64,000 bases of DNA from positions 173,795 to 237,794 of the forward strand of contig CACYHB010000004.1 of the NCBI GenBank assembly GCA_902774015.1, given 5' to 3'. The notes beneath the pieces were generated by a model. That model did not search any database. It was not told where the DNA came from and saw nothing but the letters and a program-made list of their open reading frames with translations. This stretch comes from Oscillospiraceae bacterium. Lineage in GTDB: Bacteria > Bacillota > Clostridia > Oscillospirales > Oscillospiraceae. Below, one piece after another: positions 1 to 64,000 of this stretch. Positions within the stretch are counted from its first letter, which is position 1, and the number at the start of each line of letters is the position of its first letter. The position numbers and the translations under genes are program-made.

Positions 1-1
1 T

Positions 2-391
2 CATACGGCGGAGGCGAGGCCCGCGGCGGGCCGCTTTCCCGCCTATCACTTTCAGATCTGCTCGCCCGCGGGCGAAAAGATGGGCGATTGTTCGCTGCGC
101 CTCGGGCACAACGAGAACACCTACTACGGCGGGAACATCGGCTACGGGGTGGACGAAGCGTATCGCGGACACCGCTACGCCGCCGAGGCCTGCCGCCTGC
201 TCTTCACCCTTGCGAAAAAGCACGGGCTGGGCTATCTGCTCATCACCTGCGACCCGGACAACCTGCCCTCCCGCCGAACCTGTGAGCGCCTCGGAGGAGA
301 GTTGCTGGAGATCGCGGCGCTTCCGGCGGACAACGACATACGCCTGAAAAACGGCCCGGAGCGCGTGTGCGTGTTCCGCTTTGATCTGTAG
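2..391 (+). CDS. GNAT-family N-acetyltransferase, 5' end outside window
   Basis: The frame is open from the first bases of the window, so the gene starts upstream and only the C-terminal part of about 129 residues is present. An internal ATG at 80 is unlikely to be the start because the coding frame runs through it. The visible part carries a GNAT acetyl-CoA binding pattern: GYGVDEAYRGHRYAAEAC (the R/Q-x-x-G-x-G/A loop region) followed by a helix and LGYLLITCDPDN-SRRTCERLG, typical of ribosomal-protein-Ser/Ala or small-molecule acetyltransferases. Substrate cannot be told. It ends 17 bp before the exonuclease III gene on the same strand. Confidence 0.8.
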   Translation, partial: HTAEARPAAGRFPAYHFQICSPAGEKMGDCSLRLGHNENTYYGGNIGYGVDEAYRGHRYAAEACRLLFTLAKKHGLGYLLITCDPDNLPSRRTCERLGGELLEIAALPADNDIRLKNGPERVCVFRFDL

Positions 392-408
392 AGAAAGGAT
401 GCCGACAG

Positions 409-1164
409 ATGAAATTCATATCCTGGAACGTAAACGGGCTGCGGGCCGCGCGGAGCAAAGGCTTTGAAGAGGTCTTCACCGCGCTGGACGCGGACTTCTT
501 CTGCCTGCAGGAGACAAAGCTGCAGGCCGGGCAGATCGACCTCTCCTTCCCCGGCTACGAGAGCTACTGGAGCTACGCAGAGAAAAAGGGCTACTCCGGC
601 ACCGCGATCTTCACGAAGCACACGCCCCTCTCCGTCCGGTACAATCTGGGCGTCCCGGAACACGACACCGAAGGCCGGGCCGTGACCCTGGAATACGGGG
701 ACTTCTTCCTGGTCTGCGTCTACACTCCCAACGCGCAGGACGGGCTGAAGCGCATCGACTACCGCATGGCCTGGGAGGACGCCTTCCGCGCCTATCTGCA
801 GGAGCTGGACCGCGCAAAGCCCGTCATCGTCTGCGGCGACATGAACGTGGCCCATGAGGAGATCGACCTGAAAAACCCCAAGCAGAACGTGGGCAACGCG
901 GGCTTCTCCGACGAGGAGCGCGGCAAATTCACGGAGCTGCTCGCTGCGGGCTTCACCGACAGCTTCCGCTTCCTCTACCCCGACAAAACCGACGCCTACT
1001 CCTGGTGGAGCTACCGGGCGGCGGCGCGGCAGAGGAACGTGGGCTGGCGCATCGACTACTTTGTGATCTCCGACCGGCTGCGCGGCAAGGTGCGGGACGC
1101 CTATATCCTGCCCGATATTCAGGGCAGCGACCACTGCCCGGTGGGGCTGGAGATCGCATGGTAA
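409..1164 (+). CDS. xth: Exodeoxyribonuclease III (AP endonuclease family)
   Basis: A 251-residue protein of the exonuclease-endonuclease-phosphatase fold. Family motifs are in order: NVNGLRAA at the N-terminus, QETKLQ (metal-binding Glu), VYTPNAQ, CGDMNVAHEEIDL (catalytic Asp/Asn) and SDHCPVGLEI at the C-terminus (catalytic Asp-His). Such enzymes cleave DNA 5' of abasic sites and remove 3' blocking groups in base-excision repair. Length is normal. It starts after GAAAGGATGCC, and its last seven bases overlap the start of the following dus gene, suggesting coupled translation. Confidence 0.95.
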   Translation: MKFISWNVNGLRAARSKGFEEVFTALDADFFCLQETKLQAGQIDLSFPGYESYWSYAEKKGYSGTAIFTKHTPLSVRYNLGVPEHDTEGRAVTLEYGDFFLVCVYTPNAQDGLKRIDYRMAWEDAFRAYLQELDRAKPVIVCGDMNVAHEEIDLKNPKQNVGNAGFSDEERGKFTELLAAGFTDSFRFLYPDKTDAYSWWSYRAAARQRNVGWRIDYFVISDRLRGKVRDAYILPDIQGSDHCPVGLEIAW

Positions 1165-2129
1165 ACATCGGAAGCATACAACTCAGCGGCCGCGTCGTGC
1201 TGGGACCTATGGCGGGCGTGACGGATTTTGCCTTCCGCGCCGTCTGCCGCGAACAAGGCGCGGCCCTCACCACCACGGAGATGGTCTCCGCCAAGGCGCT
1301 CGTTTACAGAGACGAGAAAACCAGGGCGCTGCTCTACATCCCCGAGAGCGAGCACCCGGCCGCCGCGCAGATCTTCGGCCATGAGCCGGAGATCATGGCG
1401 GAGGCCGCGCCGATGGCGCTGGCGCTGTCCGGCGCGGACATCCTGGACATCAACATGGGCTGCCCGGTGGGCAAGATCGTCAAGGCCGGGGACGGCTCGG
1501 CGCTGATGCGCGATCCGGAGCTTGCAGGGCGGATCATTGAGGCCGTTGTGCGTGCGGTGGATAAACCCGTGACGGTGAAATTCCGCAAGGGCTGGGATTC
1601 CGGCAGCGTAAACGCGGTGGAATTCGCCAAGGTCTGCGAGTCCGCCGGCGCCGCCGCCATCGCGGTGCACGGGCGCACCCGGGTGCAGATGTACGCGGGC
1701 CGGGCAGACTGGGACGTCATCCGCGCCGTGAAGGAGGCCGTCAGGATCCCCGTCACCGCCAACGGCGACGTGTTCACCGGCGCGGACGCGGCGCACATCC
1801 TCCGCTACACGGGGGCGGATCTGTGCATGGTCGGCCGGGGCGCTTTCGGCAATCCCTGGCTCTTCGCCCAGGCCAACGCCGCCGTCGCCGGGGAGCCGGA
1901 ACCGGCCCTCCCCCCGCTTTCCCAGCGGATGGACACGGCGGTCGGCCAGATCCGGGCGCTGGCGGAAGTCAGCGGGGAGCGCATCGCCTGTCTGGAGGCG
2001 CGGCACCACCTGCCCTGGTATCTGCACGGCGTGCCCCACGGGGCCTTTTACCGCAATCAGCTGGTGCACGTGGAGACGCTGGCGGACGTGGACAGAATCG
2101 TGAAGGACATCAAACGGGATCTGAAATAA
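1158..2129 (+). CDS. dus: tRNA-dihydrouridine synthase (DusB-like)
   Basis: About 323 residues when started at the ATG at 1158, which overlaps the end of the exonuclease gene; an in-frame extension further upstream exists but lies wholly inside that gene. FMN-dependent TIM-barrel reductase that converts uridine to dihydrouridine in tRNA. Visible motifs: LGPMAGVTDFAFR near the N-terminus, DINMGCPVGKIVK with the catalytic Cys, KFRKGW, IAVHGRTR and NGDVF followed by VGRGAFGNPWLF at the FMN-phosphate site. A DusB-type assignment fits the length and the NMGCPV motif, but the exact subfamily is not certain. Confidence 0.93.
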   Translation: MVNIGSIQLSGRVVLGPMAGVTDFAFRAVCREQGAALTTTEMVSAKALVYRDEKTRALLYIPESEHPAAAQIFGHEPEIMAEAAPMALALSGADILDINMGCPVGKIVKAGDGSALMRDPELAGRIIEAVVRAVDKPVTVKFRKGWDSGSVNAVEFAKVCESAGAAAIAVHGRTRVQMYAGRADWDVIRAVKEAVRIPVTANGDVFTGADAAHILRYTGADLCMVGRGAFGNPWLFAQANAAVAGEPEPALPPLSQRMDTAVGQIRALAEVSGERIACLEARHHLPWYLHGVPHGAFYRNQLVHVETLADVDRIVKDIKRDLK

Positions 2130-2192
2130 CACCTTCGGCCCTGCGGGCCGCCTCTCCGTGAGGAGCGGGTACAGAAACAAGAGGTGGAGCAA

Positions 2193-2792
2193 ATGACAAG
2201 AGAACAGGAGCTGGCCGTCGTCCGGAGGGTACAGCGCGGAGACGTGAACGCCTTTGAGGACCTGGTGGCCGCTTACGAAAAAAACGTATACAACCTGGCC
2301 CTGCGCATGACGGGTTCTCCCGAGGACGCGGAAGACATGGCCCAGGAGGCTTTCATCAAGGCCTACAACTCTCTCCCCTCCTTTCGCGGAGACAGCAAGT
2401 TCTCCGTGTGGCTGTACCGGATCGTGTCGAATGTCTGTCTGGACTTTTTGCGAAAGAAAAACCGGCGCGGCACGGTCTCCCTCTCCGTGGAGGACGACGA
2501 CGGCGAGGACGTGCAGCTCGATCTGCCGGATACGAGCCAGTCGCCGGAGGAACTGCTGGAGAAAAAGCTGACCCGGGAGAGCGTGCGGCGCGGGCTTGCC
2601 TCCCTGCCTCCGGATGCGCGGCAGATCCTGCTGCTGCGGGAGATCCAGGGGCTGAGCTATGAGGAGATCGGCGAAACCCTCGGTCTGGAACCCGGAACGG
2701 TCAAATCACGGATCTTCCGGGCTCGAAAAAAACTCTGCGCCTATCTGCTGGCGGACGGGAACATTCCCGATTCCTTCTCGTCCGAATCATAG
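2193..2792 (+). CDS. ECF-type RNA polymerase sigma factor (SigW/RpoE-like)
   Basis: 199 residues from the ATG at 2193, which has GAGGTGG five bases upstream; the GTG at 2184 sits inside that Shine-Dalgarno sequence. Region 2 is visible as LALRMTGSPEDAEDMAQEAFIKAYN plus FSVWLYRIVSNVCLDFLRKK, and region 4 as LPPDARQILLLREIQGLSYEEIGETLGLEPGTVKSRIFRARKKL with its helix-turn-helix. It probably directs RNA polymerase to a small envelope or stress regulon. The next gene encodes a zinc-finger-type membrane protein that looks like its anti-sigma factor, but about 220 bp of strong hairpins separate the two, which is unusual for such a pair. Confidence 0.93.
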   Translation: MTREQELAVVRRVQRGDVNAFEDLVAAYEKNVYNLALRMTGSPEDAEDMAQEAFIKAYNSLPSFRGDSKFSVWLYRIVSNVCLDFLRKKNRRGTVSLSVEDDDGEDVQLDLPDTSQSPEELLEKKLTRESVRRGLASLPPDARQILLLREIQGLSYEEIGETLGLEPGTVKSRIFRARKKLCAYLLADGNIPDSFSSES

Positions 2793-2804
2793 CGATTATC
2801 TGAT

Positions 2805-2977
2805 GGCGAAACGCCGCAAGGCGTTCCGCCGAGCAGCCAGGCTGCTCAGCGCAGCAGTTTCACCGCTGCGCCAGATATTCGCTGCAATGAACATCGCGAG
2901 AATGATTCCATGAATCATTCTCCGCCAAACGACACGTTTGGCGGAGAAAACAATCGACCATTCGATTGTTTTCTCCG
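2805..2977. repeat. Cassette of six contiguous stem-loops
   Basis: Between the sigma and anti-sigma genes there are six adjacent inverted repeats: 2806-2829 (10-bp arms, one mismatch), 2831-2847 (7 bp), 2849-2871 (7 bp), 2898-2922 (11 bp, loop CAT), 2918-2948 (14 bp, loop ACA) and 2942-2977 (16 bp, loop CCAT). The last three share arm sequences (CTC and GAG are used by neighbouring stems), so alternative foldings are possible. No ORF with a ribosome-binding site is seen. It may be a REP/MITE-like extragenic element, a processing or attenuation region between sigma and anti-sigma, or both. Confidence 0.75.
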
Positions 2978-3014
2978 TGCGATCATCATTATCAGGAAGC
3001 AGGTGATGCAAGGT

Positions 3015-3752
3015 ATGAACACACATGCGTATTATCAGGAGCTGATCAGCAGGCTTCTGGATGAGGACGCCGCGCTGACGGCGGAAGAAAACCGCGGGCT
3101 GCAGGCGCATCTGGCCGAATGCGCGGACTGCGCCGCCGTATATCAGGCCTTTTCTTCTCTCTCCGACGCTCTGGGCAAAGATCTGGAGGAGCCGCCCGCA
3201 CGCCTGCGGGAAAACGTGATGGCAGAACTGCGCAGGGAGGAGATCCGGCGGAAAAACCGCCGCCGCAGCTCCCCGGTCGCTTTTATCGCCGCAGCCGCCG
3301 TGCTGGCGCTGGCCATCGGGCTGGGGCCGCGGCTGGCCGCGCCGAAGAACAGTGCGGACAGCGCCGTCTATACCGCCCAGGCGGCTGCCGGCGCCGTCTA
3401 CGCCGAGGAGGCACAGCAGCGCAGCTTTGCCGCGGACAAGAGCGCGGAGAGCAACGCCGTGTATGCCGCGGCGGCAGACGCCCCGGAAGCGCAGACGGAT
3501 CCGGCCGCCCCCGCGGAGGAAGACGCGGAAAAGCACAGTCTGGAATCTCTGCTCCTGTGTCTCTCCGGCACGGAGAGTGAGCTGGACCCGGATGCACTGG
3601 GACTCAGCCCCCTGTTTCTCATCGACACCGACGGCGGGGTACTGGAGATCTACCGCTACGGCGGCAATCTGTACTACATCGATCCCGTGTTCGGCGGCGT
3701 CTACGAGGCCGGCTGTTCCCAGGAGGCGCTTGTCGCTTTTCTGCAGAGCTGA
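3015..3752 (+). CDS. Putative zinc-finger anti-sigma factor, membrane anchored
   Basis: About 245 residues from the ATG at 3015 (AGGTG nine bases upstream; an ATG at 3006 is an alternative). The N-terminus has the anti-sigma zinc-finger signature H-x3-C-x2-C in LQAHLAECADCAAVYQAF. A basic stretch (RRKNRRRSSP) precedes one TM helix, VAFIAAAAVLALAIGLGP, and the rest is an Ala/Glu-rich linker and a small extracytoplasmic domain. Known proteins of this layout hold an ECF sigma at the membrane until the extracytoplasmic part receives a signal. Its partner is inferred to be the sigma factor encoded just upstream. Confidence 0.82.
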   Translation: MNTHAYYQELISRLLDEDAALTAEENRGLQAHLAECADCAAVYQAFSSLSDALGKDLEEPPARLRENVMAELRREEIRRKNRRRSSPVAFIAAAAVLALAIGLGPRLAAPKNSADSAVYTAQAAAGAVYAEEAQQRSFAADKSAESNAVYAAAADAPEAQTDPAAPAEEDAEKHSLESLLLCLSGTESELDPDALGLSPLFLIDTDGGVLEIYRYGGNLYYIDPVFGGVYEAGCSQEALVAFLQS

Positions 3753-3778
3753 AACCCTTCTCACAAAGCGGAATGTTC

Positions 3779-3807
3779 TTGAAAGCGCTTGACGGATATG
3801 CTATACT
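3779..3807 (+). promoter_or_regulatory. Sigma-A-type promoter of rex
   Basis: TTGAAA (3779-3784), 17-bp spacer, TATACT (3802-3807) preceded by TGC as an extended -10. It lies about 47 bp upstream of the rex start. Confidence 0.7.
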
Positions 3808-3853
3808 TAGGTTAATTAGATGAAAAAAGACGATCGTAAGGAGAGGTATATTT

Positions 3854-4525
3854 GTGAAGCGCGTAAAAGTGTCCAACAATGTGATCCGGCGTCTGCCCCG
3901 CTATCTTCGCAAGCTGGATGAGCTGACGGAGGCGGGAATCAGCCGCATCTCCTCTTTTGAACTGGGACACCAGCTGGGATTCACGCCCTCCCAGATCCGG
4001 CAGGATTTCAGCTGCTTCGGCGAATTCGGTCAGCAGGGCTACGGATACAACGTCCCCGCGCTCCGGGCGGAGATCGCCTCCATTCTGGGAATGGACCGCG
4101 GTTTTCAGGCCATCATGATCGGCGTCGGAAACATCGGCCGCGCGCTGACGGAGAACTTCAACTTCAAGGAATGGGGCTTCCGTCTGATCGCCGCCTTTGA
4201 CGTGCGCCCCGAGATCATCGGCACCATGTTCCACGAGGTGCCCATTCTGTCCATGGATATGCTGGCGCAGTTTCTGCGCGAGAATCGCGTGGACGCGGCC
4301 GTGCTTACGGTGCCCAAGGAGGCCGCCGTACCGGTGACCGAAATGCTCACCGCAAACGGCGTGGAGGCCATCTGGAACTTTACCAATGTAGAGCTGACCG
4401 AGCCCAACAGCAGTACGCTCGTGGAAAACATCCATTTTTCCGACAGTCTGCTCTCTCTGAGCTATTTCATCGCCGAGCGGAGCGACGAGCGCGCCGCCAA
4501 AGCCGCCCGCAGCGAAAAAAACTGA
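3854..4525 (+). CDS. rex: Redox-sensing transcriptional repressor Rex
   Basis: 223 residues starting at GTG, with AAGGAGAGG ahead of it. The N-terminal winged-helix (residues about 1-78) contains SSFELGHQLGFTPSQIRQDFSCFGEFG, characteristic of Rex. The C-terminal Rossmann fold has IGVGNIGRAL (residues about 89-98) for NAD(H), and AVLTVPKEAA and WNFTNVEL further on. Rex dimers repress fermentation and respiration genes and leave DNA when the NADH/NAD+ ratio rises. Its own promoter lies just upstream; it is not obviously in an operon with mnmE, because a 92-bp spacer with a hairpin follows. Confidence 0.96.
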   Translation: MKRVKVSNNVIRRLPRYLRKLDELTEAGISRISSFELGHQLGFTPSQIRQDFSCFGEFGQQGYGYNVPALRAEIASILGMDRGFQAIMIGVGNIGRALTENFNFKEWGFRLIAAFDVRPEIIGTMFHEVPILSMDMLAQFLRENRVDAAVLTVPKEAAVPVTEMLTANGVEAIWNFTNVELTEPNSSTLVENIHFSDSLLSLSYFIAERSDERAAKAARSEKN

Positions 4526-4543
4526 TCCTGCCCCTTTCGGCAA

Positions 4544-4598
4544 TTGGTCCTCAGTCTTCGGCCCCGGCCTGTTCCGGAGGCTGCGTGCTGAGGACCAA
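4544..4598 (+). promoter_or_regulatory. Stem-loop between rex and mnmE
   Basis: TTGGTCCTCAG (4544-4554) pairs perfectly with CTGAGGACCAA (4588-4598) around a 33-base GC-rich loop that can itself fold (CCGG repeats). It ends 20 bp before the mnmE start. No poly-T follows, so it is more likely a leader structure of mnmE than a terminator of rex; no known riboswitch class is recognised. Confidence 0.5.
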
Positions 4599-4618
4599 CG
4601 CTTTCTATGAGGTGAACC

Positions 4619-5977
4619 ATGTCTGATACCATTACCGCCATCGCCACCGGCGCCCAGGTGGCCGCCATCGGCGTCGTCCGTCTGTCCGGGCCGGAGGCCA
4701 TTCCCATGGCCGACCGGCTGTTCCGTCCGCTGCACGGAGGCCCCATGTCCGCCCGGGACAGCCGCCTGCTCGTATACGGCGAAATGCGCGGGCGGGACGG
4801 AGCGCTGCTGGATCTGGGACTCTGCACCGTGAGCCGCAGCCCCAACAGCTACACTGGGGAGGACACTGCAGAATTTCAGTGCCACGGCTCTCCGGTGGTG
4901 CTTCGCAGCCTCCTGGAGGAGCTGTTTGCCCTCGGCGCCCGGCAGGCCGGGCCGGGGGAATTCACCAGGCGCGCCTTTCTCAACGGCCGGATGGAACTCT
5001 GCGCTGCGGAGGCCGTGGCGGACCTCATCGACGCCGAGACCCGCGAGGCCGCGCACAACGCGGCGGGGCAGCTCTCCGGCGCCATCGGGCGGCGCATCGC
5101 CGCGATCTACGATACGCTGACCGATCTGAGTTCCCATTACCACGCGGTGCTGGACTACCCGGATGAGGACATCGAGGACTTCACGCTGGCGGCCTATGCG
5201 GGAAGCCTGCGCGGCGCCTGCGCGGATCTGCGCGCGCTTCTGGGCACCTTTGACCGGGGCCGTCTGATGACGGCAGGCATCCCCACCGCAATCGTGGGCA
5301 GGCCCAACGCCGGAAAGAGCTCGCTGCTGAACGCCCTGCTGGGTTACGACCGGGCAATCGTCACCGCGATCCCCGGCACAACGCGGGATACCATCGAAGA
5401 AAAGCTCCGTCTGGGCGGGCAGCTGCTGCGCCTGACGGACACCGCCGGCATCCGTGAAACCGACGATCCGGTGGAGGCGCTGGGCGTTCGCCGCAGCCGT
5501 GAAGCGCTGCAGAGCGCCGATCTGGTGCTGGCCGTCGTAGACGGAAGCGAAGACTTCACGGAGGAGGACGCGGAGATCCTCCGCGCCGCCGAAAGCGCCC
5601 CCCATGCGCTTGTGCTGCTGTCCAAGGACGATCTTGGCCGCAAAACCGCGGCGCTCCCGACCGCTCTGCCGGTGATCCCCATCAGCGTTGTCAGCGGCGA
5701 AGGGCTGCGGGAGCTGGAGGAGGCTGTCCGGGCGCTCTATCCGCTGCCCGCCGTCCCCGCGGGGGAGATCCTCACAAACGCCAGGCAGGCGGAGGCCGTC
5801 GGCCGCGCGCTGGAGGCCATGGAGGCCGCGCGCGAAGCCATGGAGGCGGGGCAGACGCCCGACATCGTGCTCACAGAATGCGAGGGCGCCATGGACGCCC
5901 TGGGAGAACTCACCGGGCGCAGTGTGCGCGAGGACGTGACACAGCGGATCTTTCAGCGCTTTTGCGTGGGAAAATAG
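4619..5977 (+). CDS. mnmE: tRNA uridine-5-carboxymethylaminomethyl modification GTPase MnmE
   Basis: 452 residues, full length. The N-terminal folate-binding domain starts with DTITAIATG and includes AAVVRLSGPEA-like and PGEFTRRAFLNGRMELCAAEAV motifs. The G domain has the P-loop GRPNAGKSS (residues 227-235), the switch II DTAGIRETDDPVE and LLSKDDL in place of NKxD. The C-terminus ends in FCVGK, with the conserved Cys. With MnmG it modifies U34 of certain tRNAs; mnmG is not in this window. The neighbouring gene 10 bp downstream encodes a carbonic anhydrase. Confidence 0.97.
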   Translation: MSDTITAIATGAQVAAIGVVRLSGPEAIPMADRLFRPLHGGPMSARDSRLLVYGEMRGRDGALLDLGLCTVSRSPNSYTGEDTAEFQCHGSPVVLRSLLEELFALGARQAGPGEFTRRAFLNGRMELCAAEAVADLIDAETREAAHNAAGQLSGAIGRRIAAIYDTLTDLSSHYHAVLDYPDEDIEDFTLAAYAGSLRGACADLRALLGTFDRGRLMTAGIPTAIVGRPNAGKSSLLNALLGYDRAIVTAIPGTTRDTIEEKLRLGGQLLRLTDTAGIRETDDPVEALGVRRSREALQSADLVLAVVDGSEDFTEEDAEILRAAESAPHALVLLSKDDLGRKTAALPTALPVIPISVVSGEGLRELEEAVRALYPLPAVPAGEILTNARQAEAVGRALEAMEAAREAMEAGQTPDIVLTECEGAMDALGELTGRSVREDVTQRIFQRFCVGK

Positions 5978-5987
5978 GAGGAGAAAC

Positions 5988-6539
5988 ATGACTGACAAAA
6001 TCGTCGACCGACTGATCGAAGGCAACCGCAGCTATCTCGCCGCCGGAAAGAACCCGGGAGACTACTCCGACGCGCTCCGCCGCCGTACCGCCGAAAGCGG
6101 CCAGCAGCCCCACAGCATCGTGATCTGCTGCTCCGATTCGCGCGTGGTGCCGGAGACCATCTTCGGCGCGGGGCTGGGCGAACTGTTTGTCATCCGCATC
6201 GCCGGAAACGTGCTGGACTCCCATCAACTCGGCAGCATCGAGTATGCGGCGGCCCATCTGGGCTGCAAGCTGATCCTGGTGCTGGGGCACAGCCGCTGCG
6301 GCGCCGTCGGCGCCGCGCTCTCCGGCCACAGCGAGGGCTACATCCGATACATCACCGACGAGATCCTGCGGGCCGTCGGCGGGGAGACCGACCCGGACAA
6401 GGCATGCCGTCTCAACGTACTGCATGCAGTGGAAACGATCCGTCAGGCCTTCCGGGAGCATCCTGAGATCCCCTCCGCGGGGCTGGATATCCGCGGCGCC
6501 GTATATGATATCGAAAGCGGCCGGGTGGACTGGCTCTGA
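5988..6539 (+). CDS. Beta-class carbonic anhydrase
   Basis: 183 residues. The zinc site is complete: CSDSR (Cys48, Asp50, Arg52) and GHSRCGAVGAAL (His101, Cys104). Also typical are FVIRIAGNVLD and GSIEYAAAHLGCKLILVLGHS. It interconverts CO2 and bicarbonate, supplying bicarbonate to carboxylating enzymes. It lies 10 bp after mnmE and is likely co-transcribed. A good GAGGAGAAAC Shine-Dalgarno precedes the ATG. Confidence 0.95.
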   Translation: MTDKIVDRLIEGNRSYLAAGKNPGDYSDALRRRTAESGQQPHSIVICCSDSRVVPETIFGAGLGELFVIRIAGNVLDSHQLGSIEYAAAHLGCKLILVLGHSRCGAVGAALSGHSEGYIRYITDEILRAVGGETDPDKACRLNVLHAVETIRQAFREHPEIPSAGLDIRGAVYDIESGRVDWL

Positions 6540-6570
6540 CGCGAAATACGGGGCCGGGCCGTGATTTTCC

Positions 6571-6599
6571 TTGACAAGCCGCTTTGCCTGTGTTAGTAT
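6571..6599 (+). promoter_or_regulatory. Promoter of tRNA-Ser
   Basis: TTGACA (6571-6576), 17-bp spacer, TAGTAT (6594-6599). The tRNA begins 13 bp downstream of the -10 box, as expected for a tRNA with a very short 5' leader. Confidence 0.8.
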
Positions 6600-6612
6600 G
6601 TCATAGCGGTTT

Positions 6613-6705
6613 GCAGAAGTACCCAAGAGGCCGAAGGGGCTCCCCTGCTAAGGGAGTAGGGTGTCTAAAAACGCCGCGAGGGTTCAAATCCCTCCTTCTG
6701 CGCCA
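6613..6705 (+). tRNA. tRNA-Ser (anticodon GCU)
   Basis: The 93-nt sequence forms the acceptor stem GCAGAAG/CTTCTGC, discriminator G and encoded CCA, the anticodon stem CTCCC/GGGAG with loop CTGCTAA (anticodon GCU, reading AGC/AGU), a T arm with GGTTCAAATCC and a long variable arm, all typical of a class II tRNA-Ser. A large hairpin with a run of T follows directly and can act as terminator. Its 3' end is duplicated at 6866 and 8091. Confidence 0.95.
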
Positions 6706-6820
6706 AAAAAGAGAGACTACCCGTTGGGTAGGCTCTCTTTTTTCATGGTGGAGGGATTTGAATCATGTGCGCACAGGCCGGTGGCCTGTGCATGAACCAG
6801 TGCGCACACTGGTGAATTCC
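6683..6820. repeat. 138-bp direct repeat, copy 1, overlapping tRNA-Ser 3' end
   Basis: This segment recurs at 8091-8228 with two differences (GC versus AT near 6769-6770). It begins in the T arm of tRNA-Ser and contains nested symmetry: TTCAAATCCCTCC (6683-6695) is inverted at 6750-6762; between them AAAAAAGAGAG-CTACCC and GGGTAG-CTCTCTTTTTT form a strong terminator-like hairpin; then TGCACAGGCC-GGT-GGCCTGTGCA and CCAGTG-CGCA-CACTGG follow. Copy 1 supplies the real tRNA end and terminator. The duplication looks like the footprint of integration at the tRNA 3' end. Confidence 0.9.
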
Positions 6821-6865
6821 TTTATTTCCTTTTGCCGTCCCCCGCAAGGCAAAAGGAAATGCATG

Positions 6866-6892
6866 CAAATCCCTCCTTCTGCGCCAAAAAAG
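6866..6892. repeat. Partial copy of tRNA-Ser 3' end
   Basis: CAAATCCCTCCTTCTGCGCC followed by AAAAAAG matches the T-arm to CCA part of the tRNA-Ser gene exactly, without the rest of the tRNA. It is directly followed by another terminator-like hairpin (AGTACTCTG...CAGAGTACTTTTC). It looks like a further attachment-site scar. Confidence 0.85.
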
Positions 6893-7587
6893 TACTCTGT
6901 TTTTGATAGAATCAGAGTACTTTTCTTTTTGCCAAACCCCCAGTATTTCTGAGCTTTTTCACGTCTTAGGGCCGATCTCGGATACTCCCGGGACCGGCCT
7001 TTTTTTCGTTTATGCGGTTTTCAGATGACTCTGCCAAAATCTTGGTTCGTTGGAATATTGGGGTGGTTCGTTGGTTTTATGGGTATGTTCGTTTGATGCT
7101 TGACGAGGACACATCACCCCCTTTACTTTTCACTCTGCAATTCAGCTTTTCAGAAAATTATCGTTGCATCCGATTATTTACAGAATAGGCGTTGTAGCTC
7201 CGCAAGTCGGCTGTCCAACCTGCATCTGCAGGCCGGCGCTGCGGGAGACAGCGCTTTTTTCATGCTATCTATCTTCAGTAAAAACATGATGTCCCTGGCA
7301 GTTGTGGAGTATAAGAGCCTTAGAATAGTCTCCTCTCGCGGACCGGGTAAAACTGATCGCCCTTGAACTTGACCTTTTTGACGCTATCGTTTATACTGAA
7401 ATCAACCGAGCGAGAGCCGTGCGCGGGCCGAAAGGCAGTGGGCGGTTTTAGGACCTCGGTTTTCCTATTTTCAGAAGCGATGATCCCATAAAGAGTATTC
7501 CCTCTGCCGGACGTTCGCTTAACGCCGAAAAGGGCGGGGACACAGAATTTTCTTCAAAAAATCTGCCAAGCAATTCATGGATGGCAA

Positions 7588-7788
7588 TCATATCCGTATC
7601 GCAGCAATACTTTGTCCTGGCTTTCGGTTCCAATCGCGCCGCAAGCGGCTTTTGGGCTTGCTATTTTCATCTTTCCGTGATATGATCTTTCCAGAAACAG
7701 ACGCGACACTATCGATTCCTTCTTCTTGAAGGTCTGCGATATAAGTCGAGTCTGTTCTCTTTGTAGCATTGCAGAAATAATGCTGCAT
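7588..7788 (-). CDS. Doubtful small ORF, 66 aa
   Basis: The ATG at 7788 has GAGGATAA upstream and a good minus-strand promoter about 100 bp further up. The product (starts MQHYFCNATKRTDSTYIADL, basic C-terminal half) is not recognised. Overlapping frames of similar length on the same strand make decay or chance equally likely. Confidence 0.2.
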   Translation of the reverse strand: MQHYFCNATKRTDSTYIADLQEEGIDSVASVSGKIISRKDENSKPKSRLRRDWNRKPGQSIAAIRI

Positions 7789-7885
7789 TTATCCTCAAAA
7801 GAAATGGCCGGAGCACAAAGCCCCGGCCACGAGCGCGGATCGTAAGTACGTGCCCCTCGACAACGTACCTCCCCTGCTCGATAAC

Positions 7886-7915
7886 AGTATAGCGGACTCT
7901 CTGCAGCAATGTCAA
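7886..7915 (-). promoter_or_regulatory. Strong minus-strand promoter in gene-poor stretch
   Basis: On the minus strand, TTGACA (7915-7910), 18-bp spacer, TATACT (7891-7886). The transcript would begin with a GTACGT...ACGTAC hairpin and a GGCCGG/CCGGCC hairpin followed by T-rich sequence, an attenuator-like arrangement, before the 66-codon ORF. Confidence 0.55.
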
Positions 7916-8090
7916 CTACCCCGTATATTTCTGTCCTATTTATCGGACTTTTGTATTACATTTTTTCTGCTTAGTTTTCTGCTTAGACGATTCCCGGCCA
8001 TTAACAGCCGTTTACAGGAGATCCAGCAAATCCTTTATTATCAGGCACTTCGTTGATCCTGTTTTTCCGCAGTTTACGGCTCCTATATAA

Positions 8091-8228
8091 TTCAAATCCC
8101 TCCTTCTGCGCCAAAAAAGAGAGACTACCCGTTGGGTAGGCTCTCTTTTTTCATGGTGGAGGGATTTGAATCATGTATGCACAGGCCGGTGGCCTGTGCA
8201 TGAACCAGTGCGCACACTGGTGAATTCC
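8091..8228. repeat. 138-bp direct repeat, copy 2
   Basis: Near-identical to 6683-6820 but lacking the 5' part of the tRNA, so it does not encode a functional tRNA. Together the two copies bound about 1.3 kb of sequence, like attL/attR or successive tandem integration scars at a tRNA gene. Confidence 0.9.
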
Positions 8229-8356
8229 GTTTGGGTGGTCTTTATCGCTCAAGACTCATCTCTCCCGTGATGAATTCCTTATTGCTTGACGTGGAAACGG
8301 CTTAATTTCCTTCGCCGCTCACTAACCCGTCTAACAATATATCCCGTACAAGGCCT

Positions 8357-8420
8357 GAACCCGGAGCCGGTTCCCTGTCTGCGGTCAATCCGCAGTGTCT
8401 TTGGGACGGCGTCCGGGTTC
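8357..8420. ncRNA. Triple-nested hairpin of unknown role
   Basis: GAACCCGGA (8357-8365) pairs with TCCGGGTTC (8412-8420); inside, TTCCC pairs with GGGA-type sequence and CTGCGG pairs with CCGCAG. The whole makes a 64-nt rod-like structure. There is no T-run on either side, so a simple terminator is unlikely. The area 8229-8506 otherwise shows nothing; a 62-codon ORF across it (8286-8474) has no ribosome-binding site. Confidence 0.35.
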
Positions 8421-8506
8421 CGCTATTCTATAATTCTGGTCTCAGTGCGGCAATTCCTTCCCGATTCTGTGTGATGATTTAGCAGAACGTGCCTATTTTG
8501 TGCCTG

Positions 8507-9283
8507 TTATTCTTTCTTATCCTTTTTTCGATTCAGGAGTTCAAGCGGCACCGTGATCGCCAGCATGTACACACCGAGAATGGCAGTACAGGGAATCAGG
8601 TAGAGAAACGGAACGGGGATCCATTGATAAAACAGTTCCAGGAGGAAATTTCCTTCCGTTTCCACGGAGAAGAAGTAGTTCGCTTTTGGATGCAGCCCGC
8701 TCCGTCGGAGCAGCAGATTGATGCAGAAGGCGGCAAACGCGATCAGCAAAGCAGTCAGGATCGCTCTCGGAAGGTCGCGCAGTCTTGGACGGAAAATACC
8801 AAAGGTAACAAGGGCAAGCCCTTCGATCACGATCATAAAATGCGTCCCGTAGTATCCCAGCATGCGAGGCAAAAGCAGAGAGTATCCGTCAAAGCCGTTT
8901 CCGGGCATAACAAGCGCCATCATCGCGCCCAGCGGCCCGAGGAAGAAACAGAAGCAGCATAGAGGACGGCTTTTTTTCCAGACGGCGATCGGGAGCAAAA
9001 TCATATTGATGTTGCAGAGCTGCAGCGGAAGCTCCCCCCACCAGTTGAACCCGCCCATACCGGCCGTGATGATGTTGAACTCGCCGTCCCGGGAAAGACA
9101 GAACTTGTACAGGACGAAGCCGATCACGGTTATGATACAGGCGGCGATCAAAACAGTTTCCTTTGTTCTTTCGCTCTTTTTGCGCAGAAGAACGCTGGCC
9201 GCAAGGAGCAAGAGGAGGAAAAAGGCAAAGGAAGAAAAGAAAACCGCGTTGAATGGTCTCATGATCCAGAAATCCGTACGCAT
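8507..9283 (-). CDS. YwaF/TMEM164-like integral membrane protein
   Basis: About 258 residues from the ATG at 9283 (a TTG at 9298 is a less likely start without ribosome-binding site). Seven or so TM segments. Conserved blocks of the YwaF/TMEM164 family (TIGR02206) are visible: LPLQLCNIN, FFLGPLGA, PRMLGYYGTHFM with its His, and a Lys-rich C-terminus. The eukaryotic TMEM164 has been described as an acyltransferase in ether-phospholipid synthesis; the bacterial role is not settled. It lies 30 bp after the gene for a YhhN-type protein on the same strand, suggesting an operon. Confidence 0.75.
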   Translation of the reverse strand: MRTDFWIMRPFNAVFFSSFAFFLLLLLAASVLLRKKSERTKETVLIAACIITVIGFVLYKFCLSRDGEFNIITAGMGGFNWWGELPLQLCNINMILLPIAVWKKSRPLCCFCFFLGPLGAMMALVMPGNGFDGYSLLLPRMLGYYGTHFMIVIEGLALVTFGIFRPRLRDLPRAILTALLIAFAAFCINLLLRRSGLHPKANYFFSVETEGNFLLELFYQWIPVPFLYLIPCTAILGVYMLAITVPLELLNRKKDKKE

Positions 9284-9313
9284 CAGATCAACCCCCAAAA
9301 GTCCGATTTGAAA

Positions 9314-10030
9314 TCAGGAAGGCAGGAACACCAGCGCAGAGGCAATCAGGAACTGGGCAGCATAGTAAGTAACGTAATTCAGAGTCAGGTCGATCGGACG
9401 CTCCCTCCCGACGCCGAAATACGTGCCGCTGAGGATCAGATCGGAGGCCGCAAAGAACAGGCCGCCGATGAAGAGAAGGTTCAGAGGCGTCTCCCTCCAG
9501 CCGTAGCAGAGCGCAAGGCTGCCGGAGATCAGAACCGTGGCGAACAGGGCCGCGCCGTAAGCGATCACGACCGGCTTGAACTTTCCGAAGTTCAGCTTCA
9601 TCGGCTTTTCCAGAATTGCGTTTCCGATACTCAGCACCAGGGCGAGAAGAACCGGAAGAATTACCGTCATGGGCTTGCCTGTGGGATAGTAGGCCCGCAG
9701 CATCCCGATGATATACAGAAGGTGCCCGACGCCGAAAACGCAAAAGCCCGCGTACGTGAAAGGCTCGTCCTTTTCCGGGAATACATATTTGAGATCCAGC
9801 CAGATATCCCCCAGCAGGCCGCAGAGAAGGCCAAGCACAACGAAGGGGCACAGCAGGCCGGCGTTTCCTCTCAAGGCGGAGAGCCAGGTCCCGTACACGC
9901 CAACCGTGATGAACAGCGCCGAGACGGCGGATTTCAGCAGCACCGCCTTTACCGAGTAAGCCCTGATTTTTTCCCGGATATACACGAGCAGCAGCACCGC
10001 GCCGCACACAAGCAGCAGGGGATACAGCAT
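9314..10030 (-). CDS. YhhN/TMEM86-family protein (lysoplasmalogenase-like)
   Basis: 238 residues with about eight TM helices. YhhN-family features are present: LLGDIWLDLKYVFPEKDEPF (the conserved GD..L...F.GL-type block), FCVFGVGHLLYIIG, GGLFFAASDLILS and YYAAQFLI near the end. Characterised TMEM86 members hydrolyse the vinyl-ether bond of lysoplasmalogens. AGGAGGTGCGATC precedes the ATG. It is the first gene of a two-gene minus-strand operon with the YwaF/TMEM164-like gene. Many anaerobic Clostridia contain plasmalogens, so a lipid-remodelling role is plausible but inferred. Confidence 0.75.
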   Translation of the reverse strand: MLYPLLLVCGAVLLLVYIREKIRAYSVKAVLLKSAVSALFITVGVYGTWLSALRGNAGLLCPFVVLGLLCGLLGDIWLDLKYVFPEKDEPFTYAGFCVFGVGHLLYIIGMLRAYYPTGKPMTVILPVLLALVLSIGNAILEKPMKLNFGKFKPVVIAYGAALFATVLISGSLALCYGWRETPLNLLFIGGLFFAASDLILSGTYFGVGRERPIDLTLNYVTYYAAQFLIASALVFLPS

Positions 10031-10446
10031 GATCGCACCTCCTTGTCAGCTGTTCTCGACTTCCTTCCGCAGCCTCGATCAGCGGATTGTTGCTCCGCAA
10101 ATGGTCCGCATCGGTCTGCTTCCGCATGCAGGCTCTTCGTGGCTTCCGTTCTTACCTCTCCTGCGCCGACTGCTTTCGTCCTGATTGTAGCAGAGCAGGC
10201 GGCAGCATGCAATACAAATTACGAGGTGCGGCATATGCTTATGAAAAAATCCAACTCTGCCGGTTGCAAGAAAGCAGGCAGACGGGAATCTGCCCCGGGA
10301 AAGCATCATGGGACGCGCAGCAGGCGAAATGCTTTGCTTTGCCGCGCAGCCTTTTCAGAACGCCGCATTCTGTTCCAAAGCCTTATTGCACAAAGAGGCG
10401 TTCCTGTGTATACTGATGGCAATCCGTTCGCTCGGGAGGCGAGGGC
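10031..10446. other. Divergent intergenic region
   Basis: About 416 bp between the divergently transcribed lysoplasmalogenase-like gene and the HTH/kinase operon. It holds the promoter at 10386-10414 and otherwise no supported gene; ORFs crossing it on both strands lack ribosome-binding sites and known motifs. Confidence 0.6.
10386..10414 (+). promoter_or_regulatory. Promoter of the HTH-kinase operon
   Basis: TTGCAC (10386-10391), 17-bp spacer, TATACT (10409-10414), 32 bp upstream of the HTH gene start. Confidence 0.75.
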
Positions 10447-10896
10447 ATGGCGAATAAAGTAAACACGAACATCTTGATGAAGCGGCTGTTCAAAGCGAAC
10501 GATCTTGACGCCTATTACCAGGGGAACGACGGCTTTCTTCAGGCGCCGGATTTCTATACGCTGCTCAAGAACTACTGTGAGCAGCGGAAGATGCTCCCGG
10601 CCCAGGTGATCGAGCGCTCTCAGATCGAGCGGACCTATGGCCACCAGCTGTTTAACGGAACGCGCCGTCCCTCCCGCGACAAAGTGATCCAACTGGCGCT
10701 CGGATTCGGGCTGAACGTGGACGAGACCCAGCGGCTGCTGCGATCGGCGGGGAAAAGCCCGCTCTATCCCCGGCTGAAACGGGACGCCGCGATCCTGTAC
10801 GGAATCCAGAAGAAACTGTCCATCCTTGCCGTTCAGGAGATTCTGACGAAATACGGGCTGACCCTGCTGGGAGGGCAGAAAAATGGAATCGAGTGA
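10447..10896 (+). CDS. XRE-like helix-turn-helix protein next to receptor kinase
   Basis: 149 residues. The central part (about residues 45-100: AQVIERSQIERTYGHQLFNG then TRRPSRDKVIQLALGFGLN) has the layout of a Cro/C1-type HTH and is followed by ETQRLLRSAGKSPLYPRLKRDAAI. It probably binds DNA or serves as adaptor for the kinase whose gene overlaps it by 14 bp. Similar HTH proteins are seen beside Ser/Thr kinases in Clostridia (general knowledge). Neither target nor phosphorylation site can be told from sequence. Confidence 0.75.
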   Translation: MANKVNTNILMKRLFKANDLDAYYQGNDGFLQAPDFYTLLKNYCEQRKMLPAQVIERSQIERTYGHQLFNGTRRPSRDKVIQLALGFGLNVDETQRLLRSAGKSPLYPRLKRDAAILYGIQKKLSILAVQEILTKYGLTLLGGQKNGIE

Positions 10897-12601
10897 AAAC
10901 GGCGTCCTGATCCCGGACCTTCCCGATGAGGCGGAGTACCCTCGGGAGCTGACGCAGCGCTATGAGCTTTTGGAGCGTTTCTCCGAAAAGGAAAACGTCC
11001 GGACGCTGCTGGCTTCAAACCGCGACAGCGGCGAGCTCTGCGTTGTAAAATGCTTTTTCAGGGAAAGCCCCCTGTATGATCGCAGCGAGCCGGAAGCCCT
11101 GCGGAAGATCAACGCGGCGCCCATGCCGCGTTTTGTGGCGGAGTACCGCAGCGAGCGGATGCGCTGTGTGCTGCGGGAGTACGTGCCCGGCGATCCACTC
11201 TCACGGCTGGCCACGGAAAAGATCTTCACGGAGGAAGAAGTCATCGGCATCGGCGTACAGCTCTGCGAGCAGCTTCACGCGCTGCACAGCATGGAGCCGC
11301 CGGTGATCCATCGGGACGTCACGCCGCAGAACGTGATTCTCCGCCCGGACGGGACGGCCGTGCTGATCGATTTCGGCATAGCCCGCAGCCGCACGGAAAA
11401 GAATACGGATACCGTCGCTTTCGGCACGCACGGTTTCGCCCCGCCGGAGCAGTACGGCTTTTCGCAGACGGATGCCCGCTCGGATATCTATTCCCTCGGT
11501 ACGCTCCTGTACTGGCTGCTGCGCCGGGATACGAAGCCGAGGCAGGGGAAGCGAAGCGAGCTGGAAAAGGTCATTGCCCACTGCGTGTTCTTCGATCCCG
11601 ACAAGCGGTTTGACAACGTGCAGCAGGTCAAGCGTGCGCTGCTCGCCGCGAGGCCGGCGGTCCGGAAGAAACGCAGACGCCTGATTGCTGCGGCAGCATG
11701 CTTTTTGCTTGCCCTGCTCTTTGCCGGGATCTGGGTCTCCGCCCGTGCGCGCCACAGGACCGTCGTATTCTCCGAACCGATGATCGAGCAGGCGGTGAGG
11801 GCTAATCTGGGGCTTGATGCCGACACGCCCGTCACCGGGGACCTGCTGCAGCAGGTCACCGCCATCTATATTGTGGCGGATGCCGCCTACCCGGACGCCG
11901 ACAGCTTCTACGCCGCCGTCAATCGGTGGTACGCCGCAGGGCGGAGCGTGCGCGGAGCTGTCACGGATCTGGCGGATCTGGCGTTCGTGCCCAACCTGGA
12001 GCGCGTGGGGCTCGTTGCCCAGGAGCTGTCGGATATCTCCGCGCTGGCCGGCCATCCGAGGCTCAGCGCCGTTGAATGCAAGCACAATTACATCACGGAT
12101 ATCTCCGTCCTGGCCGGGATGGAGCGTCTCCGCTCCGTGGGCATCAACGACAACCCCGTGCGGGACATCTCCCCGCTGGCCGCCTGCCCGAGCCTGGCGT
12201 TCCTGGATCTGTGCGCTGTACGCAGCTATGATCCCGCCGTGCTGGCACAGCTGGGCAATTTCGACTTTCTGGACATCTCAAACCCCACCGAAAGCTATCG
12301 CTTTCTGGACGGGAAGGCCATTCTGGACCTTCGCATCGCGTGGAGCGGTCTGGATGATCTTCACGTTCTGGACCGCGTGACGCGGCTGGAGCGGCTGGAG
12401 ATCGACCACACGGAGGTCTCGGACCTCTCGCCGCTGGCGCTGCACAAGGGGCTGAAGGAGCTGAAGCTTGCGGGACTGCCGGTCGCGGATTTCAGCGTTC
12501 TGCTGGAGCTGCCGCAGCTGAAGGAGGTCACCGTCAGCGAAGAACAGAGGGCGGCGATCGAAGCGCTGGGAGACGTGCCTTTCATCATACGCTGCGAATA
12601 A
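10883..12601 (+). CDS. Receptor-type Ser/Thr kinase: kinase-TM-LRR
   Basis: 572 residues. An N-terminal Hanks-type kinase carries all catalytic landmarks: Lys56 in CVVKCF, HRDVTPQN (Asp145), DFGIAR (Asp163) and FAPPEQYG; the Gly-rich loop is degenerate. After a basic stop-transfer stretch (RKKRRR) comes one TM helix (about 267-285), then an ectodomain starting with the LRR N-cap IEQAVRANLGLD and internalin-like repeats such as ISVLAGMERLRSVGINDNPV and RDISPLAACPSLAFLDL, closed by LKEVTVSEEQ. The domain order is kinase inside, LRR outside, the reverse chain order of plant receptor kinases. It overlaps the HTH gene and is followed by a terminator. Confidence 0.9.
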   Translation: MESSENGVLIPDLPDEAEYPRELTQRYELLERFSEKENVRTLLASNRDSGELCVVKCFFRESPLYDRSEPEALRKINAAPMPRFVAEYRSERMRCVLREYVPGDPLSRLATEKIFTEEEVIGIGVQLCEQLHALHSMEPPVIHRDVTPQNVILRPDGTAVLIDFGIARSRTEKNTDTVAFGTHGFAPPEQYGFSQTDARSDIYSLGTLLYWLLRRDTKPRQGKRSELEKVIAHCVFFDPDKRFDNVQQVKRALLAARPAVRKKRRRLIAAAACFLLALLFAGIWVSARARHRTVVFSEPMIEQAVRANLGLDADTPVTGDLLQQVTAIYIVADAAYPDADSFYAAVNRWYAAGRSVRGAVTDLADLAFVPNLERVGLVAQELSDISALAGHPRLSAVECKHNYITDISVLAGMERLRSVGINDNPVRDISPLAACPSLAFLDLCAVRSYDPAVLAQLGNFDFLDISNPTESYRFLDGKAILDLRIAWSGLDDLHVLDRVTRLERLEIDHTEVSDLSPLALHKGLKELKLAGLPVADFSVLLELPQLKEVTVSEEQRAAIEALGDVPFIIRCE

Positions 12602-12627
12602 ATAAACCTCGGGTAATTATTTCCGGG

Positions 12628-12674
12628 AAAAGCGCCAAAGTGTGCAGACTGCACACCAATTGGCGCTTTTCTTT
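12628..12674 (+). terminator. Terminator after receptor kinase gene
   Basis: AAAAGCGCCAA (12628-12638) pairs with TTGGCGCTTTT (12660-12670); the loop holds a second hairpin, GTGTGC/GCACAC. A T-rich tail follows (CTTTTGC). It separates the HTH-kinase unit from the HD-RyR/TIR/SLOG unit. Confidence 0.75.
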
Positions 12675-12740
12675 TGCTATACTTTTGACTGGATATTTTT
12701 AGCAGCTTCGGATCCCAAAAATGACAGGAGGGGCGTAACC

Positions 12741-14768
12741 ATGGCCTATACCGCATTCGAAACCATGCGAAAGAAAAACCGGGAACGCTTCGGCTCCGAT
12801 CTGGGGCCGATACAGCCGCCGCTATACAGCAACCGGAAGAATCGCAACGATCTCAAATCATCCGCGCTCCGCTTTCTGCACAACCGCTGTGAAAGGCTTC
12901 GCTTTGACCCGGCCAGGGAGGCGGCGGAAAACGCGTCCGGCGTCTATCAGGGCACGAGCCTGAAACCCGGCCAGATCCCCTACAACATGCAGATGGACAT
13001 TGACCGCCTCTGTCTGGAGAAAGCGCTGGAGGGCTTCATCGATTCCGGTGTGGCAGAGGACGCCTATGCGGTTTACTACTGCTTTCTGGAGCTTTTCATC
13101 GGGCAGTACGGGAATTCCAAAAAAATGGTGGAGCTGCTTTCGGAATACGAGGCCAACGGCAGCGCCCTGCTGATGAAGCACCGGGATCACTATTCCCATT
13201 CGGTCTACGTGTTCGCTCTGGGCCTTGCGATCTATGACAGCAACGAGGCTTATCGGCGCAGCTTCCGAAGCTTCTATCATCTGGAGGATCAAAAGGAAAA
13301 CGAAACCGCCAATCTGTTTCTGGAATACTGGGGCCTGACGAGCCTCTTTCATGACATCGGCTATCCCTTTGAGCTGCCCTTTGAACAGGTGCTCAGCTAT
13401 TTTGAGGTGGACCGCCGGGAGCGCGGCAAAGGGAGCCTGTACCTGGCCTATCACGACGTGGAGGCGCTCACCGGTCTGGACGAGGCGTCCAAGCTGCACT
13501 TTGAGGCCCTGTTCGGCAGGCGTTTTGAAACTACCAGCGAGCTGCTGGCCTGGGATATCGCCCGAAAACTCGGCGCCGCCTACGACTTTTCCGAAGGCTA
13601 CCTTCTGGATGTGCTGAACAGGAAGCCCACGGAGCCCAACCGCTTCGGATATTTCATGGATCACGCCTTTTTCAGCGCCTCCCGCCTGTATCAGGAGCTC
13701 GCGGAAGAACTCGGAGCGGAGAATCTCAACGCCATGCACGTGGACGTACTCTCCGCCATCCTGCTGCACAACAGCCTCTATAAGTTTTCCATCGCTTTCT
13801 ATAAGGATAGGGAGAAGCGGAAAGCGCCGCTGAAAGCGGAACTCCATCCCCTGGCCTGGCTGCTGATGCTCTGCGACGAGCTGCAGTGCTGGGATCGGAC
13901 CGCCTACGGGCGAAACTCCCGCACCGAGCTGCACTCCATGGCTGTCGACTTTGACTTTTCCGGCAGCTCCCTTGCCGCCGTTTACTACTACGACCGGGCG
14001 GAGCAAAAAAAGATCGACGACTTCCGGGTCCGCTATCGCGCCTGGGAGAAGGGCGGAGAGCTCGGAAAGCCTCCCCGTCTGAAGGCCTACAGCGACATGG
14101 CGGAGAAGGAACAGCGCTTCACGGCGGACATCGAGAAGATCGTGGATACCTCCTTCATCCCGCTGACCGTAAAGCCGAGCCTGCGGAAGGTGGATCGAAA
14201 GAGCAAGCGCACTTACCTCTCCGGAAGCAATTTCCTGCATTTCTATGATTTCGCGGTGGCATTGCACGCCAGGAACATGCCCGGGGAACCCACGCGCGAG
14301 GAAATGGAGGAAAACTTCACCGCAAGCTCTCTGGAGTACCAGCTCTCCACCCTGGGCCGCACGCGTCATTTCGCGGCCTATCTGAACGCCATCGGCTGCT
14401 TCTACACGGACCGGCCGGTGGACTTTGAGATGGTTTCGCACTTCGGCGTCAAGGATGCGGCGATCTTCGCCCCCATGGAGCATGAACGCTGGGTGCGCGA
14501 GCACCAGACCATGGGCTGGCGCTACGGAAGGGATTATGAAACGCTGTCTCTGGACGTCCCGGCGGAGGAGGAAAAAACAGCTCGCGCCGCACTGCGCGAG
14601 CAGCTGCGCTGCCACAAGCTGTGCATGGACGGGCGCCTCACGCACGATGAGATCCGCGCCCACTATCAGCGGCTGCCTCACAGTTATCAGGACAAGGACT
14701 GGAAGCCCTTCAACCGGCTGCTGGTGCTGCTGAAAAAGTTTGACGGACTGCGGATCTACCGCCTTTGA
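12741..14768 (+). CDS. HD-domain phosphohydrolase with C-terminal RyR-like domain
   Basis: 675 residues from the ATG at 12741, with AGGAGGGG upstream. An HD domain is seen at about 145-430: HRDHYSHSVYVFALG (first His), SLFHDIGYPFE (His204-Asp205), LLHNSLYKF and LLMLCDELQCWDR (metal and terminal Asp). The last 100 residues resemble a RyR domain: MEHERWVREHQTMGWRYG near 579-596 and SYQDKDWKPFNRLLVLLK at the end. HD enzymes hydrolyse phosphate esters, often nucleotides. RyR domains occur in bacterial nucleotide-centred conflict systems as predicted ligand sensors. It is first in an operon with three TIR-like LRR proteins and a SLOG protein. Substrate unknown. Confidence 0.75.
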   Translation: MAYTAFETMRKKNRERFGSDLGPIQPPLYSNRKNRNDLKSSALRFLHNRCERLRFDPAREAAENASGVYQGTSLKPGQIPYNMQMDIDRLCLEKALEGFIDSGVAEDAYAVYYCFLELFIGQYGNSKKMVELLSEYEANGSALLMKHRDHYSHSVYVFALGLAIYDSNEAYRRSFRSFYHLEDQKENETANLFLEYWGLTSLFHDIGYPFELPFEQVLSYFEVDRRERGKGSLYLAYHDVEALTGLDEASKLHFEALFGRRFETTSELLAWDIARKLGAAYDFSEGYLLDVLNRKPTEPNRFGYFMDHAFFSASRLYQELAEELGAENLNAMHVDVLSAILLHNSLYKFSIAFYKDREKRKAPLKAELHPLAWLLMLCDELQCWDRTAYGRNSRTELHSMAVDFDFSGSSLAAVYYYDRAEQKKIDDFRVRYRAWEKGGELGKPPRLKAYSDMAEKEQRFTADIEKIVDTSFIPLTVKPSLRKVDRKSKRTYLSGSNFLHFYDFAVALHARNMPGEPTREEMEENFTASSLEYQLSTLGRTRHFAAYLNAIGCFYTDRPVDFEMVSHFGVKDAAIFAPMEHERWVREHQTMGWRYGRDYETLSLDVPAEEEKTARAALREQLRCHKLCMDGRLTHDEIRAHYQRLPHSYQDKDWKPFNRLLVLLKKFDGLRIYRL

Positions 14769-14776
14769 TCGGGATC

Positions 14777-15607
14777 ATGAAGCACTGGATGAAACAGTTC
14801 CCGCCCTACGAGGGCGATCGGCCGTATCTGTACTTCGCCTTTGCCGCCGCTGACAGCGCCCGGGTCTGGAGGCTTCTCCGTCCCCTGCTCTCCAGAGGCT
14901 GTCGGGTGTGGTATTGCTGCGGTCCGGCGGGCAGCGCGGAGGAGCTGCTGCACCGGCAGGCGCGCTGCGAGAAGGCCGCATTGACCGTGGTGTATCTGAC
15001 GGATGCGGTCTGTGCGGATCGGGACGCCAAAAGCGCCGTTCTCGTCAATCAAAAATTCAATCGCCCGATCCTCTGCCTGGACCCGGACGAAAAGGATCGC
15101 CGCCTCTCCATGAATCTTCGGGAGACGGTCCCGCACGTTCCCCTGTATCAAAGCTCCGCCGGCGGGGATTGGGAGAGCGCCATTCTCCATGCCGAGGGTT
15201 TTTCTCAGGATATGATCGGGGATCCGATCGACGTTGGGAACAGCGGCAGGCTGATAAGCAGGCTCACGCTGGCTTTCTGTGCGCTGGCCGTGCTTCTGGC
15301 CGCCGTCTCCTTTGCCGGCTTTCATGTTTTCGGATGGTTTTCCTCCGCTCCGCGGGATGAAGTGGAAATCAGCGACCTTGTCCTGCAGGCCGCCGTACGG
15401 CAGGCTGCGGGCGGCGGAGCGATCACGGAAGAGAGGTTATCGGAGCTCAGCTTTCTGCGGCTCCGGGAGCTGCCGGAGAGCTGGGAAGAGCTCCGGTTTC
15501 TGAGTGCTCTGGAACGCATTGAGCTGCCGCAGCAGGCGCTGCTGGACGGCGGCGCGCTGCCGGACGGAGACTACGTCATCGAACTGAGCGGAGGTGACGG
15601 CTCATGA
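14777..15607 (+). CDS. Pseudo-TIR membrane protein with vestigial LRR ectodomain
   Basis: 276 residues from the ATG at 14777 (a TTG at 14765 overlaps the previous stop). The N-terminal part parallels the TIR domain of the next gene: PYEGDRPYLYFAFAAADSAR against PYEGSRPFLFISYAHLQSDA. The WYDEG motif is changed to WYCCG, and the residue matching the catalytic Glu is Ala87, so NADase activity is unlikely. One TM helix (about 163-188) precedes an ectodomain with the LRR N-cap VLQAAVRQAAG, then LSELSFLRLREL and LSALERIELP, too short for real repeats. It may be a regulatory partner of the intact TIR protein, whose ATG overlaps its stop codon. Confidence 0.7.
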   Translation: MKHWMKQFPPYEGDRPYLYFAFAAADSARVWRLLRPLLSRGCRVWYCCGPAGSAEELLHRQARCEKAALTVVYLTDAVCADRDAKSAVLVNQKFNRPILCLDPDEKDRRLSMNLRETVPHVPLYQSSAGGDWESAILHAEGFSQDMIGDPIDVGNSGRLISRLTLAFCALAVLLAAVSFAGFHVFGWFSSAPRDEVEISDLVLQAAVRQAAGGGAITEERLSELSFLRLRELPESWEELRFLSALERIELPQQALLDGGALPDGDYVIELSGGDGS

Positions 15608-16770
15608 GCGGCTTTTTCAAGCCCTATGAGGGCAGCCGTCCCTTCCTGTTTATCAGCTATGCCCACCTTCAGTCCGACGCTGTTCTCGAGACCATCCGCA
15701 TCCTGCATGAGAAGGGCTGGCGATTGTGGTATGACGAGGGCATCCCCGCCGGGAGCGACTGGCCTGCCAATATCGCCCAACACATGCAAAGCTGCGAGCG
15801 GGTGGTGTTTTTCCTCTCGGAGCGGGCTTTGGCATCGCACAACTGCACGAGTGAAATGAAAACGGCGGCGCGGCTGGGAAAGCCGATTCTGATCGTCCGT
15901 CTGGAGGACGCCGCAGCGGACGGGGCTTGGAAAGACATCCTGGACGGCTGCCGCGAGATTCCCCCGCTGGAGAGCGCGGCGGAGCGGGCAGACGCGATCC
16001 TGCGCGCCGGTTTTCTGCCCCGCCGTCTGCACCGCAGCTGGACGGAGCACATCCCCTGGCGGGCGCTGGGGCTTATCGCCTCGCTGCTCTTCTTTCTGGC
16101 GGCGGCGGGCGCGCTCGGCGCGCTGGCGACAGGGAGATGGAGCCCGGTCCCGGACCCGGACCCGCCCGCGGAAACGGAGGCCCGGCGCGTCACGCCGAGT
16201 CCCGTTCCCGTCGTGGAGCTGGGGGACGCGGAGCGTTTCTTCGCCGTAAGCTTCCCGGATAAGCAGCAGGAGCGGGCCGTTCGCCGGGCGCTGGCCAATC
16301 CGGCGGACGCTGTCTACCGCTGGCAGATCGCCGAGATCCCTGAGCTGTATTTCTGCGGGAATCTGACGCCGGACGGCATGGACGCGGTCTCCTTCGACGT
16401 GGACGGGACCTGCCGGGTCAACGGAGCGCCGGTCGTTCAGGGACAGGTTGCCGACCTGAGTCTGATCGGATCCATGGCGAAGCTGGAGCGCCTCGCGCTG
16501 ATCTGCCAGCCGCTGGACGATCTGTCCGGCCTGAACGGGCACATGCTGCTGCGGGAGCTTAGCCTCGCGGGCAGCAGCGTGGACGATCTCTCCGCGATCA
16601 CGGAGCTTCCGAGCCTGGAGACGCTGCATCTGGAGCACACCGGCGTGCTCGACCTGAGGGTCCTGGATGCCCTTCCGAATTTGAAAACCGTGACGGTCAG
16701 CAGGGATATGCTGCCGCTGACGTGGAACGATCAGGCCGCCTTTGCGGTCGTCCTGATCCGGGAATCCTGA
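15604..16770 (+). CDS. TIR-TM-LRR receptor-like protein
   Basis: 388 residues. The TIR domain (about 10-135) is well kept: FLFISYAHLQSDAV, GWRLWYDEGIPAGSDW, VVFFLSERALAS and HNCTSEMKTAARLGKPILI, where Glu84 matches the catalytic Glu of TIR NADases. One TM helix (about 154-176) follows. The ectodomain has the N-cap ERAVRRALANP and about four LRRs (DLSLIGSMAKLERLALI, DDLSGLNGHMLLRELSLAG), and ends LKTVTVSRDM, like the kinase C-cap. So a cytoplasmic TIR is joined to an outside LRR sensor, a Toll-like-receptor part list. It overlaps the preceding gene by four bases (ATGA). Confidence 0.87.
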   Translation: MSGFFKPYEGSRPFLFISYAHLQSDAVLETIRILHEKGWRLWYDEGIPAGSDWPANIAQHMQSCERVVFFLSERALASHNCTSEMKTAARLGKPILIVRLEDAAADGAWKDILDGCREIPPLESAAERADAILRAGFLPRRLHRSWTEHIPWRALGLIASLLFFLAAAGALGALATGRWSPVPDPDPPAETEARRVTPSPVPVVELGDAERFFAVSFPDKQQERAVRRALANPADAVYRWQIAEIPELYFCGNLTPDGMDAVSFDVDGTCRVNGAPVVQGQVADLSLIGSMAKLERLALICQPLDDLSGLNGHMLLRELSLAGSSVDDLSAITELPSLETLHLEHTGVLDLRVLDALPNLKTVTVSRDMLPLTWNDQAAFAVVLIRES

Positions 16771-16795
16771 TTCTTTCTTTGAAGGAGGATGCGAT

Positions 16796-19700
16796 ATGAG
16801 CAAAAAAGAGATCCGCCTGCTGTGCGCGGAGGCCGACCGCACGGCGCTGCAGCCGGTGCTGGACGCGCTGAGAGCCAAAGGGCAGCATGTGACGGAGGGC
16901 CAAAGCATCGGAAAGGACGACGTCGTGCTGGCGGCGCTGTCGGAGAGCTTCTACGCCGACGGCGGCAAAGCCGAAGCGCTGCTTGACCTTGTCGCCGCGG
17001 GAGCGGAAAACGTACTGCCCCTGCAGCTGGACGGCGCGCCCATTCCGGATACGGTCAAGAACGCGCTGTATGCCCGCAACATCATCCCCGCCGCCGGGCG
17101 CGACGCGGCGCATACCGCCCAGCGCATTCTGGATGCGCTGCCGAAGAAAACGTCGAAGCTGCCGCTGGTTTTCTTGGCAGCTGCGCTGCTGCTGATCGCC
17201 GCCGTCGGTCTCTTCTTCTGGCGTGACAGGCAGCGCGCGGCCTCGCCTGAGGAGGCGGTTCCCGCGCTGGAGGAGATCACGCCCGAGCCGATTTTCATTC
17301 CGGCGGGCATCACGGAGGAGGATCTGGCCGCCATTGAGGACGTGGTCATCGTCGGTGATTATTTCGCCTATTATACTGACGCGGATTTTCGCGCGGCCGG
17401 AGAGCACTGGCTCAGCGTCTATGACGACGTGGCCTATCGCATCCTTGATGACGGGGAGCCTCTGTGGATCAGCAAGGAGGACGGGCATGCCTATACCATG
17501 ACCCGCTACGACGATCTGCGCTTTCTGGAGCTGATGCCGAAGCTGCGCTTTCTGGAGCTGGTCAACGTAGCAGCGGCCGCCGATATGCTCCCGGATCTGA
17601 GCCAAGCCGCTATCCTGGAGGGCGTGTCCCTCTCCGACTGCGATATTGACAGCTTGGCGTGGCTGACCGGAGCGAAGATGAACTCTTTTAATATCCACAA
17701 CACGCAGGTGACAGATTACACGCCGCTGACTACCTGCAGCAGACTGAAGGACGTCAATCTTGATCTGTACCGGATGGAAGAAGCGGATTGTTCGGATTTT
17801 GCCCCGCCGAAGCTTCAAAGCTTTCGAATCGACAACGGGCAGGATCTGCGCGGTGGGCTGGACCTCTCCGCCCTCACTGCTTGTACGGAGCTGCGGGAAT
17901 GCTGGCTGGGTTTTGCGCTTCCCCTCACCGATCTGTCCTTTCTCGCCGATGCGGCAAAGCTGGAAGCTCTTTACATATACGATATGGATACTCTGCGGGA
18001 TATCTCCGCGCTGAAAGGGATGAAGAATCTCAAACATCTGGAGATCCAGTACTGCGAGCGCATCACGGACTATACGCCTATCGCGGGCTGTACCGCGTTG
18101 GAGCAGATCCATCTCCAGTGTGACAATAACCCCGACGCCATGCGGGACGCCTCCTTCCTCGCCGGGCTTCCGAAGCTCCGGGATATCGGGCTGTATGCCT
18201 GCAATCTGAACAACATGGACTTTCTGGAGGGGATCGCCGCGCACCAGCGCAGCATCAACCTTGGCTTCGCCGGGGATATCCTTGACTATTCAGGGATGGC
18301 CTATATCGAAAAATACGATTATCTGCACGTCAACCCGCGGTATCATAACGGCAGCCGCGGCGGAGAATTTACCGCCGTGCTGCCCTATATCCAGGACGCG
18401 CAGATCGACTATCTGATGCTCTATGATTGTGCGGACGTCGATCTGAGCCAGCTTCCGGACGGCATCCAGGAGCTCAGCATCCGCTACGGCAATCTGCGCG
18501 ATCTCAGCGGCCTCAAGCCCTATCCCCTGAGGCGGCTGGAGCTGTGGGACTGCCAGTATCTCGGCTCGCTGAACGGGATCGAGGCCATCCCCACGCTGCT
18601 TGGTGATCGCGGCCGGATGGCGCTGGAAATCGCGGGCTGCCCCCGTCTGACGGATTACGCTGCACTCTCCGGCAGCAAGCTTGCCCATCTGAAGCTGGTG
18701 GGCCAGTTCAGCCTTCCGGATCTGGGCAGTCTGCAAACGCGGACGCTTCGTCTGGAGAGCATCCCGGATCTGACGGATCTGCATCTGCTTGACGCGCTCT
18801 CGGCCGAGGAAAAAATCGGGATCGACCTGGTTGGGCTTGACGCGCTTCAGGATCTCTCGCCCCTGCGCCGCCTCAACGGGGGGCATCTGATCGTGCCGCC
18901 CCAGGTGTCGGAGCAGGCGGAAGAACTGGTAGATGAGGGCATTTTCGACAGCTTCGAGGTGGCCTATCCCGACGGAAGCTGGGAGCCCTTTGACGGCGCG
19001 GTGGAGCTTCTGAGCCTGGACGAGCTGGAGACCCTGCCCGCGGCTTTGCTGCGGCGAGTGGAGCGCCTCGGCATCGCGGGCGATGCGCTATTCGATTTTG
19101 ACCGCTATGACCTCTGGGAGGACTGGGAGCACCGGGATAAGAACGGCAATCCCACGCTGCAGCTCCACGACCGCGAGACGGACATGGTGACGCCGCTCTC
19201 TCCCGGTGTGATCACCGATCTGGAAAAACTCAGCGTGCTCACCGGCCTGCGGGAGCTGTACCTCTACGGCCAGCCGATCCAAAGCCTGGACGGCATTCAG
19301 GTGTTCTCCTCGCTGGAGGAGTTTTCCGCCAAGGGCTGCGCGGAGCTGAGCGACGCCTCCGCCCTCTTCGCTCTGCCGGAGCTGCGCTGGGTGGATCTCA
19401 AATGCACACAGGTCGATTCCATCCAGGGGGTGCAGAACCTGCGGGAACTGCGTTATCTGGATGTCTCCAACACCCGTGTTTCCGACCTGACGCCCCTGGC
19501 GGACTGCGACTTCTCAGCTGCGGAGGAAGACCGAGGCTTTGACCTGAACTGCAACGAGCTTGACCTGGGCGAGGAGGATTTCGCCGCCATGGCTCATATC
19601 CGGCACTTCGGAGGGCTGGCCTTCACCAACGCCGATCCCGCCGTTTGGATCGGCGCGCTGTCGGGCAGCGAGATACTCTATTTCGGCGCTGCGGGCGATC

Positions 19701-19909
19701 TGCACAGCAACGAGGATCTGGCCGCTCTTGCGGAGTCTCACCAAGAGCTGCGGGAGCTGTTCCTCGGCTGGGCGGAGGACATCACCGACCTGACGCCGCT
19801 GCTGGCGCTGGAAAACCTGCAAAGAGTCGAAATCAACAGGGATATGCAGGCGGCCATCGCGAGTCTCGACGGGCAGAGCTATGGCTTCCGGCTGGAGATC
19901 CAAAACTGA
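16796..19909 (+). CDS. Large TIR-like/TM/LRR protein
   Basis: 1037 residues with AAGGAGGATGCG upstream. The N-terminal 115 residues are a strongly diverged TIR-like fold (KKEIRLLCAEADRTALQPVL, DDVVLAALSESFYADGG, then KAEALLDLVAAGAENVLPL); the FISYA and WYDEG motifs are absent, so enzymatic activity is doubtful although a Glu may be retained. A TM helix lies at about 122-142. The rest is a long LRR ectodomain of irregular units (for example LTACTELRECWLG, LKGMKNLKHLEIQ, IAGCTALEQIHLQ) and ends with LQRVEINRDMQAAI, the same C-cap as in the kinase and TIR proteins. It probably is the largest ligand-recognising subunit of the set. Confidence 0.8.
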   Translation: MSKKEIRLLCAEADRTALQPVLDALRAKGQHVTEGQSIGKDDVVLAALSESFYADGGKAEALLDLVAAGAENVLPLQLDGAPIPDTVKNALYARNIIPAAGRDAAHTAQRILDALPKKTSKLPLVFLAAALLLIAAVGLFFWRDRQRAASPEEAVPALEEITPEPIFIPAGITEEDLAAIEDVVIVGDYFAYYTDADFRAAGEHWLSVYDDVAYRILDDGEPLWISKEDGHAYTMTRYDDLRFLELMPKLRFLELVNVAAAADMLPDLSQAAILEGVSLSDCDIDSLAWLTGAKMNSFNIHNTQVTDYTPLTTCSRLKDVNLDLYRMEEADCSDFAPPKLQSFRIDNGQDLRGGLDLSALTACTELRECWLGFALPLTDLSFLADAAKLEALYIYDMDTLRDISALKGMKNLKHLEIQYCERITDYTPIAGCTALEQIHLQCDNNPDAMRDASFLAGLPKLRDIGLYACNLNNMDFLEGIAAHQRSINLGFAGDILDYSGMAYIEKYDYLHVNPRYHNGSRGGEFTAVLPYIQDAQIDYLMLYDCADVDLSQLPDGIQELSIRYGNLRDLSGLKPYPLRRLELWDCQYLGSLNGIEAIPTLLGDRGRMALEIAGCPRLTDYAALSGSKLAHLKLVGQFSLPDLGSLQTRTLRLESIPDLTDLHLLDALSAEEKIGIDLVGLDALQDLSPLRRLNGGHLIVPPQVSEQAEELVDEGIFDSFEVAYPDGSWEPFDGAVELLSLDELETLPAALLRRVERLGIAGDALFDFDRYDLWEDWEHRDKNGNPTLQLHDRETDMVTPLSPGVITDLEKLSVLTGLRELYLYGQPIQSLDGIQVFSSLEEFSAKGCAELSDASALFALPELRWVDLKCTQVDSIQGVQNLRELRYLDVSNTRVSDLTPLADCDFSAAEEDRGFDLNCNELDLGEEDFAAMAHIRHFGGLAFTNADPAVWIGALSGSEILYFGAAGDLHSNEDLAALAESHQELRELFLGWAEDITDLTPLLALENLQRVEINRDMQAAIASLDGQSYGFRLEIQN

Positions 19910-21510
19910 TGAACGCAGAGAAGACCATCCCCCTTGTCGTGGGGGTTGCCGGCCATCGGGCGATCCGGGAGCAGGATCGCCCGGCACTGGCGAAGGCTGT
20001 GAAGGCGGAACTGGAAAAGCTGCGGGCGCTTTGCCCGCACTCGCCGCTCGTGATGCTGAACTCGCTCGCGGAGGGCTGCGACCTTCTGTGCGCCGACGCT
20101 GCGGAAGAACTGAATATTCCCCTGATCGCGGCGCTGCCCCGGGAGCGGACGGATTACGAGCGGGATTTCAGCGAGGACTCGCTTGCGCGCTTTGCGCACC
20201 ACTGCGATCGCGCCGGGCAGGTCTTTGTGGTGCCGGACACAGAGCCCGTCCCCGTCGGCGGCGTCAGCCGGGCGTATCAGTTCCGGCAGGCGGGCATCTA
20301 TATCGCCGCTCACTGCCACGTGCTGCTGGCGCTCTGGGACGGAGCGCCGGGCCGGCACGGCTGCGGCACGGCGGAGGCCGTTGACTTTGCTCTCAACGGC
20401 ATCTGCGATCCGGCGTCCGGCGTCTGCCCGCGCTCCGGCAGCAACGAGGCCGTGATCCATGTTTATACGCCGCGGGAAGAACAAAGCGGAAAGGCCGCAG
20501 GCGCGGTGGAGGTGCTTGGAAACCGGGCGGCTGTTCGGGATATTCTCCGCAAGACGGACGATTATAACCTGAACGTCTCCGGGGTCTCGTCGGAGGGCGG
20601 CTCCCGGCTCCCCTCCGGGCACGGCGGCGACCCCATCCTGAAAAGGACGGAGGCGATCAGCCGCGCTGCGGGAAAGCTGAGCCGACAGTATGCCGGACGG
20701 TATCGGCGTGTGCTTGCCCTGCTCGCTGTGGCCAGCGCTCTGCTGACCTTTGCCTTCTTGATGTACGACGAGGCGCAGGCGATCTGGATGATCCTGGTCT
20801 GCGGCGGGATGCTTCTCGCCGCATGGGGCTGCCGGCGCTACGCCGTGCGCTCGGATTGCCACCGGCGCTATATCGAATACCGCGCGCTTGCCGAGTGCCT
20901 GCGGGTGCAGACTTATCTGCGCTTTGCGGGCAGCCGCATCCAGGCGGCCGAACTGTTGTCCTGGACGCAGCAGGAGGAGACCGCGTGGATTCTGGACGCC
21001 CTTTGCGTGCTGATGATCGGGAGCGCGCCAGGAGAGGCCCATGATATCCGTTCCTGCTGGGTGGAAGCGCAGCGGGAATATCACCGGAACGCCTCCGGAA
21101 GGGCCGGGCAGAAGCTCTCCGCCAGCGACCGCACCGTGCGTTTTGCGCTGTTTTTGAGTGTGGGGCTGTATCTGCTGGGCGTGGGCTATGAGCTTTTGTG
21201 CGGCGGACTGCTCTTCCGGCCCGCTGTTGCGATTGCAGACGTGGAGCTTTGGCGCACCGTTTTGAAGATCCTGATGGGGACGATCTCAGCCGTGACGCTT
21301 TTCGTGGCGAATTTCTACGGACGTCTCTCCCTGCCGCGGAGGCTCTCCGACCACCAGAAGATGGAGCGCTTCTACGCCAAAATGTCCGCAGAACTCGAAA
21401 AGAACGGACAGACGGAGGCGCTTTTGGCGGTGCTGGCGCGAGAGGAGCTGACCGAAAACGGCAACTGGTGCTCTTATCAGCGCGACAACAAACCGGATCT
21501 CAGCCTTTAG
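19909..21510 (+). CDS. SLOG-like domain protein with four TM segments
   Basis: 533 residues; the ATG overlaps the preceding stop by one base. The N-terminal 200 residues are Rossmann-like, with VVGVAGHRAIREQD, LNSLAEGCDLLCADAAEEL and HVLLALWDGAPGRHGCGTAEAV, resembling SLOG/TIR-like nucleotide-binding domains. A TM pair (LALLAVASALLTFAFLMY and IWMILVCGGMLLAAWGC) is followed by RRYIEYRALAECLRVQTYLRFAG, similar to SLATT/DUF4231 membrane modules. A second TM pair lies near the C-terminus. In published conflict systems SLOG domains sense or bind nucleotides, and 2TM modules are proposed membrane-perturbing effectors. I infer that this is the output component of the cluster. Confidence 0.65.
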   Translation: MNAEKTIPLVVGVAGHRAIREQDRPALAKAVKAELEKLRALCPHSPLVMLNSLAEGCDLLCADAAEELNIPLIAALPRERTDYERDFSEDSLARFAHHCDRAGQVFVVPDTEPVPVGGVSRAYQFRQAGIYIAAHCHVLLALWDGAPGRHGCGTAEAVDFALNGICDPASGVCPRSGSNEAVIHVYTPREEQSGKAAGAVEVLGNRAAVRDILRKTDDYNLNVSGVSSEGGSRLPSGHGGDPILKRTEAISRAAGKLSRQYAGRYRRVLALLAVASALLTFAFLMYDEAQAIWMILVCGGMLLAAWGCRRYAVRSDCHRRYIEYRALAECLRVQTYLRFAGSRIQAAELLSWTQQEETAWILDALCVLMIGSAPGEAHDIRSCWVEAQREYHRNASGRAGQKLSASDRTVRFALFLSVGLYLLGVGYELLCGGLLFRPAVAIADVELWRTVLKILMGTISAVTLFVANFYGRLSLPRRLSDHQKMERFYAKMSAELEKNGQTEALLAVLAREELTENGNWCSYQRDNKPDLSL

Positions 21511-21598
21511 GCGGACAGACAGGCCCAGTTCGGACGGCGCCGTTTTCGTCCCGGAGCGCCGCTGCTTTGCGGATCGGGCGCCCCTTCCCTTTTCAATC

Positions 21599-21632
21599 AG
21601 CAAAGGAGTCTGCTTTCGCAGACTCCTTTGCT
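21599..21632. terminator. Stem-loop, copy 1 (terminator-like)
   Basis: AGCAAAGGAGTCTGC pairs with GCAGACTCCTTTGCT over a TTTC loop, 15 bp without mismatch. It is identical to 21783-21816. Likely the 3' end of the receptor operon transcript. Confidence 0.65.
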
Positions 21633-21746
21633 TGAGACTGTCAAAGAACTACGCTGAAAGCACAACAAACAGAGCAGCGGGGGAGCTCGAGGGGGCAAGG
21701 CCCGCCTCGAGTACAATAACCCGCCGTCCGCGGCGGGAGAAGCGCA

Positions 21747-21775
21747 GTCAAAAAAGTCTGTCAGACTTTTTTGAC
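21747..21775. terminator. Stem-loop between the two repeated hairpins
   Basis: GTCAAAAAAGTCTG pairs with CAGACTTTTTTGAC; A-rich and T-rich arms make it work as terminator on both strands. Confidence 0.6.
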
Positions 21776-21782
21776 AAGCTGC

Positions 21783-21816
21783 AGCAAAGGAGTCTGCTTT
21801 CGCAGACTCCTTTGCT
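21783..21816. terminator. Stem-loop, copy 2 (terminator-like)
   Basis: Exact 34-bp duplicate of 21599-21632, 80 bp from the glmS stop codon, so it may serve as glmS terminator on the minus strand. Confidence 0.65.
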
Positions 21817-21895
21817 TGTCAAATCGTCCCCCGGGCAGGGCTTTTCTGGCTGCTCTTTCCCGCCGGGCAGGCATACCGACGAGATCCGGACCCGC

Positions 21896-23719
21896 TCATT
21901 CCACGGTCACGGACTTGGCCAGATTTTTCGGCTTGTCGATGTCGCAGCCCTTTTCCTTCGCGGCATAGTAAGCCAGCAGCTGCAGCGGCACGACGGCCAG
22001 TGCCGCGGAAAAGACCGTCTCGATCCGGGGAATAAAGATCACGTCATCCGCCTGGGAGACGATCTTCCTGTTCCCGCGAAAAGCCAGCGCCAGCACCTTC
22101 GCGCCGCGGGCCTTGACCTCCACGATGTTCGAGAGCGTCTTGTCACAGAGCGCCTCATTGCAGCAGACGGCGATCACCGGCTGCCCCTCGTCGATGAGGG
22201 CGATGGTTCCGTGCTTCAGTTCCCCGGCAGCATAGGACTCCGCGTGCAGATAGGAGATCTCCTTCATCTTCAGTGCCCCTTCCAGTGCCACGGCGTAATC
22301 CGTATTGCGGCCGATGAAGAAAAGGGATTGGCTGGCATAGCGTCCGGCCAGGGCGGGGATCTGATAGTTCATGTCAATGGTCTCCTGCAGGCGCTTGGGC
22401 AGCATTTTCAGGGAGTATACCAGCGCGGTATACTGGGCCTTTTGCAGACGGCCCAGCTTCTCCGCTGCATAGAGGGCAAAGAGATACAGCACGGCAAGCT
22501 GCGTGGTATAGCCCTTGGTCGTCGCCACGGCGATCTCCGGTCCCGCCCAGGTATAGAGCGTGTGATCGGCAAGCTTTGCGATGGTGCTGCCCACCACGTT
22601 GACGATGCCGATGATCGTCGCGCCGCGCCTTCGGCACTCCTTGAGCGCCGCGATGGTATCGGCGGTCTCGCCGGATTGGGAGATCACCAGTACCAGCGTG
22701 TGCTCATCCACCATCGGCTCTCCGTAGCGCAGCTCGCTGGCCAGCTCCACCTGCACCGGGATATGGCACAGCTTCTCGATGGCATAGCGCCCCGAGCAGC
22801 CGGCGTAATAGGCCGAGCCGCAGGCGGTAATGATGATCTTATTGACAGAGCGCAGGGTCTCTTCCGTGAGCTCAAAATCGTCCAGGCGGATCCCGCCTTC
22901 GTGCAGACGCGGCGCCAGGGCCGCCTTGACGGCTGCGGGCTGCTCCATGATCTCCTTGAGCATAAAGTGCTCGTAACCGCCCTTTTCCGCAGCTTCCACA
23001 CTCCAGGTCACCCGGCTGATGGGCTTTTGGATCAGCTTCCCGGTGCAATCGAAGACCTGGATGGACTTTGGCGTGAGCATGGCGATCTCGCCGTCCTCCA
23101 GATAGATGACGTTTTTCGTGTGCGCCACCAGTGCGGTCACGTCGGAGGCAAAGTAGTTTTCTCCCACGCCGATGCCAAGAATCAGAGGACTTGCCTGACG
23201 CACAGCATAGAGCGTGTCCGGTGCGTCCGCGCAGAGAATCCCCAGGGCATAGGAGCCCTCCAGTCTCGCCGCCGTCTTCATGACAGCGGTTTTGATATCC
23301 CCGTCGTAATACATCTCCAGCAGGTGGACGATGGTCTCCGTGTCCGTCTCGCTCTGGAACACGTAGCCGTCCGCAATCAGTTCCTCCCGAAGAGCCAGAT
23401 AGTTTTCGATGATCCCGTTGTGCACGATGGCAAAGCGTCCGTCGTTGGACAGATGGGGATGGGCGTTGATATCCGTGGGCGCGCCGTGGGTCGCCCAGCG
23501 GGTGTGCCCGATGCCGGTGCTGCCGGGGACGGCCGCGCCGTTTTCCGTCTTTTCGCAGAGTCGGGCGATTCGCCCGCTTACTTTCTCCACACGGATCATC
23601 CAGGAGTCCATCACGGCGATGCCCGCCGAATCATAGCCCCGATATTCCAGCTGCTGCAGGCCCTTCAGAAGGATGGGCGCTGCGCTCTGTTTTCCGACAA
23701 ATCCAACGATTCCGCACAT
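21896..23719 (-). CDS. glmS: Glutamine-fructose-6-phosphate aminotransferase (isomerizing)
   Basis: 607 residues, complete. The class II glutaminase domain begins MCGIVGFVGK with the nucleophile Cys2, followed by YRGYDSAGIAV, GHTRWATHGAP and NGIIENY. Two SIS sugar-isomerase domains contain ITACGSAYYAG, VLVISQSGETADT and FFIGRNTDYAVALEGALKMKE, and the C-terminus is LAKSVTVE. It makes glucosamine-6-phosphate for peptidoglycan. No glmS ribozyme is possible in the 13-bp gap upstream; the gene follows glnN directly, so glutamine synthesis and use are likely co-transcribed. Confidence 0.97.
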   Translation of the reverse strand: MCGIVGFVGKQSAAPILLKGLQQLEYRGYDSAGIAVMDSWMIRVEKVSGRIARLCEKTENGAAVPGSTGIGHTRWATHGAPTDINAHPHLSNDGRFAIVHNGIIENYLALREELIADGYVFQSETDTETIVHLLEMYYDGDIKTAVMKTAARLEGSYALGILCADAPDTLYAVRQASPLILGIGVGENYFASDVTALVAHTKNVIYLEDGEIAMLTPKSIQVFDCTGKLIQKPISRVTWSVEAAEKGGYEHFMLKEIMEQPAAVKAALAPRLHEGGIRLDDFELTEETLRSVNKIIITACGSAYYAGCSGRYAIEKLCHIPVQVELASELRYGEPMVDEHTLVLVISQSGETADTIAALKECRRRGATIIGIVNVVGSTIAKLADHTLYTWAGPEIAVATTKGYTTQLAVLYLFALYAAEKLGRLQKAQYTALVYSLKMLPKRLQETIDMNYQIPALAGRYASQSLFFIGRNTDYAVALEGALKMKEISYLHAESYAAGELKHGTIALIDEGQPVIAVCCNEALCDKTLSNIVEVKARGAKVLALAFRGNRKIVSQADDVIFIPRIETVFSAALAVVPLQLLAYYAAKEKGCDIDKPKNLAKSVTVE

Positions 23720-23732
23720 AATCGCTTCCTCC

Positions 23733-25826
<2,094 letters not shown>

Positions 25827-26178
25827 GGGCTATGCCTCCTTTTGACGATGTGAGGGAAAAACGCACATGAGAGGCAGTTCTGCCTCTCATTACGGGAACA
25901 TTTTATGATCGTAACGCGTAAAAAGCAAGCTATTTTGTATTGAAGAAGCGTTTATCATTCGCTTTCTGTATAATTGACCGCATGCGTTCCCTATCGTATT
26001 CATCGCAATCAGAACGCGATCGGGCTTCCGGTGAGGACGGCTCATCAGGAGGAAATTATCATTCGTTTTTCATATCGTACGGCGAATATTATATGTATTT
26101 TATTTTCTGCGATCTCTGTGCTATGCTTCGATCGTCCCCGGGAAACAGACAAATCCAAAACGAAAAGAGGCGAGCATT
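25827..26178. other. Divergent region between glnN and the microprotein genes
   Basis: Contains the glnN promoter and leader hairpin near 25867-25928. The remaining sequence up to 26178 is relatively AT-rich; the ORFs crossing it have no known motifs. No glutamine or other riboswitch that I can recognise. Confidence 0.5.
25867..25928 (-). promoter_or_regulatory. glnN promoter and 5'-leader hairpin
   Basis: On the minus strand TTGCTT (25928-25923), 17-bp spacer, TAAAAT (25905-25900). The transcript then contains ATGAGAGGCA-GAAC-TGCCTCTCAT (25890-25867), followed by GTGCGTTTTTCCC, an attenuator-like stem with a T-run about 35 bp before the ribosome-binding site. Confidence 0.6.
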
Positions 26179-26241
26179 GTGAAGAAGCTGGAAAAGCTGT
26201 TCGAGGAGTTCTACGAAAGCTTCTCGCACCGTGAGGGCTGA
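26179..26241 (+). CDS. Microprotein 1 (20 aa), tandem paralogue
   Basis: GTG start with AGAGG eight bases upstream. The product is MKKLEKLFEEFYESF followed by SHREG and a stop. It matches the second microprotein at 15 of 20 positions, and at least seven of the matching codons differ only synonymously (Lys, Phe twice, Ser, His, Arg, Glu), which points to selection on the peptide. Predicted as an amphipathic helix with a charged tail. Function unknown. It sits between glnN (divergent) and the T-box/asnB gene, so a role in nitrogen metabolism is possible but speculative. Confidence 0.65.
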   Translation: MKKLEKLFEEFYESFSHREG

Positions 26242-26297
26242 GCCCTTACCGCTCAAACGGAAAACATCATCTATAAAAATGAAAAGGAGTGTCTGTC

Positions 26298-26363
26298 ATG
26301 AAGAAAATTTCCGAACTGTTTGAGGAGTACTACAGGAGCTTTTCCCATCGGGAAGGCCGTTAA
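26298..26363 (+). CDS. Microprotein 2 (21 aa), tandem paralogue
   Basis: ATG start with a strong AAGGAG eight bases upstream. The product reads MKKISELFEEYYRSF then SHREGR. The shared core is LFEE-Y-SFSHREG. It begins 56 bp after the stop of microprotein 1. No signal peptide, no Cys, no hydrophobic TM stretch, hence not an obvious lantibiotic or membrane toxin. Too short to be assigned to a family from sequence alone. Confidence 0.72.
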   Translation: MKKISELFEEYYRSFSHREGR

Positions 26364-26386
26364 ATCACTGGTCTCCTATAAAGATA

Positions 26387-26638
26387 TATAATCATAGGGG
26401 ATCCCTCCCTGCGCTCAGAGGGATCCCCTGCATCAATGGCTGAGAGGAAGACAGGCCGCAAAGAAAAGCTGCCGCAGCGAGCCGGGGACGGTGTGAGCCC
26501 GGTGCAAGCGTCTCTGACCGGTAACCCTTCGGAGCCGCGACCCGAACGGGAGATCCTATTAGGGAAGGCACCACGGATACGCAGCTGTCCGTCCTTTTGA
26601 AAGGACAGGCTGCGAAAACTATCCGGAGGTGCTTTTTC
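26387..26638 (+). promoter_or_regulatory. T-box leader (Asn), probably translational, of asnB
   Basis: A TATAAT box (26387-26392) precedes a leader that starts with a GGGGATCCCTC/GAGGGATCCCC hairpin. Stem I features: AGCGAGCCGGGGACGGTG and TGAGCCCGGTG, then the likely specifier AAC (26523-26525, asparagine) upstream of TTCGGAGC. The T-box core is AGGGAAGGCACCACGG (26561-26576); the C before ACC fits the G discriminator of tRNA-Asn. A stem CGCAGCTGTCC/GGACAGGCTGCG lacks a T-run. Outside it CACC and CGGATA (26569-26579) pair with TATCCG and GGTG (26620-26631), burying the Shine-Dalgarno GGAGG (26625-26629). This suggests a sequestration switch. Confidence 0.75.
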
Positions 26639-28222
26639 ATGTGCTGTATTATGGGATTTTTGTCGGATCTTTATTCTGCAGAGGAGATCCGTCCGTATTT
26701 TGACCGTACGAAATCACGCGGGCCGGACGATACCAGGATCGAGCCGGTCGGAGCGGGCCTGCTCTGCTTCCACCGCCTCTCGATCATGGGCCTGGACGAG
26801 CGGGGGATGCAACCATTCTCCCGTGGGAAAAACAAGCTGGTCTGCAACGGCGAACTCTACGGCTGGCGCGCCCGGCGGCGGGAGCTGGAGGCGAAGGGCT
26901 ATTCCTTTGCCGGCGATTCCGACTGTGAGCTGCTGCTGCCGCTGTACGAGGAATACGGGCTTGGCATGTTTGACAAGCTGGACGCGGAGTTTGCTTTGAT
27001 CCTGTTCGATGGGGAGAGCGAACGGCTGATCGCTGCCCGGGATCCCATCGGGATCCGGCCGCTCTATTACGGTTATTTCTCCGACGGAAACATCGCCTTT
27101 GCCAGCGAGGCGCAGAACCTGGAAGGTCTCTGCGCGCGAATTCTCCCCTTCCCGCCGGGATATTATTACGACGGGGAGCGCTTTGTCCGCTATGCCGATC
27201 TGACCACGATCTCCGCTTATTCCACCGATGATTTGGAGACGGTCTGCAAAAACATCCGGGAAAAGCTGATCGCCGGGGTGGAAAAGCGCCTGGACGCGGA
27301 CGCGCCGCTGGGCTTCCTGCTCTCCGGCGGTCTGGATTCCAGCCTGGTCTGCGCCATTTCGGCAAAGCTCCTGGGCCGGAAGATCCGTACCTTCGCAATC
27401 GGCATGGATCTGGATCCCATCGACCTGAAATATGCGCAGATCGCCGCGGAATACATCGGGGCGGAGCACACGGCCTTTCATATGACAAGAGAGGACGTGC
27501 TTTCCGCGCTGGAGGGCGTGATCCTGCTGCTCGGCACCTGGGACATCACGACCGTCCGGGCCAGTCTCGGCATGTATCTCTGCTGCAAGGCCATCCATGA
27601 GACCACGGACGTGCGGGTGCTGATGACCGGGGAGATCTCGGATGAGCTGTTCGGCTATAAGTATACGGACTTCGCCCCTTCCGCCGAGGCCTTTCAGCAG
27701 GAGAGCAAAAAGCGGATCGACGAGCTGCACATGTACGACGTGCTGCGGGCGGACCGCTGCATTTCCGTGAACTCTCTGGAGGCCCGCGTCCCCTTTGGGG
27801 ATCTGGACTTCGTGCGCTATGTCATGCGGATCGATCCGGAGCTGAAGCTCAACCGCTACGGCATGGGAAAGTACCTGCTGCGCCACGCCTTTGAAGACGA
27901 CCATATACTCCCCGACGAGATCCTGTGGCGGCAGAAGGCGGCTTTTTCCGACGCGGTCGGCCACTCCATGGTGGACGATCTGAAAGCCTATGCCGAAACC
28001 GTCTACACCGACGAGGCGTTTCGGGCCGGGTGCCGGAAGTACGCGTATTGTCCGCCCTTTACCAAGGAGAGTCTCCTGTATCGGGATATTTTCGAGAAAT
28101 ATTATCCCGGGCAGGCGGAGATGATTGCCGGCTTTTGGATGCCGAACCCGGAATGGGAGGGCTGCAGGGTGGACGATCCCTCCGCCAGAGTGCTCTCCAA
28201 CTATGGGGAAAGCGGTACATAA
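26639..28222 (+). CDS. asnB: Asparagine synthase (glutamine-hydrolysing)
   Basis: 527 residues from the ATG at 26639, so that Cys2 (MCCIMGF) is the N-terminal nucleophile after Met removal; an upstream in-frame start would bury it. Class II glutaminase motifs: RGPDDTRIE, LLCFHRLSIMGL and CNGELYGW. The synthetase half has the PP-loop LLSGGLDSSLV and LMTGEISDELFGY. It makes Asn from Asp, Gln and ATP. Regulation by an asparagine-specific T-box leader is in agreement with this product. Confidence 0.95.
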   Translation: MCCIMGFLSDLYSAEEIRPYFDRTKSRGPDDTRIEPVGAGLLCFHRLSIMGLDERGMQPFSRGKNKLVCNGELYGWRARRRELEAKGYSFAGDSDCELLLPLYEEYGLGMFDKLDAEFALILFDGESERLIAARDPIGIRPLYYGYFSDGNIAFASEAQNLEGLCARILPFPPGYYYDGERFVRYADLTTISAYSTDDLETVCKNIREKLIAGVEKRLDADAPLGFLLSGGLDSSLVCAISAKLLGRKIRTFAIGMDLDPIDLKYAQIAAEYIGAEHTAFHMTREDVLSALEGVILLLGTWDITTVRASLGMYLCCKAIHETTDVRVLMTGEISDELFGYKYTDFAPSAEAFQQESKKRIDELHMYDVLRADRCISVNSLEARVPFGDLDFVRYVMRIDPELKLNRYGMGKYLLRHAFEDDHILPDEILWRQKAAFSDAVGHSMVDDLKAYAETVYTDEAFRAGCRKYAYCPPFTKESLLYRDIFEKYYPGQAEMIAGFWMPNPEWEGCRVDDPSARVLSNYGESGT

Positions 28223-28225
28223 GAC

Positions 28226-28254
28226 TTGCGGCCGTCAGGCTTTTTGTGTATACT
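28226..28254 (+). promoter_or_regulatory. Promoter of the LysR-type gene
   Basis: TTGCGG (28226-28231), 17-bp spacer, TATACT (28249-28254), 31 bp upstream of the ATG. Confidence 0.6.
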
Positions 28255-28285
28255 TTCAGTATTCCGAAAGAAAGAGGCGGATGAA

Positions 28286-29236
28286 ATGGATCTTCGATCC
28301 TTACACTATTTCGTCGTCGTGGCGGAGGAGCTGAACATCACCCGGGCGGCCGAGCGATTGAACATGAGCCAGCCGCCGCTCTCCGCCCAGATCAAGGGAC
28401 TGGAGGAGGAGCTCGGCGTACAGCTTTTCATCCGGGGCAAGCGGCATCTGACCATCACGGACGCGGGCATGCATCTGTACCGCCGCGCGCGTCAGATCCT
28501 GGAGCTCTCGGAGCAGACCCAGCAGGAGCTTATGTCCATGGAAGGGCTCTCCGGCGATCTGAACATCAGCCTGGTGGAGGGCAGGGCCCCGTTTCTGCTG
28601 GCCCGCTGGATCGCGGGCTTCCGCTCCGAATTTCCGCGCGTGGCGATCCATCTCTGGAACGGCAGCGGCGATGAGGTCATGGAGCGCGTGCAGCGGGGAC
28701 TTGCGGATCTGGCGCTGGTGGCCACCCCCTATAACGCCGAACAGCTGGACGGCTTCTCCGTCGGACGCGAGCCCTGGGTCGCGGTGATGTCCAAGGAGCA
28801 TCCCCTGGCGGCGGAGGAGGGGCAGTTTCTGCCGCTCCGCAGTCTGGTGGGACAGCCGCTGTTTATCCCCAGCCGCCGTTCCCGTCTGGACTCCATCCGT
28901 GCCTGGTTTGAAGAATTGGGCGAAGAGCCCAACATCGCGGGCGACCTCTCAAACTATATCGACGCGGTCGCCCTCTCCGAACAGAACGCCGGGATCTGCA
29001 TCTACCCGATGACCACTTATAACGTGAGCGATCTGATCGTGACGAAGATCATCACCGAGAGCGCCCGTCAGGTGGAATACGCCCTGGTCTGGAAGCGCAA
29101 CGACCGCCAAACCGAACTGCAGCAGGAATTCATCAATTACGTGCAGGACTGCATGGAGGAGGAGCGCCGCGGCACCCAGCCCTACATCATGCCGGAGCGG
29201 GAGTATTTCCCGCCGGAGGATACAAAGTTCCTGTAA
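28286..29236 (+). CDS. LysR-family transcriptional regulator
   Basis: 316 residues from the ATG at 28286, which follows AAAGAGGCGG. The N-terminal winged HTH reads MDLRSLHYFVVVAEELNITR then AAERLNMSQPPLSAQIKGLE, a textbook LysR start; the effector-binding domain follows (GDLNISLVEGRAPFLL, ADLALVATPY, GREPWVAVMSKEHPLA). The ligand is unknown. It is flanked by asnB and pyrG on the same strand, with its own promoter; target genes cannot be told. Confidence 0.93.
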   Translation: MDLRSLHYFVVVAEELNITRAAERLNMSQPPLSAQIKGLEEELGVQLFIRGKRHLTITDAGMHLYRRARQILELSEQTQQELMSMEGLSGDLNISLVEGRAPFLLARWIAGFRSEFPRVAIHLWNGSGDEVMERVQRGLADLALVATPYNAEQLDGFSVGREPWVAVMSKEHPLAAEEGQFLPLRSLVGQPLFIPSRRSRLDSIRAWFEELGEEPNIAGDLSNYIDAVALSEQNAGICIYPMTTYNVSDLIVTKIITESARQVEYALVWKRNDRQTELQQEFINYVQDCMEEERRGTQPYIMPEREYFPPEDTKFL

Positions 29237-29305
29237 AACAGGGGCGGCCATACGCGCTATGTATGCCGCTCCATATGCGGAAGATATGATCCGCAAGCTG
29301 CCGTC

Positions 29306-29334
29306 TTGACGCGGATTTGGGACTATGCTATCCT
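29306..29334 (+). promoter_or_regulatory. pyrG promoter
   Basis: TTGACG (29306-29311), 17-bp spacer, TATCCT (29329-29334) with TGC just before as extended -10. Confidence 0.7.
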
Positions 29335-29364
29335 GTATTTGTACTGAATAACGACTCGCAGAAA

Positions 29365-29418
29365 GTTCTTCGATGTCAGGGGCCAAGTGCCCCCTTAAGG
29401 CATCGAAGAACTTTTTTG
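29365..29418 (+). terminator. Attenuator in the pyrG leader
   Basis: GTTCTTCGATG (29365-29375) pairs with CATCGAAGAAC (29401-29411), enclosing GGGGC/GCCCC, and is followed by TTTTTTG. It lies between promoter and pyrG start, so it must be read through to express the operon. In Bacillus, pyrG is controlled by CTP-sensitive reiterative transcription of a GGGC start; such a start site is not obvious here, so the antitermination signal may differ. Confidence 0.7.
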
Positions 29419-29435
29419 TTACGGAGGCCTTTACG

Positions 29436-31031
29436 ATGACAAAATACGTGTTTGTGACCGGCGGCGTCGTTTCGGGGCTGGGCAAGGGGATCACGGCGGC
29501 GTCCCTGGGCAGACTTTTGAAAGCGCGCGGCTTGAAGGTGGCGGCACAGAAGCTCGACCCCTACATCAACGTGGATCCCGGCACCATGAGTCCCTATCAG
29601 CACGGCGAGGTTTATGTGACCGAGGACGGCAGCGAGACGGATCTGGATCTGGGTCATTATGAGCGCTTCATCAACGAGGATCTGAACCGCTGGTCCAATC
29701 TCACCACCGGCAAGGTCTACTGGAACGTGCTGAACAAGGAGCGGCGCGGGGAGTACCTGGGCCAGACCGTGCAGATCATCCCGCATATTACGCAGGAGAT
29801 CAAGGATTTTATCTACCATGTGGGGGCGGAGACGAACGCCGACGTGGTCATCACCGAGATCGGCGGCACCACCGGCGATATCGAAAGCCAGCCATTTCTG
29901 GAGGCGGCCCGGCAGGTCTGTCTGGAACAGGGGCGGGAGAACACGCTCTTCATTCACGTGACGCTGGTGCCCTTCCTGCGGGGCAGCGACGAGCACAAGA
30001 CCAAGCCCACCCAGCATTCTGTCAAGGAACTGCAGGGCATGGGCATCTCCCCGGATATCATCGTGCTGCGCTGCGACGAAGCGCTGGAGCCGGAGATCTT
30101 CCGCAAGATCGCCATGTTCTGCAACGTAAAACCCGACTGTGTGATCGAAAACCGCACGCTGCCGATCCTCTATGAGGCCCCGCTCATGCTGGAGGACGAG
30201 GACTTTTCCCTGATCGTCTGCCGGGAGCTGGGGCTCTGGACGCGCGCGCCGCAGCTGGACGAGTGGCGGGAGATGGTCGCTCGGATCAAATCGCTCCGGC
30301 GCCGCGTCACGATCGGCCTTGTGGGGAAATACGTGCAGCTGCACGACGCCTATCTCTCCGTGGCTGAGGCGCTGCGTCACGCCGGTTACGCCTGCGACGC
30401 CCGGGTGGAGATCCGCTGGATCGACAGTGAGAAGATCACGGAAGAAACCGTGGCCGAGGCCCTTGCCGGCTGCGACGGCATCATCGTCCCGGGCGGCTTC
30501 GGCGACCGGGGCGTGGAGGGCATGATCGTGACGGCAAGGTACGCCCGGGAACGCGACGTCCCCTATCTCGGGATCTGTCTCGGCATGCAGGTGGCAGTGA
30601 TCGAGTTTGCCCGGCACGTCTGCGGCCTCGCGGACGCCAGCTCGGGTGAATTCAAGCCCGATTCGCCCCACAAAGTCATTGACTTTTTGCCGGATCAGGA
30701 CGAAACTGTCAGCAAGGGCGGCACGCTGCGGCTCGGCGCGTATCCCTGCCGCATCGCGGAAGGCTCCGTCATGCGCCGCTGCTACGGCGCGGAGGAAATC
30801 CGGGAGCGGCACCGCCACCGCTACGAGTTCAACAACGACTACCGCGAGCTTTTGCAGGACAGGGGGCTTTGTCTCTGCGGCCAGTCTCCGGACGGGTACA
30901 TCGTGGAGGCCGTGGAGCTGAGCGAGAAGCGCTTCTTTGTCGGCGTGCAGTTCCACCCGGAATTCAAGAGCCGCCCCAACCACCCGCACCCGCTGTTTGT
31001 GGGTCTGATTTCCGCTTCTCTGGAGGAGTAA
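29436..31031 (+). CDS. pyrG: CTP synthase
   Basis: 531 residues from the ATG at 29436 with ACGGAGGCC upstream. N-terminal synthetase domain: [54 protein letters not shown] and HVTLVPFL. C-terminal class I glutaminase: [24 protein letters not shown] (nucleophile Cys) and FHPEFKSRP (His-x-Glu). Amidates UTP to CTP using glutamine. Forms a unit with guaA, which begins three bases after its stop. Confidence 0.97.
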
Positions 31032-31034
31032 GAC

Positions 31035-32570
31035 ATGGAGAAAATCCTGATCCTGGATTTCGGCGGCCAGTATAACCGGCTGATCGCCCGGCGCGTGCGC
31101 GAACAGCATGTGTATTGCGAGCTGCATCCTCACGACATGCCCCTGGACGAGATCCGCCGCTTCGACCCGATCGGCATCATCTTCACCGGCGGGCCGCACA
31201 GCGTGTATCTCGCCGATTCGCCCAAGGCCGATCCCGGCGTGTTTGAACTGGGCGTGCCGATCCTCGGCATTTGCTACGGCTGCCAGCTGCTGGCTCAGGC
31301 TCTCGGCGGTCTTGTCATCGCCGCGGAGGACGCCTCTGCCCGCGAATACGGCAAGACCGAAACGGTTTTCGATCCGAGCTGCGCGCTGTTCCGGGATCTG
31401 CCCGAAGAGAGCGTTACCTGGATGAGCCACGGGGACTTCATGGCCCGGGTGCCGGAGGGCTTTCGCCTGACGGCCCATTCCGCGGCCTGTCCCACCGCCG
31501 CGATCTGCGACGAAGAGCGCGGCTTTTACGGCGTGCAGTTCCACCCGGAGGTCGATCACACGGCCTTCGGGCGGGAGATGCTGCGCAATTATCTCTATAC
31601 GGTCTGCGGCGCGCACGGCGACTGGACCATGGCGGATTTCAAGCGGCGCAGCGTCGACGAGCTCCGGGCGCGCGTCGGCAGGGGCCGCGTGCTGCTGGCG
31701 CTCTCCGGCGGGGTGGACTCCTCGGTGCTGGCCGCGCTTCTGAGTGAGGCCGTCGGCAGGCAGCTCAGTTGTGTCTTTGTCGATCACGGCCTGCTGCGCA
31801 AGAGGGAGGCCGACGAGGTGGAGGCGGCTTTTTCGTCCCGCGCGCTGGATTTCCGGCGCGTCGATGCGGGCGGCCGCTTTCTCGATCGGCTGCGGGGCGT
31901 GACCGAACCGGAGGAAAAGCGCCACATCATCGGGGAAGAATTCATCCGTGTCTTCGAGGCGGAGGCCAAAAAGATCGGCGCGGCGGACTATCTCGCCCAG
32001 GGAACGATCTACCCCGACGTGATCGAATCCGGCCTCGGCCAATCCGCCGTCATCAAGAGCCACCACAACGTGGGCGGTCTGCCCGACACGGTGGGTTTCA
32101 AAGAGGTCCTCGAGCCGCTGCGGCTGCTCTTCAAGGACGAGGTGCGGCAGCTGGGGCGTGAATTGGGGCTTCCGGAGAGTCTGGTCGCTCGTCAGCCCTT
32201 CCCGGGCCCGGGCCTGGCTATCCGTGTGATCGGTGAGGTGACGGAGGAAAAAATCGCTTTGCTGCGCGAAGCCGACGCCATCTTCCGCGAGGAGATAGCA
32301 AAGGCCGGGCTGGATCGGACGGCAAGCCAGTATTTTGCGGTGCTGACGAATCTGCGCTCCGTGGGCGTCATGGGCGACGGGCGCAGCTACGACTATGCCG
32401 TGGCGCTGCGCAGCGTGCAGACCTCGGATTTTATGACCGCAGACTTTTCGCGCCTGCCCTGGGAACTGCTGGACCGCGTCTCGGTGCGGATCGTCAACGA
32501 GGTCACGGGCGTCAACCGCGTTCTCTACGACATTACCTCCAAGCCGCCGGCCACGGTGGAATACGAATGA
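31035..32570 (+). CDS. guaA: GMP synthase (glutamine-hydrolysing)
   Basis: 511 residues. The class I glutaminase domain begins [20 protein letters not shown], with [17 protein letters not shown] (nucleophile Cys) and [11 protein letters not shown]. The synthetase P-loop is [17 protein letters not shown], and the dimerisation domain has [17 protein letters not shown] and ends [12 protein letters not shown]. Converts XMP to GMP. Three bases separate it from pyrG; a strong terminator follows at 32595. Confidence 0.97.
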
Positions 32571-32594
32571 CCGGGCAGCATTGCGATGAACGAA

Positions 32595-32630
32595 CGAGGG
32601 CAGGAGCCGCAGCTCCTGCCCTCGATTTTT
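32595..32630 (+). terminator. Terminator of the pyrG-guaA unit
   Basis: CGAGGGCAGGAGC pairs with GCTCCTGCCCTCG (13 bp) over a short loop and is followed by ATTTTT. Confidence 0.9.
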
Positions 32631-32869
32631 CAAAAACAGGGAATGATCTTTCCCTTCCGTATTTCTCGCATCTGCCCCTCGGCTGGCACGTTGACCCCCC
32701 GGCGGGCGGTCATGCAGTCCTCAAGCAGCGCCTTCTGCTTTTCTCTGAGGGCGCCTGCCAGGTCGTCTCCGGCCCTCACGACTTCATCCAGCGCCTTCAC
32801 ATACCGGTGTTTCGTTTGAATCTGAACGGCCCGTCGGAAAAACCGATGGGTTTTTACGGACGACTGCTG
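32631..32869 (-). pseudogene. Open frame directly continuing degV after its stop
   Basis: On the minus strand the degV frame stays open for about 79 codons past its TGA. The product includes HRYVKALDEVVRAGDDLAGA and a charged helical stretch with LREKQKALLEDCMTARRGVN, ending KGKIIPCF. The first start codon (GTG) has no clear ribosome-binding site, so it could be a leftover of a small gene or chance open reading. Nothing else is seen in this gap. Confidence 0.25.
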
Positions 32870-33754
32870 TCAGTCGACCCGCTCGTCGCCCCAGAAGAAG
32901 AGAGCGACGGTGCCGGGGCCGGTGTGAGAGCCGATCGTGGTTCCGACGCTGTTGATCTCCACCCTGCCGTCGAGCTTCGGGAACTTCTGCTCCACAAGGT
33001 CGGCCACGGCGCGGGCCATGGGCAGGCAGTCCGACATGGAGATGTAGCATTTGCCGTTGTAATCGTGACCGCCGCGGGCGTGCTCCTCCATTTTTTTGAC
33101 GCACTCGGAAATCACTTTTTTCTTCGTGCGGATCTTGTAGCGCGGGATGAGGCGCCCAAGATTGTCCATATTCAGCAGGGGGCAGATCTCCAGCAGGCCG
33201 CCGAAAATCGCCGCTGTTTTGGAGATGCGGCCGCCCTTGACGTAAAAGCTCAGATCCGTGGAGAAAAACCAATGGTGCAGCTTGAGGCGGTTTTCTTCGA
33301 TCCAGCGGGCGCATTCCTCCACGCTCAGTCCCTCGTCCCGTCTGTCCGCCGCCCCGTCCATCAGCAGGCCGTAGCCGGAGGACGCGCCCAGCGAGTCGAT
33401 GATGAAGATCTTGCGTTCCGGGTAACGTTCGCGTGCGATCAGCGCGGCGTTCTGGGCAGAGTTGATGGTTCCGGAAATACCGGATGACAGGCAGACGTGG
33501 ATGATGTCTTCGCCCTGCTCAAGGAACCGGGAGAAATGCTCCACATATTCGCTGATGCTCACCTGAGAGGTGCGGGTATCCGCGCCGGCGGCCATGCGTT
33601 TGTAAAACTCATCAAAGGGAATGCTCTGGCCCAGGTCGTCCGGATATTCCACACCGTCGAGGGCGTAATGGAAGCACACATAGTGAATGCCCCGGGATTC
33701 AAAATGCTCTTTGCTCAGATCGGCAGTGGAACAGCAGCTGAGTACGTAGCTCAT
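32870..33754 (-). CDS. DegV-family fatty-acid-binding protein
   Basis: About 294 residues from the ATG at 33754, for which AAGGA is at a suitable distance; an ATG two codons earlier is an alternative. DegV features: CCSTADLSKE at the start, DTRTSQVSISEYVEHF, HVCLSSGISGTINSAQNAA with the conserved SSG/GT, IIDSLGASSGYG, FSTDLSFYVKGGRIS and GTTIGSHTGPGTVALFF. FakB-type relatives bind a fatty acid and present it to the kinase FakA; a fakA gene is not in the window. Confidence 0.93.
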   Translation of the reverse strand: MSYVLSCCSTADLSKEHFESRGIHYVCFHYALDGVEYPDDLGQSIPFDEFYKRMAAGADTRTSQVSISEYVEHFSRFLEQGEDIIHVCLSSGISGTINSAQNAALIARERYPERKIFIIDSLGASSGYGLLMDGAADRRDEGLSVEECARWIEENRLKLHHWFFSTDLSFYVKGGRISKTAAIFGGLLEICPLLNMDNLGRLIPRYKIRTKKKVISECVKKMEEHARGGHDYNGKCYISMSDCLPMARAVADLVEQKFPKLDGRVEINSVGTTIGSHTGPGTVALFFWGDERVD

Positions 33755-33864
33755 GGTCATCGATCCTTTCTCATAGATTTCATGCTTACAGGATAAAGCA
33801 GGCTGACCGAAAAGGGCAAGCTACTGTGCTCCTTCGTTTCTCTACACTTCCGGCCGGGAAAAAA

Positions 33865-33892
33865 GCCGGGGTAGATGTGTCTCTACCCCGGC
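33865..33892. terminator. Hairpin between degV and the XRE gene
   Basis: GCCGGGGTAGA pairs with TCTACCCCGGC (11 bp). It sits just past the 3' end of the minus-strand XRE gene; no long T-run, so moderate support. Confidence 0.5.
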
Positions 33893-33918
33893 AAACAGTC
33901 ACTCTACGAATCGTAGAA

Positions 33919-34548
33919 TCATGCTTTGTTGTTCTCTTTCTTTCGTCTTTTCAGGAATTTCGGCCGTTTTTTGATGTTGCAGCTCAAGAACACCAACACC
34001 TCTGCCAGTGCGCAGATCAGGAAGATCTGCCAGGGGTTGGCGTGGACGAAGAGCAGATACACCGTCAGGAAAAGGCTGAAGACAAACAGCGCGATCACGT
34101 ATTGAAGATGGCGCCGCCTGCCGAAGACGCAGATCAGCACCAGGTAAGTCAGGATCGATACCGGCAGCGCCACGGCGAAGATCTGCCAGCGGATGATGCC
34201 CACCAGCCAGAGGGCCACGAAGGCCGTGAGCGCCAGCGTCCACACGCCCAGCACCGCCACCGCGATGATCATGCTCACGCTGTAGCTGCGCTCCGGCATC
34301 TCGTCCGGGCCGGGCGCGGGTTCCCATCTGTCATGGGAGGAGAGCAGCGCGTCCACAGTGACGCCGAAGATCTCCGCCATCTGGGTGAGCACATAGGCGT
34401 CGGGAATGGCCTCGCCCCGCTCCCACTTGGAGATAGTCTTATCCGAATAGTTGAGTGCCGCGCCGAGCTCCGCCTGGGTCATGCCGGCGCCGGTGCGCAG
34501 CTTGATGATGTTGCTGGCCGTCACCAGCTTCAGTTCCGAAAGTTCCAT
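33919..34548 (-). CDS. XRE-family regulator with C-terminal membrane domain
   Basis: 209 residues from the ATG at 34548 (AGGATGG five bases upstream); earlier starts exist. The N-terminal HTH is typical Cro/C1: ASNIIKLRTGAGMTQAELGA, ALNYSDKTISKWERGEAIPD. After a linker come four to five TM helices (for example SMIIAVAVLGVWTLALTAFV, IFAVALPVSILTYLVLICVF, YVIALFVFSLFLTVYLLFV) and a basic tail. Membrane-linked XRE proteins of this shape are common in Firmicutes but mostly uncharacterised. Divergence or target genes are not evident; it follows the cardiolipin synthase gene on the same strand. Confidence 0.85.
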   Translation of the reverse strand: MELSELKLVTASNIIKLRTGAGMTQAELGAALNYSDKTISKWERGEAIPDAYVLTQMAEIFGVTVDALLSSHDRWEPAPGPDEMPERSYSVSMIIAVAVLGVWTLALTAFVALWLVGIIRWQIFAVALPVSILTYLVLICVFGRRRHLQYVIALFVFSLFLTVYLLFVHANPWQIFLICALAEVLVFLSCNIKKRPKFLKRRKKENNKA

Positions 34549-34637
34549 AGTTTCCATCCTGTGAAGCCACAGCGTCCGTTTCTTCCAAATCAATATTGTG
34601 GTATTTTACCATGTCCCCCGGCTTTTTGCAAGCGCGG

Positions 34638-36215
34638 CTACAGCAGGGGCGCGATGATCTTGAGGACGGCGCCCAGCAGCCGGGTGCCCCATTTCTCCTT
34701 TCGCAGCGTGTCAAAGCTCACCTCCCGGCTGAAGCTCTGGGTCTGCAGGAAGTCGGCCTTGATCTCCGGGAGGCAGGAGACCTTCCGCATCCACACTGCG
34801 CACTCAAAATGATGGTACAGGCTCCTGTAGTCCAGATTGATGGTGCCCACGACGGCCTCCCGGTCATCGCTGACGAAAATCTTGGCGTGCACAAAGCCGG
34901 GGCGGTACTCATAGATCCTCACGCCGGAGCGAAGAAGCGAAGCGTAGTGGGTCTTGGCCAGGGCGTAGGCCATCTTCTTGTCAGGGATGCCCGGCAGGAT
35001 CAGCCGTACGTCCACTCCCCGCTCGGCAGCGAATTTCAGCGCTGTCTCCATCTCCCCGTCGAGGATCAGATAGGGCGTCATGATATATACGTAGTCCTGC
35101 GCCCGGTTAAGAATGTCCATATAGACCCATTCGCCCACCCTTTCTCCGTCCAGCGGGCAGTCCGCATAGGGCATGACGAAGCCGGTCTCCGGGCAGCGCC
35201 CGGCGGGAGCGGAGAGGAACGCCTCCGCAGGCAGCTCCTTCTCCCCCAGATACCACATGTGCAGGAACATCAGGGTGAAGCTCCGGGCAGCGCCGCCGCG
35301 CAGACAGACGGCCGTATCCTTCCAGTGGCCGAAGCGCTTGATCTCGTTGATATATTCGTCGGCCAGGTTCACACCGCCCGTGAAAGCCACCCGGCCGTCG
35401 ACGACCAGGAGTTTCCGGTGATCCCGGTAGTTGTAGTGGGTGGAGACAAAGGGCGTGATGGGCGCGAAGGGGCGGCATTCAATGCCAAGCAGTGCGAGCC
35501 GCTTCGGGTAATCCCGCGGCAGCGTAAAAAACTCGCAGGTCCCATCATACATGACCCGGACCGTCACGCCTTCCGAGGCCTTGCGAGCCAGGATCTCCAG
35601 GATGCGGCCCCACATGAGGCCCTCGTCGATGATGAAAAACTCCAGGAAAATGAAGGACTCCGCCTTCTCCAGTTCCTCCAGCAGCACGGGAAACAGCTCG
35701 TCCCCCAGGGAAAAATACTGCGCCTCCGTTCCGTCGTAAACCGGAAACCGGCCGGTGCGGTTGACGTAGCGGGCAAGGCCCACCGCGTCCGGCGCCTCCG
35801 TCCGAAAGCGCTCCGCCATGCCGCCGTCCTGGGGAATGCTGTCCCGCGTCGCCTCCGTCAGCTGGGAAAAACGGTCACGCAGCATGCGGTGGCCGATGTC
35901 GCTGCGGGTATAGAGATAGAGCATGGCGCCCACGGCGGGAAAGAGCATGATCACCACGATCCAGGTGATCTTGGTGCTGGGATCGTGGCGGCTGTTGAGC
36001 AGGTAGAGCGCCATGACGGTGGAGAATACGGCGCTCAGGGTCAGGAAGTGGGGCAGAAAGCTCCGCAGACGGCCGAAGAGGCCAATGAGCATCGCAAACT
36101 CCAGGAGCAGCAGGATCAGGATCAGGCCGGCCCGGCTGAAAACAGCGCGCAGCAAGCCCCGGCGGCCCTTTTTCAGCAGCCGGATCCCTCTTTTGTCCTG
36201 ACGTGCTTCGCCCAT
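34638..36215 (-). CDS. cls: Cardiolipin synthase (phospholipase D superfamily)
   Basis: 525 residues from the ATG at 36215, which has AAGGAGGAAACT directly upstream; the 40-residue in-frame extension beyond it lacks this. Two N-terminal TM segments are followed by two PLD active sites: HYNYRDHRKLLVVDGRVAFT (HxKxxxxD) and VHAKIFVSDDREAVVGTINL. It condenses phosphatidylglycerol to cardiolipin at the membrane. Length and TM/PLD/PLD layout fit the bacterial Cls family. Confidence 0.95.
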   Translation of the reverse strand: MGEARQDKRGIRLLKKGRRGLLRAVFSRAGLILILLLLEFAMLIGLFGRLRSFLPHFLTLSAVFSTVMALYLLNSRHDPSTKITWIVVIMLFPAVGAMLYLYTRSDIGHRMLRDRFSQLTEATRDSIPQDGGMAERFRTEAPDAVGLARYVNRTGRFPVYDGTEAQYFSLGDELFPVLLEELEKAESFIFLEFFIIDEGLMWGRILEILARKASEGVTVRVMYDGTCEFFTLPRDYPKRLALLGIECRPFAPITPFVSTHYNYRDHRKLLVVDGRVAFTGGVNLADEYINEIKRFGHWKDTAVCLRGGAARSFTLMFLHMWYLGEKELPAEAFLSAPAGRCPETGFVMPYADCPLDGERVGEWVYMDILNRAQDYVYIMTPYLILDGEMETALKFAAERGVDVRLILPGIPDKKMAYALAKTHYASLLRSGVRIYEYRPGFVHAKIFVSDDREAVVGTINLDYRSLYHHFECAVWMRKVSCLPEIKADFLQTQSFSREVSFDTLRKEKWGTRLLGAVLKIIAPLL

Positions 36216-36397
36216 AGTTTCCTCCTTCTTGACGGGAAATGACTCGGGGACGTTGAGACGACACGGGCCTCTGAAACCGGGGCATCCCGTTGATGCTGTA
36301 AGTGATAGTATATCCTGTTTCAAAATATGCGTCAAGGGAGGGCGCTATGCGGAGGCCCCTGCTGACTTCTCCGGGAAAGGCCGCCCCGCTCCGACGC

Positions 36398-36427
36398 AAA
36401 AACGCCGCCCGTCCGGGCGGCGTTTTT
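36398..36427. terminator. Terminator after rubredoxin
   Basis: AAAAACGCCGCCC pairs with GGGCGGCGTTTTT around GTCC; works in both directions, and on the minus strand it lies 14 bp past the rubredoxin stop. Confidence 0.85.
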
Positions 36428-36440
36428 GATTTTGATTGTT

Positions 36441-36575
36441 TTATTCCTCGGGGGAGAAGTCTTCCTTGCCGACACCGCAGAGCTCGCAGGCGAAATCGTC
36501 GGGCAGATCTTCCCACTTCACGCCGGCCTCGTCCTCATCATAGACCCAGCCGCAGACATTGCAGACATAACGCAT
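36441..36575 (-). CDS. Rubredoxin (44 aa)
   Basis: A short gene starting at the ATG at 36575 with AGGAGG eight bases upstream. The product MRYVCNVCGWVYDEDEAG... has both CxxC knuckles, CNVC and CELC, which hold one iron, and the WxxLPDDFxC spacing of rubredoxins. It carries one electron, most likely to the reverse rubrerythrin encoded 32 bp upstream, forming an NAD(P)H-dependent peroxide/oxygen detoxification pair as described in Clostridia. Slightly shorter than usual (52-54 residues), with the loop between knuckles trimmed. Confidence 0.9.
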   Translation of the reverse strand: MRYVCNVCGWVYDEDEAGVKWEDLPDDFACELCGVGKEDFSPEE

Positions 36576-36607
36576 GTTCGTATCCTCCTGTAAATGTGGT
36601 GTTGAGA

Positions 36608-37174
36608 TTACTTGAAATATCTCTCCAGCAGGCCCTTGAAGGCCTTGCCGTGGCGGGCCTCGTCACGGGCCATCTCATGGATGGTGTCGTGCAGGGCGTC
36701 CAGATTGTACTTCTTGCAGAGCTTGGCCAGATCGGTCTTGCCGGCGGTGGCGCCGTTCTCGGCGTCGACGCGCATCTGCAGGTTCTTCTTGGTGGAATCG
36801 GTCAGCACCTCGCCCAGCAGCTCGGCGAACTTGGCGGCATGCTCTGCCTCTTCCAGACCGGCCTTCTCCCAGTACAGCCCGATCTCGGGATAACCCTCGC
36901 GGTGGGCGACTCTGGCCATAGCCAGATACATGCCGACCTCGGAGCACTCGCCCTCAAAGTTGGAACGCAGCCCGGCGATGATCTCTTCGCGGACTTCCTC
37001 GGGGACCTCATCGGGAAAGACTTTGCCGACGCCGACCACATGCTCGGAAGCCCAGCTCAGCTCCTCAGCCTGAAGGGTGAACTTGGAACCGGGAACCTTG
37101 CACACGGGGCATTTTTCGGGGGGCGTATCGCCCTCATGGACGTAGCCGCAGACGGGACATACCCATTTTTTCAT
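36608..37174 (-). CDS. Reverse rubrerythrin (N-terminal rubredoxin, C-terminal diiron domain)
   Basis: 188 residues from the ATG at 37174 with AGGAGG upstream. The rubredoxin-like knuckles come first ([20 protein letters not shown] then PVC), followed by a ferritin-like diiron four-helix domain with Glu/His ligands: [36 protein letters not shown] and [20 protein letters not shown]. This inverted order defines the clostridial reverse rubrerythrins that reduce peroxide or oxygen. Likely co-transcribed with rubredoxin. Confidence 0.93.
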
Positions 37175-37272
37175 ACGATAGAATCCTCCTGTTTTTGTTA
37201 TCTTCAGCGTAATCTCGCTTGCCCTCAATGTAGCATGCGAGTCCGTTTTTGTAAAGGGTCTTTGCAAAAAAT

Positions 37273-38337
37273 TCACGGGTTCAAGCTGTCTTCCCCGGGC
37301 CCCTCCGCGAGCTCTTGCAGCGCGGGCGCGGCGGCCTCGCCGAAGAGCCGGATGGCGGCGAGGGCCTCCTGCAGCGTGTTGCCGCTGCTGCCCACCTCGA
37401 GGATCAGGGAGCCGCGGGTCAGATGCTGGTTGTAGCGCTGCGGCACCAGGGACACCGGGCGCATCAGCGTGGGATGTCGCATGCTCACACGCTCCTGCAG
37501 ATACAGCGCCAGCGCCAGGTTTTCCCGCCAGTCCGGGTGGCTCAGGCCGCTCTCGTCCGTGCCGGAGAGCAGCATGATCTGGCTTGCCACGGTGCCCTCC
37601 TCCTCGGCCATGGTCTTGTACACCACGCCGTCGGCGCCCAGGGCGTCCCGGTGCAGATCCAGCACCACGGCGATATTCGGGTACTCCGCCAGATAGCGCT
37701 CCACCGCCTCGCCGGAGCGCGTGTAGGAGCCGGTGTAGCTGGGGTAATCGTAGATTTCCCGGTCGTGCAGGACGCGGAGGCCCGCCTGCTCGAAAACGGC
37801 CGCCAGCTCGTCCCCCACGCGGATGACGCTGCAGCGCTCGTCGGCGGTGCGGCGGTTGTCGTTGGCCTCGTAGCGGTCCAGCCCCGCCGGGGTATAGGCC
37901 TCGCTGCCGTGGGTGTGCAGGATCAGGATCTGCGGACCCTCGGCGGGCAGGCGCAGCGACGGGCCCCGGCGCAGCAGCTCCTGCGCGTCTACGCTGTAGG
38001 CCGTCTCGTTTTTGATGGCGAGACCGCCGCGGATGGTGGTCTCCCGGATCTCATCCGGGCTCACCGACTCCATCACGCTCACAAGCGCCGCCTCTTCGGT
38101 CCCGGCGGCCCAGGCGGGCTCGGAGCTCCCGGCGGGGCTGTCCGTCTCTGCGGAGCTGCCCGCAGGCGGAGCGAAGCTCTCCTCCGCGGGTTCGGGCAGC
38201 CCTGCCTCTAAACGCACATTCCGCATCCGCCCCTCCTCGATGGCGGCTGCGGCGCGCTGCCGCAGCGGCGTGCCCGCAAACAGATACAGGCTCATCAGCG
38301 CAAGTCCCAGCGCCGCGAGCCTTCCGGAAAGCCGCAT
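37273..38337 (-). CDS. spoIIP: Stage II sporulation protein P (SpoIIP)
   Basis: 354 residues, with an N-terminal TM/signal anchor, a long Ala/Glu/Pro/Ser linker and a C-terminal amidase domain: [16 protein letters not shown] (zinc His), [14 protein letters not shown] and [20 protein letters not shown] (catalytic Glu). SpoIIP cleaves peptidoglycan during engulfment together with SpoIID and SpoIIM. It is direct evidence for a sporulating lineage. The usual neighbour gpr is not in the window. Confidence 0.92.
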
Positions 38338-38443
38338 TCACTCACCCCCGGGAGCCATCCTATGCGCCCGGATCCTACGTCATGCCTCCCGCCTTGCCAA
38401 GGGCGCTTTTTCGTGATATATTGACCCCAAAGGAGTGATTCTT

Positions 38444-38695
38444 ATGACCTATTCTTACCGCCCCCGGGGCGTCTGCTCCCAGCGCATGGACATTGAACTC
38501 AACGGCAGCACCATCGAATCCGTGAAGGTGATCGGCGGCTGCGACGGCAACCTCCAGGGGATTTCCCGCCTCGTGGCCGGCATGGACGTGGACGAAGCCA
38601 TCTCCCGGCTGGAGGGCATCCGCTGCGGCTTCAAGCCCACCTCCTGCCCCGACCAGCTGGCGCAGGCGCTCAAGGCCTGCAAGGCGGAGGCATGA
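38444..38695 (+). CDS. TSCPD-domain protein (TIGR03905 family)
   Basis: 83 residues from the ATG at 38444 with AAAGGAGTG upstream. Conserved Cys-containing blocks RPRGVCSQRM, GGCDGNLQGISRLVAGM and RCGFKPTSCPDQLAQAL mark the TSCPD family, related to a C-terminal part of some ribonucleotide reductases. Function is unknown; metal binding by the Cys residues is likely. Its stop overlaps the start of the next gene by four bases. Confidence 0.88.
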   Translation: MTYSYRPRGVCSQRMDIELNGSTIESVKVIGGCDGNLQGISRLVAGMDVDEAISRLEGIRCGFKPTSCPDQLAQALKACKAEA

Positions 38696-39579
38696 GACGG
38701 CTGGCCGCGCTGCTGCTCTGCGTCCTTCTGCTCTCCGGCTGCGCGGCCGCGCCGGAGCGAAACTCTGTGCCGACGGCGGAGCCAGCCGCCCCATCGCCGC
38801 TGCCCACCGCGCCGGAGCACCCCTATGAGCCGCTGCGGGTCTATCTGGACGGGCTGCTGACGGATCGCGGCTATCTGCGAAACGGTACGGCCTATCTCGC
38901 GCCGGAGACGATCTGCGCCTATTACGGGCTGGCGCACGAGGAGACGGCGGATGCGCAGAACTTTTCCCTGACGCTGCCCGGTCTCACGGTGACAGGCAGC
39001 CGAAACCTCTCCTGGTTCCTGGCCGACGGGCGTTATCTCTATGCGCCGGACGGCTGGATCGAGGCGGACGGGCGGCTGTATCTGCCTGCGGAGACGATCG
39101 AGCATATCTTCGGCCTGCCTGTGACGCTCTCCGGCGAGCCTCTCCGCGCCGAAGTGGGCAGCACCGGATACCGGCTGCTGCAGGGCGGGGAGGACTATTA
39201 CGAGAAGGCCTTCCACGCCGACGATCTGTACTGGCTGGAGCACATCATCTACGCCGAGGCGCACCATGAGTCCCTCGCCTGCCAGATCGGCGTGGGCAAC
39301 GTGGTGCTCAACCGTCTCGCGCACCGCGATTTTCCCGGTACGATCACGGGCGTGGTGCTGGACCGGGAGCACACGGTGCAGTTTGAGCCCGTGGGCTCCG
39401 GCGAGGTGGCCGCCGAGCCGGACGAGACGGCAAGGATCGCGGCTCGCCTCTGCCTGGAGGGCTTCAATACCGCGGGCGACAGTCTGTATTTTGTCAACCC
39501 CGCGCGCGGCGACCCGAGCTGGTTCAGCAGCTCCCTGCGTTTCGTCTGCCGCATCGGCCATCTGGACTTTTACCGCTGA
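38692..39579 (+). CDS. Cell-wall hydrolase lipoprotein (SleB-like)
   Basis: 295 residues. A lipoprotein signal ends in LLLSGCAAAP (lipobox Cys). The middle resembles a copper-amine-oxidase-type N-terminal domain (two YLAPETI/YLPAETI repeats). The C-terminal hydrolase-2 domain has WLEHIIYAEAHHESLACQIG, VGNVVLNRLAHRDFPGTI and SLYFVNP, as in SleB germination lytic enzymes, with Glu in YAEAHHE as probable catalyst. Predicted to cut peptidoglycan outside the membrane, perhaps in spores. Confidence 0.88.
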   Translation: MRRLAALLLCVLLLSGCAAAPERNSVPTAEPAAPSPLPTAPEHPYEPLRVYLDGLLTDRGYLRNGTAYLAPETICAYYGLAHEETADAQNFSLTLPGLTVTGSRNLSWFLADGRYLYAPDGWIEADGRLYLPAETIEHIFGLPVTLSGEPLRAEVGSTGYRLLQGGEDYYEKAFHADDLYWLEHIIYAEAHHESLACQIGVGNVVLNRLAHRDFPGTITGVVLDREHTVQFEPVGSGEVAAEPDETARIAARLCLEGFNTAGDSLYFVNPARGDPSWFSSSLRFVCRIGHLDFYR

Positions 39580-39615
39580 CGCAGGGGATACCACAGCCCC
39601 GAGAGGTTACTGCAT

Positions 39616-40329
39616 ATGGCAAACGAACTGGAAAGCATTCTGACAGAGGGCTTCGCGGCCCTCGGTCTGTCCCTGGACGGCGAGGCGCTGGCGCGCTTTC
39701 GCCGCTATTATGAGATCCTGAGCGAAAAAAACCGGGTCATGAATCTGACCGCCATCGAGGGTGAGGCGGATTCCGCCCGGCTCCATTTTCTGGACTGCGC
39801 GGCACTGCTGAACTTCACGGATTTTACCGCGAAGCGCGTCATCGACGTGGGCAGCGGCGCGGGCTTCCCGGGGCTCGTGCTCAAGATCGCGCGGCCGGAA
39901 ACGGATCTGACCCTGCTGGACAGTCTGGACAAGCGGGTGAAGTTTCTGCGGGAGACCGGCGCCGATCTGGGCTTTGAGGGCCTGCGCTGCGTCCACGCCC
40001 GTGCGGAGGAGCCCCCGGAGGGCTTCCGCCAGGGCTTTGACATCGTCGTATCCCGGGCGGTGGCACGGCTCAACGTGCTGTGCGAGCTGTGCCTTCCCTT
40101 TGCGAAAACCGGTGGGGTCTTTCTTGCCATGAAAGGCCCCGGCGCCGCCGAAGAGCTCAGCGAGGCCAAAAAGGCCGTCAGGCTTCTGGGCGGACAGATC
40201 GAGCACGTGGAGGAGTACCGGATCCCCGGCACCGATCTGCAGCGCATCGTCATCCGCATCCGCAAGGTTTCCGATACGCCCGCCCGCTATCCCCGCCGCT
40301 GGGCGCAGATCAAGAAGGCGCCGCTATGA
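39616..40329 (+). CDS. rsmG: 16S rRNA m7G527 methyltransferase RsmG
   Basis: 237 residues. SAM-binding motif VIDVGSGAGFPGLVLKI and the following LTLLDSLDKRVKFL are diagnostic, as are KNRVMNLTAIE upstream and VVSRAVARLNVLCELCLPF later. Methylates G527 in 16S rRNA; loss usually alters streptomycin sensitivity. Starts 36 bp after the hydrolase gene and overlaps the next gene by four bases (ATGA). Confidence 0.95.
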   Translation: MANELESILTEGFAALGLSLDGEALARFRRYYEILSEKNRVMNLTAIEGEADSARLHFLDCAALLNFTDFTAKRVIDVGSGAGFPGLVLKIARPETDLTLLDSLDKRVKFLRETGADLGFEGLRCVHARAEEPPEGFRQGFDIVVSRAVARLNVLCELCLPFAKTGGVFLAMKGPGAAEELSEAKKAVRLLGGQIEHVEEYRIPGTDLQRIVIRIRKVSDTPARYPRRWAQIKKAPL

Positions 40330-41384
40330 AAAAGGTCCTGTGCGTCCTTCTCTGCGTTCTGCCGCTGCTGTCGCTCTGTGCCTGCGGAAAGCGGACGGAG
40401 GCGCCGTATTCGGCGGTGGTCTGGTGCGCCTCCGACGATCCGCTGCTGCCGGCGCTGCAGCAGGCGGCGGCAGACTACAACAGGAGCCGGAAAAGCGGTG
40501 TTCTCCCCGTCGTGCTGCGGGAATTTGACGGCGAAGCGGCGCTCCTGAACGCCCTGAACACCGCCCGGCCCGATCTGCTGCTCTGTTCCCACACGCTGGC
40601 CTTTCCCCTCTTTGAGGAGGGGCTTCTCAGCGACGCCGGGACGGCGCTGCCTTTCCCCGAGGCCCTGGCCGGGCGCTCGGAGGGCATCGGGAAATGCATT
40701 TTCCCCATCGGCAGCCGCGTGCAGCTGCTGGTGAGCCGCGAGGCGCTCAGCCCGGAGCTGGAAGCGCTCTGCGCCCGCGCCGCAGCCTGCGGCGGCGAGA
40801 CGAAAAGCCCCTTCCTCGCCGCGGACAGCTATGCCGATCTGCTGTGTCAGAATCTGCTGGGCAGCGGAGAATTCCACGCAGACCGCAGCCGCGACTGCTT
40901 CAGCGCCGCCTTTCAAAGCGCGTGGAACGCTCTGGCCGAGGCCGCCTTCTCCGGCGGGCTCTATACCGGACCGGAGGCCGCGGCCTCCCTGCTGCCGGGC
41001 GGTATCCCTGCGGTCGCCGCCTTTTCCGACACGATGATCGAAACGGATCCGGAGGGCTTCACCCTCTCGCCGCTGTGCGGGGAGGGCGCGCCGCTTCTGG
41101 CCGATCTGCGCTGTCTCGCGGTGATGACCCATGAGGGACGGCAGCAGCGCGGCACCGCCGCCTTTCTCGCCTGGCTCTTCTCCGGTGAGCGGGCATGCAG
41201 GCTTTCGCTGGACGCGGGTCTGATCCCGGCCCTCCCCGGCGGGCAGCCGGAGGGCAGGCTGGAGGAGCTGCTGCTCTCGCTCTCCTCCCGTGCGCTGTGG
41301 CTGCCGGACGGCGGCAGCGATTTTGTGAAAAACCGCGCGGCCTTTGAGGCTGACTGCCGCGCCGCGCTGGACTTGCTAAAATGA
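40326..41384 (+). CDS. Solute-binding-protein-like lipoprotein
   Basis: 352 residues. The N-terminus has a type II signal, LLCVLPLLSLCACGKRT (lipobox LCAC). The mature part resembles extracellular solute-binding proteins (periplasmic-binding fold): SAVVWCASDDPLLPALQQAA, ADYNRSRKSG, TARPDLLLCSH and a C-terminal helical half. No permease or ATPase gene is nearby, so transport is not assured. Translation is coupled to rsmG through ATGA. Confidence 0.7.
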   Translation: MKKVLCVLLCVLPLLSLCACGKRTEAPYSAVVWCASDDPLLPALQQAAADYNRSRKSGVLPVVLREFDGEAALLNALNTARPDLLLCSHTLAFPLFEEGLLSDAGTALPFPEALAGRSEGIGKCIFPIGSRVQLLVSREALSPELEALCARAAACGGETKSPFLAADSYADLLCQNLLGSGEFHADRSRDCFSAAFQSAWNALAEAAFSGGLYTGPEAAASLLPGGIPAVAAFSDTMIETDPEGFTLSPLCGEGAPLLADLRCLAVMTHEGRQQRGTAAFLAWLFSGERACRLSLDAGLIPALPGGQPEGRLEELLLSLSSRALWLPDGGSDFVKNRAAFEADCRAALDLLK

Positions 41385-41435
41385 GTCGTCTGTGTTAAAA
41401 TATAAGAGTTCAAAAAAATAAAACGAGGTGTCTTT

Positions 41436-42104
41436 ATGGAAGGCTATCGCGTACTGGAAATCAAGCAGAGCGTTTTTGAAAACAACGACCGGGAGGCCGA
41501 CAAGCTGCGCGAGCAGCTCAAGAAGGATCGCACCTTCCTGCTCAATCTGATGAGCTCCCCCGGCTCCGGCAAGACCACCACCCTGAAGGCGACCATCGCC
41601 GCGCTGAAGGACGAATTCCGTATCGGCGTCATGGAGGCCGACATTGACTCCGACGTGGACGCCGCCACCATCGAAAAGACCGGGGCCAAGGTCATCCAGC
41701 TCCACACCGGCGGCATGTGCCACCTGGACGCGGGCATGACCAGGCAGGGCCTCTTGGGTCTCGGCACCGAGGACATCGACTTCGCGATCCTGGAGAACAT
41801 CGGCAACCTGGTCTGCCCTGCGGAGTTCGACACCGGCGCCGTGAAGAACGCCATGATCCTCTCCGTCCCCGAAGGGCATGACAAGCCCCTCAAGTACCCC
41901 CTGATGTTCTCCATCTGCGACGTGCTGCTCATCAACAAGATCGACGTGCTGCCCTATTTCGACTTCGACATGGAGGCGTGCAAAAAGTACGTCCTGCGCC
42001 TGAATCCCAACATGAAGATCATCCCCATCTGCGCCCGCACCGGCGAGGGCATCGACGAATTCGCCCAGTGGCTGCGCGAGCAGATCACCGCGTGGAACGG
42101 CTGA
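41436..42104 (+). CDS. hypB: Hydrogenase nickel incorporation GTPase HypB
   Basis: 222 residues. P-loop LMSSPGSGKTTTL, metal-site Cys-His in TGGMCHLDAGM, then ENIGNLVCPAEFDTGA and LLINKIDVLPYFDFDM (NKxD). Delivers nickel to [NiFe] hydrogenase, or possibly to other nickel enzymes. No His-rich N-terminus. No hydrogenase or other hyp gene lies in the window, so it stands alone. AACGAGGTG precedes the start. Confidence 0.95.
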   Translation: MEGYRVLEIKQSVFENNDREADKLREQLKKDRTFLLNLMSSPGSGKTTTLKATIAALKDEFRIGVMEADIDSDVDAATIEKTGAKVIQLHTGGMCHLDAGMTRQGLLGLGTEDIDFAILENIGNLVCPAEFDTGAVKNAMILSVPEGHDKPLKYPLMFSICDVLLINKIDVLPYFDFDMEACKKYVLRLNPNMKIIPICARTGEGIDEFAQWLREQITAWNG

Positions 42105-42287
42105 GGGATCCGAAAGCGAGAGGACAGACGGCAAGAGGCTTTTCACACAGGCGCGATTGCCGCCGAAAAAGCGCCTGTCCTTCCCCCGGTTGCCGCGGCG
42201 CTCCTGCTCTGCCCGGAGAAGCTGATACGCTGAACACTTTATGGCGTTTTGCCATCCTATAGTCTTGTCATTATGATAGAGGTAGAT

Positions 42288-42836
42288 ATGGACGAAAGAA
42301 AAAACAGCATCTACGCCCAGGCGACGTCCCTGATGCAGGAGGACACGGAGGAGAGTCTGCAGCAGGCCATGGCGCTCTTTGCCTCGATCCGTGGCTGGCG
42401 GGATGCAGACCGGCAGTCTGCCCGCTGCCGCACCAGGCAGAATCGGAAGCTCTGGCAGAAGGAGTATGCCCAGCTGAAGGCGGAGGAGGACCAGTATACG
42501 GCCAGGGTGGCCCGAAGGAAAAAGATCGGAATCATCGCCTTGACAGCCTTGTTGCTGATCGCCGTCGTGACCACCGCCGTATCCCTGCATCGGTTTTGGC
42601 GATACAGCCATGCGGTGGACTGCTTCATGGCCGGGGAATACAAACGGGCGGCGGAAACCTTTCAGGCCATGGATGGTTACAAGGATTCCAGGCTCAGGGT
42701 CTATCATTCCGCCGTGGGCATGTACCGGGTCGGGCAATACGAGGAGGCCCTCTCCTACTTTCTGTGGCTGGACGGTGATTACGACAACGGATATCATATC
42801 AAAAGGTGCTACGAGCGCCTGGAAGGAAAGCCGTAA
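42288..42836 (+). CDS. Small single-TM protein with TPR-like repeats
   Basis: 182 residues from the ATG at 42288 (AGAGGTAG upstream). An N-terminal helical region (SLMQEDTEESLQQAMALFAS) like half a TPR unit precedes a basic patch and one TM helix (IGIIALTALLLIAVVTTAVS). The outer part has two more TPR-like helices pairs (HAVDCFMAGEYKRAAETFQA, YRVGQYEEALSYFLW). Probably a membrane scaffold; not assigned. Followed by a terminator. Confidence 0.75.
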   Translation: MDERKNSIYAQATSLMQEDTEESLQQAMALFASIRGWRDADRQSARCRTRQNRKLWQKEYAQLKAEEDQYTARVARRKKIGIIALTALLLIAVVTTAVSLHRFWRYSHAVDCFMAGEYKRAAETFQAMDGYKDSRLRVYHSAVGMYRVGQYEEALSYFLWLDGDYDNGYHIKRCYERLEGKP

Positions 42837-42846
42837 GGCTGCCATC

Positions 42847-42881
42847 AAAAAAGGAGACGGCAATAACCGTCTCCTTTTTTT
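42847..42881. terminator. Bidirectional terminator
   Basis: AAAAAAGGAGACGG pairs with CCGTCTCCTTTTTT over CAATAA; serves the TPR-like gene and the convergent coaX gene. Confidence 0.9.
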
Positions 42882-42893
42882 GATGCTTTTTCG

Positions 42894-43661
42894 TTATTTG
42901 TTGTTTTTCTCCCACAGGACCCAGAGGCCCTTGAGCAGCAGATCGTCGTCACAGGCGATCTCGTGGCGGCAGCAGGCGATGATGCCCTGGGCCAGCCCGC
43001 CCGTGGCGATATGAGCGCAGGGATAACCCAACTCCTCCTCCATACGGTCGATCATGCCGTCGATGGCGGCGGCGGTGCCGTAGACCGCGGCGGAGCGCAT
43101 GCAGTCCACCGTGTTGGTGCCGATGACCTTTTTGGGGGCCATGATGGAAATATCCGGCAGCAGGCTCGTCCCGGAGGCCAGGGCCGCCATGCCCAGCTTC
43201 ACGCCCGGCAGGATCGCGCCGCCGCGGAAGCAGCCGTCCTTATCAATGACCGTGATGGTGGTGGCGGTGCCCAGATCCATGACGATGACCGGCGCGCCGA
43301 CGCAGTGCACGGCCGCGACGCCGCCCACTACCAGGTCGCCCGCCACGGTGCCGGGATCGTCCACCCGCAGGTTCAGCCCCGTCTTGACGCCGGGGCCGAC
43401 CACCATGCAGTCAAGCCCGGTGACCGCCCTGACGGCGGCGAGCATGGCTCTGTTCACCGGCGGCACCACCGAGGAGTAGATGGCTCCCTCAAAGCCCGCC
43501 GCGTCCACGCCGTAGAGGTCGAAGAGCTGCTTGAGCTTGACGGCGTACTCCGCGTCCGTCTGGTTGACGTCCGTGTGGATACGGACGATGTTGAGGATCT
43601 TGCCGTCCTCGATGCAGCCGAGAACGATGTTGGTATTGCCCACGTCGATGGCGAGGATCAT
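42894..43661 (-). CDS. coaX: Type III pantothenate kinase
   Basis: 255 residues. ASKHA-fold motifs: MILAIDVGNTNIVLG (phosphate loop, Asp6), SSVVPPVNRAM, DDPGTVAGDLVVGGVAAVH, VIVMDLGTATTITVID and CFRGGAILPGVKLG. Catalyses the first step of coenzyme A synthesis. The gene upstream (22 bp away) encodes an ECF S component, which suggests that the two handle the same vitamin. Confidence 0.95.
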   Translation of the reverse strand: MILAIDVGNTNIVLGCIEDGKILNIVRIHTDVNQTDAEYAVKLKQLFDLYGVDAAGFEGAIYSSVVPPVNRAMLAAVRAVTGLDCMVVGPGVKTGLNLRVDDPGTVAGDLVVGGVAAVHCVGAPVIVMDLGTATTITVIDKDGCFRGGAILPGVKLGMAALASGTSLLPDISIMAPKKVIGTNTVDCMRSAAVYGTAAAIDGMIDRMEEELGYPCAHIATGGLAQGIIACCRHEIACDDDLLLKGLWVLWEKNNK

Positions 43662-43683
43662 GGAGCCGCCTCCTTGTCTGTTT

Positions 43684-44268
43684 TCAGTGGTTGTCCTTCC
43701 GGCCGATCTTGATGAGCCGGACGATGACCGGGCTGAGCACGATGTTCACCAGCAGCTCAAACAGGAAGTTCGCGCCGACCAGGCCGAAGATCATGTAGTT
43801 GCCCACGCTGGGAAAGCCCATCGCGGTGGCCCACTCGGTGATGGTGGGCATAAAAAAGAGCACACAACCCACAAGGAAGATGCCGGTGTTCACCACGGGG
43901 GCGGCCACGGCGGCGAGGATCACGGCGAGCCAGCCGTTGAGCTTCTCCAGCGCCCGGTACACGAGGCCTGCGCAGAGGCCGGCGAGCGCGCCTTTCACCA
44001 GGACGGTCAGGACCGTCCCCAGGGGATTGACCGCGAGAAAGGCCGCGGCGTCACCGGAGAGGAGCACCACCATGCCGAACACGAAGCCGAGCCAGGCGCC
44101 CGCAAGAGGGCCGTACAGCGCGGCGCCCACGACGATGGGGATCAGGACCAGAGAGATGGAGAAGGGGCCGAAGCGGATAAAGGCTCCCAGAAACTGGAGG
44201 ACGACGACGATGGCGGTAAAAAGCGCCAGCCCCGTCAGGGTGCGGGTCGAAATGCGTTTTGATTCCAT
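43684..44268 (-). CDS. ECF transporter S component, probably for pantothenate
   Basis: 194 residues from the ATG at 44268 with AAAGGAATTG upstream; longer in-frame starts lack it. Six hydrophobic segments, beginning TRTLTGLALFTAIVVVLQFL and ISLVLIPIVVGAALYGPLAG, as in ECF S subunits. It has no ATPase or T subunit next to it, so it would share the EcfAAT module from elsewhere. The position directly before coaX makes pantothenate the best guess; sequence alone does not prove it. Confidence 0.8.
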   Translation of the reverse strand: MESKRISTRTLTGLALFTAIVVVLQFLGAFIRFGPFSISLVLIPIVVGAALYGPLAGAWLGFVFGMVVLLSGDAAAFLAVNPLGTVLTVLVKGALAGLCAGLVYRALEKLNGWLAVILAAVAAPVVNTGIFLVGCVLFFMPTITEWATAMGFPSVGNYMIFGLVGANFLFELLVNIVLSPVIVRLIKIGRKDNH

Positions 44269-44506
44269 ATTCAATTCCTTTCTGCTGTCGCCCCGGTCCG
44301 GCCGGGTGCGGCGCACTGTGATTGTAGTCTCGCAGCCGGACTTTGTCAAGCCGCAAGACTTCTTCAGCACCAAACAGGACGAAGAGCGGCGGAAAATGTT
44401 CCCGGGTCCGGACTTCCGCCACGGCGGCTGAATCATTTTTTCTATTCTTCTGAAACTTTTTTCCCGGAAGCGGCGTTATTCAGGGTGAAAGGAGGTGGGT
44501 GCAGCG

Positions 44507-45064
44507 ATGCATGACGCGGAGATCGTCGCACTCTACTGGCAGCGCGAGCCGGCGGCCATTGACGAGAGCGCCCGGAAATACGGCGCCTACTGCCGCAGCA
44601 TTGCCCGGAACATCCTCAATAACGACGAAGACGCAGAGGAGTGCCTCAACGACACCTGGCTCGGCGCCTGGAACAGCATGCCGGAGCACCGGCCCGAAAG
44701 GCTCGGCCCCTATCTGGGGAAGCTCACCCGCTGGCTGAGTCTCAGCCGGCGTCGGAAGCAGGGCCGGGAAAAGAACGGCGGCGGTGAGGCGGCCCTTGCG
44801 CTGGAGGAGCTGGCCGAGTGCCTGCCCGGCGGGGAGGACACGGAGCGGGAAATCGAGCTCCGGGAGCTTGGCCGCGCCCTCAACCGTTTGCTGGACGCCA
44901 TGAGGCCGGAGGAGCGCTCCGTTTTTCTGGCGCGCTACTGGCTCTGCGCGCCCATCGCAGAGATCGCCGCCCGCCACGGCTTTACCCAGGGCAAGGTCAA
45001 GACCATGCTGCGCCGCAGCAGGCTGAAGCTGCAGAAGCAGCTCAGGGAGGAGGGGTATCGATGA
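44507..45064 (+). CDS. RNA polymerase sigma-70 family factor
   Basis: 185 residues from the ATG at 44507; AAAGGAGGTGGG is upstream (a GTG at 44495 lies inside it). Region 2: YGAYCRSIARNILNNDEDAE then ECLNDTWLGAWN; region 4: LDAMRPEERSVFLARYWLCA followed by PIAEIAARHGFTQGKVKTML, an HTH. Pairs with the overlapping membrane protein downstream as a likely sigma/anti-sigma pair. Confidence 0.9.
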   Translation: MHDAEIVALYWQREPAAIDESARKYGAYCRSIARNILNNDEDAEECLNDTWLGAWNSMPEHRPERLGPYLGKLTRWLSLSRRRKQGREKNGGGEAALALEELAECLPGGEDTEREIELRELGRALNRLLDAMRPEERSVFLARYWLCAPIAEIAARHGFTQGKVKTMLRRSRLKLQKQLREEGYR

Positions 45065-45990
45065 AAACAGAGCGCTTGATGGAGGCTCTCAACGACACGA
45101 GGGACGATTTCATTGAGGATATGATGCAGACCATGCTGGGGCATGCGAAGACACGCCGTGCGCGGCCGGCGCTGCGCACGCTGCTGCTGGCGGCGGCGCT
45201 GAGTCTGCTGCTGGGCGCCACGGCTTATGCCGCTTATCGCGGCAGCATGGCTCACCGGGAGCCGAGTCCCACGGACAAGCCGGGCTACTTCATCACCGAT
45301 GCGGGCGAGAGCGGAGACGAGACCCTGCAGCTCAACTGGGGCGACGCCGCCATGCTCCTGCATTTTGACACGTCGGACGAGGGCTTCCGCCACGCCTTTC
45401 GCTTTACCTGGATGCCGGAGGGCACGGAAGCGCCCAACCCGCACGGGATCGTGCCCTTCCTGCCGGACCCGGACATCCCGCGTGAGATCCCGATCAACAG
45501 CATAGAAGACGTGGAGCGCGCCAAAAATCTGCAGCCCGTGATGGAGCCTGACACGGAAAAGCTCGCGGAGCTGGGCCTTACGCTGGAGGAGGCGCAGAGC
45601 CTGCGGCGCTCGGCGGAATGCTGGCGGGGCGGAGAATTTGCCATGCGCGTCGACCTGATGGACGTCGATATGCTCTTTGGCCACGATCTGGTGCTGGGCT
45701 GGCTGGGCGGCGAGGCGAGCATTGTCCGGGAGGACAGCTTCGGCCCCTGCCAGCGGCTGGAGGTGGAGGTCTCCGCCTGCGAAAAAGATCCGCAGGCCCT
45801 ACGCTGTCTCTTCCTCTTTGAGCCGGAGGAGCAGTACCTGATCGCGATGATCGCCGATCCGGCGGTGTTCAGCATGGAAGAGCTGGAACGCATCGGGGCG
45901 GGGATCGAGGTGCGGACCACATCGTTGAAGATCAAGGCCGATCCCGAACCCGGGATGAACTGGTCCGTGCTCGGTCTGGCGCAAGGCTGA
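45061..45990 (+). CDS. Membrane protein partner of sigma factor (putative anti-sigma)
   Basis: 309 residues; the ATG overlaps the sigma gene stop (ATGA). The cytosolic N-terminus (MKTERLMEALNDTRDDFIED) is short; one TM helix (ALRTLLLAAALSLLLGATAYAAYRG) leads to a large outside domain with no recognised motif. The arrangement equals that of DUF4179-like or other anti-sigma proteins in Clostridia, but homology is not shown here. A strong terminator follows. Confidence 0.65.
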   Translation: MKTERLMEALNDTRDDFIEDMMQTMLGHAKTRRARPALRTLLLAAALSLLLGATAYAAYRGSMAHREPSPTDKPGYFITDAGESGDETLQLNWGDAAMLLHFDTSDEGFRHAFRFTWMPEGTEAPNPHGIVPFLPDPDIPREIPINSIEDVERAKNLQPVMEPDTEKLAELGLTLEEAQSLRRSAECWRGGEFAMRVDLMDVDMLFGHDLVLGWLGGEASIVREDSFGPCQRLEVEVSACEKDPQALRCLFLFEPEEQYLIAMIADPAVFSMEELERIGAGIEVRTTSLKIKADPEPGMNWSVLGLAQG

Positions 45991-46006
45991 GACGGCCCGA
46001 AAAGCA

Positions 46007-46042
46007 CAGGCGCCGGGAGCATCTGCTCCCGGCGCCTGTTTT
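46007..46042. terminator. Terminator between convergent genes
   Basis: CAGGCGCCGGGAGC pairs with GCTCCCGGCGCCTG (14 bp) over ATCT, followed by TTTTCC. Confidence 0.9.
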
Positions 46043-46046
46043 CCGT

Positions 46047-47492
46047 TCAGTTTGCCACGGGGTGGTGGGCAGGAGGACTCGTCATGTCCAGCGGCCTGAA
46101 CACATACCCGTTTTCAAGCCCCCATTCGATGATCTGCCGTACCGCCGCCACGCTGTAATCCTTTACGTCGTGCTGCAGCACCAGGCAGCAGTCCTTGCCC
46201 TCGCAGCCGGCGATGACGTTTTGCAGCACGCCCTCGGTGGTGCGGGTCCGGCCCGCGTCGTCGCTGTCCACGTTCCAGTCGAAATACTGGTAGCCCATGG
46301 TGTTCATGCTCTCCGTCAGGCGCGACATGACCCCTTCGTTGAAGGAGCTGACCGTGTTGGAGCTCCCGCCCGGGAAACGGAAGAGCGTGGTATAGCTTCC
46401 CGTCTGTTCCCGGACCAGCTCCTCGCAGGCCAGAAAATCCGCATAGTACGCCTCCTCCGAGGCATAAATGCCGTAGTAATCGTGGCTGGCCGAGTGGACG
46501 CAGACACTGTGTCCCTCCCGGAAAGCGCGGCCCACCATGTCAAAATACTCGGGATAGCGGCAGGTCACGAAGAAGCTGGCCTGGACGCCGTATTCTGCCA
46601 GCACGTCCAGGAGCGCCGCCGTGTGGGGGCCGGGACCGTCGTCGAAGCTGAGGTAGATGGTCTTTTCCTGCGGCTCCGCCGCCGCCGGCAGCGGGGCCGG
46701 TACCACGCGCACATGCCGCGTGACCGTGACGCCGTAGCCCCGGCCGCTGTCGATGCGGTAGACGCGCTCATACTCTCCGCAGTGTTCCGGATCCACCTCC
46801 CCGGACACCTGCACGGCATAGCTCATGTCGTTTCCCAGCTCGTCCGCGGCGGTGAAACCGGGATCCGTATAGCGCAGCGCGGCAGGGATCTCCGTCTCGG
46901 TGCCCTCCGTGAGGGTGATGATGGGCTTCCCGACGGAAAAGGGGATCTTCCGGGTGACCGTGCTGCGGTTGCCCGCGGCGTCCGTGACCGTGTAGTCCAC
47001 GTGGTCGTCCCAGGCTGTGCGCTCCACAAGGGCGGTCAGATCGCCGTCGATATTGTCGAGGGCGCTGTAGCCCTCCTCCTCATAGCCGGCAAACCAGGTG
47101 GTCACATAGCCCTCCCGGTGCTGAAGCGTGATCACCGGCGCCGTCAGGTCCCGCACATGGACCGTTCGACGGGCGTGCCAGCTTCTGCCTGCGCGGGTGG
47201 CGGTGTATTCGACCGCATAGTCCCCGGGCGTGCTGCAGTCCACCCAGCCCTCGGCGGTGACTGGCAGATCCCGGCCCAGCTCTCCGAAGAGGCGCCCCTC
47301 GCTCACGGCGCGGACGCCGGGCTCCGTATAGAGCGTGCCCACCGGCAGCTCCAGCTCCTGCCCGCCGCTGAAGTGGAAGCGGATATGTCTGGCGTCCAGC
47401 ACGAAGAGGACCGCCGCCGCGAGACACAGCGCGTATAGCAGCAGGAACGCGGGAAGCAGCCTGTTTTTGGATTGTTTTCTTTCTTTTTCCAT
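46047..47492 (-). CDS. Polysaccharide deacetylase with Ig-like domains
   Basis: 481 residues from the ATG at 47492 (AGGAGCAGAG upstream). An N-terminal TM anchor (AFLLLYALCLAAAVLFVLDA) is followed by two or three DUF5011-like Ig domains (DLTAPVITLQ, DNIDGDLTALVERTAWDDHV, VTDAAGNRSTVTR). The C-terminal NodB domain has TIYLSFDDGPGPHTAALLD (metal Asp), HSVCVHSASHDYYGI (two His) and RFPGGSSN. Predicted extracellular deacetylase of peptidoglycan or another amino-sugar polymer. Confidence 0.92.
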   Translation of the reverse strand: MEKERKQSKNRLLPAFLLLYALCLAAAVLFVLDARHIRFHFSGGQELELPVGTLYTEPGVRAVSEGRLFGELGRDLPVTAEGWVDCSTPGDYAVEYTATRAGRSWHARRTVHVRDLTAPVITLQHREGYVTTWFAGYEEEGYSALDNIDGDLTALVERTAWDDHVDYTVTDAAGNRSTVTRKIPFSVGKPIITLTEGTETEIPAALRYTDPGFTAADELGNDMSYAVQVSGEVDPEHCGEYERVYRIDSGRGYGVTVTRHVRVVPAPLPAAAEPQEKTIYLSFDDGPGPHTAALLDVLAEYGVQASFFVTCRYPEYFDMVGRAFREGHSVCVHSASHDYYGIYASEEAYYADFLACEELVREQTGSYTTLFRFPGGSSNTVSSFNEGVMSRLTESMNTMGYQYFDWNVDSDDAGRTRTTEGVLQNVIAGCEGKDCCLVLQHDVKDYSVAAVRQIIEWGLENGYVFRPLDMTSPPAHHPVAN

Positions 47493-47628
47493 CTCTCTGC
47501 TCCTGTCTCCTGTCAGTATATTATACACGCTTTTTTGCCCGCGGAAAGGTCTTTTTCCCTCTGACCGGAAAAATCCTTTTTCCCGGCGTTCTTCTTTCCG
47601 CCGGCATATGACAAGTCTTTATCTTTTC

Positions 47629-47657
47629 TTGCGTCGGTGGGGAGAATATGGTATATT
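47629..47657 (+). promoter_or_regulatory. glyS promoter
   Basis: TTGCGT (47629-47634), 17-bp spacer, TATATT (47652-47657), 74 bp before the start codon. The short leader shows no T-box. Confidence 0.65.
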
Positions 47658-47731
47658 GTGTAGTTGTGAAACGGGGAAGCACCCCGAAATTTATCTCCGC
47701 GGCAGCCAGCCGCGGGAAAGGAACAGATACT

Positions 47732-49111
47732 ATGAACAACACCGAAAAAACCATGGACAAGATCATCGCTCTCTGCAAGAACCGCGGCTTCATCTTCGCC
47801 GGCTCCGAGATCTACGGCGGCCTCGCCAACACCTGGGACTACGGCCCTCTCGGCACCCGGCTCAAGAACAACGTCAAGGACGCCTGGCGCAAAAAGTTCA
47901 TCCAGGAGCGGCGCAACAGCTTTGAAGTGGACGCCGACATCCTCATGAACCCCCGCGTGTGGGAGGCCAGCGGCCACGTGGCCAGCTTCGCCGATCCTCT
48001 GCTGGACTGCAAGGAGTGCAAAATGCGCTTCCGCGCCGACAACCTGATCGACGACTTTGACCCCGACGCCCACGCCGACGGCATGACCAAGGAGCAGATG
48101 TTCGACTATATCAAGGCCCATCACATCCCCTGCCCCAACTGCGGCAAGCACAACTTCACCGACATCCGCGAGTTTAACCTGATGTTCCAGACCTTCCGCG
48201 GCGTCACCAACGACGCGAAGTCCATCATCTATCTGCGCCCGGAGAACGCCCAGGGCGAGTACGTGAACTACCCCAACGTGCTGCGCTCCATGCGCACCAA
48301 GCTCCCCTTCTCCATCGGTCAGATCGGCAAAGCCTTCCGCAACGAGATCACCCCGGGCAACTTCACCTTCCGCACCATTGAATTCGAGCAGATGGAGTTC
48401 CAGACCTTCTGCAAGCCCGGCACCGACACAGAGCTCTACGACTACTTCAAGCAGTTCGGCAAGGAGTTCTTCATGTACCTCGGCCTCCCCGGGGAGCATC
48501 TGCGCTACCACGACCATGAGAAGCTGGCCCACTACGCCAAGGCCGCCTGTGACATCGAGTTCCTCTTCCCCTTCGGCTGGGGCGAGATCAACGGCACCCA
48601 CAACCGCACCGACTTCGACCTGGGCCGTCACCAGGAGTACAGCGGCCAGAAGCTCGAGTACATCGATCCCTTTACCGCCGAGCGCTTTGTACCCTATATC
48701 ATCGAGTCCACCTACGGTCTGGACCGCACGGTGCTGGCTCTGCTGTGCGAGGCCTATGACGAGGAAGTGGTGGACGAGGCCAAGAACGACGTGCGCGTAG
48801 TGCTGCGCCTCAATCCCGCCATCGCTCCCATCAAGGCCGCCGTGCTGCCCCTCTCCAAGAAGCTGGGCGAGCCCGCCATGGCCATCCGCGACGAGCTGGC
48901 GAAGGACTTCATGGTCGAGTACGACGAGACCGGCTCCATCGGCAAGCGCTACCGCCGCGCCGACGAGATCGGCACCCCCTTCTGCATCACCTACGACTTT
49001 GACTCCGAGACGGACGGCTGCGTGACCGTGCGCGAGCGTGACAGCATGGAGCAGGTCCGCATCCCCGTCGCCGAGGTCAAGTCCTATATCGCGGAGCGCG
49101 TTAAAGGATGA
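47732..49111 (+). CDS. glyS: Glycyl-tRNA synthetase (homodimeric type)
   Basis: 459 residues from the ATG at 47732 (GAAAGGAAC upstream). Class II aaRS: FIFAGSEIYGGLANTWDYGP at the N-terminus, YLRPENAQGEYVNY, IGQIGKAFRNEITPGNFTFR (motif 2), RTIEFEQMEFQTF, GTHNRTDFDLGRHQEYSG and TYGLDRTVLALL (motif 3). A CxxC pair (CKEC, CPNC) forms a small zinc-like insert. It loads glycine onto tRNA-Gly. The stop overlaps the start of the next gene by four bases. Confidence 0.96.
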   Translation: MNNTEKTMDKIIALCKNRGFIFAGSEIYGGLANTWDYGPLGTRLKNNVKDAWRKKFIQERRNSFEVDADILMNPRVWEASGHVASFADPLLDCKECKMRFRADNLIDDFDPDAHADGMTKEQMFDYIKAHHIPCPNCGKHNFTDIREFNLMFQTFRGVTNDAKSIIYLRPENAQGEYVNYPNVLRSMRTKLPFSIGQIGKAFRNEITPGNFTFRTIEFEQMEFQTFCKPGTDTELYDYFKQFGKEFFMYLGLPGEHLRYHDHEKLAHYAKAACDIEFLFPFGWGEINGTHNRTDFDLGRHQEYSGQKLEYIDPFTAERFVPYIIESTYGLDRTVLALLCEAYDEEVVDEAKNDVRVVLRLNPAIAPIKAAVLPLSKKLGEPAMAIRDELAKDFMVEYDETGSIGKRYRRADEIGTPFCITYDFDSETDGCVTVRERDSMEQVRIPVAEVKSYIAERVKG

Positions 49112-50970
49112 CGACCCGCCTGCGCACGGGGGAGATCCTGCGTGCCCGAAGGGCCGCGGAGCTGAGCGACGCAAGGCAGCGGCTGGTTTTCCGGCTCTGG
49201 AACACCGGCTGGCTGCTGCTCAGCTCCCTCGGCATCGCCCTGGCAAGCCTGCTGCTTGCCGTGGGTTCCTTCGGCTTTGAGCTTTTTCTCTCGTATCTGC
49301 ACCATCCGCTCCTCCTTCTGCTGAACTGTCTTCCGGTCTTGCTGCTGCAGCTGCTGTTCTACAGCCTGTGCGGCAGGCAGTGGATCGCTTTCCTGCTGAA
49401 CGCCGTGATCGTGCTCACGGCCTCTGCGGGCAACCTCTTCAAGCTGCGCTTTCGCTTTGAGCCCTTTCTGTTTTCGGACATGAACGCCATCGGCGCGGCT
49501 CTGGGCGTCGCCCACAACTACGATCTGCGCCCCAACGCGCGGATCCTGGCCGCCATCGCCCTGGCCGCGGCGGGGACGCTCTTCCTCCTCTTTTTCTGCC
49601 GGGGACGGATGCGCCTCCGGGGCCGTATCGTGCTGGCCTTGGCCGTGCTGCTCTCCGTCTGGCCCCTGTGGCGTTTCGCCTACGGGAGCGAGGCGCTCTA
49701 CGGCGAGCCGACCCGCAACGAGGACACCATTGACGCCACCGGCGATTCGGAGATCTTCGTGACCAAGGGCTTCGTCTATCCCTTCCTGCACAGCATCCGT
49801 CAGGCGGAGTTCCTGCCGCCCGAAGGCTACGACGCCGAACGCGCCGCCGCGCTTCTGGGGGCCTTTGCGGACGAGGCGATCCCGGCCGACCGCCGGGTCA
49901 ACCTGATCGTCTTTCAGCTGGAGAGCTTTCGGGACGTGCGCCTCTGGGGCATCGAGGGCGTCCGGGACGAGGCCTACGCCGTATGGGACGCGCTGAAGGA
50001 AGAGAGTTATCACGGCACGCTGGTGGTCAACAACTACGCCGGCGGGACCGCCAACACGGAGCGTGCCGTTCTGGCCGCGGCCAGAAATGCCCTCGCCCCC
50101 CGCGCCGACACGCCCTCCTACGTGTGGTACCTGCGGGACCAGGGCTATCGCACTCTGGGCAACCACCCCTATTTCCGCTACTACTATGACCGCGTGACCG
50201 TGAATCCCCGGCTCGGCTTCGAAGACTACCGCTATTTTGAGGACTATTATGAGGGCGTATACGGAGAGCCCACCTCCTTTGAAAACAGCGACGGCCCCTT
50301 CTTCCGGGAAGTGCTGAAACAGTACCGCGAGCTGGAGCAGACGGGAGAGGATCTCTTCTCCTTCAACGTGACCCTCCAGGGGCACTACCCCTACCGCACC
50401 GACGAGGCCTATTACAGCGGTTTTCTGGACGGGGACTATTCCCAGGAGCTCTTTTTTGCACTGGATAATTACCTTGGCACGGTCCACGACACGCAGGAAT
50501 GCATGGCGGAATTCATCGACGCTCTGCGCGGGGATGAGACGCCGGCAGTGCTGCTCTTCTACGGCGACCACTGCCCCAACATCGGCGACAGCTCCTACGT
50601 GTCCACCGGCCTCGGTGCGGACATGGATCCCTCCACCTACGAGGGCTTTCTGAACATGTACAGCACCGAGTATCTGATCTGGGCAAACGACGCCGCCCGG
50701 GAGAAGCTGGGAAAAGAGATCCGCGGAGAGGGCGAGACCGTCTCCGGCTGCTATCTGATGGATCTGCTCTTTGAGCAGCTCGGATGGAAGGGCAGCGCCT
50801 TCATGCAGTTTGCCCGCGGCGTACGACAGATTCTGCCCGTCGTCAACGCCGGCGGCTTCTATGTGGAAAACGGCGCTTATACCACAGTCCTCGACGACGA
50901 AGGGAAAAGCGCGCTGCGGGATTTTGACGCCGTAACGTTCTATAACGCTTCTCAATGGAGAAATAACTGA
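49108..50970 (+). CDS. LTA synthase-family sulfatase-fold membrane protein
   Basis: 620 residues. Five TM helices in the first 190 residues (for example GWLLLSSLGIALASLLLAVG and LLLLNCLPVLLLQLLFYSLC), then an extracellular alkaline-phosphatase-like domain. NLIVFQLESFRD gives the first metal ligand (Glu), NNYAGGTANTERAVL the catalytic Thr314, and LLFYGDHCPNIG the Asp-His pair. Relatives transfer glycerolphosphate or phosphoethanolamine to cell-envelope glycans. Translation is coupled to glyS by ATGA. Confidence 0.9.
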   Translation: MTTRLRTGEILRARRAAELSDARQRLVFRLWNTGWLLLSSLGIALASLLLAVGSFGFELFLSYLHHPLLLLLNCLPVLLLQLLFYSLCGRQWIAFLLNAVIVLTASAGNLFKLRFRFEPFLFSDMNAIGAALGVAHNYDLRPNARILAAIALAAAGTLFLLFFCRGRMRLRGRIVLALAVLLSVWPLWRFAYGSEALYGEPTRNEDTIDATGDSEIFVTKGFVYPFLHSIRQAEFLPPEGYDAERAAALLGAFADEAIPADRRVNLIVFQLESFRDVRLWGIEGVRDEAYAVWDALKEESYHGTLVVNNYAGGTANTERAVLAAARNALAPRADTPSYVWYLRDQGYRTLGNHPYFRYYYDRVTVNPRLGFEDYRYFEDYYEGVYGEPTSFENSDGPFFREVLKQYRELEQTGEDLFSFNVTLQGHYPYRTDEAYYSGFLDGDYSQELFFALDNYLGTVHDTQECMAEFIDALRGDETPAVLLFYGDHCPNIGDSSYVSTGLGADMDPSTYEGFLNMYSTEYLIWANDAAREKLGKEIRGEGETVSGCYLMDLLFEQLGWKGSAFMQFARGVRQILPVVNAGGFYVENGAYTTVLDDEGKSALRDFDAVTFYNASQWRNN

Positions 50971-50986
50971 AAAGAAGGAACAGGGA

Positions 50987-52870
50987 ATGAAAAACGGTTT
51001 TGTGAAAGTTGCGGCCTGCGCTCCGGTGATCCGGGTCGCCGACGCCGCATACAACGCCTGCCGTGTGATCGAATGCATCCGCGAGGCGGCGGACAGGGGC
51101 GTGAAGGTGCTGGCCTTCCCGGAGCTTACGCTGACCGGCGTGAGCTGCTATGATCTGTTTGGCCACCGGGTACTGCTGGACGGGGCGAAAAAAGCCCTGG
51201 CAACGGTCGCCGAGGCAACAAAAGGTTTGGATCTGCTGAGCTTTGTGGGTCTGCCGCTGGCCGTGGGCAGCCGGGTGTACAGCGTGGCCGCCGCCGTCTA
51301 TGACGGCGAGATCCTCGCGCTGATCCCCCGGGAGAACGTGGAGGGAAGCCCCTTCTCCGCCCCCGCCATGGAGACCCGCTTTGTGAGCGTCGGCGGCTGT
51401 GAGACCGCGCTGGAGAGCAGCGACACGCTCTTCTGCTGCGCTGCTCTGCCCGAGCTGAAGATCGCCGTGGAGCTGGGCGCCGACCGGGACGCGCTGATGC
51501 CGCCCTCGCTGCGTCTGGCCCAGGCCGGCGCCACGCTTCTGGTCCAGATGGCCTCCTTCCCGGAGACCGTCTCCTCCCGGGCTGACGCCGAGCTGCAGGC
51601 CCGTTATGAATCGAAGCACCGGAAGGCCGCCGTGCTGCTGGCCGCCCCCGGCCGGGGCGAGAGCAGCACCGACTACGTATACTCCGGGCTCTGCCTCGCT
51701 GCCGAGAACGGCAAGCTCCTGGCGGCCGAGGAGGGCGAGAACAGCCTCGCCGTCACGGAGATCGACGCGGAGTACCTGGTGAACCTTCGCCGCGGCTGCA
51801 GCGACTTTGAGTTTGAGAGCGACTGCAGCGAGTACGTCTGGGGCGGCGAGGCCGCGGAGACCGCGCTGACCCGCAAGTTCTTCATGCACCCCCATCTGCC
51901 CGGGACCGCGGCGGAGCTGCCCGCCTTTTGTGAGCGCATGCTGGACATCCAGGTGGCCGGGCTTGTCAAGCGCATGGAGTACGCCCGCCTGGACCACTGC
52001 GTGGTGGGCATCTCCGGCGGCGTGGACTCCACGCTCTGCGTGCTGGTCTGCGCCATGGCGGTGAAGAAGATGGGCCTGCCCTCCACCAACGTTGTCGCCT
52101 GCACGCTGCCCTGCTTCGGCACTTCCAGCCGCACCAAATCCAACGCCATCGTGGTGGCCGAGCAGCTGGGCTGCGAGGTGCGGGTGATCGACATCGGCAA
52201 GAGCGTCTACCAGCACTTTGACGACATCGGCCATGCCCACGACGACTATTCCATCGCCTTTGAAAACGCCCAGGCCCGCGAGCGCACCCAGGTGCTGATG
52301 GACATCGCCAACAAGGTCAACGGCCTGGACGTGGGCACCGAGGACCTGAGCGAGTACATCGACGGCTGGTGCACCTACAACGGCGACCACACCAGCATGT
52401 ACGACGTGAATCTGGGGCTGACCAAGACCCAGGTGCGCGCAAACGTCCGGTATCTGGCTGACACCACCGAAGACCGCGTGCTCAAGGCTGCCCTCTACGA
52501 CGTGCTGGAGTGCCCGGTCACACCGGAGCTGCTGCCCATCCACGACGACCAGATCGAGCAGAAGAGCGAGGAGGCCGTGGGCTCCTACAGCCTGCAGGAC
52601 TTCTTCACCCACTGCATCCTGATCGACGGCTTTACCCCCTCCAAGACCCTGCGGCTGGCAAAGCTGGCCTACGCAAACGAATTTTCCGACGAGGAGCTCC
52701 GCCGCTGGCTCACGAGCTGGTGCAGGCGGCTCTTCTCCCAGCAGTTCAAGCGCAGCTGCCTGATGGACGGCCCGGCTGTGGAGGCTTTCACGGTCTCCCC
52801 GCGCGTGGGCTTCCGGATGCCCTCCGACGGCGAAGCGGCCCTGTTCCTGCAGGAGCTGGACGAAAACTGA
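50987..52870 (+). CDS. nadE: NAD synthase with degenerate glutaminase domain
   Basis: 627 residues: nitrilase-like domain plus synthetase domain. The synthetase half is intact: VVGISGGVDSTLCVL (P-loop), GTEDLSEYIDGWCTYNGDHT and TKTQVRANVRYLA. In the nitrilase half the Glu is kept (FPELTLTG, Glu46), but the Lys position reads IPRENVEG (Arg115), and the nucleophile Cys of the usual VEICEDLW motif is Gly164 (VELGADRD). I infer that glutamine cannot be hydrolysed and that free ammonia is used. Completes NAD from deamido-NAD. GAACAGGGA precedes the start. Confidence 0.92.
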   Translation: MKNGFVKVAACAPVIRVADAAYNACRVIECIREAADRGVKVLAFPELTLTGVSCYDLFGHRVLLDGAKKALATVAEATKGLDLLSFVGLPLAVGSRVYSVAAAVYDGEILALIPRENVEGSPFSAPAMETRFVSVGGCETALESSDTLFCCAALPELKIAVELGADRDALMPPSLRLAQAGATLLVQMASFPETVSSRADAELQARYESKHRKAAVLLAAPGRGESSTDYVYSGLCLAAENGKLLAAEEGENSLAVTEIDAEYLVNLRRGCSDFEFESDCSEYVWGGEAAETALTRKFFMHPHLPGTAAELPAFCERMLDIQVAGLVKRMEYARLDHCVVGISGGVDSTLCVLVCAMAVKKMGLPSTNVVACTLPCFGTSSRTKSNAIVVAEQLGCEVRVIDIGKSVYQHFDDIGHAHDDYSIAFENAQARERTQVLMDIANKVNGLDVGTEDLSEYIDGWCTYNGDHTSMYDVNLGLTKTQVRANVRYLADTTEDRVLKAALYDVLECPVTPELLPIHDDQIEQKSEEAVGSYSLQDFFTHCILIDGFTPSKTLRLAKLAYANEFSDEELRRWLTSWCRRLFSQQFKRSCLMDGPAVEAFTVSPRVGFRMPSDGEAALFLQELDEN

Positions 52871-52882
52871 AGCCCCCGATAA

Positions 52883-52924
52883 GCATCACAGCCCCGGGCA
52901 TGAGCCCGGGGCTGTGATGCTTGT
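52883..52924. terminator. Terminator between nadE and the ABC operon
   Basis: GCATCACAGCCCCGGGC pairs with GCCCGGGGCTGTGATGC (17 bp) over ATGA, followed by TTGT; serves both convergent units. Confidence 0.88.
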
Positions 52925-52945
52925 ATTCTATGGATATTTCCGGTT

Positions 52946-53563
52946 TTACAGTTCCCGTTTCTCGTAGATTTTAACGGCGATCATCCAGGAGAGGCCGAAC
53001 ACCGCGGCAGCCGCCAGAGGCAGCGCCCACATTCCGAGGCCCGCGATCTCCCCGCTCAGGTTTGAGAGGGAGCTTGCGCCGATCACGCCCAGCATCACCA
53101 CCACGGCGATGAAGAGGTAATAGACGATGCGGCCCTTTTCCACGCCCCAGCGGAGGGTGACGGGGATCATCACGGCGGGGGCCAGCAGGCCCACCGCGGG
53201 GAGCGTGCAGGCAAGCTGCAGGAGTCCTTCCTTGCCGCCCTTCGGCAGCAGCACCGCCGCCTGGACGCCGAGCGTCAGCAGATACATCCCCAGGAAGCAC
53301 AGTAGCGTCATCACATAGCGCTCGTCGACGACGGTTTTGCGGGAGATGGGCATGGTATCGCAGAGGCTGTTCCAGCCGTCACGCTCCTCATAGGAGATAA
53401 GCGTCACAGGCAGAATGCCCGCAAAGAGCACCGGGTAGACCACGAAGAAATAGTTCTGCTGCTGCGCCACCGCGCTGACCGCCAGGAAAATCCCGCTCAT
53501 CACCAGCAGCGAGCGCCCGTATTTCCAGATCATGTACAGATCCTTCTGAATCAGGCCTTTCAT
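52946..53563 (-). CDS. ABC-2 type permease subunit
   Basis: 205 residues with six TM helices (FFVVYPVLFAGILPVTLISY, VGLLAPAVMIPVTL, YYLFIAVVVMLGVIGASSLS and others). The segment YEERDGWNSLCDTMPISRKTVVDERYV is typical of the ABC2 membrane proteins of YtrA-type operons. The ATG overlaps the ATPase gene stop by four bases, so they are translated as a set. Substrate unknown; related systems respond to cell-wall antibiotics. Confidence 0.88.
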   Translation of the reverse strand: MKGLIQKDLYMIWKYGRSLLVMSGIFLAVSAVAQQQNYFFVVYPVLFAGILPVTLISYEERDGWNSLCDTMPISRKTVVDERYVMTLLCFLGMYLLTLGVQAAVLLPKGGKEGLLQLACTLPAVGLLAPAVMIPVTLRWGVEKGRIVYYLFIAVVVMLGVIGASSLSNLSGEIAGLGMWALPLAAAAVFGLSWMIAVKIYEKREL

Positions 53564-54402
53564 TGTTCTCCCTCCTTCACCATCAGGATAAACAGATCCT
53601 CAATGCTTACCGGCTCCATCGCGAGGGCGGCCGGAGCCCTGTCCCGCCGCACGATGGCGGTGACGCCGTAGGGTGTAGAGCGGTGCCCGATGACCGCGCC
53701 GCGGTCCAGCGCGGCGAAGTCGGTTTTTGAAAGCTGCACCAGCCCGTACTGTTCGCGCAGCGCGTCCTTTTCCTCACACAGGAGGAGCCGTCCCTTGTGC
53801 AGGAAGGCCACGTAGTCGCAGATCTTTTCGAGATCGCTCACGATATGGGAGGAGATGAGCACCGCGTGGTCCTCCTCTCTGGTAAAGTCCGAAAAGATCT
53901 CCACCACCTCGTCGCGCACCACGGGGTCGAGACCCGAGGTGGCCTCGTCCAGCACCAGCAGCTTCGGATGGTGGCTCAGCGCCACGGCGATGGCCAGCTT
54001 CATCTTCATGCCGCGGGACATTTCGCTGTAGGGCTTGTTTGCCGGCAGCGAGAGCTTCTGCAGATAGCCCCGGTAGACCGCCGCGTCCCAGTTTTTATAG
54101 ATCCCTGCCATGACCTTTCCCAGCTGCCCGGCGTCGAGGCAGGAGGGCAGGCCCCCCTCGTCCAGCACCACGCCGATGTCCTCCCGGACCGGGGCAAAGT
54201 TTTTGCCGTTGTCCCGCCCCAGCACGCGGATGCTGCCGGCGTCCGTCCGGATCATGCCCAGGATGGACTTGATCGTGGTGGATTTGCCGGCGCCGTTTTC
54301 CCCGATCAGGCCCAGGATGCAGCCCTGGGGCAGATCCAGATCCAGGCTCAGGTCAAAGCCCGGATAGCGTTTTTCCAGTCCCCGAATCTCAATGGCGTTC
54401 AT
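53560..54402 (-). CDS. ABC transporter ATP-binding protein
   Basis: 280 residues. Walker A LIGENGAGKSTTIKSIL, signature SEMSRGMKMKLAIAVAL (a diverged LSGGQ, usual in this family), Walker B LLVLDEATSGLDP and the H-loop LISSHIVSDLEK. It energises the permease encoded downstream and overlaps both neighbours by four bases. Confidence 0.94.
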   Translation of the reverse strand: MNAIEIRGLEKRYPGFDLSLDLDLPQGCILGLIGENGAGKSTTIKSILGMIRTDAGSIRVLGRDNGKNFAPVREDIGVVLDEGGLPSCLDAGQLGKVMAGIYKNWDAAVYRGYLQKLSLPANKPYSEMSRGMKMKLAIAVALSHHPKLLVLDEATSGLDPVVRDEVVEIFSDFTREEDHAVLISSHIVSDLEKICDYVAFLHKGRLLLCEEKDALREQYGLVQLSKTDFAALDRGAVIGHRSTPYGVTAIVRRDRAPAALAMEPVSIEDLFILMVKEGEQ

Positions 54403-54773
54403 GTGTCGTCCTCCAGCGTGTCATAATACTGCATGATTTCTTCCCGGCTCAGGCCGCAGCGCCGGGCCAGCTCCCGCAGCGCCAGCAGATGCTCCTCCAT
54501 CTGCCGCAGGTACTCCTCCCGCAGCAGCTGCTCGTTGCGGGCCGCCACAAAGCTCCCCTTTCCGGGCAGCGTATAGATATAGCCCGCCGCCTCCAGCTCC
54601 TCGTAGGCACGCTTGGTGGTGATCACGCTGATGCGCAGATCCTTTGCAAGCGTCCGGATCGAGGGCAGCGGCGAGTCCTCCGGCAGCGCGCCCGAAAAGA
54701 TCTGCCCGCGGATCTGGTCGAAGATCTGCTCGTAGATGGGTGCGCCGCTTCGGTTGTCGATCAAGATGGTCAT
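54399..54773 (-). CDS. GntR-family repressor (YtrA subfamily)
   Basis: 124 residues. The winged HTH (IYEQIFDQIRGQIFSGALPE, SPLPSIRTLAKDLRISVITT, KRAYEELEAAGYIYTLPG) is followed by a short tail of about 45 residues, the YtrA type. First gene of the gntR-ABC-permease operon and probably its own repressor, because an inverted repeat overlaps the promoter -10 region. Confidence 0.92.
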   Translation of the reverse strand: MTILIDNRSGAPIYEQIFDQIRGQIFSGALPEDSPLPSIRTLAKDLRISVITTKRAYEELEAAGYIYTLPGKGSFVAARNEQLLREEYLRQMEEHLLALRELARRCGLSREEIMQYYDTLEDDT

Positions 54774-54793
54774 CTGTGCTCTCCGTTCATACT

Positions 54794-54834
54794 GTGTATG
54801 TCTTATATATACACTATACCCGCTTCCATGTCAA
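54794..54834 (-). promoter_or_regulatory. Promoter and operator of the gntR-ABC operon
   Basis: On the minus strand TTGACA (54834-54829), 17-bp spacer, TATATA (54811-54806). GTGTAT and ATACAC (54814-54809 and 54799-54794) form an inverted repeat across the -10 box, as expected for a GntR/YtrA operator. Confidence 0.75.
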
Positions 54835-54928
54835 GGCTTTTTTCGGAATCTCTTGACTTCACGGGAAACGCTGTTATAATTTTGCTTGAATCAATCCCAT
54901 TTTATGGAGTCAGAAGGAGTGGATTTCC

Positions 54929-55480
54929 ATGAAAAAATCTCCCGTGACCACCATTGTGGCCATCGGCATCGGCGCCGCCCTGTTCTTCGTGCTGGGCCGC
55001 TTTGTCGCCATCCCGAGTCCCGTTCCCAACACCAACATCTCCCTGCAGTACGGTCTGCTGGCCTTTATGGCCGCCCTCTTTGGTCCCGTGGCCGGCGCTC
55101 TGATCGGCTTCATCGGCCATGCTCTCATTGACTTCAGCTACGGCTGGGGCATTTGGTGGAGCTGGGTCGTGGCCTCCGCCGTGTTCGGCTGCCTGGTCGG
55201 GCTGGTGGCAAAGCGCATCAAGCTGGCCGAGGGCGAGTTCGGGAAGAAGGACATCCTCCGTTTTAATCTCTATCAGCTGGTGAGCCATATCATCGCCTGG
55301 GGTCTGGTCGCCCCCGCGCTGGACATCCTGTTCTATGCCGAGCCGGCCAACAAGGTCTTTGTCCAGGGTCTGGTGGGCGGCATTTCCAACATCGTCACCA
55401 CCGCCATCGTGGGTACGCTCCTCTGTATCGCCTATGCGGCCACCAAGCCCAGGCAGGGCAGCCTGAAAGAAGAAGAATGA
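54929..55480 (+). CDS. ECF transporter S component (UPF0397 family)
   Basis: 183 residues. The conserved start TTIVAIGIGAALFFVLGRFV followed by AIPSPVPNTNISLQYGLLAF is diagnostic for UPF0397, with FGPVAGALIGFIGHALIDFS next. About six TM helices. It is the substrate-binding subunit for the following ATPase and T genes. The substrate of this family is not settled, so no ligand is given. AGAAGGAG precedes the start. Confidence 0.9.
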   Translation: MKKSPVTTIVAIGIGAALFFVLGRFVAIPSPVPNTNISLQYGLLAFMAALFGPVAGALIGFIGHALIDFSYGWGIWWSWVVASAVFGCLVGLVAKRIKLAEGEFGKKDILRFNLYQLVSHIIAWGLVAPALDILFYAEPANKVFVQGLVGGISNIVTTAIVGTLLCIAYAATKPRQGSLKEEE

Positions 55481-55529
55481 GCCAAAACGGGCGGCCGGCA
55501 TGGCCGCCCCTTTCCTTTCGGAGAATCCT

Positions 55530-57242
55530 ATGAACGATCCCATCATTGAATTCGAGCACTTCGGCTTTCAATACAACGCCCAGGCGGAACCCACCCTGCA
55601 CGACATCTGCCTGACGGTCCGCAAGGGGGAGAAGGTCCTGATCGCAGGCCCCTCCGGCTGCGGCAAAAGCACCCTGGCTCACTGCATCAACGGCCTGATC
55701 CCCTTCTCCTACCGGGGCAGCATGAGCGGGAGCCTGCGCATCGCCGGGAAGGAAACGAAAGAGCAGAGCATCTTTGAGATCTCCCGCCACGTGGGTACGG
55801 TCCTGCAGGATCAGGACGGCCAGTTCATCGGCCTGACCGTAGCCGAGGACATCGCCTTCTCCCTGGAAAACGACTGCGTGCAGGAGCCGGAGCTTCACGA
55901 CCGGGTCCGCAGGGCCGCCGCCCTGGTGGACGTGGAGAACCATCTGCTCCACGCGCCGAACGAACTCTCCGGCGGGCAGAAGCAGCGGGTGAGCCTGGCA
56001 GGCGTGCTGGTGAACCACGTGGACGTGCTGCTCTTCGACGAGCCGCTGGCCAACCTGGACCCGGCCACGGGCAAATCCGCCATCGAGCTCATTGAGGAGG
56101 CCCGGCAGCAGACCGGCGCCGCCGTACTCATCATTGAGCACCGACTGGAGGACGTGCTGCACCGGGACGTGGACCGGATCATCCTCATGGGCGAGGGCCG
56201 CATCCTGGCGGACGCCTCGCCGGACGAGCTGCTCTCCGGCACCTGGCTGCGTGACTCCGGCATCCGCGAGCCCCTGTATCTGACCGCGCTGAAATACGCG
56301 GGGGTATCCGTGACGCCCGCCATGCAGCCCCGCAGCATCCGGAGCCTGCAGCTCAGCGAGGACGACAGGGCGAAAGTGCGCGCATGGTTTGCCGCAGCGC
56401 CGCCCGCGCGGCAGGAGCCGGCGCGGCCGCCGCTGCTGGAGGCGGAGGACCTGCACTTTTCCTATCCCGGCAAGAGCCATGAGACGCTCAAGGGCGTCTC
56501 CGTCCGGGTAGGGAAAGGCGAGCTGCTGGCCATCGTGGGCCGCAACGGCGCGGGCAAATCCACCTTCTCCAAGCTGGTCTGCGGCTTCGAGACACAGCAG
56601 AGCGGCTCTCTGTGCTTTCAGGGGGAGGACATGGCTTCGCTCTCCATCAAGGAGCGGGCCGACCGCATCGGCTACGTGATGCAGAACCCCAACCAGATGA
56701 TCTCCAAGGTCATGATCTATGACGAGGTGGCGCTGGGTCTGCGTTCCCGCGGCGTCTCCGAGGAGGAGATCCGCCCCCGGGTGGAGGATACGCTGAAGGT
56801 CTGCGGGCTCTGGCCCTTTCGCAACTGGCCGGTCTCGGCCCTGAGCTTCGGGCAGAAAAAACGCGTGACCATCGCCGCGATCCTGGTGCTGGAGCCGGAG
56901 ATGATCATTCTCGACGAGCCCACCGCCGGGCAGGATTACCGCCATTATACCGAGATCATGGAGTTCCTGCTGACCCTGCAGAAGCGGGGCATCAGCGTGG
57001 CCATGATCACCCACGACATGCATCTGATGCTGGAATATGCCGAGCGTGCCGTGGTCTTCAACCGCGGCAGCATCCTCGCGGACACGGACTGCGCCGCCGT
57101 GCTGACAAATGCAGAGATCATACGCGAGGCAAACCTCAAGGAGACGAGTCTTTACGCCCTCGCGCAGCTCTGCGGCGTCGAGGACGGACGGGCTTTCGTG
57201 CGCCGCTTCATCGACTTCGAGCGGCGGGAGGTGCGGCCATGA
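55530..57242 (+). CDS. ECF transporter two-domain ATPase (YkoD-like)
   Basis: 570 residues from the ATG at 55530 with CGGAGAATCC upstream; a start at 55500 lies in the GGGCGGCC hairpin. It holds two fused ABC ATPase domains: Walker A GPSGCGKSTLAHC and VGRNGAGKSTFSKLV, signatures LSGGQKQRVSLAG and LSFGQKKRVTIAA, Walker B VLLFDEPLANLDP and MIILDEPTAGQDY. It thus replaces separate EcfA and EcfA'. Lies between the S and T genes. Confidence 0.95.
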   Translation: MNDPIIEFEHFGFQYNAQAEPTLHDICLTVRKGEKVLIAGPSGCGKSTLAHCINGLIPFSYRGSMSGSLRIAGKETKEQSIFEISRHVGTVLQDQDGQFIGLTVAEDIAFSLENDCVQEPELHDRVRRAAALVDVENHLLHAPNELSGGQKQRVSLAGVLVNHVDVLLFDEPLANLDPATGKSAIELIEEARQQTGAAVLIIEHRLEDVLHRDVDRIILMGEGRILADASPDELLSGTWLRDSGIREPLYLTALKYAGVSVTPAMQPRSIRSLQLSEDDRAKVRAWFAAAPPARQEPARPPLLEAEDLHFSYPGKSHETLKGVSVRVGKGELLAIVGRNGAGKSTFSKLVCGFETQQSGSLCFQGEDMASLSIKERADRIGYVMQNPNQMISKVMIYDEVALGLRSRGVSEEEIRPRVEDTLKVCGLWPFRNWPVSALSFGQKKRVTIAAILVLEPEMIILDEPTAGQDYRHYTEIMEFLLTLQKRGISVAMITHDMHLMLEYAERAVVFNRGSILADTDCAAVLTNAEIIREANLKETSLYALAQLCGVEDGRAFVRRFIDFERREVRP

Positions 57243-58066
57243 CCAATCTCTTCAACTACATTGACCGGCCCTCCCCCATCCACCGCCTTACCGGCGCCAC
57301 CAAGCTGGTGTGCGTGCTGCTGTGGAGCTTCGCGGCCATGACTACCTATGACACAAGACTTCTGGTGCTGCTGGTGCTTTTGAGCCTGCTCCTGTTCCGT
57401 CTCTCCAAAATCCGAATTTCCGACGTGAGCTTCATGCTGGGCTTCACGGCGGTGTTCATGGTCCTCAACAACGTGCTGGTCTTTGTCTTTTCGCCCCAGC
57501 ACGGCGTGAGCCTCTACGGGACGAAGCACGTGCTCTTCTCCCTGGGCGGAAACTACGTCGTTACGAAAGAGCAGCTCTTCTATCACCTGAACCTGTTTCT
57601 CAAGTATCTGGCCTCCATCCCCATCGTGCTGCTATTTGTCTGCACTACCAACCCCAGCGAATTCGCCGCCTCTCTCAACCGCATCGGCGTCAAATACACG
57701 GTGGCCTACTCGGTCTCTCTCGCGCTCCGATACATCCCCGATATTCAGCGGGAATACCGGGAGATCTCGCAGGCCCAGCAGGCCCGCGGCATTGAGATGA
57801 GCAAGAAAGAGAATCTGATCCGGCGCCTCCGAAGCGCCAGCGCCATCCTCATCCCGCTGATCCTCTCCAGCATGGACCGCATCGAGGTCATCTCCAACGC
57901 CATGGAGCTGCGCTGCTTCGGAAAGAACAAAAAGCGCAGCTGGTACATGGCCCGGCCCTTCACCCGCTGGGACTGTCTGTCCATGGCGGGCAGCGCCCTG
58001 CTCCTGGCCGCGGCCCTGCTCCTCAATTATTTCAACGGCAGCCGCTTCTGGAACCCGTTCGTATGA
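57239..58066 (+). CDS. ECF transporter T component (EcfT/CbiQ family)
   Basis: 275 residues with an N-terminal cytosolic stretch, four to five TM helices (LVCVLLWSFAAMTTYDTRLL, LLLVLLSLLLFRLS and others) and the coupling-helix motifs AQQARGIEMSKK and AMELRCFGKNKKR, which contact the ATPases. The ATG overlaps the ATPase stop by four bases. With the previous two genes it forms a complete, dedicated ECF transporter. Confidence 0.94.
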   Translation: MTNLFNYIDRPSPIHRLTGATKLVCVLLWSFAAMTTYDTRLLVLLVLLSLLLFRLSKIRISDVSFMLGFTAVFMVLNNVLVFVFSPQHGVSLYGTKHVLFSLGGNYVVTKEQLFYHLNLFLKYLASIPIVLLFVCTTNPSEFAASLNRIGVKYTVAYSVSLALRYIPDIQREYREISQAQQARGIEMSKKENLIRRLRSASAILIPLILSSMDRIEVISNAMELRCFGKNKKRSWYMARPFTRWDCLSMAGSALLLAAALLLNYFNGSRFWNPFV

Positions 58067-58117
58067 GGGACCGGCTTCACGTCGCAGGATGACAGGAACG
58101 GCATTGTATGAACAGCA

Positions 58118-58150
58118 AAGAATCCCCGCGGGTATCATGCGGGGATTCTT
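58118..58150. terminator. Stem-loop after the ECF operon
   Basis: AAGAATCCCCGC pairs with GCGGGGATTCTT (12 bp). No long T-run on the plus strand, so termination is probable rather than certain. Confidence 0.6.
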
Positions 58151-58208
58151 CACACCCGCTTCGAAGCCCAGCGCAGCGGGTTCGAAGCGGAAAGGAAAAA
58201 CAAGGCAG

Positions 58209-58250
58209 ACGGACAAACAGGCCGCCCTTTCGGGCGGCCTGTTTGTCCGT
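58209..58250. terminator. Terminator at the 3' end of proS
   Basis: ACGGACAAACAGGCCGCCC pairs with GGGCGGCCTGTTTGTCCGT (19 bp) over TTTC; 18 bp past the proS stop on the minus strand. Confidence 0.85.
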
Positions 58251-58267
58251 TTATTCCGTTTTTTACG

Positions 58268-59704
58268 TCAGTACGCGACGCCCCAGAAGATCATCTTCCC
58301 GGCGGGTCTGCCGCAGCAGGCGCAAACGTCGCTCAGCTTCTCCTGCTCAAAGGGCAGGCAGCGGGAGGACATGCCGGCCTCTTCCTTCATCTTCTGTTCG
58401 CACGCGACGTCGCCGCACCACATGGTCTTGATAAAGCCGCCCTTCTCCTCCTGAAGCTTTTTGGCCTCTTCCACGGAGAATGCGGGCCAGCAGTGCTCTT
58501 CCAGATTGATCTTCGCCTTCTCGTACAGGCCCTTCTGCACCAGCTCGAGCTGGGCTTTCGCGGCCTCCTCCAGCTCCGCGAGCCGGATCACGGTCTTTTC
58601 GCCGTCGTTGCGGCGCACCAGGACGCACTGGCCGTTTTCAATGTCGCGCGGGCCGATCTCCACACGGAGGGGCACTCCCTTCATCTCATACTGGGCGCAC
58701 TTCCAGCCCATGGAGTTGTCGGAGTCGTCCATCTGCACGCGCAGTCCCGCGGCGGCCAGGCGCTCCTTCAGCGCGGAGGCGGCCTCCAGCACGCCGGGCT
58801 TGTGCTGGGCAACCGGCAGGATGATGACCTGGATGGGGGCAATCTGCGGAGGCAGGACCAGACCGTTGTTGTCGCCGTGGGCCATGATGACCGCGCCGAT
58901 CATGCGCGTCGTGGAGCCCCAGGAGGTTTGGAACGGGTACTGCAGCTTGTTGTCCCGGCCGGTAAAGGTCACGCCGTAGGCGCGGGAGAACTTATCTCCA
59001 AAGTAGTGGGAGGTGGCGCCCTGCAGGGCCTTGTGGTCCTTCATCATGCACTCCACCGTATAGGTGGCCTCGGCGCCGGCAAACTTCTCCTTCTCGGTCT
59101 TGCGGCCCTTCACCACGGGGATGGCCAGCACCTTTTCATAGAAGTCGGCATAGCAGTTGAGCTGCTGCTCGGTCTCCGCCATGGCCTCCTCGGCGGTCTC
59201 ATGGATGGTGTGGCCCTCCTGCCACCAGAACTCACGGGAGCGCAGGAAGGGGCGGGTCGTCTTTTCCCAGCGGATGACGGAGCACCACTGGTTATACAGC
59301 ATGGGCAGCTCCCGGTAGGAGTGCAGCACGCGGGACCAGTGATCGCAGAACATGGTCTCGGAGGTGGGGCGGAAGGCCAGGCGCTCCTCCAGCTCCTCGC
59401 TGCCGCCCTGGGTGACCCAGGCGCACTCCGGCGCGAAGCCGTTGACCAGCTCGCCCTCTTTTTTCAGCAGGCTCTCGGGGATCAGCACCGGCATCGCCAC
59501 GTTCTGGTGCCCGGTCTTTTTGAATTCCCCGTCCATGATCCGCTGCATATTTTCCCAAATGGCATAGCCGTAAGGGCGCAGGATCGTAAAGCCCTTCACG
59601 GAAGCATACTCCACCAGCTCCGCCTTGCGGCAGATGTCCGTATACCATTGGGCGAAGTCCACCTCCATATCGGTGATCTGCTCCACTTTTTTCTCTTTCG
59701 CCAT
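58268..59704 (-). CDS. proS: Prolyl-tRNA synthetase (short, ProS type 3)
   Basis: 478 residues. Class II motifs: RPTSETMFCDHWSR, WCSVIRWEKTTRPFLRSREF (motif 2) with WQEGHT, and GDNNGLVLPPQIAPIQV leading into the anticodon-binding domain. The C-terminal zinc-type domain has CxxC and CACCGRP and ends in GVAY, typical of the archaeal/eukaryotic-like ProRS without editing insertion. Loads proline onto tRNA-Pro. Its short leader carries no T-box. Confidence 0.96.
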   Translation of the reverse strand: MAKEKKVEQITDMEVDFAQWYTDICRKAELVEYASVKGFTILRPYGYAIWENMQRIMDGEFKKTGHQNVAMPVLIPESLLKKEGELVNGFAPECAWVTQGGSEELEERLAFRPTSETMFCDHWSRVLHSYRELPMLYNQWCSVIRWEKTTRPFLRSREFWWQEGHTIHETAEEAMAETEQQLNCYADFYEKVLAIPVVKGRKTEKEKFAGAEATYTVECMMKDHKALQGATSHYFGDKFSRAYGVTFTGRDNKLQYPFQTSWGSTTRMIGAVIMAHGDNNGLVLPPQIAPIQVIILPVAQHKPGVLEAASALKERLAAAGLRVQMDDSDNSMGWKCAQYEMKGVPLRVEIGPRDIENGQCVLVRRNDGEKTVIRLAELEEAAKAQLELVQKGLYEKAKINLEEHCWPAFSVEEAKKLQEEKGGFIKTMWCGDVACEQKMKEEAGMSSRCLPFEQEKLSDVCACCGRPAGKMIFWGVAY

Positions 59705-59743
59705 AACGAATCCTCTCTTTCGCCGAAATTTTCAGCTCTTAGT

Positions 59744-59772
59744 ATTTTATAGTGTGGTCATGGGCTTGTCAA
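59744..59772 (-). promoter_or_regulatory. proS promoter
   Basis: On the minus strand TTGACA (59772-59767), 17-bp spacer, TAAAAT (59749-59744), about 40 bp before the start codon. Confidence 0.75.
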
Positions 59773-59816
59773 TAGCTTAAAAAAATGACAAATTGTAACA
59801 TTTTTGTGAAAAAGCC

Positions 59817-59845
59817 TTGACCTGCGGCCCGGAAATGGCTATAAT
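59817..59845 (+). promoter_or_regulatory. Promoter of the membrane-protein/MarR group
   Basis: TTGACC (59817-59822), 17-bp spacer, consensus TATAAT (59840-59845). Divergent from proS. Confidence 0.85.
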
Positions 59846-59912
59846 AGCTCCGCGCACCCATGTGCGCCCGGATTACTGCGCCGTTTTTTCGGCCGGTAAT
59901 GTTTACACGGAG

Positions 59913-60890
59913 GTGAACGTCATCAACAAGCAGAAATTTCTTGCGGAGCTTGGCAAGCTTCTGACTTTCATGTATGAGGAAGACCGTCAGAGCGCTCTGG
60001 CCATGTACAGCAAGATGTTTGACGATACGGACAGCGAGGAGGCTCTGATCCAGTTTCTCGGATCGCCCACCCGCCAGGCCGTAGTCGTTGCCCGGGCCTA
60101 TAACGCCCGCGTGCGGAAGCTGCAGGTGGAGTCCCAGTCCCGCGAGGAGGACGGCGGCATTCCCGAGGCGGCGCCGGACTTTGTGCTGGCGATCGACAAG
60201 CTGTATCAACAGTTCATTCCCGAGCACAGTGAGCAGAACCGCATCATGGACGACCAGTTCTCCCTCTTCGAGGACATGGGTCATCCCGCTGACGACGGTC
60301 TTGACGCGGTCTATCCCGTGCTGGAGCTGAGCACGGCCCAGGAAGACGGGGCAGAGGACGTCCGGGCGATCGAGAGCGCTCCCGAAGCTGCCCCGGAGGA
60401 AGAAGCTGCCGCCGACGAGGTCGACTCTTTTCTGGAAGGCTTCCGCATCCCGGACGATGCCATGGAGGATCCCGCGGATGAGGAGATCGAAGAGGTTTCC
60501 GTGCCTGTCGAGGTGCAGAGCGAGACCTTCGCCTACGTGGACAGCGAAGCGGCGCGCAAGCCCCGGGTCTTTCTGCTGATCCTGTTCGTTCTGCTCGCCG
60601 TTCCCGTCACGCTCATCGGCCTTGTGCTGCTGCTGATCCCCACGCTTCTGTGTCTGGCACTGGCCGCCGCGGCCATCGTTGCCGGCGCCGCGCTGGCCGC
60701 CGCCGCGTTCGGAGGCTTCAAGATCCTGGCAGACTTTCTGCTGCTTTTCGGCTCGGCTGTGATCCTGCTGGCTCTGGGACTCCTGTTCCTCTGGCTTTTC
60801 GTCTGGTTCATCGGCGGGGCGATCGCCGGAATGATCGCCGGCGTCATCGAACTCGGCAGGCAGTGGTGCTATAAGGAGGTGGCGGCATGA
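59913..60890 (+). CDS. Membrane protein with N-terminal HAAS-like domain
   Basis: About 325 residues if started at the GTG at 59913; this GTG is inside GGAGGTG, which would be the ribosome-binding site of a start a few codons later, where only ATC and GTC codons are available. Start therefore unsure. The N-terminus (KQKFLAELGKLLTFMYEEDR) resembles DUF1700/HAAS helical domains. A long acidic linker leads to three TM helices in the last 110 residues (VFLLILFVLLAVPVTLIGLV and others). Proteins like this often pair with small regulators; here a MarR gene follows. Confidence 0.7.
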   Translation: MNVINKQKFLAELGKLLTFMYEEDRQSALAMYSKMFDDTDSEEALIQFLGSPTRQAVVVARAYNARVRKLQVESQSREEDGGIPEAAPDFVLAIDKLYQQFIPEHSEQNRIMDDQFSLFEDMGHPADDGLDAVYPVLELSTAQEDGAEDVRAIESAPEAAPEEEAAADEVDSFLEGFRIPDDAMEDPADEEIEEVSVPVEVQSETFAYVDSEAARKPRVFLLILFVLLAVPVTLIGLVLLLIPTLLCLALAAAAIVAGAALAAAAFGGFKILADFLLLFGSAVILLALGLLFLWLFVWFIGGAIAGMIAGVIELGRQWCYKEVAA

Positions 60891-61108
60891 AGAAAGCAGG
60901 TCGTGTGGTTCTCATTATCGTGCTGGCCGCCGTGCTGCTCGGCGCGGTCTGCGTCGGCGTCGGTCTGATGACCGGGGCGGACGCCATGCGCGTTTACTCC
61001 ACGCTGGACGAGCGATACAGCATCGGCGCCTATCAGGAGGCCTATACCCAGTACGCCGGCCAGGTGATCGACGTGGTGAAGGAGGCTTGGGAGAATCCTG
61101 TCGCCTGA
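60887..61108 (+). CDS. Small exported or membrane protein, 73 aa
   Basis: Starts on ATGA overlapping the previous stop. A basic start and one hydrophobic helix (VVLIIVLAAVLLGAVCVGVG) are followed by a 45-residue outside tail rich in Tyr and Glu. No family recognised. Coupled translation suggests that it works with the membrane protein encoded upstream. Confidence 0.7.
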   Translation: MKKAGRVVLIIVLAAVLLGAVCVGVGLMTGADAMRVYSTLDERYSIGAYQEAYTQYAGQVIDVVKEAWENPVA

Positions 61109-61125
61109 GGGGCTCCCGAAAGGAT

Positions 61126-61551
61126 ATGGATAAGAAATACGATGCGCTCAAGCTGGAAAACCAGCTCTGCTTCCCGCTCTATGCCTGCTCCCGCGAGGTC
61201 ATCAAGCTCTACAAGCCCTTTCTGGACGAGCTGGATCTGACCTACACCCAGTACATCGCCATGATGGTGCTCTGGGAGCACAAGTCCGTGACGGTCAAGG
61301 AGCTGGGCCAGTATCTCTTCCTGGATTCCGGCACGCTGACGCCGCTGCTCAAGAAAATGGAGGGCAAGGGCCTCATCAGCCGCAAACGCGACCAGGAGGA
61401 CGAACGCAGCCTGATCGTGAGCCTGACCGAAGAGGGCGAGGCCATGAAGGAGAAGGCGCTGGAGGTGCCGGTCAAAATGGCCCGGTGTGTGCGCCTGGAG
61501 CCGGAGGAGGCGCAGGAGCTCTACCGTCTTCTGTACAAGCTGCTCCGATAA
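61126..61551 (+). CDS. MarR-family regulator, OhrR-like
   Basis: 141 residues from the ATG at 61126 with GAAAGGAT upstream. LENQLCFPLYACSREVIKLY then LDLTYTQYIAMMVLWE is the OhrR pattern: the Cys in LCFPLYA is the peroxide-sensing residue of that group. The winged HTH (VKELGQYLFLDSGTLTPLLK, MEGKGLISRKRDQEDERS) follows. It would repress its targets until oxidised by organic peroxides. No ohr gene is adjacent. Confidence 0.9.
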   Translation: MDKKYDALKLENQLCFPLYACSREVIKLYKPFLDELDLTYTQYIAMMVLWEHKSVTVKELGQYLFLDSGTLTPLLKKMEGKGLISRKRDQEDERSLIVSLTEEGEAMKEKALEVPVKMARCVRLEPEEAQELYRLLYKLLR

Positions 61552-61564
61552 TCGAATCAAGTCT

Positions 61565-61599
61565 GACTCCCCGTGTTTTCACAACACGGGGAGTTTTTT
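61565..61599 (+). terminator. Terminator after the MarR gene
   Basis: ACTCCCCGTGTT pairs with AACACGGGGAGT (12 bp), followed by a run of seven T. Confidence 0.93.
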
Positions 61600-61606
61600 T
61601 GGCTTT

Positions 61607-62257
61607 TTCACAGTTATTCAATAAAGATAGCATACGCATGCGCCCCCCTATCTTTCTTTTCGGTACTTGCCCGAAAAGAAAGACAGCGCCGCGCCCGGTG
61701 TAAGAAAGAAAAGGGCGCTTAGCAGATCGGGGAACACAAGGTCTGAGCGTGGGTCGCCGCCGTCCGAATGTTGGCATGCCTGGTGCGCCCGGGTGTTCGC
61801 TGCCGCTATGCAGTGCAGATCGGGACGCTCAAAAGCACGTCCCGGCGGCTCGAAAAGGTAAATCTTGCTTGTAGGGGACGGCGTCCTCGACGGCCCGCAG
61901 TTATTTACCCGGAGAGCCGCGGTTTGGAGTGTGCGGCAGTCTATGTCAGGAGTACTGGGGAGCGGCAGCGGTATGCGGAGCCGCCAGCCAAGCGTTCCTG
62001 CTTTAGCGGCGACCCCCGATCTCCCCTTAGACTCCCCGCTTCCGTGAGGAGTCCAGAGGAATTGCGGGCCGCAGCTGCCGGTGGCAGAGGCAGGCGGCAC
62101 GGCATTTCCGCAGCCGTGCCATTGGCGGGCCGTCGTGAAACAGGCCAGGGAATGGCATTTGCGGCAAGGTGGGCGACAGAACCGTTTCTTTCCGCGAACA
62201 GGGAAGAAATGGTTCTTGATACGCGCAGCCTCCCACTCTGAGCATCTGTGGAAAAAC
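61607..62257. repeat. Extragenic element with inverted repeats
   Basis: About 650 bp without a supported gene. It contains CTTTCTTTTCGG/CCGAAAAGAAAG (61652-61682), the GC-rich block GTAGGGGACGGCGTCCTCGA around 61873, and near the other end AGAACCGTTTCTTTCC against GGAAGAAATGGTTCT (about 62176-62219). ORFs of about 150 codons cross it on both strands but lack ribosome-binding sites and are rich in Arg/Pro/Ser, as chance GC-rich frames are. It resembles dispersed extragenic repeats of GC-rich Clostridia. Confidence 0.5.
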
Positions 62258-63328
62258 CTATACGTTTTTCCACAGATGCACCACGCCTTTGTCGTTGAGC
62301 TGGCTCAAAACCGCCAGCAGCACCGGAGCCAGCAGCATCCCGCCCACGCCGCAGACCCGCCATCCCACGTAGATCGCCAGCAGCGAGGCGAGGGGACTCA
62401 GACCGATCTGATCGCCCAGAAGACGCGCCTGCAGGCAGTTTCGGACCACATTCACCGCCGCCCAGCAGCCCACGAGGCCGATGGCCTGCCCTCCTCTGCC
62501 CAGCATGGCGCTGCCGGCCGCCCAAGGCAGCAGCACCGTCCCCGTGCCGAAGACGGGCAGCGCGTCCACCAGCGCGCTCAGCGCGGCCAGCGCCGGAGCG
62601 CCGCGAAAGCCCATCAGCCAAAAGGCCAGCAGCAGCTCCAGGAAGGTCAGGCCCATCAGAATCAGCTGCGTCCGCAGCAGGCCGCCGAAGCCCGCCTTCA
62701 GGTCCCGGCCGAGGCCGCTCAAACGGCGGCGCAGCCCATCCGGCAGCTGCGCCGAGAGAAAAGCGGTACTTCCGGGATAGCCCGCCGAGAGGAAATAGGT
62801 ACCGAGTCCCGCCGTCACGGTGAAGAGCAGTACGTCGGGTCCGCTCCGGGCGGCCTTTCTCACGGCGCCGAGCAGCCGCTGGGACAGCTGCAGCGGCAGC
62901 GCGGTCAGCGCCTGGCTCAGACTCTCGAGCGCAGCGTCCAGATAGGCTGTCAGCTCCTCCGGCGCGCCGGCTGCGAGATGCAGGAGCTTTTCCTCCAGTC
63001 CGGCCGCCCCGGCAGCCAGCGCGCCCATAAGAGCGGGAAGCTCGCCGCCCAGCCGCGACGCGCCCGTCAGGCACCAGCCTCCCAGCGCCGTAAGCGCCCA
63101 GATCAGCACACCCAGGAGCGCCAGCGTGAGAACCGCGGCGGAAAAGCCCCGCCGCCAGCCGCGGCGCGTCAGAGCGCCGACCGCCGGCTCCATCAGCGCC
63201 GCCAGCGCAAAAGCAATGAGAAAAGGCGCGAGCCAGGGCAGCAGAAAGCGCAGGGTGATCCACAGCCCCAACACCGTCCCCAGCGCGGAGAGGAGGCCGC
63301 GCAGCCCTTTCCTTGCAGCGTCCGACAT
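62258..63328 (-). CDS. AI-2E family membrane protein (YtvI-like)
   Basis: 356 residues from the ATG at 63328, preceded by GGGAGGTGAGGAGC. Seven to eight TM helices with the family layout: N-terminal TM pair ([20 protein letters not shown] then [14 protein letters not shown]), a helical central part, and C-terminal blocks [34 protein letters not shown] and [15 protein letters not shown]. The Asp-x-x-Pro-x-x-Gly-T motif fits YtvI, a sporulation-associated member. Exact function unknown. Confidence 0.88.
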
Positions 63329-63360
63329 GCTCCTCACCTCCCGTTCTTTCTTACCCCCTT

Positions 63361-63388
63361 TTGTCATCTTTTATTCCCGCCGTATACA
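63361..63388 (+). promoter_or_regulatory. Possible promoter of the aspartate kinase gene
   Basis: TTGTCA (63361-63366), 16-bp spacer, TATACA (63383-63388). A small GGACGC/GCGTCC hairpin follows at 63397-63412, before GGGAGGAAAA. No lysine riboswitch could fit in this short leader. Confidence 0.5.
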
Positions 63389-63427
63389 ATGGAGTGGACG
63401 CATGCTGCGTCCGGGAGGAAAAAACGC

Positions 63428-64000
63428 ATGTTGCTTGTACAAAAATTCGGCGGCAGTTCTCTGGCCGATCCCGAGCGGCTGCGGCGGGCCGCCGGGATCG
63501 TTCTCGCCGCCCGGGAAACGGGCTGCCGCCTTGTCGTTGTGGTCTCTGCCGCCGGCGACAGCACCGACGACCTGATCGCACTGGCCCACGCGATCGACCC
63601 CGCGCCGCCGCTGCGGGAGATGGACGCTCTCATCAGCACCGGCGAACAGCAGTCCGCCGCTCTGATGGCCATTCAGCTGAACCGTCTGGGCGCGCCCGCG
63701 CGCTCCTTTTCCGGCTGGCAGGCCGGTATCAGCACCGACGAAAGCCATGGCAGCGCAAAGATCCGCCGCATAGCGCCGCGGCGGCTGCAGGAGGCGCTGG
63801 ACGCCGGGCTGATCGCCGTCACGGCGGGCTTTCAGGGCCTGACGGAGACGGGCGACGTAAGTACGCTGGGCCGCGGCGGCTCGGACACCACTGCGGTGGC
63901 TCTGGCTGCGGCCTTGGGCGCTGACCGCTGCGAGATCTATACCGACGTGGACGGCATCTTCACCGCAGACCCGCGGCAGGTCCCCGGGGCGCGGCAGCTG
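63428..64000 (+). CDS. lysC: Aspartate kinase, 3' end outside window
   Basis: The first 191 codons are present, starting at the ATG at 63428 after GGGAGGAAAAAACGC. Amino-acid-kinase motifs: [33 protein letters not shown] (usually AMGDTTD), [35 protein letters not shown] and [15 protein letters not shown]. It phosphorylates aspartate, the first step to lysine, threonine and methionine. The ACT regulatory domains would lie beyond the window. Confidence 0.93.

Follow-up and report, generated by a model that had tools for sequence, protein, structure and literature searches.

Gene content of the cluster

Within the window, as we call the whole 64,000-nucleotide stretch of DNA analyzed here, positions 10447-21510 hold seven tightly packed open reading frames (ORFs) on the same strand. 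They encode, in order, an HTH protein, a kinase-TM-LRR protein, an HD-RyR protein, a degenerate TIR-TM protein, a TIR-TM-LRR protein, a TIR-like-TM-LRR protein, and a SLOG-4TM protein (Table 1). The initial annotation of this locus had claimed seven such ORFs, and all are present. The start of G5 overlaps G4 by 4 bp, and that of G7 overlaps G6 by 1 bp. The hairpin between G2 and G3 has a minimum free energy (MFE) of -30.6 kcal/mol (z = -6.39; as low in 0/200 shuffles) and is absent from the list returned by a simple terminator scan. Because this hairpin is strong, the seven genes probably form two transcription units, which suggests that the HTH-kinase pair (G1-G2) is a separate unit and that the operon would run from HD-RyR to SLOG-4TM (G3-G7). 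A 141-nt duplicated tRNA-Ser end lies 2 kb upstream of the cluster and suggests an integration site.

Table 1. Positions of genes and other features of the cluster, numbered from the first nucleotide of the window
Feature	Position	Strand	Description
G1	10447..10896	+	XRE-type helix-turn-helix protein, 149 aa; overlaps G2 (kinase) by 14 bp
G2	10883..12601	+	Ser/Thr kinase - TM (267-285) - LRR ectodomain, 572 aa
Hairpin between G2 and G3	12625..12673	+	GC-rich stem running into TTTTCTTTT; probable terminator
G3	12741..14768	+	675 aa; HD-type hydrolase (motif residues 150-379), followed by a RyR domain at the C terminus (about 560-675)
RyR domain of G3	14418..14765	+	Contains H581, W584, H625, and D653
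G4	14777..15607	+	276 aa; degenerate TIR that has lost the catalytic Glu, then TM and a short tail
G5	15604..16770	+	TIR (16-103) - TM (150-168) - Pro/Thr stalk - LRR, 388 aa
Catalytic Glu84 codon of G5	15853-15855	+	
G6	16796..19909	+	1037 aa; shortened TIR-like N terminus, then TM (122-140) and a long LRR ectodomain of internalin-like type
G7	19909..21510	+	533 aa; SLOG (about 8-205), then a four-TM domain (about 242-526) whose helices are long

Domain assignments

Pfam searches matched G1 to HTH_31 with an E value of 3.2e-5, below the HTH_31 cut-off, and G2 to Pkinase (E = 3.5e-25) and LRR_4 (E = 2.2e-11), upholding the earlier description of G2 as a kinase-TM-LRR protein. The two genes overlap (-14 to -4 bp) in 9/9 adjacent pairs. 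G5, previously described as an intact TIR-TM-LRR protein, matches TIR_2 with an E value of 1.4e-16 and is the sole protein above the TIR_2 cut-off in the window's genome. Glu84, the residue singled out in the initial annotation, is invariant in 22/22 aligned G5 proteins, as are Ser83 and Cys81. G4 and G6 had been called diverged TIR-like proteins. G4 is well matched to TIR, aligning to the G5 domain with an hhalign probability of 98.8 (E = 5.1e-17); the catalytic Glu is missing from 22/22 G4 proteins. The case for G6 is weaker. Its TIR-like domain is shortened and aligns with probabilities of 90.8 to G4 and 50 to G5, and its N terminus is probably a third TIR-like domain; the remainder of the protein includes a strong LRR_4 match (E = 3.3e-21).

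G2, G4, G5, and G6 each have a single predicted TM segment with an excess of Lys and Arg on the side of the signaling domain (7/3, 2/1, 3/1, and 4/3 before and after the segment, respectively). The LRR ectodomains are predicted to lie outside the cell, set off in G5 by the Pro/Thr stalk, with the TIR and kinase domains inside. A different receptor type, TIR-TPR, was found beside HD-RyR in other genomes, and 19/21 of these receptors are without a predicted TM segment. The aligned catalytic Glu column holds Glu in only 2/43 TIR-TPR domains; in the rows printed, Glu sits one or two columns further on.

The HD-RyR protein, G3, has no predicted TM segment. Searched alone against Pfam, G3 of the window gave no RyR match and only a weak HD match (E = 0.036), so family-wide scans were needed. 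In these, Pfam RyR was found in 13/33 family members (best E = 1.2e-5) and in 20/31 C-terminal domains (best E = 2.7e-7), the window's own domain still being without a match, and four distant relatives matched RyR (PF02026) at 50 to 60 bits against a cut-off of 27.4. A profile of the C-terminal domain compared with the PDB returned 57 sequences at E <= 5, 56 of them either ryanodine receptors or proteins labeled as putative RyR; of these, 18 were at E <= 0.001, with a best whole-sequence E value of 2.5e-5 and a best short fragment, from RyR3, at 6.9e-5. H581, W584, H625, and D653 are kept in 85, 85, 83, and 84 of 85 HD-RyR loci and, as mapped by motif and spacing, are the putative equivalents of H75, W78, H100, and D117 of RyDEP; the phosphate-contact His is missing from a distant HD-RyR group. 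The RyR assignment made from the single sequence thus holds at the level of the family. The accompanying HD assignment fares less evenly: the motif H150, H204-D205, D307-H308, H343, and D379 is invariant in 85/85 loci, but Pfam HD was found in only 5/33 members (best E = 0.0056), and there was no credible sequence match in the PDB, one hit at E = 0.28 being an unrelated dehydrogenase. Because no Foldseek match to the whole G3 model reached E <= 0.001 in either the PDB or BFVD, the HD assignment rests on the motif. Pfam searches of the window's genome for RyR and TIR (PF01582) returned 0 matches; one was without control recovery and so is not evidence of absence.

The SLOG assignment proposed for G7 likewise holds at the family level. 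YAcAr was matched by 8/22 members and DUF4231, which we take to be SLATT kin, by 14/22 (best E = 1.5e-5), with the window's own G7 below the cut-offs for both. In the predicted structure (pLDDT 84.9), the best Foldseek match was YpsA (2nx2; E = 9.5e-5, probability 1.00). SLATT-type scores were below cut-offs, with an E value of 0.038 for SLATT_3. Comparison of the two 2TM halves within G7 did not support their origin by duplication (hhalign probability 1.9). PADLOC models gave no match to HD-RyR or G7 at E <= 0.1.

Neighborhoods of HD-RyR genes

Co-occurrence of the seven genes, suggested as a check in the initial annotation, was surveyed at 85 HD-RyR loci, of which 80 are the best of 243, a set biased toward relatives of the window. 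The genes do recur together, but all seven lie within six genes of HD-RyR at only 3/85 loci (L014, L015, and the window). In this same set, with its 80 best of 243, a TIR gene is found within six genes of HD-RyR at 60/85 loci, SLOG-4TM nearby at 29/85, either partner at 67/85, and neither within six genes at 18/85; the HTH-kinase pair is optional, occurring at 9/85 with the window included. Since the 18 loci without partners are in some but not all cases at contig ends, HD-RyR can stand alone. The frequency of TIR genes falls from 80/451 genes at distances of 1 to 3 to 1/231 at 7 to 12. Eight less usual TIR calls (L045, L116, L048, L072, L073, L075, and two of L080) were checked with Pfam, and 8/8 were TIR_2.

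These counts keep the near-identical rows L023/L039 and L030/L091 (L007/L009 are similar), whereas L001-L006, L010, and L011, being duplicate or partial, do not enter them, and the tree was built without L007, L008, and L009. One L069 protein, a phosphatase according to Pfam, is excluded from the TIR count; TIR-TPR genes are present at L069 too. In the tree labels and per-type table, L007 is missed as TIR and the G5 label of L069 is this phosphatase. By eye, an ORF adjoining HD-RyR in L003 resembled a TrkA/RyR channel, but Pfam gave no match to it at E <= 0.01, and we do not assign it as such.

G4 and G5 are separated by -8 to +4 bp in 22/22 cases, and spacing of <=60 bp is found for G3-G4 in 13/13, G3-G7 in 12/15, and G6-G7 in 6/6. 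The genes occur in the order G3-G4-G5-G6-G7 or G4-G5-G6-G3-G7, so the linkage is not one frozen arrangement. Partner types also vary. L013, L016, and L017 form one clade (SH-aLRT 100), in which HD-RyR lies beside TIR-LRR genes, a TIR-WD40 gene on the divergent strand, and a TIR-TPR gene, respectively, and partner-type labels on the HD-RyR tree require 23 changes against a shuffled mean of 47. These placements show exchange of the TIR receptor (LRR, WD40, and TPR types) around HD-RyR among close relatives. Two-gene sets include HD-RyR with TIR-LRR_5 (L114 and L116), TIR-WD40 with HD-RyR among neighbors that look metabolic by eye (L061, L074, and L081), and TIR-WD40 with SLOG-4TM but no HD-RyR (L111 and L112). 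The survey shows a conserved association of HD-RyR and a TIR receptor with or without SLOG-4TM, to which the HTH-kinase pair is an optional addition.

The distribution of the system is patchy, with any match in 5/295 genomes of the order. Full-length G7 is found in 1/295, the window's own, which is also the only genome with full-length G4, 15 others having partial matches of <=70 bits. HD-RyR occurs on mobile DNA, with MobA/MobL and recombinases at L092, MobA/MobL at L078, and a phage Mu F-like capsid gene at L007. Plasmid records contained no HD-RyR and one partial SLOG match; phage records contained one HD-RyR and no G7.

A candidate TIR signaling system and its alternatives

As in Thoeris, a TIR with a catalytic Glu (Glu84 of G5) adjoins a YpsA-like SLOG receiver, and L111 and L112 carry TIR and SLOG-4TM as a two-gene form. 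In contrast to Thoeris ThsA, which is SIR2-SLOG or macro-TM, the SLOG domain here is fused to a four-TM domain (G7 had no SIR2 or macro match), the receptors are of LRR, WD40, or TPR type, with an outward orientation predicted for those with LRRs, and there is an extra HD-RyR protein. No Thoeris model scored above its curated cut-off against the cluster; G5 matched PADLOC ThsB with a best E value of 8.5e-5 (PADLOC gives no cut-off here) and NCBIfam ThcB4 at 12.9 bits against a cut-off of 220. Animal Toll-like receptors and receptor kinases share the layout predicted here, with LRR outside, a single TM, and TIR or kinase inside; here, however, the signaling domain is N-terminal, in reverse chain order, and the LRRs are of internalin type, and we claim no descent. 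TRPM2 is an ADPR-gated channel with SLOG-type domains. It shares with G7 and with SLOG/SLATT effectors a SLOG-type sensor coupled to membrane helices; unlike in those effectors, SLOG and four TM helices are here in one protein, with weak DUF4231/SLATT scores.

Passages of PMC9503650 and PMC7159879 attribute the prediction of SLOG and SLATT nucleotide-linked membrane effectors to Aravind and colleagues and describe TIR-SLATT neighborhoods; the former also has SLOG reading TIR-made cADPR in Thoeris. A 2026 preprint describes RyR domains of phage as anti-Thoeris proteins that bind the 2'/3'cADPR made by TIR; one, RyDEP, cleaves it, while of eight further homologs 0 cleaved and 6/8 bound (PMC13232231). 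G3 has the His, Trp, His, and Asp ligand residues of RyDEP, but it is bacterial, HD-fused, and encoded beside a TIR, whereas RyDEP is a phage protein used against TIR. The retained residues cannot separate cleavage, sequestration, and sensing. Titles, abstract openings, and some passages of the literature, a scope outside which one key preprint falls, hold no description of HD-RyR with TIR or of this operon, whose novelty is therefore provisional.

The best reading is that the cluster would be a new variant of TIR nucleotide signaling, Thoeris-like but not Thoeris. We consider it fairly probable that it encodes a modular membrane-receptor system signaling by an NAD-derived nucleotide and likely causing the triggered cell to arrest or die. 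The LRR ectodomains outside (G5, G6, the short G4, and G2 where present) would meet a ligand or an infection or contact cue, and the TIR domains would cluster at the inner face. G5, which has the active-site pattern, may make an isomer of cyclic ADP-ribose or a related product, with the degenerate G4 and G6 TIRs as scaffold or gate. This product would be read by the SLOG domain of G7, causing the four-TM domain to open or perturb the membrane, and by the RyR domain of G3, with its conserved ligand residues, to control the attached HD phosphohydrolase. Reading by RyR and SLOG, already proposed in the initial annotation, fits the published phage RyR biochemistry and that of Thoeris SLOG in the passages cited. 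Given the hairpin, the HTH-kinase-LRR pair may be transcribed separately, as an optional regulator or a sensor acting in parallel. The target is most plausibly phage or another attacker.

HD-RyR could instead be an off-switch, with RyR cleaving or sequestering the TIR signal, HD processing the product, and SLOG-4TM or NAD+ depletion by TIR as the effector. Phage have RyDEP glycosidase and sponge homologs (PMC13232231), the RyDEP dyad equivalents are kept (H581 in 85/85 and D653 in 84/85 loci, 80 of them the best of 243), and such receptors would presumably need a terminator of signaling. However, the TIR and HD-RyR pairs without SLOG-4TM (L114, L116, L061, L074, and L081) would then be a maker and an eraser with no reader, unless TIR is the effector, and we find an off-switch rather unlikely. 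An effector role for HD-RyR is preferred over that of signal eraser because, in TIR and HD-RyR pairs among seemingly unrelated genes, it would be the sole candidate output besides TIR itself.

The internalin-like LRRs predicted outside, the HTH and kinase partners, and the labeling of most fetched relatives as gut or rumen MAGs would suit sensing of the envelope, host, or competitors in gut and rumen Clostridia, with TIR and kinase outputs tuning physiology instead of anti-phage defense. We judge this doubtful, since exchange with TIR-TPR receptors (19/21 without a predicted TM), patchy distribution (5/295 order genomes), and mobile-DNA carriage better fit conflict systems. Coincidental neighbors in a gene-gain hotspot, where separate defense and sensing cassettes pile up, are disfavored as very unlikely: the duplicated 141-nt tRNA-Ser end 2 kb upstream and the 18/85 loci without both partners (again with 80 the best of 243) could be expected of such a hotspot, but overlaps or spacing of <=60 bp are repeated across many species, re-pairing recurs on the HD-RyR tree, and TIR frequency drops sharply with distance (80/451 versus 1/231).

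Within the preferred reading of a nucleotide-signaling receptor system, we raise only tentatively the possibility of a bacterial Toll-like pathway, in which outward LRR-TIR receptors, one catalytic and two pseudo-TIRs, would act through a cyclic ADP-ribose isomer on an RyR-gated HD enzyme and a SLOG-gated channel. If so, two axes under debate in animals, cADPR-RyR and ADPR-SLOG-channel, would have working counterparts in bacteria, encoded by a single operon whose receptors can be swapped. The proposed system brings the writer of the signal, its readers, and the receptors together in a single operon and bears on the question of surface LRR-TIR receptors in bacterial immunity. It predicts a host-encoded RyR domain as a receiver of TIR signals, in contrast to the anti-Thoeris role in phage (PMC13232231). 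TIR with HD-RyR and TIR-WD40 with SLOG-4TM are small, testable sets in which to ask if cADPR isomers are sensed by RyR domains; PMC13232231 leaves the same question open for animal ryanodine receptors. The interchange of LRR, WD40, and TPR types around a constant core would be expected of a diversifying immune system.

Gene content and domains of the cluster

The initial annotation described seven adjacent same-strand genes, and these are present at positions 10447-21510 of the window. Adjacent genes overlap at three junctions (G1-G2 by 14 bp, G4-G5 by 4 bp and G6-G7 by 1 bp). The gap between G2 and G3 contains a hairpin (-30.6 kcal/mol, z -6.4) with a GC-rich stem that extends into TTTTCTTTT; the output of a simple terminator scan did not include it. 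Because of this hairpin, we take G1-G2 and G3-G7 as two transcription units. The G2-to-G3 gap is 96-297 bp in 6 of 6 loci in which G3 directly follows G2, the window counted, and in the locus survey the spacing among G3-G7 members is mostly ≤60 bp. On inspection of their translations by eye, the genes flanking the cluster resemble ordinary housekeeping genes.

Genes of the cluster, all on the plus strand of the window
Gene	Product	Start	Length (aa)
G1	HTH		149
G2	kinase-TM-LRR		572
G3	HD-RyR	12741	675
G4	degenerate TIR-TM	14777	276
G5	TIR-TM-LRR		388
G6	TIR-like-TM-LRR		1037
G7	SLOG-4TM	19909	533

At 2 kb upstream of the cluster, the stretch 6613-8231 holds tRNA-Ser(GCT). Its 3' end and a downstream hairpin form a 141-nt, 98% direct repeat with copies at 6683-6823 and 8091-8231; a third copy, of 30 nt, is found at 6863-6892, and the region between copies is gene-poor. 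The arrangement resembles a scar left by integration of an element at this tRNA. On the 3' side of the operon (21600-21820), a hairpin repeat occurs in two copies (AAAGGAGTCTGC/GCAGACTCCTTT), and phage record MT838946 matches exactly 42 bases between them (21669-21710).

The annotated kinase (G2) and TIR (G5) domains are both plain in Pfam. The RyR domain proposed for the C terminus of G3 was recovered with family profiles, and no match was obtained with the window protein alone. Pfam RyR matched 13 of 33 full-length HD-RyR members and 20 of 31 C-terminal domains of the family, and four distant relatives scored 50-60 bits, where the cut-off is 27.4. When the C-terminal profile was compared with the PDB, 56 of the 57 matches at E ≤ 5 were RyR proteins. 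For the HD part of G3, the motif H150, H204-D205, D307-H308, H343, D379 is invariant in 85 of 85 sequences; Pfam HD was matched in only 5 of 33, and profile and fold searches of the PDB gave no credible solved-structure match to this domain. We treat HD as a motif-based call. The SLOG assignment of G7 gained sequence support in 8 of 22 members and from a predicted structure, whose top match was YpsA, followed by DprA and ShosA. Two further proteins had been annotated as diverged TIR-like: G4 proved to be a TIR by profile comparison (98.8%), and the N terminus of G6 is only probably a shortened TIR-like domain. The catalytic Glu is absent from G4 in 22 of 22 sequences and present in G5 in 22 of 22. 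An LRR-outside/TIR-inside topology is predicted from hydrophobicity, K/R counts and the cytosolic location of the NAD that TIR requires.

Distribution and neighborhoods of HD-RyR

Scanning 84,980 species genomes by pattern gave 243 HD-RyR relatives; the 80 best entered the survey. These 80 genome loci, the closest third of the 243 and many of them on MAG contigs with cut ends, were combined with one viral contig, one phage record, the window and two loci obtained by searching genomes (L008 and L009) to give 85 loci. By record title, the relatives are mostly MAGs labeled Oscillospiraceae/Ruminococcaceae, Lachnospiraceae, Clostridia or Erysipelotrichaceae, and many originate from rumen or gut. 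Within the order, 5 of 295 genomes had an HD-RyR match, including the window's own and one spanning only 70 residues; plasmid records searched for HD-RyR yielded none. Judged by neighboring genes, HD-RyR is carried on mobile DNA in three loci: near a MobA/MobL relaxase and serine recombinases in L092 (913-12046), near a MobA/MobL relaxase in L078 (1417-3135) and near a phage Mu F-like capsid gene in L007 (7093-8046).

The proposed co-occurrence of the genes was borne out for TIR: 60 of 85 loci have a TIR gene no more than six genes from HD-RyR, and TIR makes up 80 of 451 genes at distances 1-3 versus 1 of 231 at distances 7-12. Within the same six genes, SLOG-4TM was found in 29 loci, both TIR and SLOG-4TM in 22, either in 67 and neither in 18. 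Both G4 and G5 are present in 21 loci, with G6 in 21/21 and with G7 in 14/21. The pairing with TIR is recurrent; the full seven-gene set is complete in only 3 loci. Gene order varies: some loci begin with HD-RyR, and in others the TIR trio leads and HD-RyR precedes SLOG-4TM. Tandem copies of G6 can occur. In L009, the TIR gene behind HD-RyR (11213-11900) appears broken, with stops and frame changes relative to the intact L007 copy.

In the order, searches with G7 recovered a full-length copy from 1 of 295 genomes, that of the window, with partial matches of ≤24.4 bits in five more; in the class, 3 of 391 genomes had a full-length copy and a fourth gave a partial match. An HD-RyR match is missing from two of these three class genomes, where a TIR-WD40 gene is directly upstream of G7, at 0 bp (L111) and 13 bp (L112). 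Among 40 of the 80 genomes with HD-RyR loci, 22 contained G7, 15 of them inside the HD-RyR locus examined. Distant HD-RyR proteins were present in 4 of 391 class genomes, and a TIR-LRR_5 gene follows ≤13 bp downstream in two (L114 and L116). In L061, L074 and L081, a TIR-WD40 and HD-RyR pair stands amid genes that look metabolic or transport related by eye. By gene content, we take TIR to be the common denominator and HD-RyR and SLOG-4TM to be separable partners.

Receptor types around HD-RyR

Alternative TIR receptors (TIR-TPR/Sel1, TIR-WD40 and TIR-LRR_5) occupy the same place in other loci. No TM helix is predicted in 19 of 21 TIR-TPR proteins, and one is predicted in 6 of 7 TIR-WD40 proteins. 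In a tree of 82 HD-RyR proteins, receptor labels are clustered, yet 23 changes are needed, compared with a shuffled mean of 47. One clade beside the window (SH-aLRT 100) unites L013 (LRR type), L016 (WD40, other strand) and L017 (TPR). The label changes and this mixed clade show that receptors have been swapped around a constant HD-RyR.

L013 and L017 additionally encode a 1,289-aa DUF4062-NACHT protein and a 361-aa partner with one predicted TM (12732-17683 and 15441-20392, respectively); DUF4062 is described as a TIR-like NADase family (PMC13174449). In L072 (2192-3787), a 531-aa fusion of TIR_2 to DUF5050, two genes from HD-RyR on the other strand, is by its domains a further receptor type.

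Putative signaling roles

The overall plan is Thoeris-like, with TIR and a SLOG reader common to both, but the SIR2 or macro effector domains of Thoeris are missing here. Since, in addition, no Thoeris model matched the window cluster at the curated cut-off, we do not file it as Thoeris. A literature search of incomplete coverage found neither HD-RyR beside TIR nor a G3-G7 operon described.

In TIR systems, some YpsA-like SLOG domains are described as sensors of cADPR (PMC9503650), and the phage RyR-domain protein RyDEP cleaves TIR-made 2'/3'cADPR (PMC13232231). On the basis of such ligand knowledge and operon content, G5 would be the writer of a signal, and G3 and G7 two candidate readers of its product, alongside the receptors. 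What the analysis establishes is the gene set, its domains and their conservation, the recurrent linkage and the receptor exchange; which product is made, its binding, the gating, the orientation of the receptors, the trigger and the outcome are inferred. In the TIR-TPR partners, the aligned catalytic column holds Glu in 2 of 43 domains, and in the printed rows Glu stands one or two columns on.

Motif and spacing place the RyDEP ligand residues on G3 as H581, W584, H625 and D653, which are conserved in 85, 85, 83 and 84 of 85 sequences. In the distant HD-RyR group, His, Trp and Asp stand at the exact RyDEP spacing (+3, +42), with Ser or Thr at +25. HD-RyR might act like RyDEP as an eraser of the TIR signal; among eight phage RyR homologs beyond RyDEP, binding was found in 6/8 and cleavage in 0/8 (PMC13232231). 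Because TIR and HD-RyR pairs exist, we prefer a role for HD-RyR as a putative ligand-controlled effector. An 867-aa protein in L117 (9251-11854), with a C-terminal RyR domain (E 1.5e-11) and weak, below-cut-off AAA/MoxR matches, is by these matches another bacterial RyR architecture.
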